Origin: Turritopsis dohrnii
Lineage: Eukaryota > Cnidaria > Hydrozoa > Anthoathecata > Oceaniidae
NCBI GenBank assembly: GCA_027922465.2
Contig: BQMF02000051.1
Coordinates: 744,001-808,000 of the forward strand
Length of the DNA stretch: 64,000 bases
Reading direction: 5' to 3'
The position numbers and the translations under genes are program-made. The notes under the pieces were generated by a model. The model was not told the origin of the DNA, did no database searches, and saw only the letters and a list, made by a program, of their open reading frames with translations. This document shows, in pieces, positions 1-64,000 of this stretch (position 1 is its first letter; each line of letters begins with the position of its first letter).

Positions 1-388
1 CTCATGGAAAAACACTTAGTTTACTGCAGTATAGACAAAATTTACTATCTGCGTAATAATTTCAGGCAAAAAACGTAATCAGGGGCCTAAGAAGCATGAA
101 GTTGCTAGAAGCTGGAATTCCAATCATCGAAACACATTTGCGTCATTGATAGTGTAGATTGCTTAAAGGAACATACCACAGGTAGTATTAGTCATTGTCA
201 TTAGTCGAACGAATTGATTCTGTACTTATGAAATGGTGAAAAAGAATTTTTGGCAGCAGAATAAGAACTGAATAAAGCGATTTACCAAATTCTGTAACTA
301 ATGGGGGTTAACTTCATCAAGAAAAAAATCTTCTATGTTGTTACGAGACAGTGACTAAAGTTCCTTAAGTGAGTTTCTTTTCTCCAAA
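1..388. other. Flanking AT-rich sequence, no gene seen
   Basis: Nothing recognisable as coding or RNA. The right edge holds one copy of the 9-bp target duplication of the next element. Confidence 0.5.
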
Positions 389-458
389 CAACCTCGTCCC
401 CAGGACTTCTTGTCTTTTCGATTATACTGAAAGGCAAGAAGCCCTTGGGACGAGGTTG
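389..458. mobile_element. 70-bp foldback MITE, CAACCTCG family, 9-bp TSD
   Basis: Seen: the two ends are inverted repeats (CAACCTCGTCCCCAGG against CCTTGGGACGAGGTTG) with an internal TTCTTG/CAAGAA match, so the element is nearly one hairpin. It is flanked on both sides by TTCTCCAAA (380-388 and 459-467), a 9-bp direct repeat. Known: 8-10-bp, usually 9-bp, duplications are typical of Mutator-like elements. Inference: a MULE-type MITE. Related copies lie at 3101-4669 and 16394-16469. Confidence 0.8.
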
Positions 459-467
459 TTCTCCAAA

Positions 468-1252
468 GAAACTATGTTGTACACGAAAAAACGTATATCA
501 TACTTTTGAATAGATTACTACTTTTGAATGACTTTGTTTGGCAAACCGCAGCTTCCAATTATTACCACAAAACAAATTATCGGAATTGATTATGGAAACT
601 ATTGAAGATAAAGTTAAGAGATTTCCAAATCGGTACGTGATAATTACAATGCAACTAAATGAAGTAATTTGTGGTTTGACAAAATCTGTCAGCTTCCTTT
701 CACGTTTTCATATGTTGTTTAGATAAATTTAACTGATTAATCATAAAACATGTTTTCGAGGTCGTTCAGGACTAAAGAATAACTTTTCAAATCATTATTA
801 TTATGATATAAAACATATACTACTAAACATTATTAATATACCACTTTTAAACCAATCAAATGGCTCATAAGATTTGATGCTGACTTCAAATTTTAGATGA
901 CAATGTCATCACGTAACTAATATGAACAAGACGACCGGAGGGTCGAAAGATTTCGCATATGTTTTTAAGAATAGCGCCCTAAATTAACACCCATTCTAAA
1001 TACATACTCGAGGGCTCGTGGGGTTGCAGAGCGGAGTTTATAATAAACCTGTTCTGCATAGTCCTTCGTGTTTTCATACTTCTGAGTAACTTCCCTGTTT
1101 TTTAGCCTAAGGTACACTACTGATGTCATTTTATGGTTACAAAAAATCTGCTAGTGTAAACATAGAAATAAGAAAGTGATATGGTGTAAATGAAACTTTA
1201 TTAACAAACATCACAAATTGAAACAAAAGAAAGGTAGGATAGGATGGGACAA
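468..1252. other. No gene seen
   Basis: AT-rich, short chance reading frames only. A weak frame at 538-726 begins with TTG and has no recognisable domain. Confidence 0.4.
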
Positions 1253-1372
1253 CCCAGTGGGCAAAATCGTCAAAAAGTCACTGTGACGAAGAGCATTTTT
1301 ATTAAAATTGTGTGTATGTTTCTATAGAAATGCACTCCTTCGCAGAGGTTTTTTAACAAATTGCCGGCTGGG
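1253..1372. mobile_element. 120-bp MITE, CCCAGYGGGC family
   Basis: The ends CCCAGTGGGCAAA and TTGCCGGCTGGG are inverted repeats. Subterminal AAAAAGTCACTG is shared with the copy at 36822-36931. Non-coding. Other members with the same ends but different interiors are at 3633-4376, 16619-16876 and 21470-22531. The target duplication is unclear (AA on both sides). Confidence 0.7.
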
Positions 1373-2259
1373 AAAGATAGGTAGGACGATGTCGAAACCA
1401 ATATATTTCACTTGAAACCTTATAAGTCATCGTTTATTAGCGCGTTTTCTAATTAGCAATGTTTAAAAAAAACCATGGTTTGTTTGCACGAAACTATTTT
1501 TCTATGCAACCTGTCAGTTTTTTTATGAATTTTTCCCTACAAGGACATTAAAAGAAACTTCACATCAACACTTGAAATAAACTCCCATGGTAATGTTATT
1601 TCTTTTGATACAAGAATAGATTTTAAATCTCCGAGGTAACTGTTGAAAAGTTTTATTAGCAATCAAATATTTTCGTGTAACAGGCTCGTTGATTTTAAAG
1701 TGGCACTTTGTTTGTTTATTAGATTTCCGCGCAAGCAAGAAATCTATTAAAACCGGCTTTGGTTCTTCTTTTTCTTACTGTCCAAACCTAGCGGTTTTTT
1801 GTATATTTCGTGACTGCGTTTACATAAAACTTTTGTGTACCATACACGTTAGCTGAAGCAACCATTTACATTTTTACGGTAGCAGCGAAAGCGAATACCG
1901 TATTAAAACACCCTTGGACTACTACTACTACTACTACTACTCCTCCTCCGGCCAAAACGGCAGTTTAGCCTACGATTTAGAGTATGCGAGTCCCCTCATG
2001 CACGTATAATTCTTTTGTCTTCTAATAAATTAATTGCTGGTGTGTTGCGATTAGACCCTATTTACACGAGTTAGTAATTTTAAACATTTTTAAACGTTTA
2101 TGCCTGTTTTCCACCAGTAAGATATCTCAAGAAATAACGTTTACAGAACGTTTAAGAACTTTAAGTAAAATTTCAAATTTAAAAGTATTCTTGTGGCAAG
2201 TACTTTTGCTGCTACCGTTTTGCGCCATCTGGCTCTTGTTTAAAATGAATTCAAAAGAA
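1373..2259. repeat. Dispersed repeat copy and CTA microsatellite
   Basis: Positions 1716-1800 (CAAGAAATCTATTAAAACCGG followed by a CTTACTGTCCAAACCTAGCGG-like block) recur inverted at about 31848-31935 and in diverged form at 30128-30215 and 56140-56265, so this is a dispersed family of unknown type. Positions 1918-1943 are a (CTA)n run. No gene is seen in the rest. Confidence 0.6.
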
Positions 2260-2985
2260 GATATAACGATTCTCCAAAGGGAAATTGAAAAAAGTTCGTT
2301 ATATCGAGAGTTCGTTATATCGAAAGGTGTAAAAAAATCAGAAAATTTTGCCTAAATCGTTTAAATTTCGTAACCCTTTCGAACAAAATGCTTTAAATTC
2401 TTATTTTCAGCTAGGATCCCGTTCAAAAGTAAAACGGTAACGAGTTCAAATGAACACGAAACATTCGGTGATTTTCCTCTTGTTTGCTACGTCGAAACAG
2501 TACTTTTCTTTCTGTCACATTCCTCTGCAATGCTCTTGTTTGTACTTTTGCCCTCCACAATTTTCTGTAGGGCTTTATATTTATCAGTTATGGAGATATT
2601 TTCATCTCGATTCACTCATCGTACACACTTCACCTTCTTTTGCATTGCCTTACAGATTGTAGCTTTGTAGATGTTTAGACTCGAATGGTCCGATTCGAAG
2701 CGTTTGATTTATTCTGAATCGCAAATTTCCATCTTCAGGGTGCAAAAATTGTTTTTGTTATTTTGTGTAGCATTTATTACTTTGAGTTCGTTATATCGAG
2801 GCTTTTCGGGTTTGAGGAACCAAAAATTTGACTCGTTCAATCGAGAGCTCGCTTATATCGGAGGTTCCTTATATAGAAAGGATTTAAAAGAGTTTCTTAA
2901 GGCAAAATTCAAAAGGGAATGGACTTCGGTTCGTTATATCGAGATGTTCGCTATATCGGGGGTTCGTTGTATCGAAAGTCCACTG
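2260..2985 (-). mobile_element. Decayed pogo/Tigger-like element with HTH relic
   Basis: Seen: repeated blocks of the type TTCGTTATATCGAGA lie at both sides of a short coding relic. The right end reads GAAAGTCCACTG followed by TA, the usual pogo/Tc1-type arrangement. On the minus strand at about 2475-2600 the reading ITDKYKALQKIVEGKST, then a SIAEECDRKKSTVST run, matches the CENP-B/pogo N-terminal helix-turn-helix pattern; a stop codon interrupts it. The left TIR is missing. Inference: a non-autonomous, truncated Tigger-like copy. Confidence 0.6.
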
Positions 2986-3632
2986 TATACATATCCAAAA
3001 CTGAAGATTAAATAGAGAATCTATGTTAGAAATTTATAATAATGTTGCAATAAAGAATGATCACAGTATAGTAGAATTGCTACTCAGTCTACTACTCATT
3101 CAACCTCGTACCCAGAGTTTCTTGCGTTTTCGATATATGAACGGCGGCAAAGAAGACCCTGGCATATGCCGATTAAAATTTTAAATACACGACGGCCCGA
3201 GTATAACAACCCGATTCTTTCAGATCAGATTTGTGTATTACAATCGTGTAAATAATTTCTAAAAGGGTTTTCTTTAAAACCACAGCAAATACAATGTTTG
3301 CTATATCTATACGAAGTCATTAATGTGAAAATCTAGGATACAGATTCTGAAACAACCACACCTATATTAAAAAAAAATACATGTATACTCAAAATCACAA
3401 AAATAATAAAAAATATAATATTATACTGGTTTATTCAATCAGTTTTACCTGAGGTTTCCAATCTTTCCCAGCTTTGTGAAATTTGTTCAATAGTTTGCTA
3501 TTGTTGAATTTTGTAGTAAGTTAAACAGACAAGAGAAGTTGGAAAAAATAAGGAGTATAATTATCAACGACTTTCAAAAACAATAATACGTGTTAGAAAT
3601 ATACAAAAGTTTGTAGCTAGATTACTTGGCTA

Positions 3633-4376
3633 TCCAGCGGGCACAAAGACGTCTTTTCAAGACGTCCCTAAGACGTCGCAAAATGGTCGCGAAGTGGGAA
3701 TCTCAAAAGACGTCCCAATTACATCTTCATTGAGACGTCTCGATGACATCCCAACGACATCGTAACGACGTCGCAGGATTATGAAATTTACTCTTTCAAA
3801 AACTATAATAGGCCATAGGCGGACCCGAACCTGGAACTTCTGGTGTGCCAGCCGAACTCGTAACCGTTATGCCACTGCTGCTTGTTGTCAAGACGTTTAA
3901 AAACATTTACAATAAATCATTCTATACAGACTGATTGCTTTTGAAAGTTTATAATTGTTTTGAAGGTCGTTATTGAATCTGAACAGAGACGTCCCAAAAA
4001 CGTCGTAAAAGGATCCCAATTGCAACGTCCCGTTTCAGACGTTCCTACGACGTCCCAAAATGATCTTAAGTTTATAATTGTTTTGAAGGTCGTTATGCAA
4101 TCCGTATAAGGACGTCCTAAAAACGTCGTAAAAGGATCCCAATTGTGACGTCCCGTTTCAGACGTCCCAACGACGTCGCAAAATGATCTTAAATTTACAA
4201 TTGTTTCGAAGGTCGTTATTCAATCCGTATAAAGACGTCCCAAAAACGTCGTAAAAGGATCCCAATTGCGACGTCCCGTTTCAGACGTCCCTACGACGTC
4301 CCAAAATGATCTAGAAAGCAAACGACCATTTTACGATTGAAATAAGACGTCTCAAAGACGTGTTGTGCCCGCTGGG
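3633..4376. mobile_element. 744-bp nested element with ACGTC arrays
   Basis: The ends CCAGCGGGCACAAAGACG and GTTGTGCCCGCTGGG are inverted repeats, with TA on both sides (3631-3632, 4377-4378). The interior is full of short GACGTC/GACGTCC motifs in both orientations. Three tandem units of about 122 bp start near 3947, 4069 and 4191, each holding an AATTGTTTTGAAGGTCGTTA-like start and a CGTCGTAAAAGGATCCCAAT-like block. No coding capacity. It is nested within the 9-bp-TSD element. Confidence 0.8.
3820..3883 (-). pseudogene. tRNA-like fragment inside a repeat
   Basis: The minus strand shows a TGGCATAACGGTTACGAG stretch (A-box-like) and GGTTCGGGTCC (B-box-like) about 40 bp apart, the spacing of an internal RNA polymerase III promoter. 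There is no matching acceptor stem, so it is not a functional tRNA gene. It sits in the ACGTC element and may be a captured SINE head. Confidence 0.5.
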
Positions 4377-4678
4377 TAAGTAAGAAAAATGAGTAATTCT
4401 TAAAGTTAAAAGGTGTCAGGATTAGAGCGTTGGAGATGTCATGCAATGGCAAATCATTGCTCCTAAAAACACTTTCAATTTCATCGTGCCATCTTTCCAC
4501 CATCTTTCGACAGCTAAAAATTTCCGATTTCCCGACTGTTCTTAAAACAAACAAACGGCCTTGGCTTATACTTCGACCAATCAGATTGCAATTTTAATCG
4601 GCGTATGCCAGGGTCTTCTTCGCCGCCGTCCGTATATCGAAACGGCAAGAAACTCTGGGTACGAGGTTGCTACTCATT

Positions 4679-5849
4679 CTTTTCTAACTAAAAAGTTAGA
4701 AATTAAGAAATTTTCAATGGTTTATAAACAAAAAGGTAAAGGAGTCAAAAAAGGTATGTGTTTCTTTTAGGGAAAAATGCCTAAATGTCTTTAAGCCTTT
4801 CTAGATACAAAAGATTTTCGTTTGTTTCATGTGTAAACTGTAATACTTTTTAACCTCTGGATTCGTACAGCTCAGCTCAGTTTCCTCCTCAGCTCCAATA
4901 TTAGGTGTTTGGTTTTTTTTTGTTTGATGTTTCTCTAGCTAAGTTATACTGCCAATTCCCCTAATTACGAATGACCTTCCTAATCACGATTGCAAATTGA
5001 AATGTTCTAACTGTCCGTAAATTCAAAATACTGTACATTTACACAATACAAAATTTTGATAAGTTTCGGTATAAATTTATAGAGCATGTTTTACACTTTT
5101 AATGATCAAGATCTTTGATTACTTTTTGAAATTGCAACATTGGAAATTCTGTTCCTTAGGAAGATTGGCAGTACATATCACATGTTTAAAGCAAATATGT
5201 GATATTCGTACGTAATCACTCTGATATCTGAAAAGATCAATGTACCTGGTTTTCACTGATCGTTTTAACGCTTAAAACACAGCGACCTTAAGCCTTAACA
5301 CAGTTTTACAGCTTAAGACAACTATCAAAAATTTGTAACGTTTGTTATGTATGTCAGTCACATGCATACAATTGCGAGAACAGAAGTTTTATCTTTGTCG
5401 ATTTTCCATATCGCAGGCAGTGTGTGTAACGTACTTGTTATTTGATTAATTTCATATCACGTATTGGTTTATCAAGCATTAAACGGTGAGGAAGAAAATC
5501 GATGTTCAGATGGATCAACTTTAACGGTTCCTTCATTCAATCAAAGTTATCTTTAGGATCATGGCTTCTCCCTGCGACTCTTCTTTGGCGTTATCAGATC
5601 GTGACTTTGTTAGCCCAGATTCTACCTGCTACTTTTTTTGATGAGGTCTTGACATTGAAGTCTATTGCTCTGTACACACTGATGTGGGCTTCCATGCTCG
5701 GCACTATTACGCAATATGCCGTTACCAAAATATACCGAATGATCCGAAATTTGTTGTTATTCTTGTGGATGTTGGGTTTGGGTTTATGAGGTATGAATTG
5801 AGAACAAATTATATTTTTTTATGGTTTTGCGTACAAACTTGAGTAGTTC
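4679..5849. repeat. Dispersed repeat copy (4857-5250); no gene seen
   Basis: About 4857-5250 (CAGCTCAGCTCAGTTTCCTCC onward, then TAATTACGAATGACCTTCC) recurs inverted at 31100-31600, and parts recur at 14790-14900 and 56445-56770. A reading frame at 5502-5789 starts with ATG but has no recognisable domain and is not called. Confidence 0.5.
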
Positions 5850-5936
5850 ATACAGCGTGGTTCAGACCTGGCGACAACGATGACTAAAAAATAACTTAGC
5901 AATCGTAATCGTCAGGTCTGAACCAGGCTTTATGAA
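5850..5936. mobile_element. Small foldback element
   Basis: GGTTCAGACCTGGCGAC near the left end pairs with GTCAGGTCTGAACCAGG near the right, with an inner ACGAT/ATCGT match. The ends CATACAGC and GCTTTATG are partly complementary. This is an 85-bp imperfect hairpin typical of a tiny MITE. No TSD was resolved. Confidence 0.5.
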
Positions 5937-7164
5937 GAACCAAATGATTTTGTGGAGCTAACTCATACATTCCGTGAATTCGGCTTATTCTAAAGCCTCA
6001 TCAAAATGATTAAGAATACTTATATAAAAACAGAGAAGTTTAAGGCTCGCGTATCAGTTTTGGAAGTTGAATGGACGATCTAAAAACAAGAAAGAGCAGT
6101 TAAAAGAGTCCAGGGCGTCTTCTTTTCTTTATATGGAACAAGGTGGGTAATGGATATAAGTTCAAACTTTCTTTGACATTATGGCAAAATGCAATCACTT
6201 GACCTTCACCAAAAAGTGTTTCATAACGATCCTTTTGGTTCTCGTAGGACTGATTCTATAATACGTCCATTTTGATAGCAATGGAAGCGCTGATACCAAA
6301 GAATGATAGCCTTTGTCAGGGGCGGTTTTATGGTATAAATGTTAACTTAACTGACTTAGTCGTATTTTGGGCGCTTGGAGCCACTCAAATAGTCCAGAGC
6401 CCTTTGTGCATTAATATGAACTGTAACAGGCTAAAACAGTATTGTTTTCTCCCATGTGGTTATGGTACATTGACAGTATATACAAAGCAACTGAAAGAAA
6501 TGAAATATTAAAAATACACCCAAAATTTCAAATTGTAAACATAAAAAGTTAAAATTTTCAATTGCAGCTTCTATCAAATACATTATAAAAATATCAAGCA
6601 TGCTTTAAGTAATTTATCAGGAAACCAGCCGATACAGTAAAAAATATTCAAAGTAGCTGGTTGCCTGACAATCATTTGAGCATTACAGAACCTATTTTAT
6701 TTCTGAAAGTACACCAGTACACCAGCCTAAATCCACCCCTATTTGCTGTTGAACATTTCAAATGTAAAAAGACAGAGGAAAACTCGCGAATTGATAATGT
6801 TAACACTTTTATTAGTAAACATAAGCAAAAGTTATAGTCAATAAAGGTTGCATACAGTGAACGGTTTATTTAAAACACGTGACTTCTTTGCTTTCAAAAC
6901 CACTATTTTGTGATAATTGTTAATTCAAATTGCTCTAAGTCCAGAGTGGGATATATTGAACATATGTTGCCATTAACAATGATCATAATATCAGCTGGAA
7001 AGACAACTCATAAAATCATATACAGACATTACTAACATAAAATAACAAAGACATAACATGTTAGAAAAGTATTAAAAATTTGTCCATTTTGCAAAACATC
7101 TATTTAGTGTACAGCTTTGATTGTACCTGAATGAGTTATAGATATCGCTCCTGACAAAAAGAGT
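5937..7164. other. No gene seen
   Basis: AT-rich. It includes the presumed 3' flank of the CPT2-like copy; an AATAAA on the minus strand lies near 6865. Confidence 0.4.
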
Positions 7165-9041
7165 TCATTTGGAAATGCTGTGCCCTAATTGTTCCAATGC
7201 TTCAAAAAATAGTTCGGTGAATTCCTTAATAGGTGGATCATTTCCATTCGACATGAAGTTTCCTGAAATACCATCGCTATTAAAAACATACGCGAGAGTT
7301 GTTCCTTTTTCGTAATAACAAAATATCATTGCTTTAAGGAGATCTTGCGGTAATGAAGCGACATCCACATATGGTTTAAGGGAATCTGTAAATAGCTGAC
7401 TGGAAGGAATTCACTTGGTTGATCTATCTTTAATGACAAATCGGAAAGGGCACTTAAATGTTCAACAAATAGCCCATATCCCAGTCTCATTTGCATAATG
7501 ATTGAAAAACAAAGATCAGAGTAATTCCTCAAAGAAGACAATTCTGATCTCCCATTCTCGACAAACTGTTGAGCAATGCTTGCTGCCAATGAGGTTGGTT
7601 CTATATTATCGAAAGAGTGACTATTTATGAACATTGGTGCTAGCAAAGCTGAATGCATCAACTTTGGTTGTCCATACATCTTTATGAGAGCAACCTGCAG
7701 AGCAAGTACTACCATGGCGTTTGGATTAAGGAACCGCTTTTTAAATTCCGTGCTTCTAATTTCGTTTTTCACGAATGGTACGCATTGGAACATATCACGG
7801 GAAGTTTGGTATTCTTTCTTTGCTTGATTAATTGCTAGTGAAATCTGATCATCAATGTTAAATTCCAGAAGCCTCAATGTCGAGGACTTGGTAACAGTAT
7901 CGGTTGGTACATCTTTTAGCTCTTCATAAACCTTTTGTGTTCTTTGTACTACATCAGCAGCCACAACTCCATGAACTTCACTAGAGTTGCCGCTGAAGCC
8001 AAGGTACTCTGAATTTTCATCAATAGCACAATAACTAGTTTTGTCAAACCAACGATCACCAGCGCATTGGCCTAAGTGAATGTTCTTTTGAAAATCTTCC
8101 TTTTTGTTATATCCGTCCAGTGATATTATGGATATAGCTTGTTCGATAATCCTCAAGAGATTGGCGTTATGAGAATCAGTAAGCAAATGGTAACGGTGTT
8201 TTGCCCATGTCGTTCTTTCTAAAACTGTAAGTGCGGCAATAGGAGTTTTTGACGGTCTCCCAGACTTCTCTTTGATCTCATTCAATGTCGCATATATATT
8301 GCTAAGACTTATCACGTCCCCATTGTCATCAAGCACATCAAATGTAAATAAATGCCCTTTTGTAATGATTACAAAATTTTTCGATATTTTGCTATGGATT
8401 ATATTATCTTCATGTATTCCAGGAACTCTTGAAGCACCACAAACGTAAGGGTATAGTCTCATGTCGAATGGTATCATGCCTAAAGCATGGGCTACTTGTG
8501 TTCGATGTTCTTCGTCAGTTTGTCTCAGAACCCCATCAAAAAATGGATTTGCATTCATTACTATTGGTTCTAAAAGTTTATCTCTCAACGGTCCTGTCAA
8601 TGTACTAATACAGAAAATAAGTTTTGCTGCACGCAACAATTGGGGATCTTTTGCGCCAAAATCGAACACCATCGTCGTACTGTTTTGCTCAAATATTGTA
8701 TTTCTTTGCTTTAGAAATTCGTTCATACGACGCTGCCCTCCATAATATGCGAACTTATCTTTACTATAGCAATCAAGCAATTTCTTTTGTAACATTTTCC
8801 CTTCTCCAAAAACAAACGTATTTGCCCATGTTTGCAAATTTTGGAACGTTTGCGAATCTTGAACAGCTTTCTGTCGTTCTAGATACATTGAGATGCTTTT
8901 TTCAAGTGTTGGCAGGGGGAGATAAGGCAACGATTTCTGAAAGAAATCTGTTGGAAACGAACCCTTTGAGTTAACATGAATTCTTCTTAAGGAAAAACGT
9001 TGACGTAAGATTCTAGTTGTTGCTGCTAACTGCATGGTCAT
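7165..9041 (-). pseudogene. Carnitine palmitoyltransferase 2-like, frameshifted, intronless
   Basis: Family role: CPT2 of the mitochondrial inner membrane moves long-chain acyl groups from carnitine to CoA. Seen: from ATG 9041 (MTMQLAATTRILRQRF, basic and mitochondrial-presequence-like) the protein runs about 625 residues with CPT family marks: SLPYLPLPTLEKSI near the N-terminus, KGHLFTFDVLDDNGDVIS, LTVLERTTWAKHR and GDRWFDK. The catalytic region that should read EH-S-x-GDG reads FSGNSSEVHGVVAAD. Aligned from RWFDK, the expected His is Gly or Asn, so catalysis is doubtful. One frameshift between about 7400 and 7411 separates the main frame from the C-terminal part, which continues as SQLFTDSLKPYVDVASLPQD and ends at 7165. 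No introns. Inference: a decayed retrocopy, or a diverged gene with a sequencing error. The TTG upstream at 9086 is unlikely to be the start. Confidence 0.75.
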
Positions 9042-9319
9042 TTTCGGGTAAATTCCGTTTTGTTCTGGAATATATATGTATAGCAATATAAGTACGTTTG
9101 GAATTCGAAGTTTTGCTTTAATGCTTGACGCCTTTCGTGGTCTATTTCCTAAAAAAATATTTGGTTTAATATTAGGTTAATTTTCGGAGTGAGTGGGAAC
9201 CAAAATATCCTTTCACTAACATCTGCAAAAATATCTTTTATAGTCTTTTTAAAGCCTTACAACCTTCAAATGCTTTTTAAACCGTGCATTCACTGAAATT
9301 TAGATTGGTTTGCAGAAAG
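9042..9319. other. No feature seen
   Basis: Spacer between the CPT2-like copy and the Penelope-like fragment. It may include a decayed upstream part of the reverse transcriptase, but no motif could be read. Confidence 0.3.
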
Positions 9320-10260
9320 TAAATCATCTTCAAAATTAATTCAAACATAATCAAACAGTTACCGGTTTCAATCGAGAAAAGGCTCAACACATTATCGAAA
9401 AACGAAAACATCTTCAAGCAGTCTGCTCCATACTACCAAGAAACACTCGATAGGTATGGATATAACTACAAGCTTCAATACAAACCAGCCGAGAGTCGCA
9501 ACGAAACATCAACGAACAACGAGTGTCGTAAACGAAAAATTATCTGGTTCAATCCACCATATTCAAAAAGCGTTTCAACGAACATCGGTAAGTACTTCCT
9601 TAATCTCGTTGACAAACATTTCCCACATAACCACAAGTACAGAAAGATTTTCAACCGTAACACCCTGAAAATCAGTTACAGTTGCATGCCAAACGTCAAC
9701 TCGATAATCAACAGCCACAACAAAACTGCAATTGCATAAGAAAAGATCAGTGTCCATTGAACAACGAATGTCTCACCGAGAACATTTTATACGAGGCAAC
9801 CGTAACATCAAATGTTCCAAATTATCCCACAACATCTTACATCGGTCTATGTGAGGGAACATTCAAAAGGCGCTTCGCAAATCATAAGAAATCGTTCAAC
9901 CATAGCAGATATGAAGAAGACACTGAACTCTCAAAGGAAGTTTGGAGATTAAAAAACAGAAATGAATCACCAACAATATCATGGAAGATCAGAAAGAAAT
10001 GCCGGCCGTACAATCCTTCGACAGGAAAGTGCAACTTATGTTTACATGAGAAGCTTCTGATACTGGAAAAAAGCGGGGACAGAAACCTCCTGAACAAGCG
10101 TGACGAACTCGTAGCAAAGTGCCGTCACCAGAACAAATTTATATTAAACAACTTGTGATGTCAAAACCAATCGAAAAAGAAGCCAATACATTGTATATTT
10201 TTGTAACGTATTTCAGTTAGCTGAGGATTCCGAAAGGATGAAACTGGTAGTACTAACAGA
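9320..10260 (+). mobile_element. Penelope-like element, 3' fragment with GIY-YIG nuclease
   Basis: From about 9338 one frame reads NSNIIKQLPVSIEKRL, then WFNPPYSKSVSTNIGKYF and NHKYRKIFNRNTLKISYSC: the end of a Penelope-type reverse transcriptase and its linker. A frameshift near 9710-9735 leads into 9690-10158: a CNCIRKDQCPLNNECL cysteine motif, then YEATVTS...YIG (GIY-YIG), TFKRRFANHKKSF, CNLCLHEKLLIL and LLNKRDELVAKCRHQNKF, the usual Penelope endonuclease. Stop at 10156-10158. The tail (GTTAGCTGAGGATTCCGAAAGG) is like the 3' UTR of these elements. Truncated at 5' and broken, so inactive. Confidence 0.85.
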
Positions 10261-10344
10261 AAGTTTTGTCTTCTATTTATGTCTGAAGTATTAATGCTCC
10301 ATCAGGTAGAGCACTTTCTACGTAAGAAGATTTCATCATTCAGT

Positions 10345-12620
10345 ATAATATATCGTTATGCATAACGATATAACGTTATATCGTTGTTATCAAGTAACGT
10401 TACTGTAACGATAACGATAACCATATAACGTTACAACATAACGATAAAACGTTGTACGGTTATGAAAACCGTTTCTTGCAGTTCTTGCGAAAGTAATCAC
10501 CATGAAACTTCTTTCAGATTTTTCAGTTTATAACACTTTAATATAAACTAAATGGAAGACTCCATTTCCGAAGTAAACAATTATTTTGTTTTTCAGGAAT
10601 TTCCTCCCTATACAGTTCTAACTCTTTCTGTGGTAGCTGTCTGTGATGATGTGTTTTGAATTTCAGGGAAGGATGTATTATCTTAGAAAATTCTTTTATT
10701 TACAATGCTATCAAACAAAACAAGATAACTATATAAAACCAAAACGTGATTTCAGCCAAAGTATCAGAGAGTTCATATCGGATGTTTTCATACATGAACA
10801 GTCGGTATGTATTCAAATGTTTTTGAAAATGTAGATGCAATGCAATACAAATAAAAGACCTTCCTAATGTTTTTCTCATGGGTAGCATGAAGCCAAATTT
10901 GAAAGAAATTTCCCATAAAGAGTATGTATGCGGCCCTCCAAGATCTTAACAAAAATATTAATGCTGTTGCTGTCTAAAAAAAGTTTCACAAAGGATATTT
11001 GAAAACTTTCTGAGTGAAAATACATCTTCTTGAAATACAACGTTTTCCCCCAAGGGATTGCAATAGCAATCCTGTCGAACAACTTAAGGGGGTAACCCCC
11101 CAGAATTTTTTTTTCAAGACTGAAACGATTTCAGAACTTCTAAAGTATGTCACCACATTACATATTATTACACAGCAAAAACTCTTTAAAATTGGTACCT
11201 GCAGTTGCCATGGCAACCGGTTGCTAAGGATCAAAGTCTTTTTGGGACTCCGCTGCCGGCCTAAATATCACAAAATCTACTTGTCGGATTCTCTTGAAAT
11301 TTGGAAGGTGTCTTAGGTTAAGATAGAAGAGTGTTTTAAGTGGAATAGATTTCCCATATGAATTTCAATTTTCGCTGTATTAATGCTGAAAATGAGGCGT
11401 AAAAAAATTGAGCAATTTTCATTAGAAAAATGTAAATAATAAAATAATTCACAACAATATAGGGAATCTATTTCACTTAAAACACACTAGATAATAAAAT
11501 GAATCTCTCCTGAAAATTTCAGCTTGATCGGTCAAACAGTTCCTCAGAAATTAAGGCCGGCGCGTTAAAAAAGTCCATTTTGAAGAAAAAGCCCAGAAAA
11601 CGTAAGAATATAGTTTAAATAAAGAAAAGTGTTAAAAACACAAAACTTTTGGAATCCTATCCTATCCTGTCCCTATATCCATACCATCCCGCTTGTGGGT
11701 AGCTCTTTTAACTCTTGTGCATGCATCTTGCATTGATGAATCAGCAACTTCTTTTACAGCTTTAGCTAAACGACTATCTTATCGAAATTATTACTAGTCA
11801 TTGGTTTTGGTAAGTTCATTAAAGCCAAGAAACGTTCAAGTTCAGCGTAACCATGACCTAAGTTCCAGCATACTGTAGACAGCTCTAGTATTCACTTCAA
11901 ATGATATAGTGGTGGTGGATTTAGAAGTGTACTTTTCAATGAAATAACTACAACTGTTGGCACTGAAATATCAAACATGACGCAAGTCCACTTTTTTTTT
12001 GGGAGACTTCGGTAAGTTTCATGTTGCCTAACATCAGAAGGCTAACCATATAAGGCTAACCACAGATGATAAAATTTCCATATTAATTATTCTGTACCCA
12101 CTGACTCTTCTGTCTGAAGATGGAGACTGTTCTTGGATATGTACAACCTTTCTTTGAGAGGCAGTTTTTAATTGTTCAGATTTTGTGTCGACAGTTGGAT
12201 TATCCATGGATGAAACATTGTCTATATTTACAGTATTTACAAGTGCTGCTTCTGGAGTATTCAAATTATTTACATTACTATTTACATCTTTGTCAGTATT
12301 TACATCAGCAAGAACTTTAGATCCACAAAATCCTCTTCTTCTTCTTGGTTTCTTGGTCCTAGCTTTTACTCTACAAATTTTAGGCATTTTTCACTTTTAG
12401 TATGGACAATTTCAAATTCAAACTCCACCGAAACACTTCCAATTTGTGTTTTTTGCTCAATTTTGTTTTGCTTGATAGCCCAGTTATTTACGGAACATTC
12501 TCACCTTGAGTATGGTATTAACGTTGCAGAAGAATGATAAATAACGTTATTTCTTTTGTTCTTTTTAAACCATAAAACGTTATTCATATAACGTTTTATC
12601 GTTTGTTATCAAAATCCGCT
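10345..12620 (-). mobile_element. Non-autonomous element with ACGTTAT-rich ends
   Basis: The left end (10345-10480) and right end (12525-12615) hold dense ATAACGTTAT / CGATAAAACGTT motifs in opposite orientation. The left block plus the following TTCTTGCGAAAGTAATCACC run is repeated at 61445-61670, showing a dispersed family. The only coding relic is the minus-strand frame at 12034-12387. Exact TIR ends and TSD were not resolved. Confidence 0.55.
12034..12387 (-). CDS. Mutator-like transposase N-terminal exon (remnant)
   Basis: 117 residues from ATG 12387. It opens MPKICRVKARTKKPRRRRGF (basic) and ends SGYRIINMEILSSVVS. That start and GYR-x-I/L-x-M/L-E-x-L pattern is what I know from the N-terminus of Mutator-like domain proteins common in cnidarian genomes. 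Between them is a low-complexity Asn/Val/Thr stretch. No cysteine module or DDE region follows, so only a first exon remains. The identification rests on short motifs. Confidence 0.5.
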   Translation of the reverse strand: MPKICRVKARTKKPRRRRGFCGSKVLADVNTDKDVNSNVNNLNTPEAALVNTVNIDNVSSMDNPTVDTKSEQLKTASQRKVVHIQEQSPSSDRRVSGYRIINMEILSSVVSLIWLAF

Positions 12621-15221
12621 AGACGGTCACATATATTAATTTGACTATGCTGACTACGAATTTGCTACTCATTTTTTACAGTATGTTCAAGAAAGGAAAA
12701 TTTGGGCCTAAGGTACACTAAATTTTCAAAGTAGTGCTTCAACTTCAGTTTCTCACTTGTATTGACTATAGTTGGCGAAAAAATCAAACCGATTTGATTT
12801 TCCACCAATTTTTTGGTCATGAATAATTAACAAGTTGAGACGCTGAAACTTGACTTTTTGATTTACAATTCTAAAGCCTGAAAACACCTAGTTAAAACAA
12901 AAATCTTTACGTATAAAACACACTTACCATATAAACTTAACAGTTTACAAAGGAATTCTATTTTACGTTTCGAAACTTTCAAATCTGCAATCTTGTTAAT
13001 GTTCCTTCGTGCAGAGATAATCTGTGTTACGTCTTTTCATATATTATATATCTATTTTACCACAGATTGATTCAATAAAGTGCTTATGAAACAATTACTT
13101 TGTTTCGCACAACATAGCATCTTAAAAATTTAAGTACATTTTTCCAAGACATTTTCCATATTTTTTCAAAAACCACTTTTTCATTTTTCACAAAAATGTA
13201 CCAGTCGAAAGAACTTGAAAAGGGCTTTCCATTGATGCATAAATTATTTTGACATTTAGTATATTTATTTTAAATACAGCTTTGAAGTTTCCTTTTAACA
13301 TCCTGGAACAAACTAGCTAACGACTTTTATGTACAGGTTTCTTTGTCAAACAAGCTGTACGCACTGCACGAAATTTAATGTCTGTTAAAATCTGTTAATG
13401 TAGACCATGATCCATCACATAAAAAAAGCTCTGGAAAATACTTTTCGTGATCTCCCTCTCAGAACCAACTGATTTTCATGTTTTTGGCGTTTTTTCAGTG
13501 AGTACATTTGAAATTCGAAAAGTTTCCCAAGTTTTCCACCTGCAGTTTCTAGTAATTAGGCCTCAAAATTATAATTATCGTGCGTATCGATTTTCATCGT
13601 ATTTTATCGATTTTGATTCTTTTGTTAGTAAAATTTTAAAACCAATGTAAGGATTCCAAAATTTGAGAGATAATTTGTTAAAAATAAAGTTTTGTTTTGG
13701 TTGAGAGTGCCTTTTATCGTATTAATGTCAAAACATCGTGTAATTAACGAGTCTGGCTCGAGAAAACATCGAATAACCTTCATAACTGCATAATTTTGGA
13801 CGGGAAGGTATCAAAACAATGGAATATTATATTAGCTACATCTGTGCTGCATTATTAAGTAAATGTGTGCATATTTAACCTTCCCGACTAATATTCACTC
13901 TTGATTATGTACATTACAACAAATAGAAAACAACACTATTTTACAGTATAATTGATCAGTGCGCAGTTAGCAGCTGATCTTTCATTAGCGTTTGTCTGGC
14001 CTTCCGTCCGTTATTCCAGAATTTTTGTTCACAGTTCTAGCCTGGATTTCTCCTTACACTGGAGTAAAGGGTTTTTCTCGTTGCACATTGAACTTTGGCG
14101 TAGTTAGGTAGATAAGAATAGAGGCTAGTCTTCAGTGAAGTGGTACGCCATTTTTTTCTCAGTCAGTGGTGCAGATGCAGTGGAATATGTTTTGTTTTCT
14201 GCAAGTTCTTTGAAGAGTTGATTCAACAGATAAAATATTAAATGATGGAAATAAATGATTTTAGTTCAGTAATATCCTAGAATGTTTTGTTTTATATTTT
14301 GAATGAACGTGTGAAAACAGAACAAAAATATTTACGTCTCAAAAATGTCACCTAACCCATTGTTTGTTATTTGTTGATGATAACAACAGTGTTACGATGA
14401 TTGGTAATTAATTTTTTGGAACAGTAAAGGATTGAAGCTGTGGCATTAGAGCAAAGGCGAAATTTTATCAGCCAGTCTGAAGACCCATAACTACTGAAAC
14501 GCATGATACACAACAGCCATAAAAGGGAGCCCTTTACTTTATGTGGAAAAAAGTTATGTTAAGTTATGTTAATTCAATAATATCTATAACAAAAACTGCA
14601 AGTAAAAACGTGATGTTCAGAAAACCAATTGCGTAGTTTTTTAATACACAGGATTGAGACGAATGATAATAACATGAAAACACCTGATTGAGTGTGCTAC
14701 CTAGATAATCGCTTAATCTGACAACAGAGACAGAATTTACTATGAATGAATTCCATGATCACATATATGAACTGTTTTAATACTTTTGTATGATATTTTA
14801 TTTCTTAAAAATTAATATAGTTAATTTTTCTAATTACGAACAACCTTTCTTATTACAAGCTTAAATCAAAACACATTCCACGTAACATTCTGTAAATTAA
14901 AAACTATACAATTCCTGGCTGTGTTGTCAATCAAGCCAGAACACAAACGTCTGCTTTCAGCTAACATGTATATAAGTGATTTGCTTATGAATGTATATTT
15001 TTACTACCGAAATCTGTTTATTTGTTATTTCATATTTTTTTCATTTGGAATTTAGGCTATTTCAGTGGTGTAAGTGAGTTAAACTTTGGGCAGGTGCGTT
15101 TTTCATGCATTTGGGCTTGGAATATACAATCATAAAGCACCATGCCAACAAACGCACAAAGCTACTTTATGGAATTTTGTTGACAAATAGTTAATGATTT
15201 ATATGAATTTAGTAAAAAGAA
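12621..15221. repeat. Dispersed repeat copies, no gene seen
   Basis: 13130-13290 (TTTTTCAAAAACCACTTTTTC onward) recurs at 56570-56720. 14570-14800 (AAAACTGCAAGT, AGAAAACCAATT, CGCTTAATCTGACA blocks) recurs at 44640-44870. 14810-14900 resembles 4950-5040 and 56460-56540. These look like scattered pieces of one or two old elements. Confidence 0.5.
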
Positions 15222-16393
15222 CTAATATCCCGGGTAAAAACGTTTTACCGAACTTAACTTCGAAAACATTAGGTCAAATCCACCATTCCCGTGTACGTAC
15301 CCCGGGACGAAAAAATAAATCATAGAATCGCAACTCAAAAGTGTACCCATGTTGTAGAGCTCGAAAAGCTGATCAAAAAAGTGTATGGGAACGTTTCGCT
15401 ACGACCAACCGTTGCGGAGATATCGCTGATCAAAGATTTCGATGACGTCATATCCGCAGTACCAAATAAAATTTAGGCCCAAATGATGTGTCACCCCATC
15501 ACCCGTATCGTTGACCCCAAAAAACGTCAGTTATACCTATTGGTTCTTGAGATATTTCCCCAAAAACGTCGCGTTCGATTGGGGATGCAATGCAATGATT
15601 CCCCGTGATCATAAAAACTGACGTCAAATGATGCCACGTGCTTTTGGAATGATCGTGAAAAAAGTGTCACTTTTTACCGAACTTAACTTCGAAAAGGATG
15701 GGTCAAAATCGCCTTTCCCGTGAACGATCCCCGTGATGAAAATTTCAATTTAGGAATTGGAAACGGAAAATGTAGCCATGTTGTAGAGCTCGAAAATCTG
15801 ATCAAAAAAATGTATGGGATCGTTTCGCTACGACCAACCGTTGCGGAGATATCGCTGATCAAACACGTCCGTTCAGTTTCACTAGAAATGCGGAATCTTA
15901 TTATACGCATGCGCATTTAAAGCATGATGTCTAGCATTGCAAGGAAAAGAAAAAGCTCCGTTCTCAAATTCAGTCGTTTACTTTATGACTGAATTTCTGG
16001 AAAATAAACAGAATATTAACTATGTAACCCTATAACTTTTGGATAGCTAAATGAATAAACTTACTCTTCCACTGCATCATTGTTTTCTTTCTTCTCTATT
16101 CTTTGAAAACAACAGCGACAAAATTAGTTAAATTTAATATCAAATATCCATTATTTAAGCTGTTGAAACCGACACTTGATGAGTTTTATTTGCAAAACAA
16201 AACTATATCAGAGCATCAGTAGCCATGTAACTAGGTTTCCTGAAAGTTTCAAGTTCCTAAAAATTTTTTTCACCAACATTTTACGAGTAAATCTAGATGT
16301 CACTAACATCAAAATATTATATCAAATTTTCCAGCCACAAATCTTTTACAAAAAAAATCGAATGTCAATCGAACTCTCAGCGAATACTTTATT

Positions 16394-16469
16394 CAACCTT
16401 GTACCCAGTATTTCTTGTCTTTTCACTATTCAAATGGCGAAATAACAAGAAACATTGGGTACGATGATG
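16394..16469. mobile_element. 76-bp MITE, CAACCTCG family (diverged)
   Basis: CAACCTTGTACCCAGTATTTC pairs with GAAACATTGGGTACGATGATG, with inner TTCTTG/CAAGAA. Same family as 389-458 and 3101-4669 but more diverged; the flanking duplication is no longer clear. Confidence 0.65.
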
Positions 16470-16618
16470 CTTACTTTTTATGTTACAGAAGATTCTTTGT
16501 TGTTGTTGTGACAAACAAAGAATCTTCTGTTAAGACAATGGATAAACATGCCCGTATCGTTCGTCGATCGTGTAGAACTGCATAGAGATAAAGATTGCTC
16601 TGTCTGTGATAAGAGAAC

Positions 16619-16876
16619 CCAGCCGGCAAAAAGACGTTTTGAAAACGTTTTAAAGACGTCTTAAATCCGTCTTAAACTAGTCGGATTTGTCCGTTTAGAA
16701 AACGTCTTTTAAAGACGTCTTTAAAACGTTATAAAAAGACATTTTCTTAACGGACAAATCCGACTAGTTTAAGACGGATTTAAGACGTCTTTTTCTAACG
16801 TTTTAAAGACGTCTTCATTTTATCTGTTTTTAAAACCACTTTAATATGTCTTTTCAGGTGCGTTTCTCCTTGGGTA
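16619..16876. mobile_element. Foldback element with AAGACGT/AAACGT arrays
   Basis: Starts CCAGCCGGCAAAAAGACG. The core is a strong inverted repeat: 16655-16690 (TAAATCCGTCTTAAACTAGTC) pairs with about 16755-16790, with TTAAAGACGTCTT motifs throughout. The right terminus is decayed. It belongs to the CCCAGYGGGC family by its left end and its array-type interior. Confidence 0.6.
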
Positions 16877-16914
16877 CAAAAGACCATTAATTAGTTTTTC
16901 ATGTGTTCATGTTT

Positions 16915-16950
16915 CAGTAATGAATGAATGAATGAATGAATAAAGAAATA
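16915..16950. repeat. GAAT/AAAT microsatellite
   Basis: About six GAAT repeats followed by AAAT-type repeats. Confidence 0.8.
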
Positions 16951-19705
16951 AATAAGAAAACTGATGACAAAATCTTCTTATCCAAATATTTACATGTAAT
17001 TTATAAATAAATTGAGAAACAAGTGGCTCATAACACTGCCAAAGTTTAAAACCGGTTATTATTAAAAAATATTCCGTAAAACGTAAGTATAGTCTTTCAT
17101 AAAATAAGGTATAAAAAAGACTCTTGAAAAAGTAATCGAAGTAATGTTTAAATTTTAGAAATTTTTATGGGTTAGAACTGTTTCCTGTTTGATTTTACTG
17201 TAACTAAAACTCAGAATGGCAGAAATTTTTTGAAATCCAAAAACCAAAAAGACATGCACCTCACTTGTTTATATGTTTTTATGCACTGAAGATGATTTTT
17301 ATCAAAAAGCTTTTGCTATTTTAAACACGAGTCTTATCTATTTTTCACATATGTTTTAACCTGGCATAATATTATTCTACACATGCAAATAAAAAATGGT
17401 GATTTTTCAATTAGCAGGAGCGGCTGTTGTTGTCATGTTTTTCGTCAGTGAAACAAGAGCAGCTTTTAGTTTATCGCATGATTTTGTGTATTTCTTCCTC
17501 AGCTTTTTTGACAGGGATCTAAAATACAAAAACCCTATTTAATGAGAGGTGTTGTAACAATCACAAAAATGAAAACATCTAGAGTAAACAGGACACATAC
17601 CAGTAACTGCTGATGTAATCTTTTCTCATCAAATGTTTTGTTATCATGTTAAGAGAACAATAAGCAACTTGGGTGAAAATAATCTAAATAAAGAATGACA
17701 AACCTGAAAAACAGATAAAACATTCATTTCTATCATTAAACTCCTTAGACATTTCGAAACATCATCGAAGAGTGTATATGGCAGAACAACAAACTCATAA
17801 CAAGCACAAAAATTAAATATCAGTGCAAGAAACACAAGAATAACATAGATGCTGATGTATATATCTTTATATATATCTTGAATATAAAAACAAACATGAC
17901 AGGCAAACTTTTCCAAAAACTTCTGTTATTGGGTAAATTAAATAATCTCAAGTATCTTAATCAAAGTGAAATGTCTAAACTTTGTCTAAACTAAACTTTG
18001 CATCCATCATTTTAAGAAATTCATCTTTTCGTACAACTTCAAAGTTCTGAATGGAAAGAAACACTTCATGCGTTCGAAAATTTGTTCTAAAATTTTGGCA
18101 ATGTCATTGTGGATGGTTTCTACTTATTGGTAGTGAGTTAGTAATCAGAAATGATTGCTACAGATAAATTTGTAATGAATTACTGATTAATTTACTAGAA
18201 ATTATAACTTGTTATGATTTTCCCCCTCAAAAAGGATTCTCATCACATGAGAAACAATGATGAGAAACAATGTAAACGAATGTAATAGGCAGTCATTGTT
18301 AGTTTTATTATTGTAATTACAAATTTGAGTTTGAAAACCTTTGAAAGTAAAGAAAGTAAAACAAGGAAACCTTTCCTTACAGTTGTTACAAAGTTTCTCT
18401 TAAAGAAGATAATTTCTACAAAACATTCATTGACTTACCTTGCAGTATCAAATGTCTTCATTTTCACGTTAATCAGCCAATTTACATTCACATTAAAAAA
18501 ATTTTTAGGTCTTTGAATTTATCATTTTCTGAAAGTTCAATGATTTGGCTTTTTAATAACATATAGCTTTTTCTGCGAAATACTCATTTGATATCAATTT
18601 TTAACTGTTTTCCACGTACACCAACAGCTAACCCAGCAAAATGTGTCTTTTTGATTTACACAATAAACGTTATCCAGTTGAAGAATCATGTTGTTCTAAA
18701 CTGTTTTCTTCTCCACAAAGGATGAATAATCGATTCCAATCGGTCAGCGTGGTTACATTACGTTAAAAAGTAGTAAAAATTCATCTGTTTTCAGGCCCAT
18801 GAACGTGACCTGAACGAAGCCATTCTCAATACTTACAAAAACGGCTGAAATTAAAGTTTCAACTGCGCATGCGTATAATAATATTCCGCAAGCGAACGGA
18901 CGTGCAAAGATTTCGATGACGTCATATCCGCAGTACCAAATAAAATTTAGGCCTAAATGATGCGTCACCACATCACCCGTATCGCTGACCCCAAAAAACG
19001 TCAGTTATCCCTATTGGTTCTCGAGATATTTCCCCAAAAACGTTGCGTTCGATTGGGGATGCAATGCAATGATTCCCCGTGATCATAAAAACTGACGTCA
19101 AATGATGCCACGTGCTTTTGGAATGATCGTGAAAAAAGTGTCTCTCGCCTCGACGTGGTTTTACGCGCACATAAGAGGACGATGACCGTAAAAATTAAAC
19201 AAATATATCACTCTCTAAAATAAAAGTGGGATGCACAAAGCGAATTAGTATAATAAGACTAGTATCCCGGGTAAAAACTTTTTACCGAACTTAACTTCGA
19301 AAAGGATGGGTCAAAATCGCCTTTCCTGTGAACGATCCCCGTGATGAAAATTTCAATTTAGGAATTGGAAACGGAAAATGTAGCCATGTTGTAGAGCTCG
19401 AAAATCTGATCAAAAAAATGTATGGGATCATTTCGCTACGACCAACCGTTGCGGAGATATCGTCGATCAAAGGTTTTGATGACGTCATATCCGCAGTACC
19501 AAATAAAATTTAGGCCCAAATGTTGCGTCACCCCATCACCCGTGTCGCGGACCCTAAAAAACGTCAATTATCCCAATTGGTTCCCGAAATAATTCCCCAA
19601 AAACGTCGCGTTCGATTGGGGTTGCAATGCAATGATTCCCCCGTGATCCGATAAAAATAACTGACGTCACGCCGCGTGCTATTATGCCAATCGTCAATTG
19701 TCAAT

Positions 19706-20959
19706 TGATTGATTGATTGATTCGGTTTATTTCGTAAAGTTACAATTTACATCACCGAGATATGAAGATATCGTAAAAATATAATTTTTTTTTTTTTTTT
19801 TTTTTTAATTTTGTCATCCCACATTTTCTTGTTTGTTTTTACGATGTGAGCTGCTTCTTCCCAAGTCCACCCCAAAGATTTTAAATCATTCTTCATGCGG
19901 GAGATCCACGTGGTTTTTGGTTTGCCTGGTGGTTTCCGGTATTTCGATGTGACGTATCGGAGCGCCTCATACATAGGTGTGGATTCATTTTGCTTGATTA
20001 GTTTTTCGAACCAATTGAATCTCCTTCTCTGCACCACTTTACTCCAGTCTATCATTTTTGTTCTTTCTCGAAGTCTTTGGTTGCTGATTTTGTTCGGATA
20101 TATTGTATGTAGGACAAATGTTCTTATAAGTGTTCTTTGGAATGTGTCGAGTTGTTCTTCCATGGATTTCGATAGTGTCCAGGTCTCGCTGTTATAAAGG
20201 AAGATTGGCTGTATGTATGTTTGTAGGATGTTCATTTTTGTTTTTGTTGTCAAGGCTTTGTTGTTAAAGAACTGGTTCAGATTTTTTGCAGCATTTATCG
20301 CTAAGATTTTCCTCCGTTTTATGTCTTGTTGAGTGTCTAACATTGTACCCAGGAATTTACATTTTTTCCACTCGTTTGAACTCCTGTTTATTCTGTATTC
20401 TTCTGTTTTGGTGTCGTTTATCTGCAGTCCTCTCTTTTTCAGTTGTTCTTTTATTTCTTTCTTGTACCTTTGGAGTTTGCTGTAGTCACTTGTAATTTTG
20501 CTGATGTCGTCAGCATACTGCATATCTAGGTCGATGTGTCTTTTGGGGGTTATTTTCGAGTAGTTGTGCTCAGTCAGTTCATCTGGTATTTCACTTGATT
20601 TGATGTTTCGTTGAAAATAATGATGGTCATGTAGCGTGTTGTCATCTCTGAGTAACAATTTCGCTAGGTAGAATGTAAATATGTTTGCACTAGCGCAGTC
20701 TCCTTGTGGGGCTCCTGTATCAGTCATGAAAGTTTTACTGGTCGTTTCTCCACACTTTACTGTTAGAGTTACTTCCAGTAATTTTTTCATTATGTAGAGT
20801 TCATCTTCGTTGATTGTATTTTGTAGGTCTTCTATAAGTTGTTTTCTCAGTATAGTGTCAAACGCTTTGCTCATGTCTAGGAGTGTTAAGAAAACTGTCT
20901 CATCTTTTGATGTTATTGTGCGTTCAATTATTAATTTTGTTGCAAAGACATGCTCTGTA
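19706..20959 (-). mobile_element. 5'-truncated LINE with 13-bp TSD
   Basis: The duplication GTCAATTGTCAAT lies at 19693-19705 and 20960-20972. On the minus strand the 3' end is a (TCAA)n-like tail; a 22-bp A run sits just before the coding end. The 5' end is cut within the reverse transcriptase, a normal outcome of target-primed reverse transcription. Inserted into Helitron H1, so younger than it. Confidence 0.85.
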
Positions 20960-20964
20960 GTCAA
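19747..20964 (-). CDS. Non-LTR reverse transcriptase, 5'-truncated
   Basis: About 400 residues. RT landmarks in order: LLDMSKAFDT (first catalytic Asp), GAPQGDCASANIFTFYLA, MQYADD (catalytic YADD) and KFLGTMLD. The C-terminal part RRRFNWFEKLIKQNESTPM, then PGKPKTTWISRMKNDLK, is of the kind found after the RT in several LINE clades. The poly-A run encodes IKKKKKKKII near the end. No endonuclease remains. The frame runs a few bases into the target duplication, so its first residues are not part of the element. I cannot place the clade safely. Confidence 0.85.
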   Translation of the reverse strand: MTTEHVFATKLIIERTITSKDETVFLTLLDMSKAFDTILRKQLIEDLQNTINEDELYIMKKLLEVTLTVKCGETTSKTFMTDTGAPQGDCASANIFTFYLAKLLLRDDNTLHDHHYFQRNIKSSEIPDELTEHNYSKITPKRHIDLDMQYADDISKITSDYSKLQRYKKEIKEQLKKRGLQINDTKTEEYRINRSSNEWKKCKFLGTMLDTQQDIKRRKILAINAAKNLNQFFNNKALTTKTKMNILQTYIQPIFLYNSETWTLSKSMEEQLDTFQRTLIRTFVLHTIYPNKISNQRLRERTKMIDWSKVVQRRRFNWFEKLIKQNESTPMYEALRYVTSKYRKPPGKPKTTWISRMKNDLKSLGWTWEEAAHIVKTNKKMWDDKIKKKKKKKIIFLRYLHISVM

Positions 20965-21469
20965 TTGTCAATGGTCTAACGAAAAAATGACCACGATTAA
21001 AAAGATTTTGACCGTAAATTTTAAAAAAACACAACACTGTCTAAAATAAAAGTGGGATGCACGATTGCGGATTAGTATAAGTAGACTAGCCGCCAGGGCG
21101 GCGTCGCTCGCCACCCATGTTCAGCTTGCGTTGTGTCGCAGAATTTAACTTGTGTAAAAGATTTTTTAATTCTTTAATTCATTTCTAACATTCAGAAGAT
21201 TTAAAACAGAAACAAACAGCAATACGTCTCAGAATATACATATACGCAGAAGAGAAGTAACTTTAATGTAAAAATGGCAATATATAACACAAAACTGTTT
21301 ACCCAGACATACAAAACCAAACATTGAATAACATTACAAAAATGTTAATTCAAAACAAATTCATACCTTCCAAATTTTGCTTTTGTTCCAAAGTTACTAC
21401 TGGACTGCAATCATTAATGAATTTTGAAATGATATATAGTCTGTTCTTCCCAAAACCATCAACATCATG

Positions 21470-22531
21470 CCCAGCAGGCACCCAACGTTATACTAACGTT
21501 AGTATAACGTTAAATACTTACGTTAGCATAACGTTGGGAAGTTACATCAGGACAACGTTAAATTTCGTTAACAACATGAAAATCTTATAACATTGTAATG
21601 ACTTCTGAAGTCATTATAAACAAATCCCGGTGTCCATCCCAACAAAGTAAGACAATTGACGAAAACTTCGAATAGTCATAGAAGTTGATATTTACCTTTA
21701 ATTGACAAGAAAAGTATATTTTTATGTCAATATTTACGCATGCCTAATAGAAGAAAAAGAAACAAATATAAGTGGGTGTTAAACGAATGCTTGTGGTTAC
21801 GGCAAATTGCAATAAATAAAAATCAATGGAAATTTATGCTAGAACAGATATCTATTTTCCAGCTGACTAATGTCCATAGAGCAGACATTTTGTGCTTTCA
21901 TATGTTAACAAAGCAAAACACTCTGGGGATACAACAAAACTAATCAGAAACCTTGAGTAAAAGATTTCTATTAAAAATAATCAAGTAGCAGGCCCTAATA
22001 CTCAAGCTATCATCTATAAGTCATGTAGTACAGATCTTGCCAGCAAAACCAAGATTAAATAATCCAACTGATTTCTCGTTTTACGGCTACACTAGATATT
22101 ATAATAGACATATTACCATGCGTAAAATAGAGAGGAAATACTAGGTTAGCACGGTAAAAGCGAGTTCTTTTCAAGAGATACACTTCTTAATTGAAAAGGC
22201 GAAAATGTGTATCAAGTGCGAATCAAAATTCATATCATCCTCAAGGACTTACCTATGATAGCCCTTACTAACGTAAGTATTTAACGTTATACTAATTAAA
22301 AAAAGACTTCCATTCTAACCAACCACTAACGTTACCACAACGTAAAAACTAACGTAACACTAACGTTAATACAACTTAAATTAACGAAATTTAACGTTGT
22401 CCTGATGTAACTTTCTAACGTTGTACTAACGTAAGTAGTTAACGTTGGAATAACGTTGGTTTTACGTTGGTAACGTTAAACCTAGAACCAACGTTAGACT
22501 AACGTTAGATAAACGTTGGGTGCCTGCTGGG
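21470..22531. mobile_element. 1.06-kb element with ACGTT arrays
   Basis: Ends CCCAGCAGGCACCCAACGTT and AACGTTGGGTGCCTGCTGGG are perfect inverted repeats. The first 100 bp and last 230 bp are arrays of AACGTTA in both orientations, sharing AAGTTACATCAGGACAACG. The core (21600-22250) is non-coding apart from chance frames. Same termini as 3633-4376, but the array motif is ACGTT instead of ACGTC. TG on both sides may be the TSD. Confidence 0.8.
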
Positions 22532-23396
22532 TGATTAAAACCATGAGTTTCATTTCTTTATGATTTTTATTATTGCCTAAAGGAATAATATTTCAATTGT
22601 AATACCGAAAATAAAAAAAAAAACAAAAAGAAACAAAAAACAAAAAGGAAATTCAAGTGCGCATTTATCCTAAAAACAATACAAATTTACCCAGGAGATA
22701 AAAAGTAATAAATAAAAACATAATGCCAAACTTATACACCCAGGCATAGTACGTAAACAACAATCATATACCATAACACAAAATAATGCATAAATTTGAT
22801 AAAATGTAGACTGAAAAAAAATCCATTCAATAATCCTTCTTTTTTGTAGGGCATAATTCATAATTTAACCATGTGCTTCATTTCTTTAATGGTTATATAC
22901 ACTTTTTCTTTTCTGACCTAATAAAAGAAAATATTTCAGTTGAAGAACAGCTAAAATAACCACATTCATTGCAACCATATTGAAGCAAACAAAAACAAAA
23001 TACATAAAGTTGGCTGGAAGACAGCCAGATAGACAAAGTACCAAGCATCTTAAATTGTATAGAAAATCTAATAAAAGGCAGACATGGTTAGGTGAAATGA
23101 GACAGCATCAGACGTTCCCCCATTTCCACAGCCATGAGAACCATTTTTAATTGATTTGTAAATAAATAAATTACAGCGCGCGTTACCAAAACAAATTTCG
23201 TTCGTTCCGCGTTTCTTTTCATCCAGTTTTCATCCAGCGAAGATACATACTAAATGATAGAATAACTCATAACTCATAATTCAAAACTCAATAAATTAAT
23301 CTTTCAAAACTAAATTAAAATGAAAACCATTCGTTACTGTGTAAAGGAACATCTTTTTTTCTGCATTTCTTCACTGCACTTTCTTCTGTATAGTAT

Positions 23397-24143
23397 GGAA
23401 GCCGAGAAGGGTCAATCGGAAAAAATATTTGCAACCGCAAAATGCTCTAAATCGTTAAATATTTTTGCAATCTTAATTTTAAATCCCGTTCAGTCTTTGA
23501 AATCTAGAAATATATTTAGAATCAGCAAATTGTAATCGCGGAATATATTTGCAATCCAAATTTGCAATCGTGAAATATATTTGAGATCGCAATTTTAAAT
23601 CGTGTTATAAATTTTGAATCGTAATTTGTAATCCGAATTTGCAATCGTGAAATATATTTTTAGCGACTTTGTTATTGTTTTTGCGCATGCGCCATAAAAT
23701 GACTATGATCATTTCAAAATGTTTTGCCTCTGAACTTCATATCATTTCAAGAATGTTTTGCTCTGGGTGTGGTAGCGCATACAGTGAAAAACAAAGGTTT
23801 TGTGGAAATTGTGGTGCAAGATTAAACAGCTTGATTCAACTTGATTCTCTTGATAGATCGCCATTTTGGCATAAGTCCGAAAGTACCCGAAATAAGTACC
23901 CGAAATAAGTACCCGAAAGTACCCGAAATAAATAAAATCCGAAACCAAATTGCGATTGCAAATTGCGATTCTAAATTGCGATTACAAATTTATTTTTCGA
24001 TTACAAATTGCGATTACAAATAATTTTTTGGATTAAAAATTGCGATTACAAATTACGATTACAAAATCCGATTATGCAAATTCAGATTACTAAAATATTT
24101 TGCGGTTACAAATATTTTTTCCGATTGACCCTTCTCGGCTTCC
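23397..24143. mobile_element. 747-bp TIR element carrying a zinc-ribbon frame
   Basis: Inverted ends: GGAAGCCGAGAAGGGTCAAT at the left, and its complement ATTGACCCTTCTCGGCTTCC at the right, continuing for about 45 bp. ATAGTAT is repeated on both sides (23390-23396, 24144-24150), a 7-bp duplication, or 8 bp with the palindromic edge. The arms are arrays of GCAATCGTGAAATATATTT-like units; the centre holds a small coding frame. Confidence 0.8.
23753..23908 (+). CDS. 51-aa zinc-ribbon protein
   Basis: From ATG 23753 the protein begins MFCSGCGSAYSEKQRFCGNC: two CxxC pairs 14 residues apart, the pattern of a double zinc ribbon (MFCxxCG...FCxxCG). The rest (LNSLIQLDSLDRSPFWHKSE) is unremarkable, and the tail runs into a short AAGTACCCGAAAT tandem repeat before TAA 23906-23908. 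It is a single exon inside a non-autonomous element, so it is probably a captured exon rather than a working gene. Confidence 0.55.
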   Translation: MFCSGCGSAYSEKQRFCGNCGARLNSLIQLDSLDRSPFWHKSESTRNKYPK

Positions 24144-24712
24144 ATAGTATAGCCATAACTAAAACGTAAACAAACATTTAAATACATACACATTTGTTAC
24201 CTGTTATTTTATTAATCTAAAACAAAGTAAATAAAACGTTGAAACAGGTGCTGGATGTATACTCGTTATTTGTTATTCGTTTTCCACATAAAAACCATTT
24301 CAGTATGATTTTATATAATACATACATAATAAACATAATACATTTACTTACGTTCTTTTATTAATCTAAAAAAGAAAAACAAAAAAAGAAAAGCAAAAAA
24401 TTAAGCAATAAACGTTTTATAATAATACCTTCGTACAGACCTGTTCGTTCGTCAAACGATTAATGAAAATGGATTTCTTATCAACGAACATTGTCGCTAT
24501 GGTTTGTTCGATTTCGGCAACCAATGAAAACGGCGAAAAGACGATCACGTGTCAAAACAAATGATCGTTGGATTGCAGTGGAAGAGTTTCTTCACTGGTC
24601 GGACTGCCGCTATATGACCACGATTATGAAGATTTTGACCATTAAAAAAACAAAAACAAAACACTCTCTAAAATAAAAGTGGTATGCACGATTGCGAATT
24701 AGTATAAGTAGA

Positions 24713-25278
24713 TATTGTATGAAAAATTGGTAAGAGAAAATAGCAACCTAAATCCGAGGGCAGCGCGATCACACCCAATGCACCCCGCCAGTTACGGCAC
24801 TGTATTCACCACATTTACAGTATGTTGAGGAGTTCGTATTCTGATGAAATAATGTGTGTGGGAATGTAATGCATAATATTTGTTAGTAGAGATTTTAATG
24901 GAGGCTTTGATAATTATTTTCTTATAATGTCTAATCCCAAACTATATTGCTAATTATTATATATACACTGTAGTAGTAAAATTAGGTTAGAGCGATTCTC
25001 TTTTGATCTTTTGTAAACCTGTATACAAATTTGATTGTATAATGTTGTAAGACGTTATCGAGTTACAAGGAACTGTTTTATTGGATTATATTGTTTCCCG
25101 TAATTTTATGTATAATAGGGTAAGGGATTATATATAATTATTTAGCGAAATGATGCATTTTTCTTATGGTTTAATAAAATCCCACTGATTTGCTGCGGCT
25201 ACATTTTTTGTTTTTTATATTGATACATAATATTCTGTTCCTATAATAATATTTTTTTTTTTGTATAGCTACGAGTGT
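24713..25278. other. No gene seen
   Basis: AT-rich host-like flank on the 5' side of the Helitron array. Confidence 0.4.
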
Positions 25279-25437
25279 GTTTATCTAACAATTTCAGACC
25301 ACCAAACTTTTCGGTAAAAACACTCATAAAAGCGTTTGAAAAAGCGAGGCAAGAGTTGTTCATAAACTCGGCTATCCAAACAAATCTTACAAGGTTTACA
25401 CCAAAATAGTTTAGTGGTCTGAAATTGTTAGATAAAC
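25279..25437. mobile_element. 159-bp MITE
   Basis: GTTTATCTAACAATTTCAGA at the left and TCTGAAATTGTTAGATAAAC at the right are perfect inverted repeats, extended by CCAC/GTGG. TGT on both sides may be a 3-bp duplication. Non-coding. Confidence 0.8.
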
Positions 25438-25632
25438 TGTATGCTACTGATAAGATTTATTAGACTTATTGTTTCTCACTTATTGACTATAGGAATCGGC
25501 CTAAACTCTTTTAAAGCTCATGCATATGCTATTATGTTTATAAACACGTATTCTCATGTCTGGCATTATTTTATCTGAATGAAAAACATTTGATAATAAA
25601 AGACATCTGTAATAAAAGAATAAATAACACAA

Positions 25633-26496
25633 TCTATATATTAATAGCCGATTCTCCGTCTGTCTGTCTGTTTGTTTGTTCGTTTGTTTGTAAGTCACGC
25701 AAAATGGTAGATTGAGTTGTGAGCGAAATTATTTTTTTTGTGTGTGCGACGTGAGTTCGAAGCAAATACATTGCAACCCTCAATCGAACGTGACTTTTTT
25801 TGGCTGATGAACTAATAGGAATAACGTTTTGTTTTTATTATTATTGTTACTTTTATATACCACGTTGACTTGGCTTTGAAAACAATACATCAACTAAATA
25901 CAAAGAAACTAACTGAGTAAACGTTTTGGACATAAAGCAGCAGTGGCAGAACGTGGGAGCATGTGCGGTTTACCAGTGTATCCTAATGTATCCTTGCCTG
26001 ACTGTCTGAGACGGGTGAACTTTTTTTCGAGCAATCAAAATGTTTAAACCGATAGGTAAAAAAATACAAAAATACAAAATATTTTTTTTGCTTTTGTCAT
26101 AATAGTTGTCTTAATTTGTTTTAATCGATTTCTTTTAATCTATTTTAGTCAGATCGAACGTTTTTTTTTATTCACTTTATTCATTTAGCACGTGCCTTTT
26201 TTCTCTCCTCCCGTGTGATCTTTTTAAGAAGAGAATCCATTTCCCCCTTACGTTTGATAGCACCCATGTTAGAGCGCGTAACTTTTTTTAAACAAAAGTT
26301 AATAAAAAGTTGAAGTTTTCTCTCTATACGTTTTGAGTGTATTGTTACACTGATAAAAGATTGGTTTTACCAGAGGTTGTGACTTCGAATCTGCTTCTGG
26401 TTGTACGAGCCGTTTATAAGGAAATTTGACGTTTATTGATACAGTGATACAGAGCAGGTGGACATGGGCGGCGAGCGACGCCGCCTTGGCGGCTAG
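25633..26496 (+). mobile_element. Helitron-like element H3 (plus strand), 864 bp
   Basis: 5' end A|TCTATATATTAATAGCCGAT followed by a CTGT/TTGT run. 3' end hairpin GCCGCCTTGGCGGC plus TAG, then T. This is a short non-autonomous Helitron; its 3' end and the preceding GACATGGGCGGCGAGCGACG block match the end of H2 in inverse orientation 5.4 kb away. Confidence 0.75.
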
Positions 26497-27805
26497 TTTT
26501 AATTAATAGCCTTTCGACTTACGCCATCTTCAGTAAAAACATAAGGCATCTTATATTATACGAAGGTTGTGTGTTTATTAATGAACCCAGCAGAATAAAA
26601 TTAAGGACTGAAGGAACAAAATTATGAGGATCTTCTTGCGAAAACTGTAAAGCGAAGACGTGAAGAAACAAGCACAGATTCAAAATAAGTTAAATGCAGC
26701 TACCTATTGAACTAACAACGAGAAAGAAACTCTAAAAGAAAATGAACGCATGCGAACATCAGCAATTCATGCAAATTGTTTTGGAATAGTAAAAGGAAAT
26801 CGTCGATAGAGATGGTCGTGCGGTTGAAGATACATTTCTCTTATTTGTTGCATCTGTAACCCTCCTATAATATGAAGTAAGGATGAAACGAAAGTTACCC
26901 GTCTTATTTACTAATGATTATTTAGAAACGGGCAGTTGTTCCAATCGGAGCAGTTGTTCTTGATGTCTTCATCATCGTGAACTTTATTTCTCGTCAGTGA
27001 AGGTGCTTTCCTGTCTCCCAAATGTTCTTCATGAGACATAGATTGGGTAGCTACTACACCACTTGCTAACTGTATCAGCTCATTTTTCTCTCTTATTTAA
27101 AAGGGTCAACCATTGTGTCTATTAGTATTGATGATCGACAAAACTTCTTGCTCATCCATATTGATACGCATCCAAATCTTTTCTACCACTGTGAGGGAGG
27201 TCTTTATTATTATCACGAACTGACACTAATGAAGTACACGGCTCGTGGTCTAATGGTGAAAATAATCAGAGGCAGATACAGACATAGTCAAACTTTGTCT
27301 CGACTTTTGTTTTCGGTCTCAATTATTGTTTAGTAGTTCCACGTTTTTCTTTTCCTCTCTTAATAATTTAACTCTTCTCCAGGTCCTAAATCCGCCTCTG
27401 ATGTTTTCACAATTTTGGACAACATCAAAAGTGGTATTTAGCTATTTTCATCATTATATAGTGATATTGTCATGTTCCTCGTCTACATCATGTTTGGACT
27501 TATCCAAACAACTCCAAACATCGTGTTTTCAATATTTCCGCTTTTCAACATGATGTTTTCCCAAAAACACAAACCGCCCTCTGTTAGAGCATGTATTTTA
27601 AATTTGAGGGGGCCGCACTCACCCTGATAAAATAGTTGTAATGAATTAGGGACAAAACTTTTATTACGGACGGAGGGACGAACAAAATGTTGATGAAAGA
27701 TCAGCTGTTCTCGCACTGACCAATAATCTTAACTAGATGTAATTATCTTTAAGTATTGACGAGCTCAATACCCTGTAAAACATTGTTGACAAGTGTAAAG
27801 CATTG
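26497..27805. other. No gene seen
   Basis: AT-rich; short chance frames only. Confidence 0.4.
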
Positions 27806-27934
27806 TTGTTTTACACCCGTCAACAATGTTTTACACCCATCAACAATGTTTTACACCCATCAACAATGTTTTACACCCGTCAACAATGTTTTACACCCGT
27901 CAATAACCTTTTACACCCATCACCAACGTTTTAC
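27806..27934. repeat. 20-bp tandem repeat, about six units
   Basis: Unit TTTTACACCCRTCAACAATG, repeated with few changes; the last two units are diverged (CCTTTTACACCCATCACCAACG). It lies directly upstream of the P-element-like relic and could be part of its end region. Confidence 0.85.
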
Positions 27935-28059
27935 TATGTGACTCGTATGACGTAACGTCTGTATTGAGTTCGCAGTACGTTGGATTCTATTGTTTAGTTA
28001 TTCCAGAAGTTTCACCTTTTTATTTTTACGAGTCTGTACATGTGAGCATAGTCACAAGA

Positions 28060-29125
28060 AAAAAGATAGTCCGGAAATTCGAACCGATTCTGGCCGTCAG
28101 TATCTTTATCATGAATTTCGTTTCAAATTCGTTTCCAACCTACACTGGCACTGGTTTTCTCAATTTACCAAACAGGCGGCAGTTGAGGGATTACAAGAAT
28201 TACAACAGACCAGAAGGAGGATTTTACCAACATATCATTACAGCAAAAAATCAGAAACCTTTCTGATGCTGAAAAATACATGGTCAAGTCAACTCTTCCC
28301 ATTGTTTTGGAAAGCAGTAGGTATTTGTGAGCTGCAATGCAGTGTTAAAGTTGCTGCTGTTACATGTGATGGGGCTTCACCGAATAGAAAGTTTTTTCGA
28401 ATGCATTTAATATGAACAGTGTAGATGATGGCAATCCTGACGTGCCATACCATACATTAAATTTACTCGCACATGAGAAACGATTACTATATATACTATA
28501 TACTATATATATTCATCTCTGACCCTCCACATCTCCTTAAAACAGCTCGTTACTGCCTAGCAAAATACAAGATCCGGTAAACAGACACGTGTGATGTGGA
28601 ATGATGGAGCATGCCTACTTTCGAATCATATAGCTGAAATATTTTATGAAGATCAAGCATGGGGACTGGCATTATTACTAAGTTAACACATGAACATATT
28701 TAACACCTTACTCAGTCATGAATGTACGTTTAGCTACACAAGTATTGAGCTCTAGTGTCAGCAAAGTGTTAACAGAATATGGTCCTCCTGATGCAGCTGC
28801 TACATCAAAATTTTGTCCTATGTTGGATAATTCTTTCGATATTGTCAATGTGAAAAATCCAAGTTCAATTTCTGTTAAATCATGCTACTGCTATGTACTG
28901 ACAGAGCGTTTTTGTCAAGATCCCCTCGAAAATTATTTTGGGAGACAGCGAGCCATGGGATCACGTAAAGATAATTCTTTATTGAGAGATATTGGTTATC
29001 ATGGTAACACCATCAGAAAGCAAAAGGTGTTCAGACCATTCGCAACTGGAAGTTCGGAGGACCATGGTCAAGTAGAATTTGGTGATGTTCCATTACCATG
29101 TCGAAAGAAGGTTAAGAAAGACTAA
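28060..29125 (+). pseudogene. P-element/THAP9-like transposase, decayed
   Basis: Pieces of the P-type transposase appear in order across frames: LPNRRQLRDYKNYNRPEGGF (28165-28230), then AAVTCDGASPNRKFFRMH (28352-28405; catalytic-core DGAS-N block), FISDPPHLLKTARYCLAKY (about 28510-28570), then 28718-29125 with VLSSSVSKVLTEYG and LTERFCQDPLENYFGRQRA, the conserved C-terminal motif. Several frameshifts and stops separate them. No THAP domain was found upstream and no TIR was resolved. Inactive. Confidence 0.8.
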
Positions 29126-29569
29126 AGATCATGTGGAATTCCGATCATTATGAAGACACTAACAAAATGGCTTTTTTAAAGCCACACATTAATAAAAATC
29201 ATTGCAATGGCTTGACGTTTTTACTGCCTCAATTCCCATCCTTAAAATTTTCCTCTACCTCCATGAATTTCACAAAAAACATCATAAACAAGAAATTAAA
29301 TGTACCTTTCCTGATGACTATTTCTTTGTAATGGTCACCCCAAAGTTTGAATTTGTTGTTTGGATGATTTTTTACATAACATAAACAATCTAATAAGAAA
29401 CATATGATTTACCTTGAGTATAGTATTAATTGCAGTATAAATATTTTTGAAAAGACTTGCTTTTGTAAAAGTGGATTTTTTTTTACAAAAACAAATGCTC
29501 AATTTCAATACACAAAATTGTATCTATTACGTATTAGGAAAAACAGAAAATTGTCAAGAGAATGTTTCT
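29126..29569. other. No gene seen
   Basis: AT-rich spacer after the P-like relic. Confidence 0.3.
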
Positions 29570-30031
29570 TCAAATAATTGCAGTTATGAAAATAGCTGTT
29601 TTGTAGATTAATATCCTCAAATGTCCATCATCTAATGAATTGATCTTGGCGAAGATTTTCGATTTCCCACTTTGAAGTTTATTAAGTTGGTACTTGTTCT
29701 TTGAATATGAATACAACCTCACTCTGATATAAAGGGTAAAAAAATCTTCAATTAAATTAAAAGCAACTTCTTTCTTGATTTTTTCTGCAACTTTATGTTG
29801 GAATTTAGACAAATTGATTAAGACCCTTGAATATTTGACCAAAGATGCTACGATATCTTTGCAATAAATTTTTGTGGGGCACTTGTCTGTGGCTTTTAAA
29901 AAGTATGACTCTGCAGTAGCAAACATTAACAAGATGCCCTTACGGGCAGAAGGATTTCTGCAAAATCTGTTGCAAGCATGAAAAATGAAAACTGTTATGC
30001 CATTTATGAAATTCGATAGAAAATGTAGCAA
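29570..30031 (-). CDS. Unrecognised frame, perhaps a transposon protein tail
   Basis: Up to 153 residues. The C-terminal half (EKIKKEVAFNLIEDFFTLYI, then RVRLYSYSKNKYQLNKLQSG) is charged and helical-looking and resembles the short conserved tail I associate with cnidarian transposon proteins, but I cannot name the family. No cysteine module or catalytic motif. Treat as hypothetical; it may equally be a chance frame. Confidence 0.25.
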   Translation of the reverse strand: MLHFLSNFINGITVFIFHACNRFCRNPSARKGILLMFATAESYFLKATDKCPTKIYCKDIVASLVKYSRVLINLSKFQHKVAEKIKKEVAFNLIEDFFTLYIRVRLYSYSKNKYQLNKLQSGKSKIFAKINSLDDGHLRILIYKTAIFITAII

Positions 30032-30033
30032 GA

Positions 30034-30103
30034 TCTAAGTGGGATCGAACCACCGACCTTTCGGTTAACTTCCGAGTGCACTAGCCAACTGCGCCACGGA
30101 ACT
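30034..30103 (-). pseudogene. tRNA-Asn(GUU)-like fragment
   Basis: The minus strand gives a D-arm-like GTGGCGCAGTTGGCTAGTGC, an anticodon arm CGGAAGTTAACCG with GTT in the anticodon place, and a T-arm GGTGGTTCGATCCCACT. The acceptor strands (AGTTCCG against TAGATCT) do not pair, so it is a tRNA-derived pseudogene or SINE head. A second copy lies 220 bp away. Confidence 0.75.
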
Positions 30104-30257
30104 ACATTTGTGTTTGGTAATGTAAAAACATTACGTTTAGACAGTAAGAAAAAAACGGAGGAGAAAAACCAAAGCCGGATGTAATATATTTCTTGATTTC
30201 GCAGAAATCCAAGATCGAAATATTTTATGACTTTAAAATTCGAAAAGTACTTAGGTA

Positions 30258-30330
30258 GATCTAGGCGGGGTTGAACTACCGACCCTTTGGTTAGCAGTTG
30301 ACTGTGCTAACCAACAGTGCCACGGAAAGT
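30258..30330 (-). pseudogene. Second tRNA-Asn-like fragment
   Basis: Same orientation and layout as 30034-30103 (TTCCGTGGCACTGTTGGTTA at its start, GGTCGGTAGTTCAACCCCGC in the T-arm) with the same TAGATCT after the T-arm. The anticodon position has drifted to GCT, and the anticodon stem is broken. The shared 3' extension shows that both derive from one tRNA-derived repeat. Confidence 0.7.
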
Positions 30331-32045
30331 ATAGATATAAACATATATAGCTCTTTTGACTCTTCTGTGTACAAAACGTTGAGAACTTCTTTTTAGTTAG
30401 AAAAGGATGATCACAGTCCAAGATAATTATTCGTTTCTCCTATAAATTTTATTTTTTACCTTATGCAATGCAATTGATACTACTGTTGACGTCAACCTTC
30501 ACAATTTTCAGAACCTTGATTTTTCCAATTAAGTAAAAGTTTTTTATGAAAATGTGAATGAATGTTTACTTTGATGTGGTCCATCGTGGCGTGGGAAAGT
30601 CCTTCCATATTGCTTTTGTTGGCTTCGTTCCGTTCCACCGTTTTTTGCTCACGTGGAGATTGATCAGAGAATTAACGCAAAGTTGACGCAGGTTGACAGA
30701 GAGGGGGGGGGGGGGGGGGGGGGGGGGCTCAAAAAGTTTGAAAAATTGGCTGATGTCATTTGTGAACAATCCCTTTCTGCAAAATCAGTTGGAAACTGAA
30801 AATATAAAAAATGAAATACTATTATTATAATGTATATAACTGTCAATATAACTGTCACTTACATTCTTCATCAAAGTTGAAATTCATGATCAGTTTAAAA
30901 AAAATCTGTAGGAAGTTTAAGAGAGGTTGAATGATTTTTTACAACATAACATTACATTTCTGATTACATTCATATGCACCCAAAGAGATTGCAAACTGTA
31001 ATTGACACTATGCGAAACTTCATTGCATATACGTATACACCACCGATAAACTTAATAACATCTGAATGACATAAAACATCCCTTCTTTTGGGAGTACAAA
31101 ATCAGCTTATGTTTATATTGATATTTTCAGATGTCACACAGTGACTACGTACGCAAATCATAAACTTTAAACATTTGATATGTACTATCAATCTCCTTAA
31201 TTACAAACGTAATTCCCAATATTGCAAACACAAAAATCAAACAAAGATTTTGATCATTTAAAAAATATATATATACCTATGCAAGCTCTAAACGTCTAAG
31301 TCACCACACACACATATTTATATAACCGAAAGGAAAATTTTGGGTTGTCACATGATTTGCTGTGTATTGAGTTTACAGGCAATTGGAAGATGTTTGAATT
31401 CGCTACTGTAATTAGGAAAGCCATTTGTAATAAAGGACATTGACAATATATATAACTTAAAAACAAATCAAACATTAAAACATTAAAAAATTATCATCAA
31501 ACATTAAAACATTACATTAAAGCATCAGTAGACCCACATTTTTTATGTTGGAGCTGAGGAGGACTCTAAGCTGAGCTTCAGTATCCAAAGCTTAAAAACA
31601 AACAACAAATGTATAACTTTCTCACTCTCCTGTTTACAAAATGTTGAAATCTTCTTTAGAAAAGAATGATCACAGTTCAAAAAAATTCGAAGTTTCTTCT
31701 ATAGATTTTGTTTTCATCTTAAAATATGTATATGCTCTTAAAAATCCATTTAATATTGTCCAAAGAAACTTGTAAATCTAAAAGGGTTTCTTCGCTGGGT
31801 GACATGCGTTGCACGACGTTTTGGTTTCATGTAAACGCACGCATGAATTTTCAAAAACCGCTAGGTTTGGACAGTAAGAAAAAACCGAAAAACCAAAGCC
31901 GGTTTTAATAGCTTTCTTGCTTTCGCAGAAATCTAAAAATGCATGAGTATTAACTTTGAAGTAACTACCACGATCTTTAACTTTTCCTTACTTTTGATTG
32001 CTAATATCAGTCTCATCATCGCTGGAGTTACAAGCAAGGAGATCA
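30331..32045. repeat. Dispersed repeats and G-run; no gene seen
   Basis: 31100-31600 is an inverted copy of 4857-5250. 31848-31935 is an inverted copy of the 1716-1800 repeat. 30703-30727 is a run of 25 G. The proline-rich minus-strand frames across this run are artefacts of it. Confidence 0.6.
30703..30727. repeat. Poly-G run, 25 bp
   Basis: Uninterrupted G homopolymer, rare in AT-rich DNA and able to form G-quadruplex; its length may be an assembly estimate. Confidence 0.9.
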
Positions 32046-32301
32046 TTAACAGTGTGTTTCTTTGAAAATCAAATGAGAGGGTACAGAGTTCCAACAACAT
32101 ATCCATCCAGGTATTAAATTATGGAAAATTTGCTTTTGTGAAAAACATATCTCTTCTTGATTGAAAGATACAACATCATTTTGAGATTTTGAATCTGTCA
32201 AATGTGCCAAAACATGATTTTCCAGTTCAAAACCAAGAAGCAGATAACTATGTCTATCCAGGTCATTGAGAAAGATTTCTGAATTTGCAGAGATTTTGTA
32301 A

Positions 32302-33005
32302 AACTCTGGATTACGGAAGCCCATAGGGGACATGGACAATTTTACTCCTGTTACTTTCGTAACTGAAGCCATCCAACTGCATTCTTTGTTGGACGACTTG
32401 TGTTTGTTGAAGTGAAGTCGTCCAACGCAATATTGAAACTGTTGGACGACTTGTGTTCAAAGTGTTCTACCTGCGGGATAATTAATAAATGTTCTGCAAA
32501 ATACTTTGTTAATTGAATGAGTGTAATGATGGCGAAACCAATGCTAGGATCGAATGCGGAGGCAAGAAAGTTGTTCATATGTTTTGTTTCTTTCCTCATA
32601 AATGTACAGCGACTAAAAAGTTAATAGTAAGAAGTGGCGATAGCTGTATACTACCATTGTTTATTGGTAGTAGGTAAACAATTGGTAACAATTGTTTACC
32701 ACTTACTCCGAAGAGCTGCCATTATAATAGTCATATAACGTGCAATAATGTCGATATTTCGCGGAATATCCATGAAATTGTCCCGCAGGAGAATTTGGCG
32801 TTCGCAGAAGTCGTCCAACAGTTTCAATATTGCGTTGGACGACTTCACTTCAACAAACACAAGTCTTCCAACAAAGAATGCAGTTAGATGGCTTCACTTA
32901 GAAACATAAGTGAAATGAAATTATTCGAAATGCTTTGGATAACTTCAGTTACGAAAGTAACAGGAGTAGAATTGTCCATGTCCCCTATGGGCTTCCGTAC
33001 TGGAT
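32302..33005. repeat. Large nested palindrome (inverted duplication)
   Basis: Two inverted pairs share one axis. 32302-32372 pairs with 32943-33005 (GGAAGCCCATAGGGGACATG block). 32369-32452 pairs with 32806-32893 (GTTGGACGACTT, CAACGCAATATTGAAACTGT). The right side has about 50 extra bases between the two blocks. The 353-bp centre has its own weak inverted ends (CCTGCGGGATAATT / AAATTGTCCCGCAGG). Probably a foldback element whose arms captured coding sequence. Confidence 0.75.
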
Positions 33006-33495
33006 AGAATTTCTCTGCATTACTATTAAATTCACAGACTACCCCCTTAATCAGGTTATGATATAGCAACATACCTTGAAGGGTGTCAAATGACAAAGAT
33101 TTGAAACCAACAATTAAATTTTGTGGGTAGCACTGACCCGCTAAATTCTGTGCTGACTTCTTCAACAACCAATTAAGAACAAGTGGATGAAATGTTTTTT
33201 TAACAACGGTATTGAAGTGGAAGTTTGTTTGTTCATTGTGTTTGCTGTTTACATGACGAGACAGCCCTCGTTGTGAAAGGCATATTTTTTCACGAACAGC
33301 GCACTTGTGCGGTTCTTCTTTGACATCAACAATATTAGTATTAATATCGGATGATATTTCATTATTTACTTCAAAATAATCTTCATTTATTGCTTCAAGA
33401 CCACTTCCGAACAGTTCATCCTCTTGAAACCTCGTCATAAATGTTTCGAATCTATGACCTCTCAGTCCAGCCACCCTTATTTTTGATGATTGCAT
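32884..33495 (-). pseudogene. Degenerate C2H2-like protein fragment
   Basis: 203-residue frame from ATG 33495. It has HKCAVREKICLSQRGLSRHV with NSKH after it: a C2H2-like finger in which one of the first cysteines appears replaced by Arg. It continues as SAQNLAGQCYPQNLIVGFKS with no family I can name. The C-terminal 35 residues lie inside the palindrome arm and part of that sequence recurs inverted at 32302-32372. Likely a piece of a transposon-borne zinc-finger protein. Confidence 0.4.
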
Positions 33496-33779
33496 GCAAT
33501 ACGGCCAGGATCCCAGACTAGCTCTTTTCTTATGACTATGATGTGAGAGATATCAGAAGAAGTTGTGTCATCAGAAAAGTAATCCCCTTTGAGATTGTGA
33601 ATGGTTCCGAAGATTTTATACGAAGCTGGTGATGAACAAAAAAAACGTAAATTTAAAAAGAGAGAGAAACTTGCTCTTGGTAGTTTCTGTTTATCGGAAT
33701 CAATCGAACGTATTCAACGCGAAAGAAGAGGTTCGTGGGATTTCAGTGAAAATACTAGCATTTCTGTTAGTGATAAGGT

Positions 33780-34057
33780 GCCTTCCAGCTATTCCTTATG
33801 AGTAGTAACAAAGCTGATCAATGGCGTAAAACTGTTCAAAATGAGATGGGATTCACTCATCAAATATTACACCTAGGATCGATCTTCCTGAAGGAAAAAA
33901 CGTAGTTGGTAGTCGTTGGGTTTTTAATGAGAAACGTGGTGAAGATGGTCAAATCAATAGACAGAAAGCTCGTCTTGTTATTCCTAAAAGCAAGGCATTT
34001 ACTTTGATGATACCTTCGCTCCTGCTGCCAAATATAATTCTATAAGGATTGTTTTAA
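33780..34057 (+). pseudogene. Ty1/copia reverse transcriptase, upstream part
   Basis: Reads ADQWRKTVQNEM, then LPEGKNVVGSRWVFNEKRGE, DGQINRQKARLV and, after short deletions, DDTFAPAAKYNSIRIVL: the N-terminal fingers of a copia-type RT. The reading is resumed exactly at 40833 (TIANELNLDVHQM), showing that one element was split by the 6.77-kb insertion. Coding sequence may begin as early as 33600. Confidence 0.85.
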
Positions 34058-34258
34058 AGGGGAAGTCTACTAAAAAATGAAATAACAGATTTTGTGTTTT
34101 ATCTGTACTCAAACATAAGAAGAACAAAAAAAATACATATTCAGTGTTCGTTTACTCTCCAAAACATTTAAATTCCCCGCCATCAGGCTCTTGATTTACT
34201 ACGGAAAATACGAGTAGCAAAAGTTTTCAAGAGAACTGGGTCCAAGTACACTGTATGA

Positions 34259-34275
34259 TGTCACGTCGTGCAAGA
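34259..34275 (+). promoter_or_regulatory. Left subterminal motif of the TTAA transposon
   Basis: TGTCACGTCGTGCAAGA starts 202 bp from the left end, about 80 bp before the THAP ATG. The right end has TACGTCACGTCGTGCAAGA at the mirrored distance. The CACGTC core resembles CRE-like sites. Could be a transposase-binding site, a paired promoter element, or the surviving part of a longer TIR. Confidence 0.6.
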
Positions 34276-34356
34276 AACAAATCTCGTATGCGAAGAATTC
34301 AGTGAAGCAAAAAAATATCTTTTTCGTAAAAGTTTATAATAAGTTCTTGTGAAATT

Positions 34357-35220
34357 ATGGTTAGCTGTTCAGCTAATAGATTGTACGAATCGGTCCAAGC
34401 GAAAGGAAAAAGAAATTAGTTTCCATCGAATTCCATCTAAACAACACAAAGATATTCGAAAGCAATGGCTACATAACATACGATGTGACGGAACACTTCC
34501 CATAGTTTTTACATCTGTTCAGATCACTTTGAAGAGCATTGCTTCGTACGTGACTTGCAGGATATGAACACACCATATTTACAAACTTGCTTTAGATATT
34601 GTATGTCATTCCCACTATAAAGGATGATGAATACTGTAAAGTGCTTTTATTATCTTTCTACCGTACGCCTATTTTCAAAACAATTTCTGTATTCTACAAC
34701 GATTGCAAAGAAATACACCTTTCCCGAATTTCTGTTTAAATGCCGAGTTAATGCTTAGTTATCAAGTTTAGCCTCGTTTCTATGTTTTTTTTTTGTTTTT
34801 CTAATTTCATAATGTTTTCAGTAAGTAATAGTTGCTCGTTCTTTCAGTTCCCCAGTGGAATAATTAGAAGTGATTAAGAGTTTGAAAAAGAGGCGAAACT
34901 TAGAGGCTAGGCTATAACACGGTGTTTAAACAGAAATTCGGGAAAGGTCTATTGATTTCGAATGAAACATGTGCACCCACGTGAATATCAAAAAAAGAAA
35001 ACTGGGGGGAGTTACTAGAGATATTGTAAAACCTGGTTTTTACACATTTCAATTTTATACTATTTTTCAATCTTTCTTTCTTTTTTCTTGATTGGCTGAA
35101 CTTTTGGGAATCAAGAGAAACCGTCGTCTTAAGGAAGATGCTGTGCCCACACTATTTACTTTCTCTTCTGAGAAAAAACGCCGCCAATCTTCAGAAAACT
35201 TGATATCATTCACGATATAA
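34357..35220 (+). pseudogene. THAP-domain gene, frameshifted, two exons
   Basis: Exon 1 starts MVSCSA at 34357, shifts to a frame reading CTNRSKRKEKEISFHRIPSK and QWLHNIRCDG, then shifts again to FYICSDHFEEHCFVRDLQ: the C2CH zinc-dependent DNA-binding THAP domain (Cys pair, later CxxH). Exon 2, about 35105-35220, reads GIKRNRRLKEDAVPTLFTF; AVPTxF is the conserved end motif of THAP domains. A 232-bp MITE lies in the intron. Two frameshifts make it inactive as read. In the intact element it would presumably bind the transposon ends. Confidence 0.75.
34717..34948. mobile_element. 232-bp MITE in the THAP intron
   Basis: ACCTTTCCCGAATTTCTGTT and AACAGAAATTCGGGAAAGGT are perfect inverted repeats extended by TAAA/TTTA. 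Non-coding, nested in the TTAA transposon. Confidence 0.8.
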
Positions 35221-35265
35221 ACAAAATTAAACTAACTCGTTTTTTTTCTCCAACGTCTTGCCCCC

Positions 35266-38200
35266 TTATTCGTTAATAGCTGCCATGGCTGTTTCCAAAA
35301 CGGGCTGTTCAATGCAGATCGTATGAAAACCAGGCGCTTTGGTTATGCACTTAATAAAACTTTCAAAATATGAGATTGTCTCCTTTGGCGTTTCTGCTTC
35401 ACCATCTGTGGGGATTTTAAGGGCCAAAAACTTACCCATAACTTAATATGAGAGACAAAATAAACCACCCACGATGGAGTTTATTGTGTACACTTTCCAT
35501 AAAAAATATCATAGTAGTCAAATTTTAATGACAAGCCCGCGAATTTTACAATTTAGAAAAGCTCCTGAAAATCTGGGTGAATAACTATTCCACTTCTTTG
35601 TAGTTTTTCGCAGACATCTGAAGTTTTGCCACAAGAGGAATAACAATACAGATTACAACATAATAATTATCTTTCCTTTAAATTTTATTACACATTGCAA
35701 ACATTTTTTTAAAAAAAGTTACGAAGCTTCAAAGTACAGCTATTTTCACCTGTCATGGCGGACAACACCACACTTCACGAAATTGCTTTAGAAAAACTTT
35801 GTCGTGTTTGTGGAAATATGCTTTCCTACAGAGTAAAGTATGCTACATCAGAGCACATTAACAACCTTTGCTCAGCTTTCAATACAGATTTCGCAAGAGA
35901 TACAGTTAACATTCACCCCAAATATTTTTGCAATAACTGTCTAGCAAAAATGAATAACTTATTGAAACGTGGCTCCATTCACCAGTTAATTCCTGTAGAA
36001 TGGAAAGAGCACATCACAGACAACTGTGGCACGTGCGACTTATTTAAGAGCAAAGGAAAAGGTGGAAGACCCAGCAAAAGTCGAAAAAAAGGTCGCCCTA
36101 TCAAACCCTTGAAAGTAGAACACAACTGGTCACCATCGTTAATCAACGAACTACATGTCATGTCGCTACAGCAACTTATTGATTTAAACCTGACAGATTT
36201 TTCAATCTCAATCAACAATCATATCAGACCTTACATCTGCGAAATTTGCCAAGACTTGATCAAAAGGCCTTTGTATATTGTTAACTGCAACCATACTTTC
36301 TGTGGAGTTTGCCTAACATCACATTTAAAAACAGATAGCAATTGCCCTTCTTGCCACAATTATATTTCACCCAATATCAACTCGATACAATCAGGACAAG
36401 TTCTTATTAACACCCTATTGATGCAGAATATAATGTGTTCCACCTGCAAAATTAATTTTTCAATAGATGGTTTCAAAGGTCACATTTGCAGAAAACCAGT
36501 CCTGACCACTAGTGACATTCTTAACATTAATCCCCATCAAGAAGTTCCTCAAGAGGTGACGGAGTGTATTACTCATGTTGTTGAAATTCAAATGGAGAAG
36601 TCGCAGTTACCTAACAATAGCATACAGCTTCCTACAAAAGGCTCTAAGGTAAAATACTCTACCATACTTAGACCAAAAAATCTAAAACAAATCAGTTTTG
36701 TTGTGAATGTGAGTGTGTATATGCATGTTTTTTTAAAATAAAAAAACACATCTATACAAATAAGAAAATGACGTACAACAATACCATAAAAAAATAATTG
36801 ATTTTCATGTCTGTAAACTATCCCAGTGGGCAAAAAGTCACTGCAGAGAAGTGCATTTGCTTTGAAATACTGTATAAACTTGTGCAAGATAGACTCCACC
36901 ACTTTGATTTTCAAAAAATATGCCCGCTGGGAAGGCAGTCCATGAACACAATATTTACTATTATATTTAATCTGCACAGATTTAAACACTTATGTAATTC
37001 TTATAGCCACTGACGATGGCACAGATTCGTATCCCTACGAAGCATTCAGATGTATCGAGCAGAAGAAGCGTGGAATGTAGGACAAAAACAGCTAAAGAAG
37101 TGATGTCTATGATAGCTGGCCCCAGTAATGGTGCAATTTCAACCCAAACTACTGCAATTATTCAAAGTCTAGACAAAAATGAACGTGAAAATATTGTGAA
37201 AAAACTGAAAGTACAAGCTACCATTCCTCCACAGCATGTCGCTGCAATGAAGTCGTCCCTCAATATTCCCTGGAATCAGTTTCGACAAATTTCTCGTTGG
37301 TTGAATACTTTCAACGTCAAAATATCATCTGAAAAGGAGACTAGAAAAATTGCAACAGAATGGGTAGGGGCTGGGTTGAATGCTGAATTAGCGCCATTAG
37401 CTAAAACTAATGGCACAAAATTGGAAGTCATCCTTATTCCATGGGCCTATCTTTACAACTTGGTTGGTCATTGCCTCAAACGTGTGTCGCTGTTAGAAAA
37501 ACGTCATCTTCTAGTACAGCACAGTTTCATTAATCTAAGTGAAATCCACATCAAAATAGGTGGAGACCATGGCGATAACAGCTTCAAGATGGGTTATCAA
37601 ATCGTAAATGTGAGAAATCCCAACAGGCCAGATAATACAGTCATATTTTCGATATTTGAAGCCAAAGACACCACCAGCAACCTGCGAATATGCTTAAAAC
37701 GGTTTAAAACACAAGTTGCAATGTTACAGAAAGCAAAGTTTCAGAACCAAAACTTCCGTGTGTTCATGTATGGCGATTATGCGTTTCTTTGTGCTATGTA
37801 CGGATTGTCTGGTGCGAATGGTAAGTGTCCAATCTACAATAAAAAACATAAATATCCCAAATCTGTACTAAATAACATATCTATAAATATCCCTCTACTG
37901 CATTATAACAATTTCAGGTCGTCATCCATGCTTGTGGTGTTTAGCGACACGGGAGGACATGCAGTCTCCGGCTTTTGCAAGAGGAACCCTCGAAAACTTG
38001 AAAAATCACCATGAGGCCTATGTTTATGCAGGAAAAAACGTTAAGAATGCTAAAAATCATTTTAATGTAATTGAAGAGCAAATTCTTTAATATACCACTT
38101 AATCAGGTAAAGTTTTGTTTAATATATAATTAAGAAGCATTTTAAATGAAGAAAAAATTAAGATGAGACTCACATTATTCTTTAAAGGTTGCCATTCCGG

Positions 38201-40574
38201 GATTGCATCTTTCGTTGGGGATTTATGGAAAAATTTTCAACATGTTGGAAATGGAATGTCATTTGCTTGACATTGAAATGGCCACACTAAAATCAACAAA
38301 TGTGCAGGGAACAAAAGACATAGAATATCAACTTTACATTGAAAAAAGAGCAGATCTGGAGGAAGCAAAGGAGGCAATAGTAGATGAGATCGATTTGATA
38401 AAAGAGGAACTGGGATATCACCTGATAGCTGGTGGAAGTCAAGATGTTGTTTCCACATATTATATTCCCAGAGTGAATGAGCTTGAATCTGAAAAGAACA
38501 AAATCGAAAATTCAATCAATGACCTTATCAAGAATTTACCAACTGGTTCTGGTCCGTGTGCTTTGTCTCTTGATGCCAGTTTGCAGAAAATAAATATCGA
38601 AAGACAAGCATACCATGGCAAAAGCTTCATTGGGAATCATGTCCATAAGTTGCTAAAAGTAAGATATGATAAATTGTTAATGATAGGACTCATTTCATAG
38701 AGAAGCTTGAGGTCAACTAAAAGTTTATAAGAAATTTTTTATTTTAGAAAGAAAATACCATACATATATGGAGTGGGATCATCAAAGCTGTTCAGAATCA
38801 TACAGACGATGAACACATTCTTGAAAAAGCACAGGCAATGTGCGATAAATTTACAAAGTTAATCGAGAAGTATTCTGTTTGTGACAACATTTTCAATAGC
38901 TCCAGGGAGTTAAGTGCAAGTGAAATTGACTCCCTTGGTAATAATAATTTTTTAAGAAAATTCACAAAATATTACCACTGGTTGTAATATATTTTTTATT
39001 TTCCTTTTTAGAAATTGCGATCAATTCATTTTTAAACTTTTTGCGACTGAACTGGCCTAAAATCAATATCAGTCCAAAGTTACATATTTTAGAAGACCAC
39101 GTCGTGCCATTTGTTAGACAATGGAAATCAGCTTGCGGAGTTTACGGTGAGCAAGGTGGGGAAAGTCTTCACCATCAATTTAAGCAGATGAAAGCCAGGT
39201 GAATATTTCAACTCATTACTTATATACACGGAACACTATGAATTTTATCAAAGTTTCAAATGCATATTTAACCTTAGGTACGTAGGAGTGAAAGATCCAG
39301 TAAAACGTCTAGAATATACAATGAAACAGCATTTGCTAGCTTCATGTCCTGATGCACAAGTAATCAAACCAAAAGTGAAGAAAAGGAAACGAGAAGAATA
39401 GTTTAGAATAGTTTCCTTAGGGGACGAAAATTTTGTTAGAGTAGAACGTCAGAGTGAGTAATCGTATAAAAATCAGCGAATAACACTAAGTGAGGATGTT
39501 TTTTGATATTATAGCTAATCACTTAAATCAGAAGTAAATATTAGAGGTATTATTTATTCAGTTTTGACTTTTAGCAACAACAAAACTTTAGTTTGTCACG
39601 GAATTTCATAGAATTGTGTATATGAAAATCAGGAAAGTTTGAGATATTGTAAAAAGTTTAAAAAAATGTTTGCACTATACCTTTTGGAAATATCTTTTAT
39701 TAGCCATCAAACTACCATACAACATCAGTCAAATCCATGAGAAAACTTTGAAAGTTGAAAAATTGACCCTCGTTTACCTTGACATAAATTTCAAGTCAGA
39801 AACAAACGATAAAAGTCATAGCCATGCCAAAGCCTTACGCTCGCTCCCTGAACCTTAGATTCCTGTAAGCGAAGAAATGTGAACATGTGGTGAATCGTTC
39901 TGATATATTTTGCAACCAGTGAAATGAGAGATTTTCCAAAATTGGAAATACAAACTTCGTACCTAGGAATGTATAAAACCACGCGTGTTTCTACCATCTT
40001 TAAAAAAAGCCGTCGGACTTGGCGCATGCGTAAACTGAGTTTCGCTTCCGAAACAGCCGTGTCGTTACTACTATTTCAAAGAGGCTTAGTTTATTATTTG
40101 AAGTCAAAGGGAAAATGACCAACGATGGAGCATTTTTCATAGCATCGTAATTGACAAATCTGTGATGCGTGAAAGCGAGAGAAATAGTTAAAGTTGAAAG
40201 TTGAAAGAATTTCGAAAAAATCATAAAAGAAAATAAAAGTGTAATTAAACTTTATTACTCAAATATTTTGCATTTACCATCAAAGAAATCGTCTGGTATT
40301 TCATTAGACTCGACGCAATATATGCTTTCAGCTTCATTTGTCATATTTTGCACTCGCCGCCGCATTCGCACCATGAAATATTACCTATGCGAGAATTTGA
40401 TGCAGAAGAGCTGTTGTAACCGATGTAATCTTCATTACTACTTTCATCCGAGGAAACGATTGGTTCAAAATCATAAGGTTTCAGTTTTCTTACATCATTG
40501 GAAGAGGAAAATTCTTCATTAAACGAAAAATCATCAGTCCCGGAGTCCTCGCTGCTTGTTGACATTCCGCACAT
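35266..40574 (-). CDS. P2X7-C-terminal-like cysteine protein, two exons, antisense
   Basis: Exon 1 (40574-40278) starts MCGMSTSSEDSGTDDFSFNE, acidic and serine-rich, reaches RIGNISWCECGGEC, then after a 1-nt shift near 40353 NMTNEAESIYCVESNEIPDD, and ends at donor GTAAAT. Exon 2 (35405-35266) follows an acceptor CCCCACAG and reads DGEAETPKETISYFESFIKC, ITKAPGFHTICIEQPVLETA, stop. Exon lengths 297+140 plus one missing base give 146 codons, so the splice phase fits. WCxCG-C...C and GFHTICI match the P2X7-type C-terminal cytoplasmic module found in many cnidarian transposon proteins. The 4.9-kb intron encloses the complete RAG1-like gene on the other strand. The joining is inferred, not proven. 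Confidence 0.55.
35755..39401 (+). CDS. RAG1 N-terminal-like zinc protein fused to DDE-type transposase
   Basis: Seven exons: 35755-36708, 37007-37820, 37918-38106, 38188-38658, 38748-38937, 39012-39198, 39278-39401, all with GT/AG ends and matching phases, giving about 975 residues if one extra A near 38081 (exon 3) is discounted. Exon 1 (318 aa) follows the RAG1 N-terminus: C16-C19...H54...C59-C62 (IHPKYFCNNCLAKM), W83/H86...C91-C94, two GRP basic patches (104-115), a C3HC4 RING (C162 to C200) and a C2HC finger (C228, C231, H243, C245). Exons 2-7 look like an RNase H-fold transposase: IGGDHGDNSFKM (D505/D508), MYGDYAF (D575), RHPCLWCLA (zinc-type CxxC, 594-597) with HH at 620-621, GLHLSLGIYGKIFNMLE, and YGEQGGESLHHQF near residue 920. 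Which acidic residues are catalytic is inference. Known: RAG1 and molluscan N-RAG-TP share this N-terminal region. Confidence 0.8.
36822..36931. mobile_element. 110-bp MITE in intron 1 of the RAG1-like gene
   Basis: CCCAGTGGGCAAAAAGTCACTG at the left and TATGCCCGCTGGG at the right; the AAAAAGTCACTG block matches the copy at 1253-1372. It lies fully inside intron 1 (36709-37006), so it does not disturb the reading. Confidence 0.75.
39402..40277. other. 3' flank of the RAG1-like gene inside the transposon
   Basis: No further gene recognised. It lies in the presumed antisense intron. Confidence 0.4.
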
Positions 40575-40611
40575 TTATTTTTTCATGTGAATATCAACTT
40601 CTAGTTTACTC

Positions 40612-40630
40612 TCTTGCACGACGTGACGTA
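40612..40630 (-). promoter_or_regulatory. Right subterminal motif of the TTAA transposon
   Basis: On the minus strand TACGTCACGTCGTGCAAGA, 199-217 bp from the right end and 38 bp upstream of the ATG at 40574; mirror image of the left motif at 34259-34275. Confidence 0.6.
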
Positions 40631-40828
40631 ATTGCTTCGATTGGGGTCCAGGCTTTCGCTCTTTGCGCAACCGTATCAAAAACACAAGAATATGCTGAAC
40701 TTTTTCGACATGAAAATAACTGAAAAAATGTTTTTAAGTGATGTATTATATATTTTTTCTGTTTTATGGAGTATAATGTATCATTTTTAACAATTTCTGA
40801 AAATTTTTTTCAAAAGTAGACTTCCCCT

Positions 40829-42440
40829 TTAACCATTGCTAATGAGCTCAATCTTGATGTTCATCAAATGTTCAGCCGAAAGGTTTTGTCAATGATCCCA
40901 GCAAAGTTTGCAAGCGTCATGAAAGTGCCTATGTTTTGAAACAAGCTGCTAGTTTGTGGAATTTAAAAATCAATCGCCATTTGAAAGAAAATGGCTATAA
41001 TGCTAGTGATGCTGATCCATGTGTTTTATAACAAATGTGTGAAAGAGAATAACAAAATCTCTTTGATATTATTGCTGCATCTGTTGATGATGTTATTTTA
41101 GCATTTAATGATGTTGAACTTCTCGACCAGGAAAATAAGAATCTCGAGAATGAATGTGACATGGTTGACCAAGGTGAAATTAATTACATCCTTGGTATGT
41201 CAATTGAGCGAAATCGGAAAGGGGGTATTCTTCGAAGCAGCTTATTTAAAAAATGTGTTAAAGCGTTATTATTATGTTAAATATTTATACAGGTTGTACA
41301 GCTTCAGTATTAATATATACAAATATACAATATATACTGTTATCAATGCCGGACCTGTTGAAAATTAAAAATGAAAAAGAAAAGGAAGACTGGGAGCAAA
41401 TAGACTGCAAAATAGGGATGTTATGTAGTCAGGATAGGATAGGATAGGTTGAAAACTAATTACAAATAAAATATTTTTTGGTTTTATTTTTAAATAAAAT
41501 AAAAGATTTTTCATCTCTAATGTTTTGGGGCAACTTTTTGTATATAGTTGCCCCTTGGTAGAACGCTGACATTCGAAAAAATTCTGTACGTGCTCTTGCT
41601 CGTGGAATGGATGAGTGCAAGCCATTATCAACTACAATGGAGACTAGTAAACTTTTTGGAAAAATGCCCACAGAACATCACCCTGTCAATCCCATTACCA
41701 TAAAAAAGATTACAAAGCTGCTATTGGATCATTCATCTATGCTTCAATCGGTACACGACCCAATCTATCTTATGCAGTTGGAGTCCTAAGTCCCTTTATG
41801 TCGAAATCTGACCAAGAACACTGGAAAGAAACCAAACGTGTGTTTCGCTACATAAAAGGGACATTGAATTATTGTTTAGAGTTTGTTGCATCAAATACAA
41901 ATGAAGTCAATTTGTCAGCTTACATGACGCTGATTGGACAGGTGATAAGATATCAAGAAAATCGACATCTGGGTACGTCTTTCAGATTGGAGGATCTCCA
42001 ATCACATGGCGATCACAGCGTCAATCTGTTATTGCATTGTCTTCCACAGAAGCTGAGTACATTTACTAGCAGTCATGCTGCACATGAAGCAACTTGGCTT
42101 CGGCAATTATTGAACGACATTGGGTGCAAACAAACAACGCCAACGACATTGCATTAAGATAATCAAGGAACTATTGGACTTAGTAAAAATCCAAGATCGA
42201 TTTAAAGAATAAAGCACATCGATATTAAGTCGACAAGCTGTTGCAGAGAAAGTGATTAAAGTCGAATACTGTCCTACAGATAAGACGGTTGCGGATATCT
42301 TAACGATAAGGTCAAGTTTGAGAAACTCCGAATTATATTAGGTGTGAAATGACTGTCAGACTCGCCATACTCGTCAAGTGGGAGTGTTGTTAATAGATAA
42401 GTAGAATATTTTCGTATATTTAGTGTCCGTCGGTAAAATA
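40829..42440 (+). pseudogene. Ty1/copia RT-RNase H, downstream part, with LTR start
   Basis: Continues the copia frame: TIANELNLDVHQM, GFVNDPSKVCKRHESAYVLKQ, NGYNASDADPC, then IIAASVDDVILAF (the YVDD catalytic box, with Tyr changed to Ser), GEINYILGMSIERNRK. After a LINE insert (41268-41603) it resumes MDECKPLSTTMETSKLFGKM, SDQEHWKETKRVFRYIKGTL and ALSSTEAEYI-like RNase H sequence to about 42340. A purine tract GTCAAGTGGGAGTG (42373-42386) precedes the TGTTAATAG start of a 3' LTR, which is cut at 42440 by a pogo-like end. Multiple frameshifts; inactive. Confidence 0.85.
41268..41603 (-). mobile_element. LINE 3'-end fragment inside copia
   Basis: On the minus strand: RMSAFYQGATIYKKLPQNIR, then SFILFKNKTKKYFICN and stop. 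This is the usual C-terminal end of CR1/L2-like LINE reverse transcriptases (WNxLPxxIR...FKxxLKKYL). Followed by a TATCC microsatellite at 41438-41452 as 3' tail. It interrupts the copia reading VLKR...GMDECKP. Confidence 0.7.
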
Positions 42441-42960
42441 CAGTTGACGCACGGGACCGAGAAAAAAGGTCGAGATAACGAAAGTTCGAGATAGCGGAAA
42501 GTCGAGATAAAGAGCGCATATTGCGAAAAAGGTGGAGATAATGAAAGTTTGAAAATATTAATTTTTGAGCTCATTAGACTGCTCAGGGGGTTGGACTAGG
42601 TATTAGTCAGACAAAAAGAAACAACAAGATATCTGTTATTCTTTATTTTTTAGCTTGTTTGATTTAAGAAATAATCAGCAATACTAGCTTGCCTCTTACG
42701 TTCAGTTCTGTCAGTCTTAACAAAACTTTCTAAGCGCTGTAAAAACGAGCGCATATCAACTTTGTTTATTGAGGGTTTTTTAATGAGTGCATTGTACTCC
42801 TCCCACTCTCTTCGATGCCCACAACGGATTGGATTATTTCTTCGTCTGTAACCGGGTTCTGTTGCGATAACCTGAAGGTCAATGTTCAAAAATTCTTTAG
42901 GAGTGGCTTTCTAGTAACTATCACAGGAAAACCTGTCAATTTCCAAAAATTTCCAGAACG
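42441..42960 (-). mobile_element. pogo/Tigger-like element, one end and C-terminal relic
   Basis: The left end is TA followed by CAGTTGACGCACGGGACCGA, with GTCGAGATAACGAAAGTTCG-type repeats after it, a usual pogo-like terminal block. The minus-strand frame 42650-42889 reads MNIDLQVIATEPGYRRRNNP and later KVDMRSFLQRLESFVKTDRT, ending QASIADYFLNQTS, like the tail of pogo/Tigger transposases. The other TIR is missing. It interrupts the copia LTR. Confidence 0.6.
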
Positions 42961-43008
42961 TCGGGTGGCAAGAAGAAACGTTAGTGTTAAAACTAATTGA
43001 CTAATGCG

Positions 43009-44510
43009 CTTAAGCTTAGGCCAAACGTGTCCAACATTTCATCCAACATTTTCATCATTGTGTTGGACGTTTATTGGATGAATGTTGGATGGAAGTTGGA
43101 TGAAGATTTCGTGCCGGTCAAACGATCATGCAACATATCATCGAACGTCTATGCTCATTCATTCTCTCCTTCCATAAAAACAAACATGTCCATTCATTCT
43201 CTCCTTCGAACAAAACTCAAGATGGTGACGGACATGCAGATTCTCTATCCTGTTGTTTCATCAGAACTTTTGGATTCTCTGACGACGAAAGGCCGTGCCG
43301 GGGAAGAACCAGAGAATGAATGAAGAGAAGGAGCAGATGCGACCATCGTTAAAGAGCTGGTTATTGAACTAATTATTATCTTGTTTTGGTATTTTTTGAA
43401 GGCTTTCCCTTTAACAGAATCGACGCTGTGAACTGAGCTATCGCTCATCGTGGCTTCATTTCAACATTTCATCCAACATCGAAAATTTTGGCGTTGGATG
43501 AAATGTTGGACGCGCTTGACTAAAAGCAAAATTTAAAAAAGGAGAAAAAAATGTGTTGGATGAAGCAAAAATGTGTTGGATAAAAGTTTGATCGCGATCC
43601 AACTTTTCATCCAATATTTACAGCTTCATCGAACACATTTTTCGTGTTACATGCGTTTGACCACGTTTTCATTCAACATTATGTGAAAATGATGTTATTC
43701 TGTTGCAAACAAATGTCATTTCGAATGTTAAAGCGTTCGAATTTCGATTATTTTGAAAAATGAACAAGATCGCATTTTTGTATGTCAAATCACATCACGA
43801 GTTTCAGCGCAAAGATGAGCAACAAAGAAGAAACCACGATGAACGATAGCTCAGTGTTGGTAGCGTCAATTTTGTTAAAGGGAAAACCTTCAAAAAATAC
43901 CAAAACAAGAAAGTGGAAAAAGTTGCTCTCAACTCGCTCCTGTTTTTCCATCCATTCTCTGTTTTTTCTCCCGGCACGGCCTTTCGTTGTCAGAATCCAA
44001 AAGTTCTGATAAAAAAACAGGATAGAATATCTGCATGTCCGTCACCATCTTGAGTTTTGTTTGAAAGAGAGAATGAATGAACATGTTTTGTTTTTATAGA
44101 AGGAGAGAATGAATGAACATAGATGTTCGATGAAATGTTGCATGATCGTTTGACCGGCACGAGATCTTCATCCAACTTCCATCCAACATTCATCTGACAA
44201 ACGTCCAACACAATGATGAAAATGTTGGATGAAATGTTGGACACGTTTGACCTAAGCTTTATTCTTTGCTGCTCATTTTTGCACTGAAACTCGTTATGTG
44301 ATTTGACAAAAATGTGATCTTGTTTACTTTTTAAAATATTCGAAATTTGAACGTTTTAACATTTGAAATGACATTCGTTTGCTTATAGAATGACATCATT
44401 TTCACATAGTGTTGGATGAAAAGTTGGATCGCGATCAAATTTTCATCCAAGACATTTTTTTCTTCTTTTTGAAATTTTGCTTTTGGTTAAACGTGTCCAA
44501 TTTTAACAAT
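43009..44510. mobile_element. Complex foldback region, two interleaved inverted pairs
   Basis: Pair A: 43011-43320 (GCTTAGGCCAAACGTGTCCA start) with 43990-44256 inverted. Pair B: about 43500-43830 (TTTGATCGCGATCCAACTTT block) with 44255-44505 inverted. The order is A, B, centre, A', B', so it is not one simple palindrome. The arms are rich in GTTGGATGAAA / TTTCATCCAAC. The similar frames on opposite strands (43027-43320 and 43990-44244) only reflect the inversion and no protein family is recognised. Confidence 0.75.
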
Positions 44511-46320
44511 TTTTACTTATTATAAACCAGTCAGTTTTCAAAGCTTCTCAAGGTATCAAATTCCGTCCAAAAGAATTTTTTAATTCAAGATATCACCTTA
44601 TATGGAGAACACCCAGTTCAACCAGTTTTGTTAATTTAAAGAGTACATTACAAAAACTGCAAGTACAAATGTGATGTCGTATATTCAATAAGAAGTTCAG
44701 AAAACCAATTACGTATAATATTTTTTTACAAAGGATTGACACACAAAATAATCTGTTCGGCTGTGTTTCAATGGGTAGTCGTTTAATCTGACACAGAAAC
44801 ATAATTTACTATGGATTAATTCCATGATCACGCATGTGTACTGTTTTGAAAAAATTTAATTTTGTGTTTTTTTTCTGAAACCACAACTTTACAAATCATC
44901 AACAAAATCGTCCTCATCTAAGAATGAAACAGAATAAGGGTTGCGTTTTTCTCTCCCTTGTGAGACGTTTCTTAAGAATCGTCCATGCTGTTTTGGTTCG
45001 AGGTAGAGAATGAAATGTTCTTTTGCCTTTCTTTGCTTGTTCGAATTCGAGCATTCAAATGCTAGATGTTTTTCCAATAAGCGCCCATCTTAGGGGACGT
45101 TAATAAGAGGGGCGTTATTTAGAGGGGAACGTTTATTTAATTTTTTGAGTTTATAGGCGGCATTAATTAGAAGGGAGCGTTAAAAAGAAGAGGGCGTTTA
45201 ACAGTGGATTTACGGTAGTTTCAACCTGGTTACAAAAAGCAAGTGTTCTATTGAGATACATTGTTTTGGGTGATTTTATGGTAAGGATAGGAAACTTGTC
45301 AAGCTTCTGGAACAATAAAGATCATCGCAAAGCGACCAAAATTTATTGCGGAGCGCAGCGACCCAAAAAATTTGGCTAAACAGCTGGGGGTGTTTTCGAG
45401 GGTTCTGGGGAGCACTGACACTTTAATTTGAAATAGGATTTATCCAACCTTTTAGCGTTTGTTGTTGTGGAATTTTAACAAATGGGGAATAGTCTTTCAG
45501 TGGCATGACTTCAACAAAAAGAAACATAAAGAATATAAAGAATATCATTTTATATTTTTCTTAAACTCTTTACTTTTTGTGAGCAGCTTTGATTTTGTGA
45601 ATGTGAGAGGGAGATAGAAAGAAGAAGAAAAAAAAAAACACTTCATGATCAATATTTCCCGTTCTTATATGCATAAGTTTTCAAAAAAATAGGCTTTTCA
45701 GCAGCAGAAAAAAGCACTAGGAAGTCAAACAAGCAATAAATACATAACAGGCATCTTCCAAACTTTGCCAAAAATGTCTAAGTAATTTAACCTAGACATA
45801 ATGATCAACATTCAGTTTTATGTTACAACTTCAAACATTTCTTGAATCAGTCACATGTTTCTTTCAAATGAATGATCACTGAAGAAATGTTTGAATCAAT
45901 GTTTCCTGATAGTATTGGTTTATAACATAACTGGAAATGCCCAATACTTCACATTGACATGCAGATTCTGGTTACTCCCATCTTGGTTCAGCAGTTCCAT
46001 TCTTTCAAGTATACCACATATTCCACGACTATAACTTTTCGTGTCAATTCATAAATTGATATTGATCACTCTTGGTAATGCCTTATACACCTGAAATAAT
46101 AAAACAAAACAGAAACTAATAACAGCATAGACTTCCTAATAAGACACATCTCATGGTGACCATCACCATTATCCCTGCCGTGACGTCCTTTCTTCGGCAC
46201 GTTTGTATCAGAAATATATTTCTGGTCAAATAATAAGAAACTTTTTGGCGGAGTCTTATTTTCCCAATAATTTGAAGGAAGACATTTGGCTCTCATCAGT
46301 TCATTCAAATTCATTTGTGA
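44511..46320. repeat. Dispersed repeat; no gene recognised
   Basis: 44640-44870 repeats 14570-14800. 45080-45200 is a GGGGCGTTA / GGGAGCGTTAA-rich block. A 62-residue minus-strand frame at 44889-45077 (EPKQHGRFLRNVSQGREKRN) looks coding-like but I do not recognise it. Confidence 0.4.
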
Positions 46321-46325
46321 TTTCT

Positions 46326-47675
46326 TGTTACACCGTCCAATGTAGTAACTCCGTCAAATGTAGTAAATTTTCTACGACAAATGTAGTAACTCCCTTAAAT
46401 GTAGTAAAAATCTAGTAGTAACTCCGTCAAATGTAGTAAACATACGACAAATGTAAACACCTTTAAGTTTGGAATAAACCATAATTAGGCCAAATACGTG
46501 AAGATCTTTACCAGGTAAGTTTTCAAGAGCTATCAGGTGGCCATATAATAAAACCAAAAGTCGCGCATGCGCCATAGAAATATGCCAGTATGAGGTAAAT
46601 GAGCCATGTTATAAAGAGACCTTATGCAAATACAATTCAATGATTTTCAACGATGATAACCAAAGAAGTAAACAAATATTTCAGTTTCAAAGTATCCTCC
46701 ATTGAAGGATAACGGAGCATATAAAATGATCTTATGCAAAATTGTCTAGTAGTATAAATTTACGACCAAGCTATACTTTTAATTATATACCACCCATGCC
46801 CAGCAGCCAATAGAGTGATAAGCGCACTATTCCACTTCATACGCCTACCATTTTTTATTGGTCTTTGCACATATTTCAATAACATCTCTAAGTGCAAAAC
46901 TGCACCACTTACTCTGCCACTACATCGATGATTTTATTGACGGAGACAAACTAATTGATGAACACGTTTAAACGTTTCGCCTCATTATGACCCATTTATC
47001 TTGTATTGACAGTCTTTTACTGCGCATGCGCAAATTCCAGGCTGATCACGGAGCCACCTGATAGTACTGAAAAAATTACGTAGTGAAGACTTTGATGAGG
47101 TTTGCCCAATTATGGCTCACTTAGGTCATATTATCGGGGTGTTTCACTGCGCATGCGCGATTTTTAGTTTTGTTATATGGTCACCTGATAGCCCTTGAAA
47201 AGTAACCTGGTGAAGACGTTCATGTGTTTTGCCTATTTATGACTGATTTCACGTGTACTAACAGGCTGTAAATGGGCATGCGCAAATTCTGGGCTTGTTA
47301 CACAGCCACCTAACAGCACTGGAAAAATTACTTGGCGAAGACCTTAATGTGCTTTTCCTAATTACGGCTCATTCAGCTCATATTAGCGTCCTTTTTACTG
47401 CGCATCCACGATTTTGGTTTTAGTTATGCGGTCACCTGATAGCCCTTGAATAGTTACGTGTTGAAGACCTTCACGTACTTTGCCTAATTCTGGCTCATTC
47501 CAAAACTAGAGGTGTTTACTACATTTGTCGTAGGTTTACTACATTTGACGGAGTTACTACATTTGTCGTAGATTTTTACTACATTTAAGGGAGTTACTAC
47601 ATTTGTCGTATAAAATTTACTACATTAGACAGAGTTACTACATTTGACAGAGTTACTACATTTGACGGTGTAACA
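46326..47675. mobile_element. 1.35-kb TIR element with subterminal arrays, 5-bp TSD
   Basis: Ends TGTTACACCGTC and GACGGTGTAACA are inverted. TTTCT flanks both sides (46321-46325, 47676-47680). The first 120 and last 165 bp are inverted arrays of an about 20-bp unit (GTAGTAACTCCGTCAAAT, with CTACGACAAAT variants). The interior 46980-47495 has four tandem units of about 127 bp containing CACCTGATAGYRCTGAAAA, GTGAAGAC and GCCTAATTATGGCTCA, alternating with GCGCATGCGC. No transposase. Confidence 0.85.
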
Positions 47676-47680
47676 TTTCT

Positions 47681-50421
47681 CACTAATCTTCTTCGACAAA
47701 TACTTTTTCCAACAGTGTAAGGATTCCAAATCACTTTTTTGCAAACATTTCCGATATGTCCAAACAACTCCATGACTGAAGAAAGAAAGAATGCGGAGCA
47801 TGCCCGTTCATACACAAGCTCGAATTCGTGGTAAATTTCAGTTTTTATTACTATTATTTTCCAGTCAACAAGCACTAGTTTTAAAGCTTACAACTGGTTT
47901 AGCTTTGCCCCCTAACATTTCTGACTAAAGTTCAGTAAGGAGAAAAGCTCGTTATGTTTTTAAAAACATTTTATCAATATTACAACCATAGGATGCAAAC
48001 CAAGTTAACGTCTACCAAAAAGTCATGGATTAAAGGTATTCGTATCGTTAGTGTTAAAAAGTCAATACCTCCATGTTTTTTCAGACATGGTTCGACCTTC
48101 TTAATGACTGATTTTACGGTGGCCAAAAAAACTGCACCCAATCTGATCGCCCTGAAAATAAAATTTTGACATGCGCTCGGTATACGTTAACTTTTCCCGT
48201 AGGGCGTAAATAACTGCATTCTTTGTTGGTTTTAAGTAGAATATTTTATTTTCTTACCCCCTTGAGATCTAAATCGAAAGCAGGTTTGAAGAACAATACT
48301 GAATGTGCAAGGTATTGTTAAGGGGTTTGACGGCGCTAGAATGTGGTTCAATGTACCGTATCGAATGAAATATTGACTCCCGTATGAAATTAGATATTGA
48401 AATAAGCACAAAACAAGACAGCCGAGGAGAAGAGTCAAACTCTCTGTTTGCTTGAATTAAAAAAACCATACTTTTGACAAAAATCAAGTACGTCGGACGG
48501 ACAAGGTTGACATACGCTGTATCCGCCACTGGTAACTTATAATTTATAAGAGAAACGTTATCATTTGACCATGTGTTCTTTTCATAACAAGAAGCCGTAT
48601 GGCTTGAAGACTTCAGGACGTGTCATGACTGCATAACTAAGTCAATGTTACACAGCGCACGTTGAAAAAGACAACCAAACAACATCATCAACAAATTTAC
48701 AGGTCGTCTTGGAAAATAAATTTATTTTTGCAAAATATATATTTCTATGATGTATACAATCTATACGGAAAAATGTCATCTTCCTCCACAATAACAAAGT
48801 AAATTAATTTATAAGTTATGGAATGAGTCCTTTCAGTCTATTATTTATTTCAACCCTGGTAAACAAAGCAACTTTGATTTTCTTCATGGAATTATCACAG
48901 ATAACAATAGTTTGTAGAAAGCGTATATTAGATTTATACATCGTGTTTGAAGCTTCGCAGCGGTGTGAATTTAACGTGCTATCTTGCAACGTTTAATCGA
49001 GGTTAAGCGACTAATTGAGTACATCAGTGGTGTCACTTTCTAATTCCGATGAATTAACGTAATGCAATGTTAAGAAAATCGTTACTTCGAATGAACAATC
49101 TTTGTTTTGTACGTATAACTGCATTGGTGCACCGGCAAATTGTAACTTCTGAAATGCGAGAAAAAATACAAGCAAATTAAAACCAAATTCTTAATATCTT
49201 GTACATATGCTGGAGTGAGTTCATGTAAAATCTTTCGATCGTGACAATTCAAACATTGGTAGCCCAGATAGAATGTAGACATGACCTAAACAACCAAATT
49301 AATCACAAAACTAACAAGGGAAGGAAAACCTGTCTCTTCTGAATTATAAAAAAAAAAAAAATTACTCTTACCTTTTCCAGTCTTAACATTTGCTATCATC
49401 ACTCTTATCAGTCAAGTAAATTTTGATGATGAAACAGTCCGAATGCATTTACAACTATTAAGGTATCTTCAAAGGACGCCAAGTTCCGAGCATATGCGTG
49501 CTGATTGAAAAACAGCTAGACAGTGTCTAAGTAAAATACAAGAAAAACACATGTAAATAGAATTCCTTAAGGCTGAGTAATGTCCTTATTATACAAGCAT
49601 GTAGTACTTCTTTAGTGAAAATTGAACACCAAACAGAGTTGAAGTTTGTTTATTTGTCAATATCAGACCATCACAAACTGGTAGTGTAAACCATTCTAAA
49701 TGTGCTTGTGTTACTGGTGTTTGATTACTTTTTCATACATACTCTACAGCTTATTATGTAATGGCAACTTCTACATATAAAAATTAGATGCACTTCATTT
49801 CATTAGAGATGGTTCACCTTTTTATTTTGTAATTTACCGTTACAAAAAAAAGTAATATAACTATAAAAACACTTTCTTCACCAGATTTTAGAAGTTTATA
49901 TCAGGAACAGATTCCCTTTGTGAGTTTGAAATTATTGAACATGTTGAATTAAATTTAAGTTCAAGATAATAATGGTATTCCTGAGCATATATGATAGAAA
50001 AAGCATTTACCTTCTTTTGATACATCATTCGAACCTTGAATCAAGATTAAACAACCAGAAGCAAGTGTGGATTCAAAATTTCTGAACCAGCATTTTCTGA
50101 CTACAGCTTCTATCTTTTTCATCCAATTTGTAACACCCAATATTGACATGACTCCAAAAATTGATCCCCACCAGTTCCCCAGGTACAGCTATACAATTGT
50201 GCTGTACAAATAACCAAGGCTTTCCCATAGAATCAAGAGAAGATATATTTTCTTTAAAAGTTTACATATTACTACCTAAAGAGATCACAGAAATTAAAAG
50301 AAGTAAACCTTTCATTAGAACGATTTTTTTTTTATTCTTTCCAGGCCCACAGGTGACTGGGTTAAAAATTGAAATAAATAAATTCTAACTATATACAACC
50401 CAAAAAACAATTTCATTAGAA
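47681..50421. other. No clear gene; two possible minus-strand exons
   Basis: Minus-strand pieces at 49160-49282 (MSTFYLGYQCLNCHDRKI, after a TTTAG-type acceptor) and 50012-50149 (MSILGVTNWMKKIEAVVRKC, ending at a GTAAAT donor) look like exons but match no family I know. Nothing else is seen. Confidence 0.3.
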
Positions 50422-52111
50422 CTAATTGAAGTCCTTGAAAGATACTCTGATTGCATCATGATCTGTAAAAAACAAACACTTTACACTTAACTCCATAGAA
50501 AACTTTTGAAGTAAATCTTTATGAATGTAGGCATGATCAATCAATGAGCCACTAATGTGTGTAGGTTCAGATACCTGTTGTACAAATCTACCTAGGACAG
50601 AAGGCAGTTGTGAATTAACATCTAAATTAAAATCACCAACAACAACATTAACATGTTTAGATTCAACTAAATATTGTAATGTTCTCAAGAATAGTGGTAT
50701 GTGCCTGTCTTTCTGGCGATACACAAGTAAAACATTGAAACAAATTGGAGAAAAACTGGTCTTCTTCACTTGCATGAAAAAAAACCCATTTGTAACAAAA
50801 GAATCTTCAACATGTAATTTGGAACTGAAATATATTGCCTGACTCTCAAACTTATGGTGACTGTTTGACATGGCACAGCTCCTTTAAACAAATGGTGATC
50901 ACAAGTCACACAAATATAATTTTTCCCATTACAACTTGTAATGTCAGTAAACAGTGGGAAAAATTCATATTTGTAGCATTCCCTTTTAAACACCTTCACT
51001 GTTCTACAATAAAGGGATCGGTTGCAAACAACACAGACATAGTATGGTCCCTGGCATATTTTAGCTTTAAATTTCGAAACACAACCTACATTTTCCTGAT
51101 GATTCCTCAAAGCTTTTTGCTTTTTATCAGCATGTTTTTGCGATCCTATGCTCAATGCATATGCAACACGCTTAGAATTTCTATTTTTAATTTTTGAAAC
51201 TTCAGTGGCTTTCCTTTTTCTGCATAGCTTTGGCAGAATCTGATGCATTTCTCTCTCTACATTTAGCTTTGGCAGAATCTGATGCATTTCTTTCACTACA
51301 TTTTGCTTTGGAAGAATCTGATGCATTTCTCTCTCTACATTTAGCTTTGGCAGAATCTGATGCATTTCTTTTCCTACATTTTGCTTTGGAAGAATCTGAT
51401 GCATTTCTTTCCCTACATTTAGTTTGTTCAATAATATTTTTCTTTCTTTTCCGATCTTTTGCCTTATAATATTCATTTTGAAGATTTTCTAAAATAACAT
51501 CTTCAAGAAAGTCTACACAGATGCTTTGTATTTCAAAAGGGACATAAACATCAGTTTCATCAACATATGTAGAAATCAAATACTTTTCAAGGTCAATTTT
51601 TGATTTAAATTTCAGTAATGTTGACAAACCATCAGCAATTGCCTGACCAAATATATCTTTACTGTGTGAATCAAACAAAAAGTATAACAATTTTTAGTCC
51701 ATATCACAGAAATGCAATATCCTTTGATAAAAAAAATGAGAGCACTTCCGACTTGATCTTCTGAAGTTAAAAAACCATACAGATCTCCATTACTTAACAA
51801 GCCACTTCTGTTATTTAAAAATCTTAACAAGATACGACTTCCAAGTAGGGCTATTTGTTGTGGAAGTTCTGATGCCACTAAGTATCTTCACTATGTAAAG
51901 ATTTATAGAGGTCATCCCCTTGTATAACAATGAAATCTAAATCATCAGCATTCCATCGGCCAATATGCTTTATTGCTGAGACACAGATTGAAATCAATGC
52001 ACAACAAGAACACTGCCTGCCAGCTGTGCTACCAAACATTACATCTCCTTGGTGAAACCTTCCTTGGACTGAAGTCTCAATTCTTATATTTCCCTTACAC
52101 AAAGATGGCAT
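50422..52111 (-). pseudogene. Helentron-like gene, collapsed: Cys protease, repeats, zinc motif, endonuclease
   Basis: Minus strand from ATG 52111. Segment 1 (52111-51878): GRFHQGDVMFGSTAGRQCSC, a Cys-protease-like start (Cys in GRQCSCCAL). Segment 2 (51872-51675): VASELPQQIALLGSRI to IKGYCISVIWTKNC. Segment 3: FLFDSHSKD (likely His of the protease), then five 13-residue repeats (KCRERNASDSAKA type), then FKAKICQGPYYVCVVCNRSL and YICVTCDHHLFKGAVPCQ zinc-type pairs. Segment 4 (50871-50422) is an endonuclease-like C-terminal piece: VNVVVGDFNLDV, PTHISGSLIDHAYI, FTDHDAIRV. Frameshifts separate the segments, and the Rep/helicase centre is absent. Known: Helentrons carry extra protease and AP-type endonuclease domains. 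Inference: an internal deletion of such an element. Confidence 0.65.
51230..51425 (-). repeat. 39-bp coding tandem repeat
   Basis: Five units encoding KCRERNASDSAKA-like peptides. Period 39 bp keeps the frame; variation is mostly silent or conservative (RER/RKR/SER). Confidence 0.85.
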
Positions 52112-52384
52112 TATAAATTCAGCAAATATGTAGCAACAACACTATGCTTTATATACTATGTTTAATATATATGGATTATTTCATCTACACACTGGAGGCC
52201 AGAAAATAAAGGAAAGCAAATATATAATGTTATTTTGCTTGTGGGGGGTTAATACAAACCAGTCAGTCAGTTTTGGTCGCAAAAATAACTGATCATATAA
52301 CAGGAAACAAAATAAGTTTTGTAAAGTATTGTGTAAAAACAATAATCAGGTGTTTCACAAAAAAGCAATAAATTTTAAGTGCTT

Positions 52385-52540
52385 GAACAACAAAGCACAG
52401 TGCAAATGGTGCTTGGGGAAAGCACAGAACAAACGGTGCCTCTGACACAAGGCACAGAACAAGTGGTGCTTCGTGAACAAAGCAGAAATTAAACGGTGCC
52501 TCTGATACAAGGCACAAAACAAGAGGTAAAGCAAGAAGGT
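52385..52540. repeat. 30-bp tandem repeat, about five units
   Basis: Unit of the type GCACAGAACAAACGGTGCCT plus CTGACACAAG, alternating CCTCTGA and CTTCGTGA versions. The period is a multiple of three and stays open on the minus strand as a 10-residue repeat, but no gene is recognised. Confidence 0.8.
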
Positions 52541-53042
52541 ACCGATTAACAGCACAAAAAATACTAAGCATGATCCAGAGACATGAGCTATTTTGATTTA
52601 TTTGATTTAGCTGTTTGCTTCATAGAACAGCTCAAGCCAAGCCAAATTATGACCACGTGATAACATAGCCAATTACAAGTTGCAAACCAACATATACACG
52701 TGACCTATAGTACTCACAACAGACAACTGAACTGAATAGGAGCGTAATTAACGAATTCACGTAAACAATGCACGAAATCGTTCGTAACTTGGAGTAGTAG
52801 TAGTAGGAGGAGAAACCACGGGTATTTTAAAGACTTTACTCCACCACGGGTGTCCTAAAGTCAATAAGTTCATATAAAGTTCTTTTGTGGTATTAAATTC
52901 AATTCCACCCTGATTAGTATGGGCAATGTTTTTTATCCGAGTATCAGGTTGGTAGTAACATTGTAACTATTTATTGAGACATTTTTCTTATGGTTATCTA
53001 TGTACCAATGATATTGTTACGACTTTCGCAAAACGGGAAATA
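52541..53042. other. No gene seen
   Basis: AT-rich spacer; short GTA/GGA microsatellite at 52792-52815. Confidence 0.4.
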
Positions 53043-53804
53043 TCGTGTGAGTCAAAAAAAGTACAGGTGTTTCACAAGAAGTATCTTTTGATTGAATAAT
53101 TATCAAAAATAGTTATTTTTATTTCTGAATAGAGGAATCTTTCATCTATATTTTGGCGTATCACTTTTTTAATTTGAATCAGTAGAAAAAAAGTTATGAA
53201 CAAAAAACTGGAAGCGGTCCTTGTAAAAATCTTTGAAAAATGGACAAAAAAGCCGATCAAAATGTCTCAAAACAAGATTTATGTTTTTATTGCAAAGAAG
53301 AAGCGAATGAAACGCATACACAATAAAATGTGCTAAAACTTATTTTTCTTATTTATTTGCAATAATTAAATTCAGCAAAAAGATCAAACTTTTTCAACAT
53401 TTTCTTAAAACTTTATTCACTGAAACTTTTTACAAAGACTGTCTTGTATAAAATATTGAGAAATGCCGCAACTCCGTACAACAAAGAGTTAGAATATGCA
53501 TTCCAGATTGCTAAGGTAAATGTTTCTAAAGAGGTGATTAGACAAATTGTGTCTCTTCTTCCGTAGCCTTTCATTAACATTATCGAATCTAATCGCAGAA
53601 CCACACGGGAATACTTTGTTTTACAAGGACCGCTTCCAGTTTTTTGTCCATAACTTCTGTTTTACTTAACCAAATTAGAAAAAAGTAATACCTCAAAATA
53701 TAGGTAAAGTATTGCTCTATTCAGTAATAAAAATAATTATTTTTCATAGTTATTCAATCGAAAGGTATTTTTGTGAAACACCGGTACTTTTTTGACTCAC
53801 CCGA
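53043..53804. mobile_element. 762-bp foldback element, TA-flanked
   Basis: TCGTGTGAGTCAAAAAAAGT at the left pairs with ACTTTTTTGACTCACCCGA at the right, and the pairing continues for about 190 bp (53043-53230 with 53617-53804), including GGAAGCGGTCCTTGTAAAA. TA lies outside both ends (53041-53042, 53805-53806), as for Tc1/mariner-type insertions. The centre (53231-53616) has no recognised protein. Confidence 0.8.
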
Positions 53805-54048
53805 TATATAATCGCATTTTTGCGAATCTTGCTCGTATTACGAAATGTCTACTTACTTGTTAATACGAAACATGTTGCATTTTTGGAGAAAAACAGAACT
53901 CCATAGTTATGAAAGGCTGTCATACATTTTGATAAAACCTTTCTAGATTCATTCATTAAAACGTTTACTGATCAAGGTATGCTGCAAGTTGACACAGTGG
54001 AGCTTTTTTATGATGGAAAGACATCTAGATTTATATTCAGACTAGTAA

Positions 54049-54359
54049 CCCGTGTAAAATGTTTTTACTGTTTTAATCGATGTAAGCTGAACAGAGAGAA
54101 AGGCTTAGTATAATGAATTTAAATATAATAAAATTCCTCAATTGTTTGGAATATAGAATGTTTAGAATGTAGTATCCGGTGTTGAAAATTTTTTACGGGT
54201 TTTAATTATGGAAGTAATGTCTCAAAACTGGTGTCGAAAAATTAAATCACAGCATGACGAACAGAAAGGGTATCGGTGCTTTAAGCACTTTAAACTTTAA
54301 ATATAGGAGCGCAGAACAGTCGTTTTACTTGGTAATCTTCAATCCATCAAAAATAAAAA
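54049..54359 (-). mobile_element. Helitron-like 3' end fragment
   Basis: On the minus strand, GTAAAAACATTTTACACGGG followed by TTACTAG and T resembles the hairpin-plus-CTAG end of H0 and H1. The 5' end was not found, so this is a truncated or rearranged copy. Confidence 0.45.
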
Positions 54360-55182
54360 TACGCGCCGTGCATCCGCTTTTTTCAATCTGTAAAATAAAT
54401 TGTATCGATTGAAGATGCAATGCAATGGTTCCCCGTGATGAAAATACTTAACGTCAATACGGAAAAAAACATTTCTTACCCTTTTAATTAAAAATTTCTA
54501 GGTATTACAGCTAAAGCATTTTTTGTTCACTATCAACACTAGAGTTCTGAACAGAAAAACTCTTTAATCGGGAGATCTGAAACACATCAAAATATTCATA
54601 ATACATCTTTTACGATACGGTACATGCAGATATAAAATTAAATTGTGCTTACATAAAAACAACAAAAAGATTAAAGTCACTGTAACTGTTCATGGAATCC
54701 TTACCCAAACGTAAATAAAAGTCGAACGCGTACGAGTCAAAATAATTTTATACCTTCTAGCGATTTTCTTTGCACGAACCCAGAACGTCATGATTTAAAG
54801 CCATGATATTCATTTCTTCGATCGTTTATATATTGTTTTTATGTGTCTTCCCTTAATAATAATAATTAAATAATAATGCAGAAACCATACTATAAGAAAA
54901 ACAAAACAAAAAAACAAAAAAGTTTAAAAGCGGACTTACCCTAAAAATATTAATAAATCTTCGTGCAATACTTTCGTTGTTGTCTATCGTTTCTTGATCA
55001 ATCAAAACATTTATAACGAATACGAAACGATAAAAAAAACGCAATGTAAAAGTATCTTCTCCTTATACTAATCGTAGAAAATTATTAACCGTGGTTTGAC
55101 ACACTTTTATGAATAAGTGCCCGCAAAAACAACCCAACATTTTAGAGAGTGAAAGCGTGAAAAAAGGGGATGCATAGCGCGT
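54360..55182 (+). mobile_element. 823-bp TIR element, copy 1
   Basis: Left end TACGCGCCGTGCATCCGCTT, right end GGGGATGCATAGCGCGT. It is nearly the same length and closely similar in sequence, in inverse orientation, to 56882-57705. Internal CAATGCAATGGTTCCCCGTG block is shared with Helitrons H0 and H1. No protein. The right-hand TA is lost. Confidence 0.8.
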
Positions 55183-56881
55183 CTTAGGATATGGATAAAA
55201 ACTTTACAACACATCTTTCCTAGGACTTCTTAAAGGGCGTTTACATATAGAATGTTTCGTCTACGTAGAAGGCGTTGTATACTATATACCAATAATACAA
55301 CTTGCAAACGATCAAAACGAAACAAAAAGACTGCATTTAAAACACCGATTTTGCGGCATTTAACTTTGTTGAAGATCATAAAACAATATTTTAGGGAATT
55401 ACTAACAATAGGAGCATTTATTTTTGCATTTTGGACAAAAATGAGTCCGTAAAAATTAACGCCTTATTGTGTTTTCAACGTCTAGGAACATATCTTTCAG
55501 ACGTTAATTTCTTGTTTAGGACACCATCGAAAACGTCATTAAGAACGCAAGTGGAAGTCACAGGGATTTTACTAATTTAAAATTTTTTTTTTCAGTGGAA
55601 AAGTTATGACACGATGAGGATTAGTTTTTCTTTATTCTGCTGATTCATTTTTTTAATATAATAATAAAGAACAATAATAAAGAAAAAAAGAAAAAAAACT
55701 AAAAAACTAAGAAATGTTGTCTTTAGTTTTTGAGTTTTTGATATTCACTGTTGCAAATATGTGGTTCACTGTGGATTTGTTGAAAGTATCTGTCAACCAT
55801 AGAGAAGGAAAACAGAAGTTGAAATTTAACTGTTTCAGAACCCGTCTTCGATCAATCTGTTTGAAAAAATGATAGCTTTTGGATGTAAATGGATTAAATA
55901 TTTCCCAATTTGATCACAAATGTGCTTTCCGTATTTACTCCTGAAACTGATATAAATCAGCTGCCATCTCGCTGACCTGAAAAAAATCAAACAAGCACGT
56001 CTTGAGGGAATCTTATCTATTATCTTATGTCAGTTGTCAATGTTTTCACATCAAATGGAAAACGAAAAGTTATAATCAATGATTATAAATTCATTAATGG
56101 TGCACACTGAAAGACATTGTAAAGCTAATTAGATTGCTGTGAAAGCAAGAAATGAATTTAAACCGGCTTTGGCTTTCCTTTTTGGAATTCTGCGTAACAA
56201 GAAAGCCTTTACGATCGTCTTTGTTTTTCTTCGGGTTTCTTTTCATCTTACTGTCTAAACCTAGCAAAATTTTTATCTCAAAATTGATTGATTCATACAA
56301 CAGCTACTTTAACATTCGTTGGTTCTTGTCACTCCACGTGGTAGTTTCGACTTTTTGACTAGCACGCCGCTAGCATAATGGTAGACTTTCAGCATAGCCG
56401 AAGAGACTCACAACATTAAGGATTTGTCTACTCTGTTTACCACTTTTCTTTTGTTTGATATTTCTCTAGCTAAGTTTTAGTTACGAAAGACCTTTGTAAT
56501 CACGATAATTGTAATGTTCTCACTGTCTATAAATTCAAAATCTTTTCTTTTCATTCGCATCTTAATTTTCCTTATTTTTTCAAAAACCACTTTTTCATTT
56601 TTTACAAAAATATACTAGCCGAAAGAACTTGAAAATGGTTTTCTATCGATGTAAAAATTATTTTGAAATCAGTATATTCATTTAAAGAAACAGCTTTAAA
56701 ATTTGCGTTTCCAACATTACGAAACACACTGTATGTGATCTTTGCAAGTAATCACTGTGAGATCGGAAAAGATCAATGTAAATTTAATCTTATTTTGTAT
56801 CCCCAAAATAAAGGATGTTTTATACCATTCAGATGAAATTTAGTTCATTGGCAGTGTACATACAGTGTATCTATATCCAAA
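55183..56881. repeat. Spacer between the 823-bp copies; dispersed repeats
   Basis: Contains repeat pieces at 56140-56265 (copy of 1716-1800 family) and 56445-56770 (like 4950-5250 and 13130-13290). No gene seen. Confidence 0.5.
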
Positions 56882-57705
56882 TACGCGATGTGCATCCGCT
56901 TTTTTCACGCTTTCACTCCCTAAAATATCGGGTCGTTTTTGCGAGCACTTATTCATAAAAGTGTGTCAAACCACGGTTAATATTTTTCTACGATTGGTAT
57001 AAGGAGAAGATACCTTTACGTTGCGTTTGTTTTGATCGTTTCGTATTCGTTATAAATGTTTTGATTGATCAAGAAACGATAGACAACAACGAAAGTATTG
57101 CACGAAGATTTATTAATATTTTTAGGGTAAGTCCGCTTTTAAACTTTTTTGTTTTTTTGTTTTGTTTTTCTTATAGTATGGTTTCTGCATTATTATTTAA
57201 TTATTATTATTAAGGGAAGACACATAAAAGCAATATATAAACGATCGAAGAAATGAATATCATGGCTTTAAATCATGACGTTCTGGGTTCGTGCAAAGAA
57301 AATCGCTAGAAGGTATAAAATTATTTTGACACTTACGCGTTCGACTTTTATTTACGTTTGGGTAAGGATTCCATGATCAGTCACAGTGATTTTAATCTTT
57401 TTGTTGTTTTCATGTAAGCACAATTTAATTTTACTTCTGCATGTATCGTATCGTGAAAGATGTATTATGAATATTTTGATGTGTTTCAGATCTCCCGATT
57501 AAAGAGTTTTTCTGTTCAGAACTCCAGTGTTGATAGTGAACAAAAAATACCTCGGCTGTAATACCTAGAGATTTTTGGTTAAAAGGGTAGGAAATGTTTT
57601 TATCCGTGTTGACGTTAAGTATTTTCATCACGGGGAACCATTGCATTGCATCTTCAATCAATCCAATTTATTTTACAGAGCGAAAAAAGCGGATGCACAA
57701 CGCGT
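56882..57705 (-). mobile_element. 824-bp TIR element, copy 2 (inverted)
   Basis: Ends TACGCGATGTGCATCCGC and GCGGATGCACAACGCGTA are inverted repeats that include TA on each side, compatible with a TA duplication. Its right flank (57706-57880) carries ACCAATAGGGATAACTGGCG, a piece of the H0/H1-type repeat, so it was inserted in or next to such DNA. Confidence 0.8.
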
Positions 57706-57937
57706 ATTTTTACCTTTAGGGAAAGTTATCTCGGTAACCAATAGGGATAACTGGCGTTTTTTGGGTTTCGCGATATTAGCCATGTGGCGACGAAAGAGTT
57801 TGGGCAAAATGTTTGGGGACGGGGGGCTCTATGACGTTATCAAAACTTTTGATCGACGATATCTCCGAAATGCTGTGTCATAGACAGATGATCCTGCACA
57901 TTTTCTGGTTCAGAATGTTGTAAACATTTGCCATGGT

Positions 57938-58024
57938 AAATGTGGTAATTTTAAAAAGAGAAAGCAACAAAGTTGAAAAAAAGTTTATTTTAAACTTTGT
58001 TGTTTTCTCTTTTTAAAATTACCA
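57938..58024. repeat. 87-bp near-perfect hairpin
   Basis: GGTAATTTTAAAAAGAGAAA then GCAACAAAGTT pairs with AACTTTGTTG then TTTTCTCTTTTTAAAATTACC, a stem of about 31 bp around an AT-rich loop. Likely a minimal MITE. Confidence 0.8.
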
Positions 58025-59270
58025 GAAAGTACAATGTGTTTCATAGCAGTTACATAACAATTTTACCAATTTTTTCTTGTTTCACCTAAGTCACAATTCA
58101 AGTCCTTTTGTTTTTTTTCATTTTACAGAAGCAAAGCAAAGGGCTTAGTAGTGTTGGTAAATAAGCTGTAATGGTAGAAAGTTCTTTAAACTGTATATAT
58201 CTTAGTACTAGGCGGTTCCTATAACGAAAAGGTGTACTGAATTTTAAGTTGTGCATAAAGCTTAGGTAGTATTAAGTATTTCCATATAAACACAAGTATC
58301 CGTTGAAATAGAATTACCGAATAGAATTAACGAAGAGACCTTTTCAATAGAATTTTGTCTTCTGTAAAATAAGGCTATTTTTCAAAAAAGCACGTTATAA
58401 AAGCTGTATAGCATTAACCAAAATATGAACTTTTACCTGTTTGGGAAGCAGTAAATATTCTAATAATTTTGGTAAACTAAAGCGACTATTCCGCATAAGA
58501 AAAAAAAGGAAAAAAGGTAACTTAGTTGATATTCCTAGTTAGTCATATCAGATACGGAGAGAAGTGGACACACAGAAGAACCCAACTAAAAGGATGAAAT
58601 ATTACTTTTAGGAAGAACATTTTTGGTTATCTTCAACAGCAAATCTCTAATACATCTAATTTAAGATAAGTATTCTATAATGGTAAAACATGTAGCTATT
58701 TCTAGTCGCAATTTAAGAATATCCAGTTGTTCTTGCAACCATACTGAGTGTAATTTGAAAGTGAAGCAAAACAGTTCTGGTTACGTGTAGCGTTTTTAAT
58801 TGCAAAGCGAGGAATTTCTAGCTTAATACTGATTAAAAAGTTCAGTTTTTACATCATTGTCATGGAAACAAACAGTTTCACGTGGATTAAGTAATTTGCT
58901 GTTTGATTGGAAATCAAGAATGAATTTCTTGTTTTCAAAATATATACCAGCTAAAGAGATTGGATAATTGACTCTCATATATTCTCATCAGCTGTGCGTT
59001 ATTTTTTGTAAATGCACGGGCTATCAAGCTATAGCTGATATGAGGTTCTGTTCTAGCATTACTTCAGCACGGGAATAACTTCTTATATAAGAATGACGTA
59101 AATGTAGTATTTCATACAAATCTTTGCTTTTGAAATTTTATCCGGTTTTTTTGGTTATTGATAATATACTGTGCAAAAGAAAGAAAACCAATTTTTTATA
59201 TTTTACTGGGGATTTAAGTTCTTACGTTCTAAGTCCGTTTTAAAGATGACATTTTTTATATCTTTCTATT
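58025..59270. other. Upstream region of the opsin, no gene seen
   Basis: About 1.2 kb without clear repeats, which is unusual here; it may hold the opsin regulatory region. No specific sites are claimed. Confidence 0.4.
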
Positions 59271-59279
59271 CTATATAAG
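59271..59279 (+). promoter_or_regulatory. Possible TATA box of the opsin
   Basis: CTATATAAG, 65 bp before the ATG at 59344, a plausible TATA position. Single motif only. Confidence 0.4.
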
Positions 59280-59343
59280 TTAGACAGACAATTTATTTTT
59301 ATTTTCTATTTTGTTCAACAAGATACAAAGACCGGACGAGAAC

Positions 59344-60264
59344 ATGGATAACATCTATCTCAATATAGTTCTGGTTATTATGGCAATCTTAACAATATCA
59401 TTAAACCTTCTTGTGATGACTGCACTGGGCAAGCGATGGCGACTTCTTAAAGTGCAAGATATCGTGTTGGTTGTGTTAGCCTTGTGTGATTTCCTTCAGG
59501 CTGTCATTGCGTATCCAATTGAGATCAGTATGGATTCAAGCGACACATCTCCAGGTAGCGAAACGCTATGCATTCTTGCCGGTTGGTCTTTGGCGTGTCT
59601 GGCCCTAACATGCATATCGTTGTTGACGTCAATGTCATTCATACGAATGATATCTATCTCGTATCCATTGAAGTCCTATGAGCTGTTGCAACGTCAGACC
59701 ACTAGTCTGTTCTTTGTTGTCCCCAGTTTAATATATGGCTTTATGTGGGGTTCCTTTCCACTCATGGGTTGGAGTAACATGGAAAAAGAACTTGGTGACC
59801 CCAGTGGACGTTGCAGCTTGAATCTAAGAAGCAATGATGCATCGACAATTAGTTATGGCTTTTGCTTGTGGACGTTTTGTTATGTTTTGCCCATCAGCAT
59901 CATGGCATTCAATATATACAAGATTCGAAAGGAGCTACTGAAAATGATTCGTTCGTCGACGCGTGTAAGTGGTGCCGAATCGGAGGCGACGAAAACATGC
60001 ATTAATACGGAAAAAAAGTTTTCGGCAATTCTCTTTGCAATGATAGCTGCCTTTTTACTGGCTTGGACCCCTTACGCAATAACTGTATTTTATTTGACGT
60101 ACGGAGGAAAAGTTTCACGGCCGTTGTTAGACGCCGCGGCGCTACTTGGAAAAAGCTCATCCTGCTACAATCCAGTGATATACGCATTGATGTACAAGGA
60201 ATTTCGTATGGCTGTTTATGAACTATTTGGGATAAGAAATAACCAAGTTGAACCAGCAGAATGA
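59344..60264 (+). CDS. Opsin (rhodopsin-type GPCR), single exon
   Basis: 306 residues from ATG 59344 (the TTG 33 bp upstream is not a credible start). Seven membrane segments. TM1 has SLNLLVM and TM2 LALCD. Cys in ETLCILAGW pairs with Cys in GRCSLN of loop 2, which also holds the opsin-like PLMGWS. TM3 ends SFIRMISISYPL, keeping Arg but with Ile where D/E of DRY should be. TM6 has FLLAWTPYAI. TM7 has LLGKSSSCYNPVIYALMYKEF, with Lys270 at the retinal Schiff-base position before NPxxY. Role: light-activated G-protein signalling in the plasma membrane. The residue at bovine E113 is Ala, and E181 seems replaced (Asp is next to it). Intronless, as I recall for many cnidarian opsins. The exact opsin class needs a tree. 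Confidence 0.92.
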   Translation: MDNIYLNIVLVIMAILTISLNLLVMTALGKRWRLLKVQDIVLVVLALCDFLQAVIAYPIEISMDSSDTSPGSETLCILAGWSLACLALTCISLLTSMSFIRMISISYPLKSYELLQRQTTSLFFVVPSLIYGFMWGSFPLMGWSNMEKELGDPSGRCSLNLRSNDASTISYGFCLWTFCYVLPISIMAFNIYKIRKELLKMIRSSTRVSGAESEATKTCINTEKKFSAILFAMIAAFLLAWTPYAITVFYLTYGGKVSRPLLDAAALLGKSSSCYNPVIYALMYKEFRMAVYELFGIRNNQVEPAE

Positions 60265-60314
60265 GTATCTAGCTAGAAAAGAAAACCCTTATAATTTTTC
60301 TCAGATGTACGTCG

Positions 60315-60320
60315 AATAAA
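60315..60320 (+). terminator. Polyadenylation signal AATAAA
   Basis: AATAAA 51 bp after the opsin stop codon; canonical sequence and position. Confidence 0.6.
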
Positions 60321-60820
60321 ACGCATCTCCATATCCAGAACTAACATAAATCTTTAAGGGAAATGGTGCAAAGGATTTTAGGCAAAATGGATGGTGCTGG
60401 TGGTCGAATGGTTGAGAGTACTCATAATCATGTCCATGTTCTGATCATGAAACGATTCCTGTAATTAGTGCACTTGGTGACTTTTTCCAGGATCATTTTA
60501 TTTGCATTTCCAGACATTGAAGTTGTTTATGTTTCAAGTTAAAACTTGTATGGTTATGAGAAGATAGGGATCATGTATGATAAACTATGTATGACAGGAA
60601 TAATGAAACCATAATTTATCAGGCTGTAGATTCTTTCAAGATTTTACTCAAAAGCTTACTTAAAAATTTCTGTTTGTACATAATCTGCTGTATTGATGTA
60701 TCAAAACCTAATTGTTGATCTGCATTACGTTTCCAGAAAGATACATAATTAATTTGTTTAAAAACCAGGAAGTTTTTATTATACCTATTTTCAAATTTGA
60801 AACTGTCAATTTCTGTGTTA
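60321..60820. other. No gene seen
   Basis: AT-rich 3' flank of the opsin. A weak tRNA-like A-box near 60396-60415 has no convincing T-arm. Confidence 0.4.
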
Positions 60821-61378
60821 CAGTTGACCCTCGTTTACGTTTTATCGAACATGGTTCGAACAAAATGTTTCGGTCCCTTGATTTTCGCTAACAAAGCTCT
60901 CATAAAATACCTCCATTTAACGAACTTGCTTTTAACGAATCCCTCATTAAATCAAACAAAAATATCTTAACACACCGCCTGATTTACCCTCGAAATAGCG
61001 AAAGTATCACATTTTAGAATCTGAATGCTTCGAATCACCAAAATCGAATCAGTGGCATTCGAAATTCAATCTTTGAATTTTATTCATAAGTTTGTTTACA
61101 TAATTTTTGTTTAAAAAATGTCGGCTGCTAAGAGAAAAGGAGAGTGAGCCTCGGTGAAAAATATACGGGTTTTAAAGAAATTGAATCTGGTATCAAGCCA
61201 TCTAAAACTGCCGAAAAGTATGACGTTCCTGGAAATACAGTATCGACATGGCTTAAAAAAAATCGTCAATTTATCAATTTTAAACCCATTTTTGAAAAGT
61301 TCGCATTTAACGAATCCCTCATTATAACGAACTAAATTGCTCGGTCCCCTCAGGATTCGCTAAAATGAGGGTCAACTG
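60821..61378 (+). mobile_element. 558-bp Tigger/pogo-like element, TA TSD
   Basis: Ends CAGTTGACCCTCGTTTACG and AATGAGGGTCAACTG are inverted repeats flanked by TA (60819-60820, 61379-61380). Inner blocks TTTAACGAATCCCTCATTA are duplicated near both ends. The only coding part is an HTH: MSAAKRKGE at 61119, a stop, then SLGEKYTGFKEIESGIKPSK and AEKYDVPGNTVSTWLKKN, a CENP-B/pogo N-terminal domain. An internal deletion has removed the DDE domain. Confidence 0.85.
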
Positions 61379-61444
61379 TAAATTATAATGTCCTACCATT
61401 AAGCATGGCCTTGTTTTTAAGATCTCCTTTATTCGATATTCTTT

Positions 61445-61670
61445 TTTGTAATAACGTTACTTTATAACGTTTTATCGTTATGCATAACGTTATAACGTTA
61501 TATTGTTGTTATAAAGTAACGTTACTGTAATGATAACGATATAACGTTACAAAATAACGATACCACGTTACAAAATAACGATAAAACGTTATACGGTTAT
61601 GAAAACAGTTTCTAATAGTTCTTGCGAAAGTAATCACCATGAAATTTCTTTCATATTTTTCAGTTATGTT
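61445..61670. repeat. ACGTTAT-rich repeat, second copy
   Basis: ATAACGTTAT / CGATAAAACGTT arrays followed by TTCTTGCGAAAGTAATCACC, matching 10345-10530. No partner end was found, so it is probably a solo end. Confidence 0.7.
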
Positions 61671-62180
61671 GAAAGTTGGAGATTTGATGTTTCGCATAAA
61701 ATCGCTACTGAGGGGTACTTCGTGTCCCATATCTTCTGAACGACCCATTGGTTTGCCCTCAAACTTTATATAACTTTTTTTGCCTAAGGCAGGGCTACCA
61801 CTGGTGCAGAAATGAAAGTTATGGCTTAAGTAGTAGTCAGGGAGCTGGCGTCCAATATTTGAAAATAACGGAGCAGACAAATCCAGACTTCTCAAACATT
61901 TAAGGTAATCATGAAAGGATTCTAAATCTGTTCACTGGACCTTCCAAATTTTCTTGTGGGGCCGTGCCAGGGAGAAAAATAGTCATTATGACGTCACAAG
62001 CAAACAACGCATTTTTTTACTTCAAAAACACTGATGTATATATATCAAACGAAAGTATTTACGATTGTAAACATAAAAAGTATAAGAACATAGGTAAAAT
62101 TTTGAATATTTGAGAAGATATTAGAAATGAAATGATAAAATAATGACGTCATCTTTTCTGAAAGTCTTGCTTGTCAGTCA

Positions 62181-62771
62181 TTAATCAGTTTCATCATCTG
62201 AATCATCATCACTATCTGTGTCTTCACCTTCATTGTCATCGTCGCCGTCATCATCGTAGACGAGCTCTTCATCATCTTCATTTCCATTATCTTCATCATA
62301 GTTGTCATCTTCGTCATCATCACTGTCATTATCAAGAGGAGTACCATGGGCGTTCTCGCAATTACTACAACTACACAAATCAGTGCACATCAGGCCGTGT
62401 GATCTGCAAATACACTGATTGCTTTCACAGCTTTTCTTCTTACAGGAGCAAGAAACCATTTCCAAAATTTCGTCAGGTGCAGGTTTCCTGAGCATCCACT
62501 CAATCTCAAGGGCTCCATCCTTAACAATCCATCCATACCCGTCTGGGCTCGGGATCCGTGGACAAGGTATCAAAGATCTTTTCACCATTGATGTCACGAA
62601 CGATGCCCGTTTACAATGACACAGAAGAGCATCTCTTGTTGGTGGTAATTGATGTGGTTCGGGTGTTTTCTTATTAGAACAAAACTTTTTGTATCGCGCT
62701 TCGTTTGTATTTGAAGAGGATTTCAAGCCATACAACAAGCCATAGAAATACAAAAAGAGATAGAATAACAT
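62181..62771 (-). CDS. CXC-like cysteine-rich protein fragment with acidic tail
   Basis: 196 residues from ATG 62771. Order: FYGLLYGLKSSSNTNEARYK, QLPPTRDALLCHCKRASFV, IPSPDGYGWIVKDG, EIEWMLRKPAPDEILEMVSC, then SCKKKSCESNQCICRSHGLM and CTDLCSCSNCEN, a CXC-type cysteine cluster, and a C-terminal tail of about 55 mostly Asp/Glu residues. I know this arrangement from the C-terminus of an uncharacterised protein family abundant in cnidarian genomes, often linked with mobile DNA. It begins mid-protein (5'-truncated or upstream exon missing). Function unknown. Confidence 0.6.
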   Translation of the reverse strand: MLFYLFLYFYGLLYGLKSSSNTNEARYKKFCSNKKTPEPHQLPPTRDALLCHCKRASFVTSMVKRSLIPCPRIPSPDGYGWIVKDGALEIEWMLRKPAPDEILEMVSCSCKKKSCESNQCICRSHGLMCTDLCSCSNCENAHGTPLDNDSDDDEDDNYDEDNGNEDDEELVYDDDGDDDNEGEDTDSDDDSDDETD

Positions 62772-64000
62772 CGATGAAATTTCCTTTGTACCATCCGTGT
62801 TGTAATTACTGGTGGCCGTATACAAAGTTGAATTTTAAAACTTTAAAATTTCGCGCTATATATGGAAGTCTATTGTTCCCCGTAATAAAAGTCGTAATTC
62901 AGATCTCGAGATCTATTGTTAATTTTTCAGAATGTGGGACTTCAGGTAATGTCTTTTTATCAATTCTGCATAATTATGAAAATTATTAGAATTATTCAGA
63001 TGGTAGCGTAACGAAAAATAAGTTTGTGTTTTACGATTTGACGAGAATAATATTCGTATTCATTGCTTTCTCGTGATCAACTAAACAAATATGTAAAATC
63101 ATATTGAAGATTTTGAGATTGATGTTGATATATATGACGACAATAACATTGACGAAAGTACACTTGACTCTCGTAATGAACATGTATGTTTTGAAGTGGA
63201 AATATTTCTGTTTGAACGAACATGAACAATTTTACAAATTGTTCTCCGGATAAGCTGTCAGCTTTCTGATGAAACAGAGAGCATCACTGCTTTGTCGTAA
63301 ATATGCCTTGACACATATAAATGGCATTAAAAGCATATTTATGTATAAAATGTATATTCCGACTGCCTAAAATTGGAGAAAAATACTTCAACTTCTTTTT
63401 CTGGAAGGTTTCCGTAAAAGTATAGCAAATATCTTTATAATCTAGTTTGGCAGAAACATAACTTTTTTCTCACTCAAACTCTGCACAATAGAAGATTGTT
63501 TTTACAAACTTAAAAATATACAGCCCGTGCACGTGCGCTATTATTATATACCAGAGATTTTGATTGGTAGATTTATTTTTTCGGCGTGATAATTATTCGC
63601 CGACAATTAAGAAAGTGTAAACAATGTTTATGACCATAATTAAGAGGACGCCAATTAGTTTTGGTCCCGATACTTACACCACAACATTCTATATTCCTTA
63701 GGAGGTCGTACTAGTGAAAACAACTTGAAAACGCTTTTAGTTCGTAAAATAATGAAACAAACGTCCGAGTATGTGAAATGGAAAGTCGAAAATATGTTTT
63801 TCATTATAGCATAAAAACGAAAAAACGAATTCAGTTCCGATTTTCTAAAAAAAGTAGCTTTTAGAAGCCCTAATGAGGATAGCATGTTTGTTTTTACGAA
63901 TAAACTTGTTAAGTATACTCGTTTTTGATTTAAAATTTTCGGTTTTTACTTCAAATTTTACCGAGTAGTTAAAAAATAATAAACATTGCATAAAAGAGAA
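62772..64000. other. No gene seen
   Basis: AT-rich sequence to the end of the window; no repeat or coding signal recognised. Confidence 0.4.

Follow-up and report, generated by a model that had tools for sequence, protein, structure and literature searches.

A gene for a RAG1-like cut-and-paste transposase in the hydrozoan Turritopsis dohrnii almost certainly belongs to a Chapaev transposon that lies inside a Kolobok transposon, which in turn interrupts a copia-like reading frame. The gene is located in a stretch of 64,000 nucleotides (the window, C51:744001-808000 of the 436-Mb assembly that was also the genome searched). This reading is built on directly observed boundaries, target duplications, uninterrupted sites, domains and intact genomic copies; the fold of the protein is a predicted one, modelled for a relative (P0002). 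The features of the window, numbered from its first nucleotide, are as follows.

34054 to 34071, + strand: Kolobok left end, TTAA target duplication plus 14-bp terminal inverted repeat AGGGGAAGTCTACT
34343 to 34567, + strand: decayed THAP domain, the start of the Kolobok transposase gene (Pfam THAP, 29.9 bits)
34715 to 34950, unstranded: foldback insertion in Kolobok, about 236 bp (arms 34702-34779 and 34886-34963)
35137 to 35157, + strand: DAVPTLF box (from the translation), which lies 3' of the THAP domain in Kolobok transposases
35361 to 40061, + strand: Chapaev element, left end missing (boundaries from other copies)
35755 to 36648, + strand: exon 1, Chapa/RAG1-N-like zinc region and C3HC4 RING
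37007 to 37820, + strand: exon 2, DUF1280, catalytic Asp 1 and 2
37918 to 38106, + strand: exon 3, C(2)C motif (CLWC), frame broken in the window copy
38188 to 38658, + strand: exon 4, PGLH motif plus long insertion (modelled as helical in the relative P0002)
38748 to 38937, + strand: exon 5 (from aligned copies)
39012 to 39198, + strand: exon 6, H(4)H motif (KLHILEDH) and catalytic Glu region (GEQGGES)
39278 to 39401, + strand: exon 7 and stop codon
40023 to 40045, - strand: conserved second block at the right end of Chapaev, separated by 4 bp from its terminal block
40050 to 40061, unstranded: Chapaev right terminal repeat GAAACAGCCGTG
40062 to 40065, unstranded: right copy of the Chapaev 4-bp target duplication, TCGT (a single TCGT at uninterrupted Kolobok sites)
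40341 to 40574, - strand: decayed KolX gene (P2X7-ballast-like) of Kolobok, recognized through an intact homologue in L045
40815 to 40832, + strand: Kolobok right end, 14-bp inverted repeat plus TTAA

The initial annotation had described a TTAA-flanked element with 14-bp terminal inverted repeats that interrupts a copia frame, and both parts of that description hold. Counting the TTAA, the repeats at 34054-34071 and 40815-40832 are perfect over 18 nt, and the flanks, when joined with one TTAA retained, read through as a single open copia-like frame (...AAKYNSIRIVLTIANELNLDVHQM...). With up to three mismatches allowed, a 23-base pattern of the left end has a single match in the window and none in 100 shuffles, and a subterminal repeat pair is found at 34255-34284 and 40603-40632.

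Kolobok elements are described as having TTAA duplications, AGGRR ends and a THAP domain with an AVPTIF box, and X. tropicalis Tr2 starts AGGGGAACTATCATGA (PMC6004289); Kol0 elements also encode KolX, which is related to the P2X7 ballast domain (PMC9587614). The outer element shares the TTAA duplication, 5'-AG ends, THAP with an AVPT[IL]F box and KolX with the Kol0 Koloboks as described in these two sources, and is unlike them in being short, in having no recognised catalytic domain and in holding a Chapaev and a foldback insert. The same THAP stretch scores 44.9 bits (Pfam) in the Kolobok copy L030. The KolX remnant of the window gives no Pfam match itself, and the intact KolX of locus L045 (L045:1694-2017, - strand) encodes 107 residues that match P2RX7_C at 28.3 bits (cut-off 23.5). 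No Kolobok catalytic (DDE transposase) domain was seen in the outer element of the window, and a 237-residue frame near KolX in L045, a candidate for this domain, has no Pfam match. The TTAA duplication and 5'-RR ends are present in the window and in 12 of 19 other loci (those with both ends read), THAP is present in the window, and KolX is present through the L045 homologue; the outer element is a non-autonomous Kolobok of the Kol0 type with THAP and KolX remnants.

The 771 bases to the right of Chapaev have full-length matches at 21 other places in the genome (93-97% identity). At each of 19 other Kolobok loci that were fetched, Kolobok sequence runs through the insertion site without Chapaev, and 18 of them contain the exact site string with a single TCGT (the exception is L032). 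The further TTAA-bounded copies with the gene that the initial annotation had suggested looking for were found at none of the 19. Both Kolobok ends lie inside the fetched stretch at 12 loci, all 12 flanked by TTAA with differing neighbouring bases; these copies measure 1905-1931 bp, and the outer element is therefore a short derivative. L045 is a longer relative. The foldback insert, whose 78-nt arms are 77% complementary, is missing from 13 of the 19 loci (34714 adjoins 34951), the remaining six having no coverage of the site.

A quite different set of boundaries is found when the gene itself is followed through the genome. Exon 2 has at least 173 matches, each fragment counting as one, and its full 270 residues are matched at 98-99% in 10 other places. 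Twenty Chapaev-centred stretches were fetched, 12 of them around the closest matches, and these include 10 near-identical copies in which both ends could be read (L009-L015, L017, L019 and L020; 99.08-99.53% identity to the window). Their homology spans window positions 35361 to about 40062 and excludes the TTAA ends. All 10 have CAC...GTG ends (CACGGCTGTTTC...GAAACAGCCGTG) and 4-bp duplications (TCGT, AATA, GCGG, TGGG, ACGG, TTTA, TAAC, GAGC, TTCT and ATCC), with no Kolobok ends outside them, and a repeat next to L010 represents the site of L013 in uninterrupted form. An open frame of 960 residues is present in six of the 10, the exceptions being L009, L010, L019 and L020. L020 measures 5481 bp, and its exon 6 holds about 720 additional bases.

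More distant copies extend this result. Three copies of a group that is 80% identical have the duplications GCTA, CACA and ATCC. In total, 14 copies have 5'-CAC...GTG-3' at both ends (the window retains the right end alone), and 13 of these have a target duplication, always of 4 bp; L021, from the 80%-identical group, has two ends and no matching duplication. Single ends were read in L016 and L018 (right only) and L022 (left only). The search that yielded the ends of L026-L028 itself required CAC/GTG and a duplication, and their duplications are left out of the count.

The window lacks the first 59 bp of Chapaev, the left duplication and about 105 bp of Kolobok: Kolobok sequence stops at about 35355, and Chapaev sequence, already 59 bp into the element, starts at 35361. 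Because the left Chapaev end and its duplication are absent, the nesting in the window rests on the right end and on the other copies. In the order of events that we infer, a non-autonomous Kol0-type Kolobok would have entered a TTAA of the copia-like frame, a Chapaev would then have entered TCGT within that Kolobok, and a later deletion would have taken the left end of Chapaev, whose exon 3 is also frame-broken. With the left end gone and exon 3 broken, the window copy of Chapaev is probably immobile.

Two other arrangements must be weighed against this nesting. The Kolobok might be a one-off composite that carries Chapaev as cargo, both being mobilisable by the Kolobok transposase of another copy; the Kolobok ends are indeed both intact and a longer copy with intact KolX exists (L045), but the 20 Chapaev-centred loci and the 19 other Kolobok loci include no second copy of such a composite, and we consider this reading very improbable. 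Still less probable is the proposal of the initial annotation, a single TTAA-targeting transposon whose own transposase has the RAG1-N module: gene and TTAA ends do share one interval, and the outer remnant shows no Kolobok catalytic domain, but all 10 near-identical copies with both ends known have different boundaries (an observation that the annotation had itself named as counting against it) and the gene is absent from the site in all 19 other Kolobok loci fetched.

Nested insertion of a Chapaev into a Kolobok remains the preferred reading, and two candidates for the ends of the inner element within the window were considered and rejected. An 18-nt perfect inverted repeat at 35696-35713 and 39657-39674 brackets the transposase gene inside Chapaev, and lies inside the Chapaev of other copies; it stood out against 60 shuffles of the two flanks of the gene, which gave at most 14 nt, and is possibly due to chance. 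A degenerate CATGGCTGTTTCC at 35284, taken as a mutated Chapaev left end, falls in a stretch that aligns with Kolobok copies. When the flanks of the gene were searched in the window alone, neither CAC...GTG ends with a duplication of 4 or 5 bp nor a convincing repeat came up; no such pair is present because the left end has been deleted.

The seven-exon gene of the initial annotation stands as to its splice dinucleotides, which are conserved in 12 to 14 of 14 aligned rows (window counted), but not as an intact frame. Exon 3 of the window lacks 14 nt relative to 12 of the 13 other aligned copies (L024 has no exon 3), and this shortfall breaks the frame. Exon 1 matches C3HC4 RING (39.7 bits) and RAG1_imp_bd (31.2 bits, cut-off 23.3) in Pfam, and exon 2 matches DUF1280 (53.7 bits, cut-off 25). 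The Chapaev C(2)C, LH and H(4)H motifs appear in the window protein as CLWC, PGLH and KLHILEDH. Searches with the spliced window protein (X placed at the frame break) found 33 homologous proteins, with named sources that include Hydra vulgaris, Lytechinus pictus, Ptychodera flava, Elysia marginata and Diadema antillarum. Among the 33, C582, H649 and D563 are conserved in all, C585 in 32, D493 in 31 (two gaps), and H886, H891, E908 and E912 in 30 each (three gaps); E908 and E912 are the candidates for the catalytic Glu.

The initial annotation was also right that exon 1 resembles the N-terminal region of RAG1. Residues 38-246 align with mouse RAG1 154-375 (E 1.4e-7) and residues 38-94 with the solved RAG1 N-terminal structure 21wb (E 3.8e-4). 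The RINGs of COP1 (E 2e-8) and RING2 score slightly higher than RAG1 in the exon 1 search, but by the two RAG1 alignments the likeness does reach beyond the RING. At E <= 0.01, 31 of the 33 homologues match DUF1280, nine RAG1_imp_bd and six zf-C3HC4; many of the 33 have too few residues upstream of the core for the head. A profile of 18 homologues matched RAG1 152-385 (E 1.5e-11) and 21wb (E 3.4e-7) in the PDB; the match covers the N-terminal part only, with none to the RAG1 core. The predicted structure is that of P0002, which is 32% identical to the window protein, and its structural alignment to RAG1 has about 14% identity. The Chapaev protein is laid out like RAG1, with a Chapa zinc region, a RING and, after these, an RNase H core bearing DDE, C(2)C and H(4)H, and it probably has an NBD-like region between the RING and the core. 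Between two sequence groups (L010 against L023 and L025, gapped codons excluded), dN/dS is 0.16-0.17 for exon 1, 0.08-0.09 for exon 2 and 0.22-0.23 for exon 4, and so the RAG1-N-like exon has been kept by selection.

DUF1280 is reported to be the Chapaev transposase, in one clade with RAG1 (PMC3985635), and Chapaevs are described as having 3- to 4-bp target duplications and CAC...GTG ends (PMC4079192). Two Chapaev subgroups have Chapa followed by a RING, as in RAG1 (Kapitonov and Koonin 2015, PMC4411706). The inner element has the DUF1280 core, CAC...GTG ends, 4-bp duplication, C(2)C, LH and H(4)H motifs and D, D, E, with the Chapa/RAG1-N zinc region and then the RING, and so the RAG1-N-like gene belongs to Chapaev, in the subgroup with Chapa and RING. 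These are new members of Chapaev; the combination of Chapa, RING and Chapaev core has been known since 2015. The elements of PMC4411706 share the Chapa zinc region, RING, DUF1280/Chapaev core, CAC...GTG ends and 4-bp duplications with those found here, whose bipartite, asymmetric ends are not mentioned in the passages of that paper on these elements.

Other relatives of RAG1 differ from the present element in instructive ways. RAG-like (RAGL) transposons carry convergent RAG1-like and RAG2-like genes; no RAG2-like gene was seen in a scan of the element for long reading frames, which showed no second one. RAG1 and RAG-like transposons produce 5-bp duplications, whereas those of Chapaev here are of 4 bp. 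Transib ends and RSSs start with CAC, as do the Chapaev ends, and the initial annotation was therefore mistaken in setting the ends apart from the CAC of Transib; the real ends begin CAC, with 4-bp duplications instead of the 5-bp duplications reported for Transib (PMC8355894). Unlike this Chapaev, Transibs are described as having no RAG1-N region (PMC7204232) and mostly symmetric ends (PMC8289069). The claim of a RAG1-N module outside Transib survives in that the module is fused to a DDE core in a non-Transib element, but the TTAA/AGGGGAAG ends are those of Kolobok. N-RAG-TP of Aplysia, compared by its description in PMC8355894, likewise has RAG1-N-like sequence in a transposon, but is described there as consisting entirely of such sequence; that N-RAG-TP might itself be a Chapaev is a guess.

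Of these results, the asymmetry of the Chapaev ends most deserves further work. The ends consist of a terminal block, CACGGCTGTTTC, and, inward of it, a second block of 23 bp (consensus GCGAAACTCAGTTTGCGCATGCG). This second block starts at +27 in 17 of 18 left ends and at +17 in all 20 right ends (window included); in the left end of L028 a weaker, hand-picked motif lies at +26. The spacer between the blocks is 14 bp on the left and 4 bp on the right, a difference of about one helical turn. In four representatives of three groups, the invariant positions in terminal block, spacer and second block number 12/12, 6/14 and 20/23 on the left and 12/12, 3/4 and 21/23 on the right. Genome-wide, the end pattern with any spacer of 0-30 has 137 matches (reversed control, 0), and the 100 matches listed have spacers of 3 (one), 4 (68), 13 (one) and 14 bp (30), many of them being related copies and not independent cases. 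The protein would bind these bipartite ends and make staggered cuts, giving the 4-bp duplications. The 10-bp difference between the spacers is close to the 11 bp that separate 12- and 23-RSSs, and may matter for end pairing; ProtoRAG spacers are given as 27/31 in PMC8289069, where most Transibs are symmetric.

For the origin of RAG, these results show the idea of a TTAA superfamily with a RAG1-N module to be a false lead, and return that module to the RAG/Transib/Chapaev clade. They agree with the 2015 proposal, as set out in PMC4411706, of a common ancestor in which Chapa, RING and core became joined. It is possible, although we hold it to be somewhat unlikely, that Chapaevs have the whole RAG layout minus RAG2 (RAG1-like N-terminal zinc modules, RING, NBD-like region, RAG1 core and bipartite 4/14 ends). 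If so, with the second block as the NBD-like site and only unequal ends pairing, a 12/23-type rule would predate RAG-like transposons or have arisen independently of them, and the RAG1 N-terminus would need no separate donor such as N-RAG-TP. With co-linearity to RAG1 and asymmetric two-part ends in one element, the age of the 12/23 layout relative to RAG-like transposons becomes testable.
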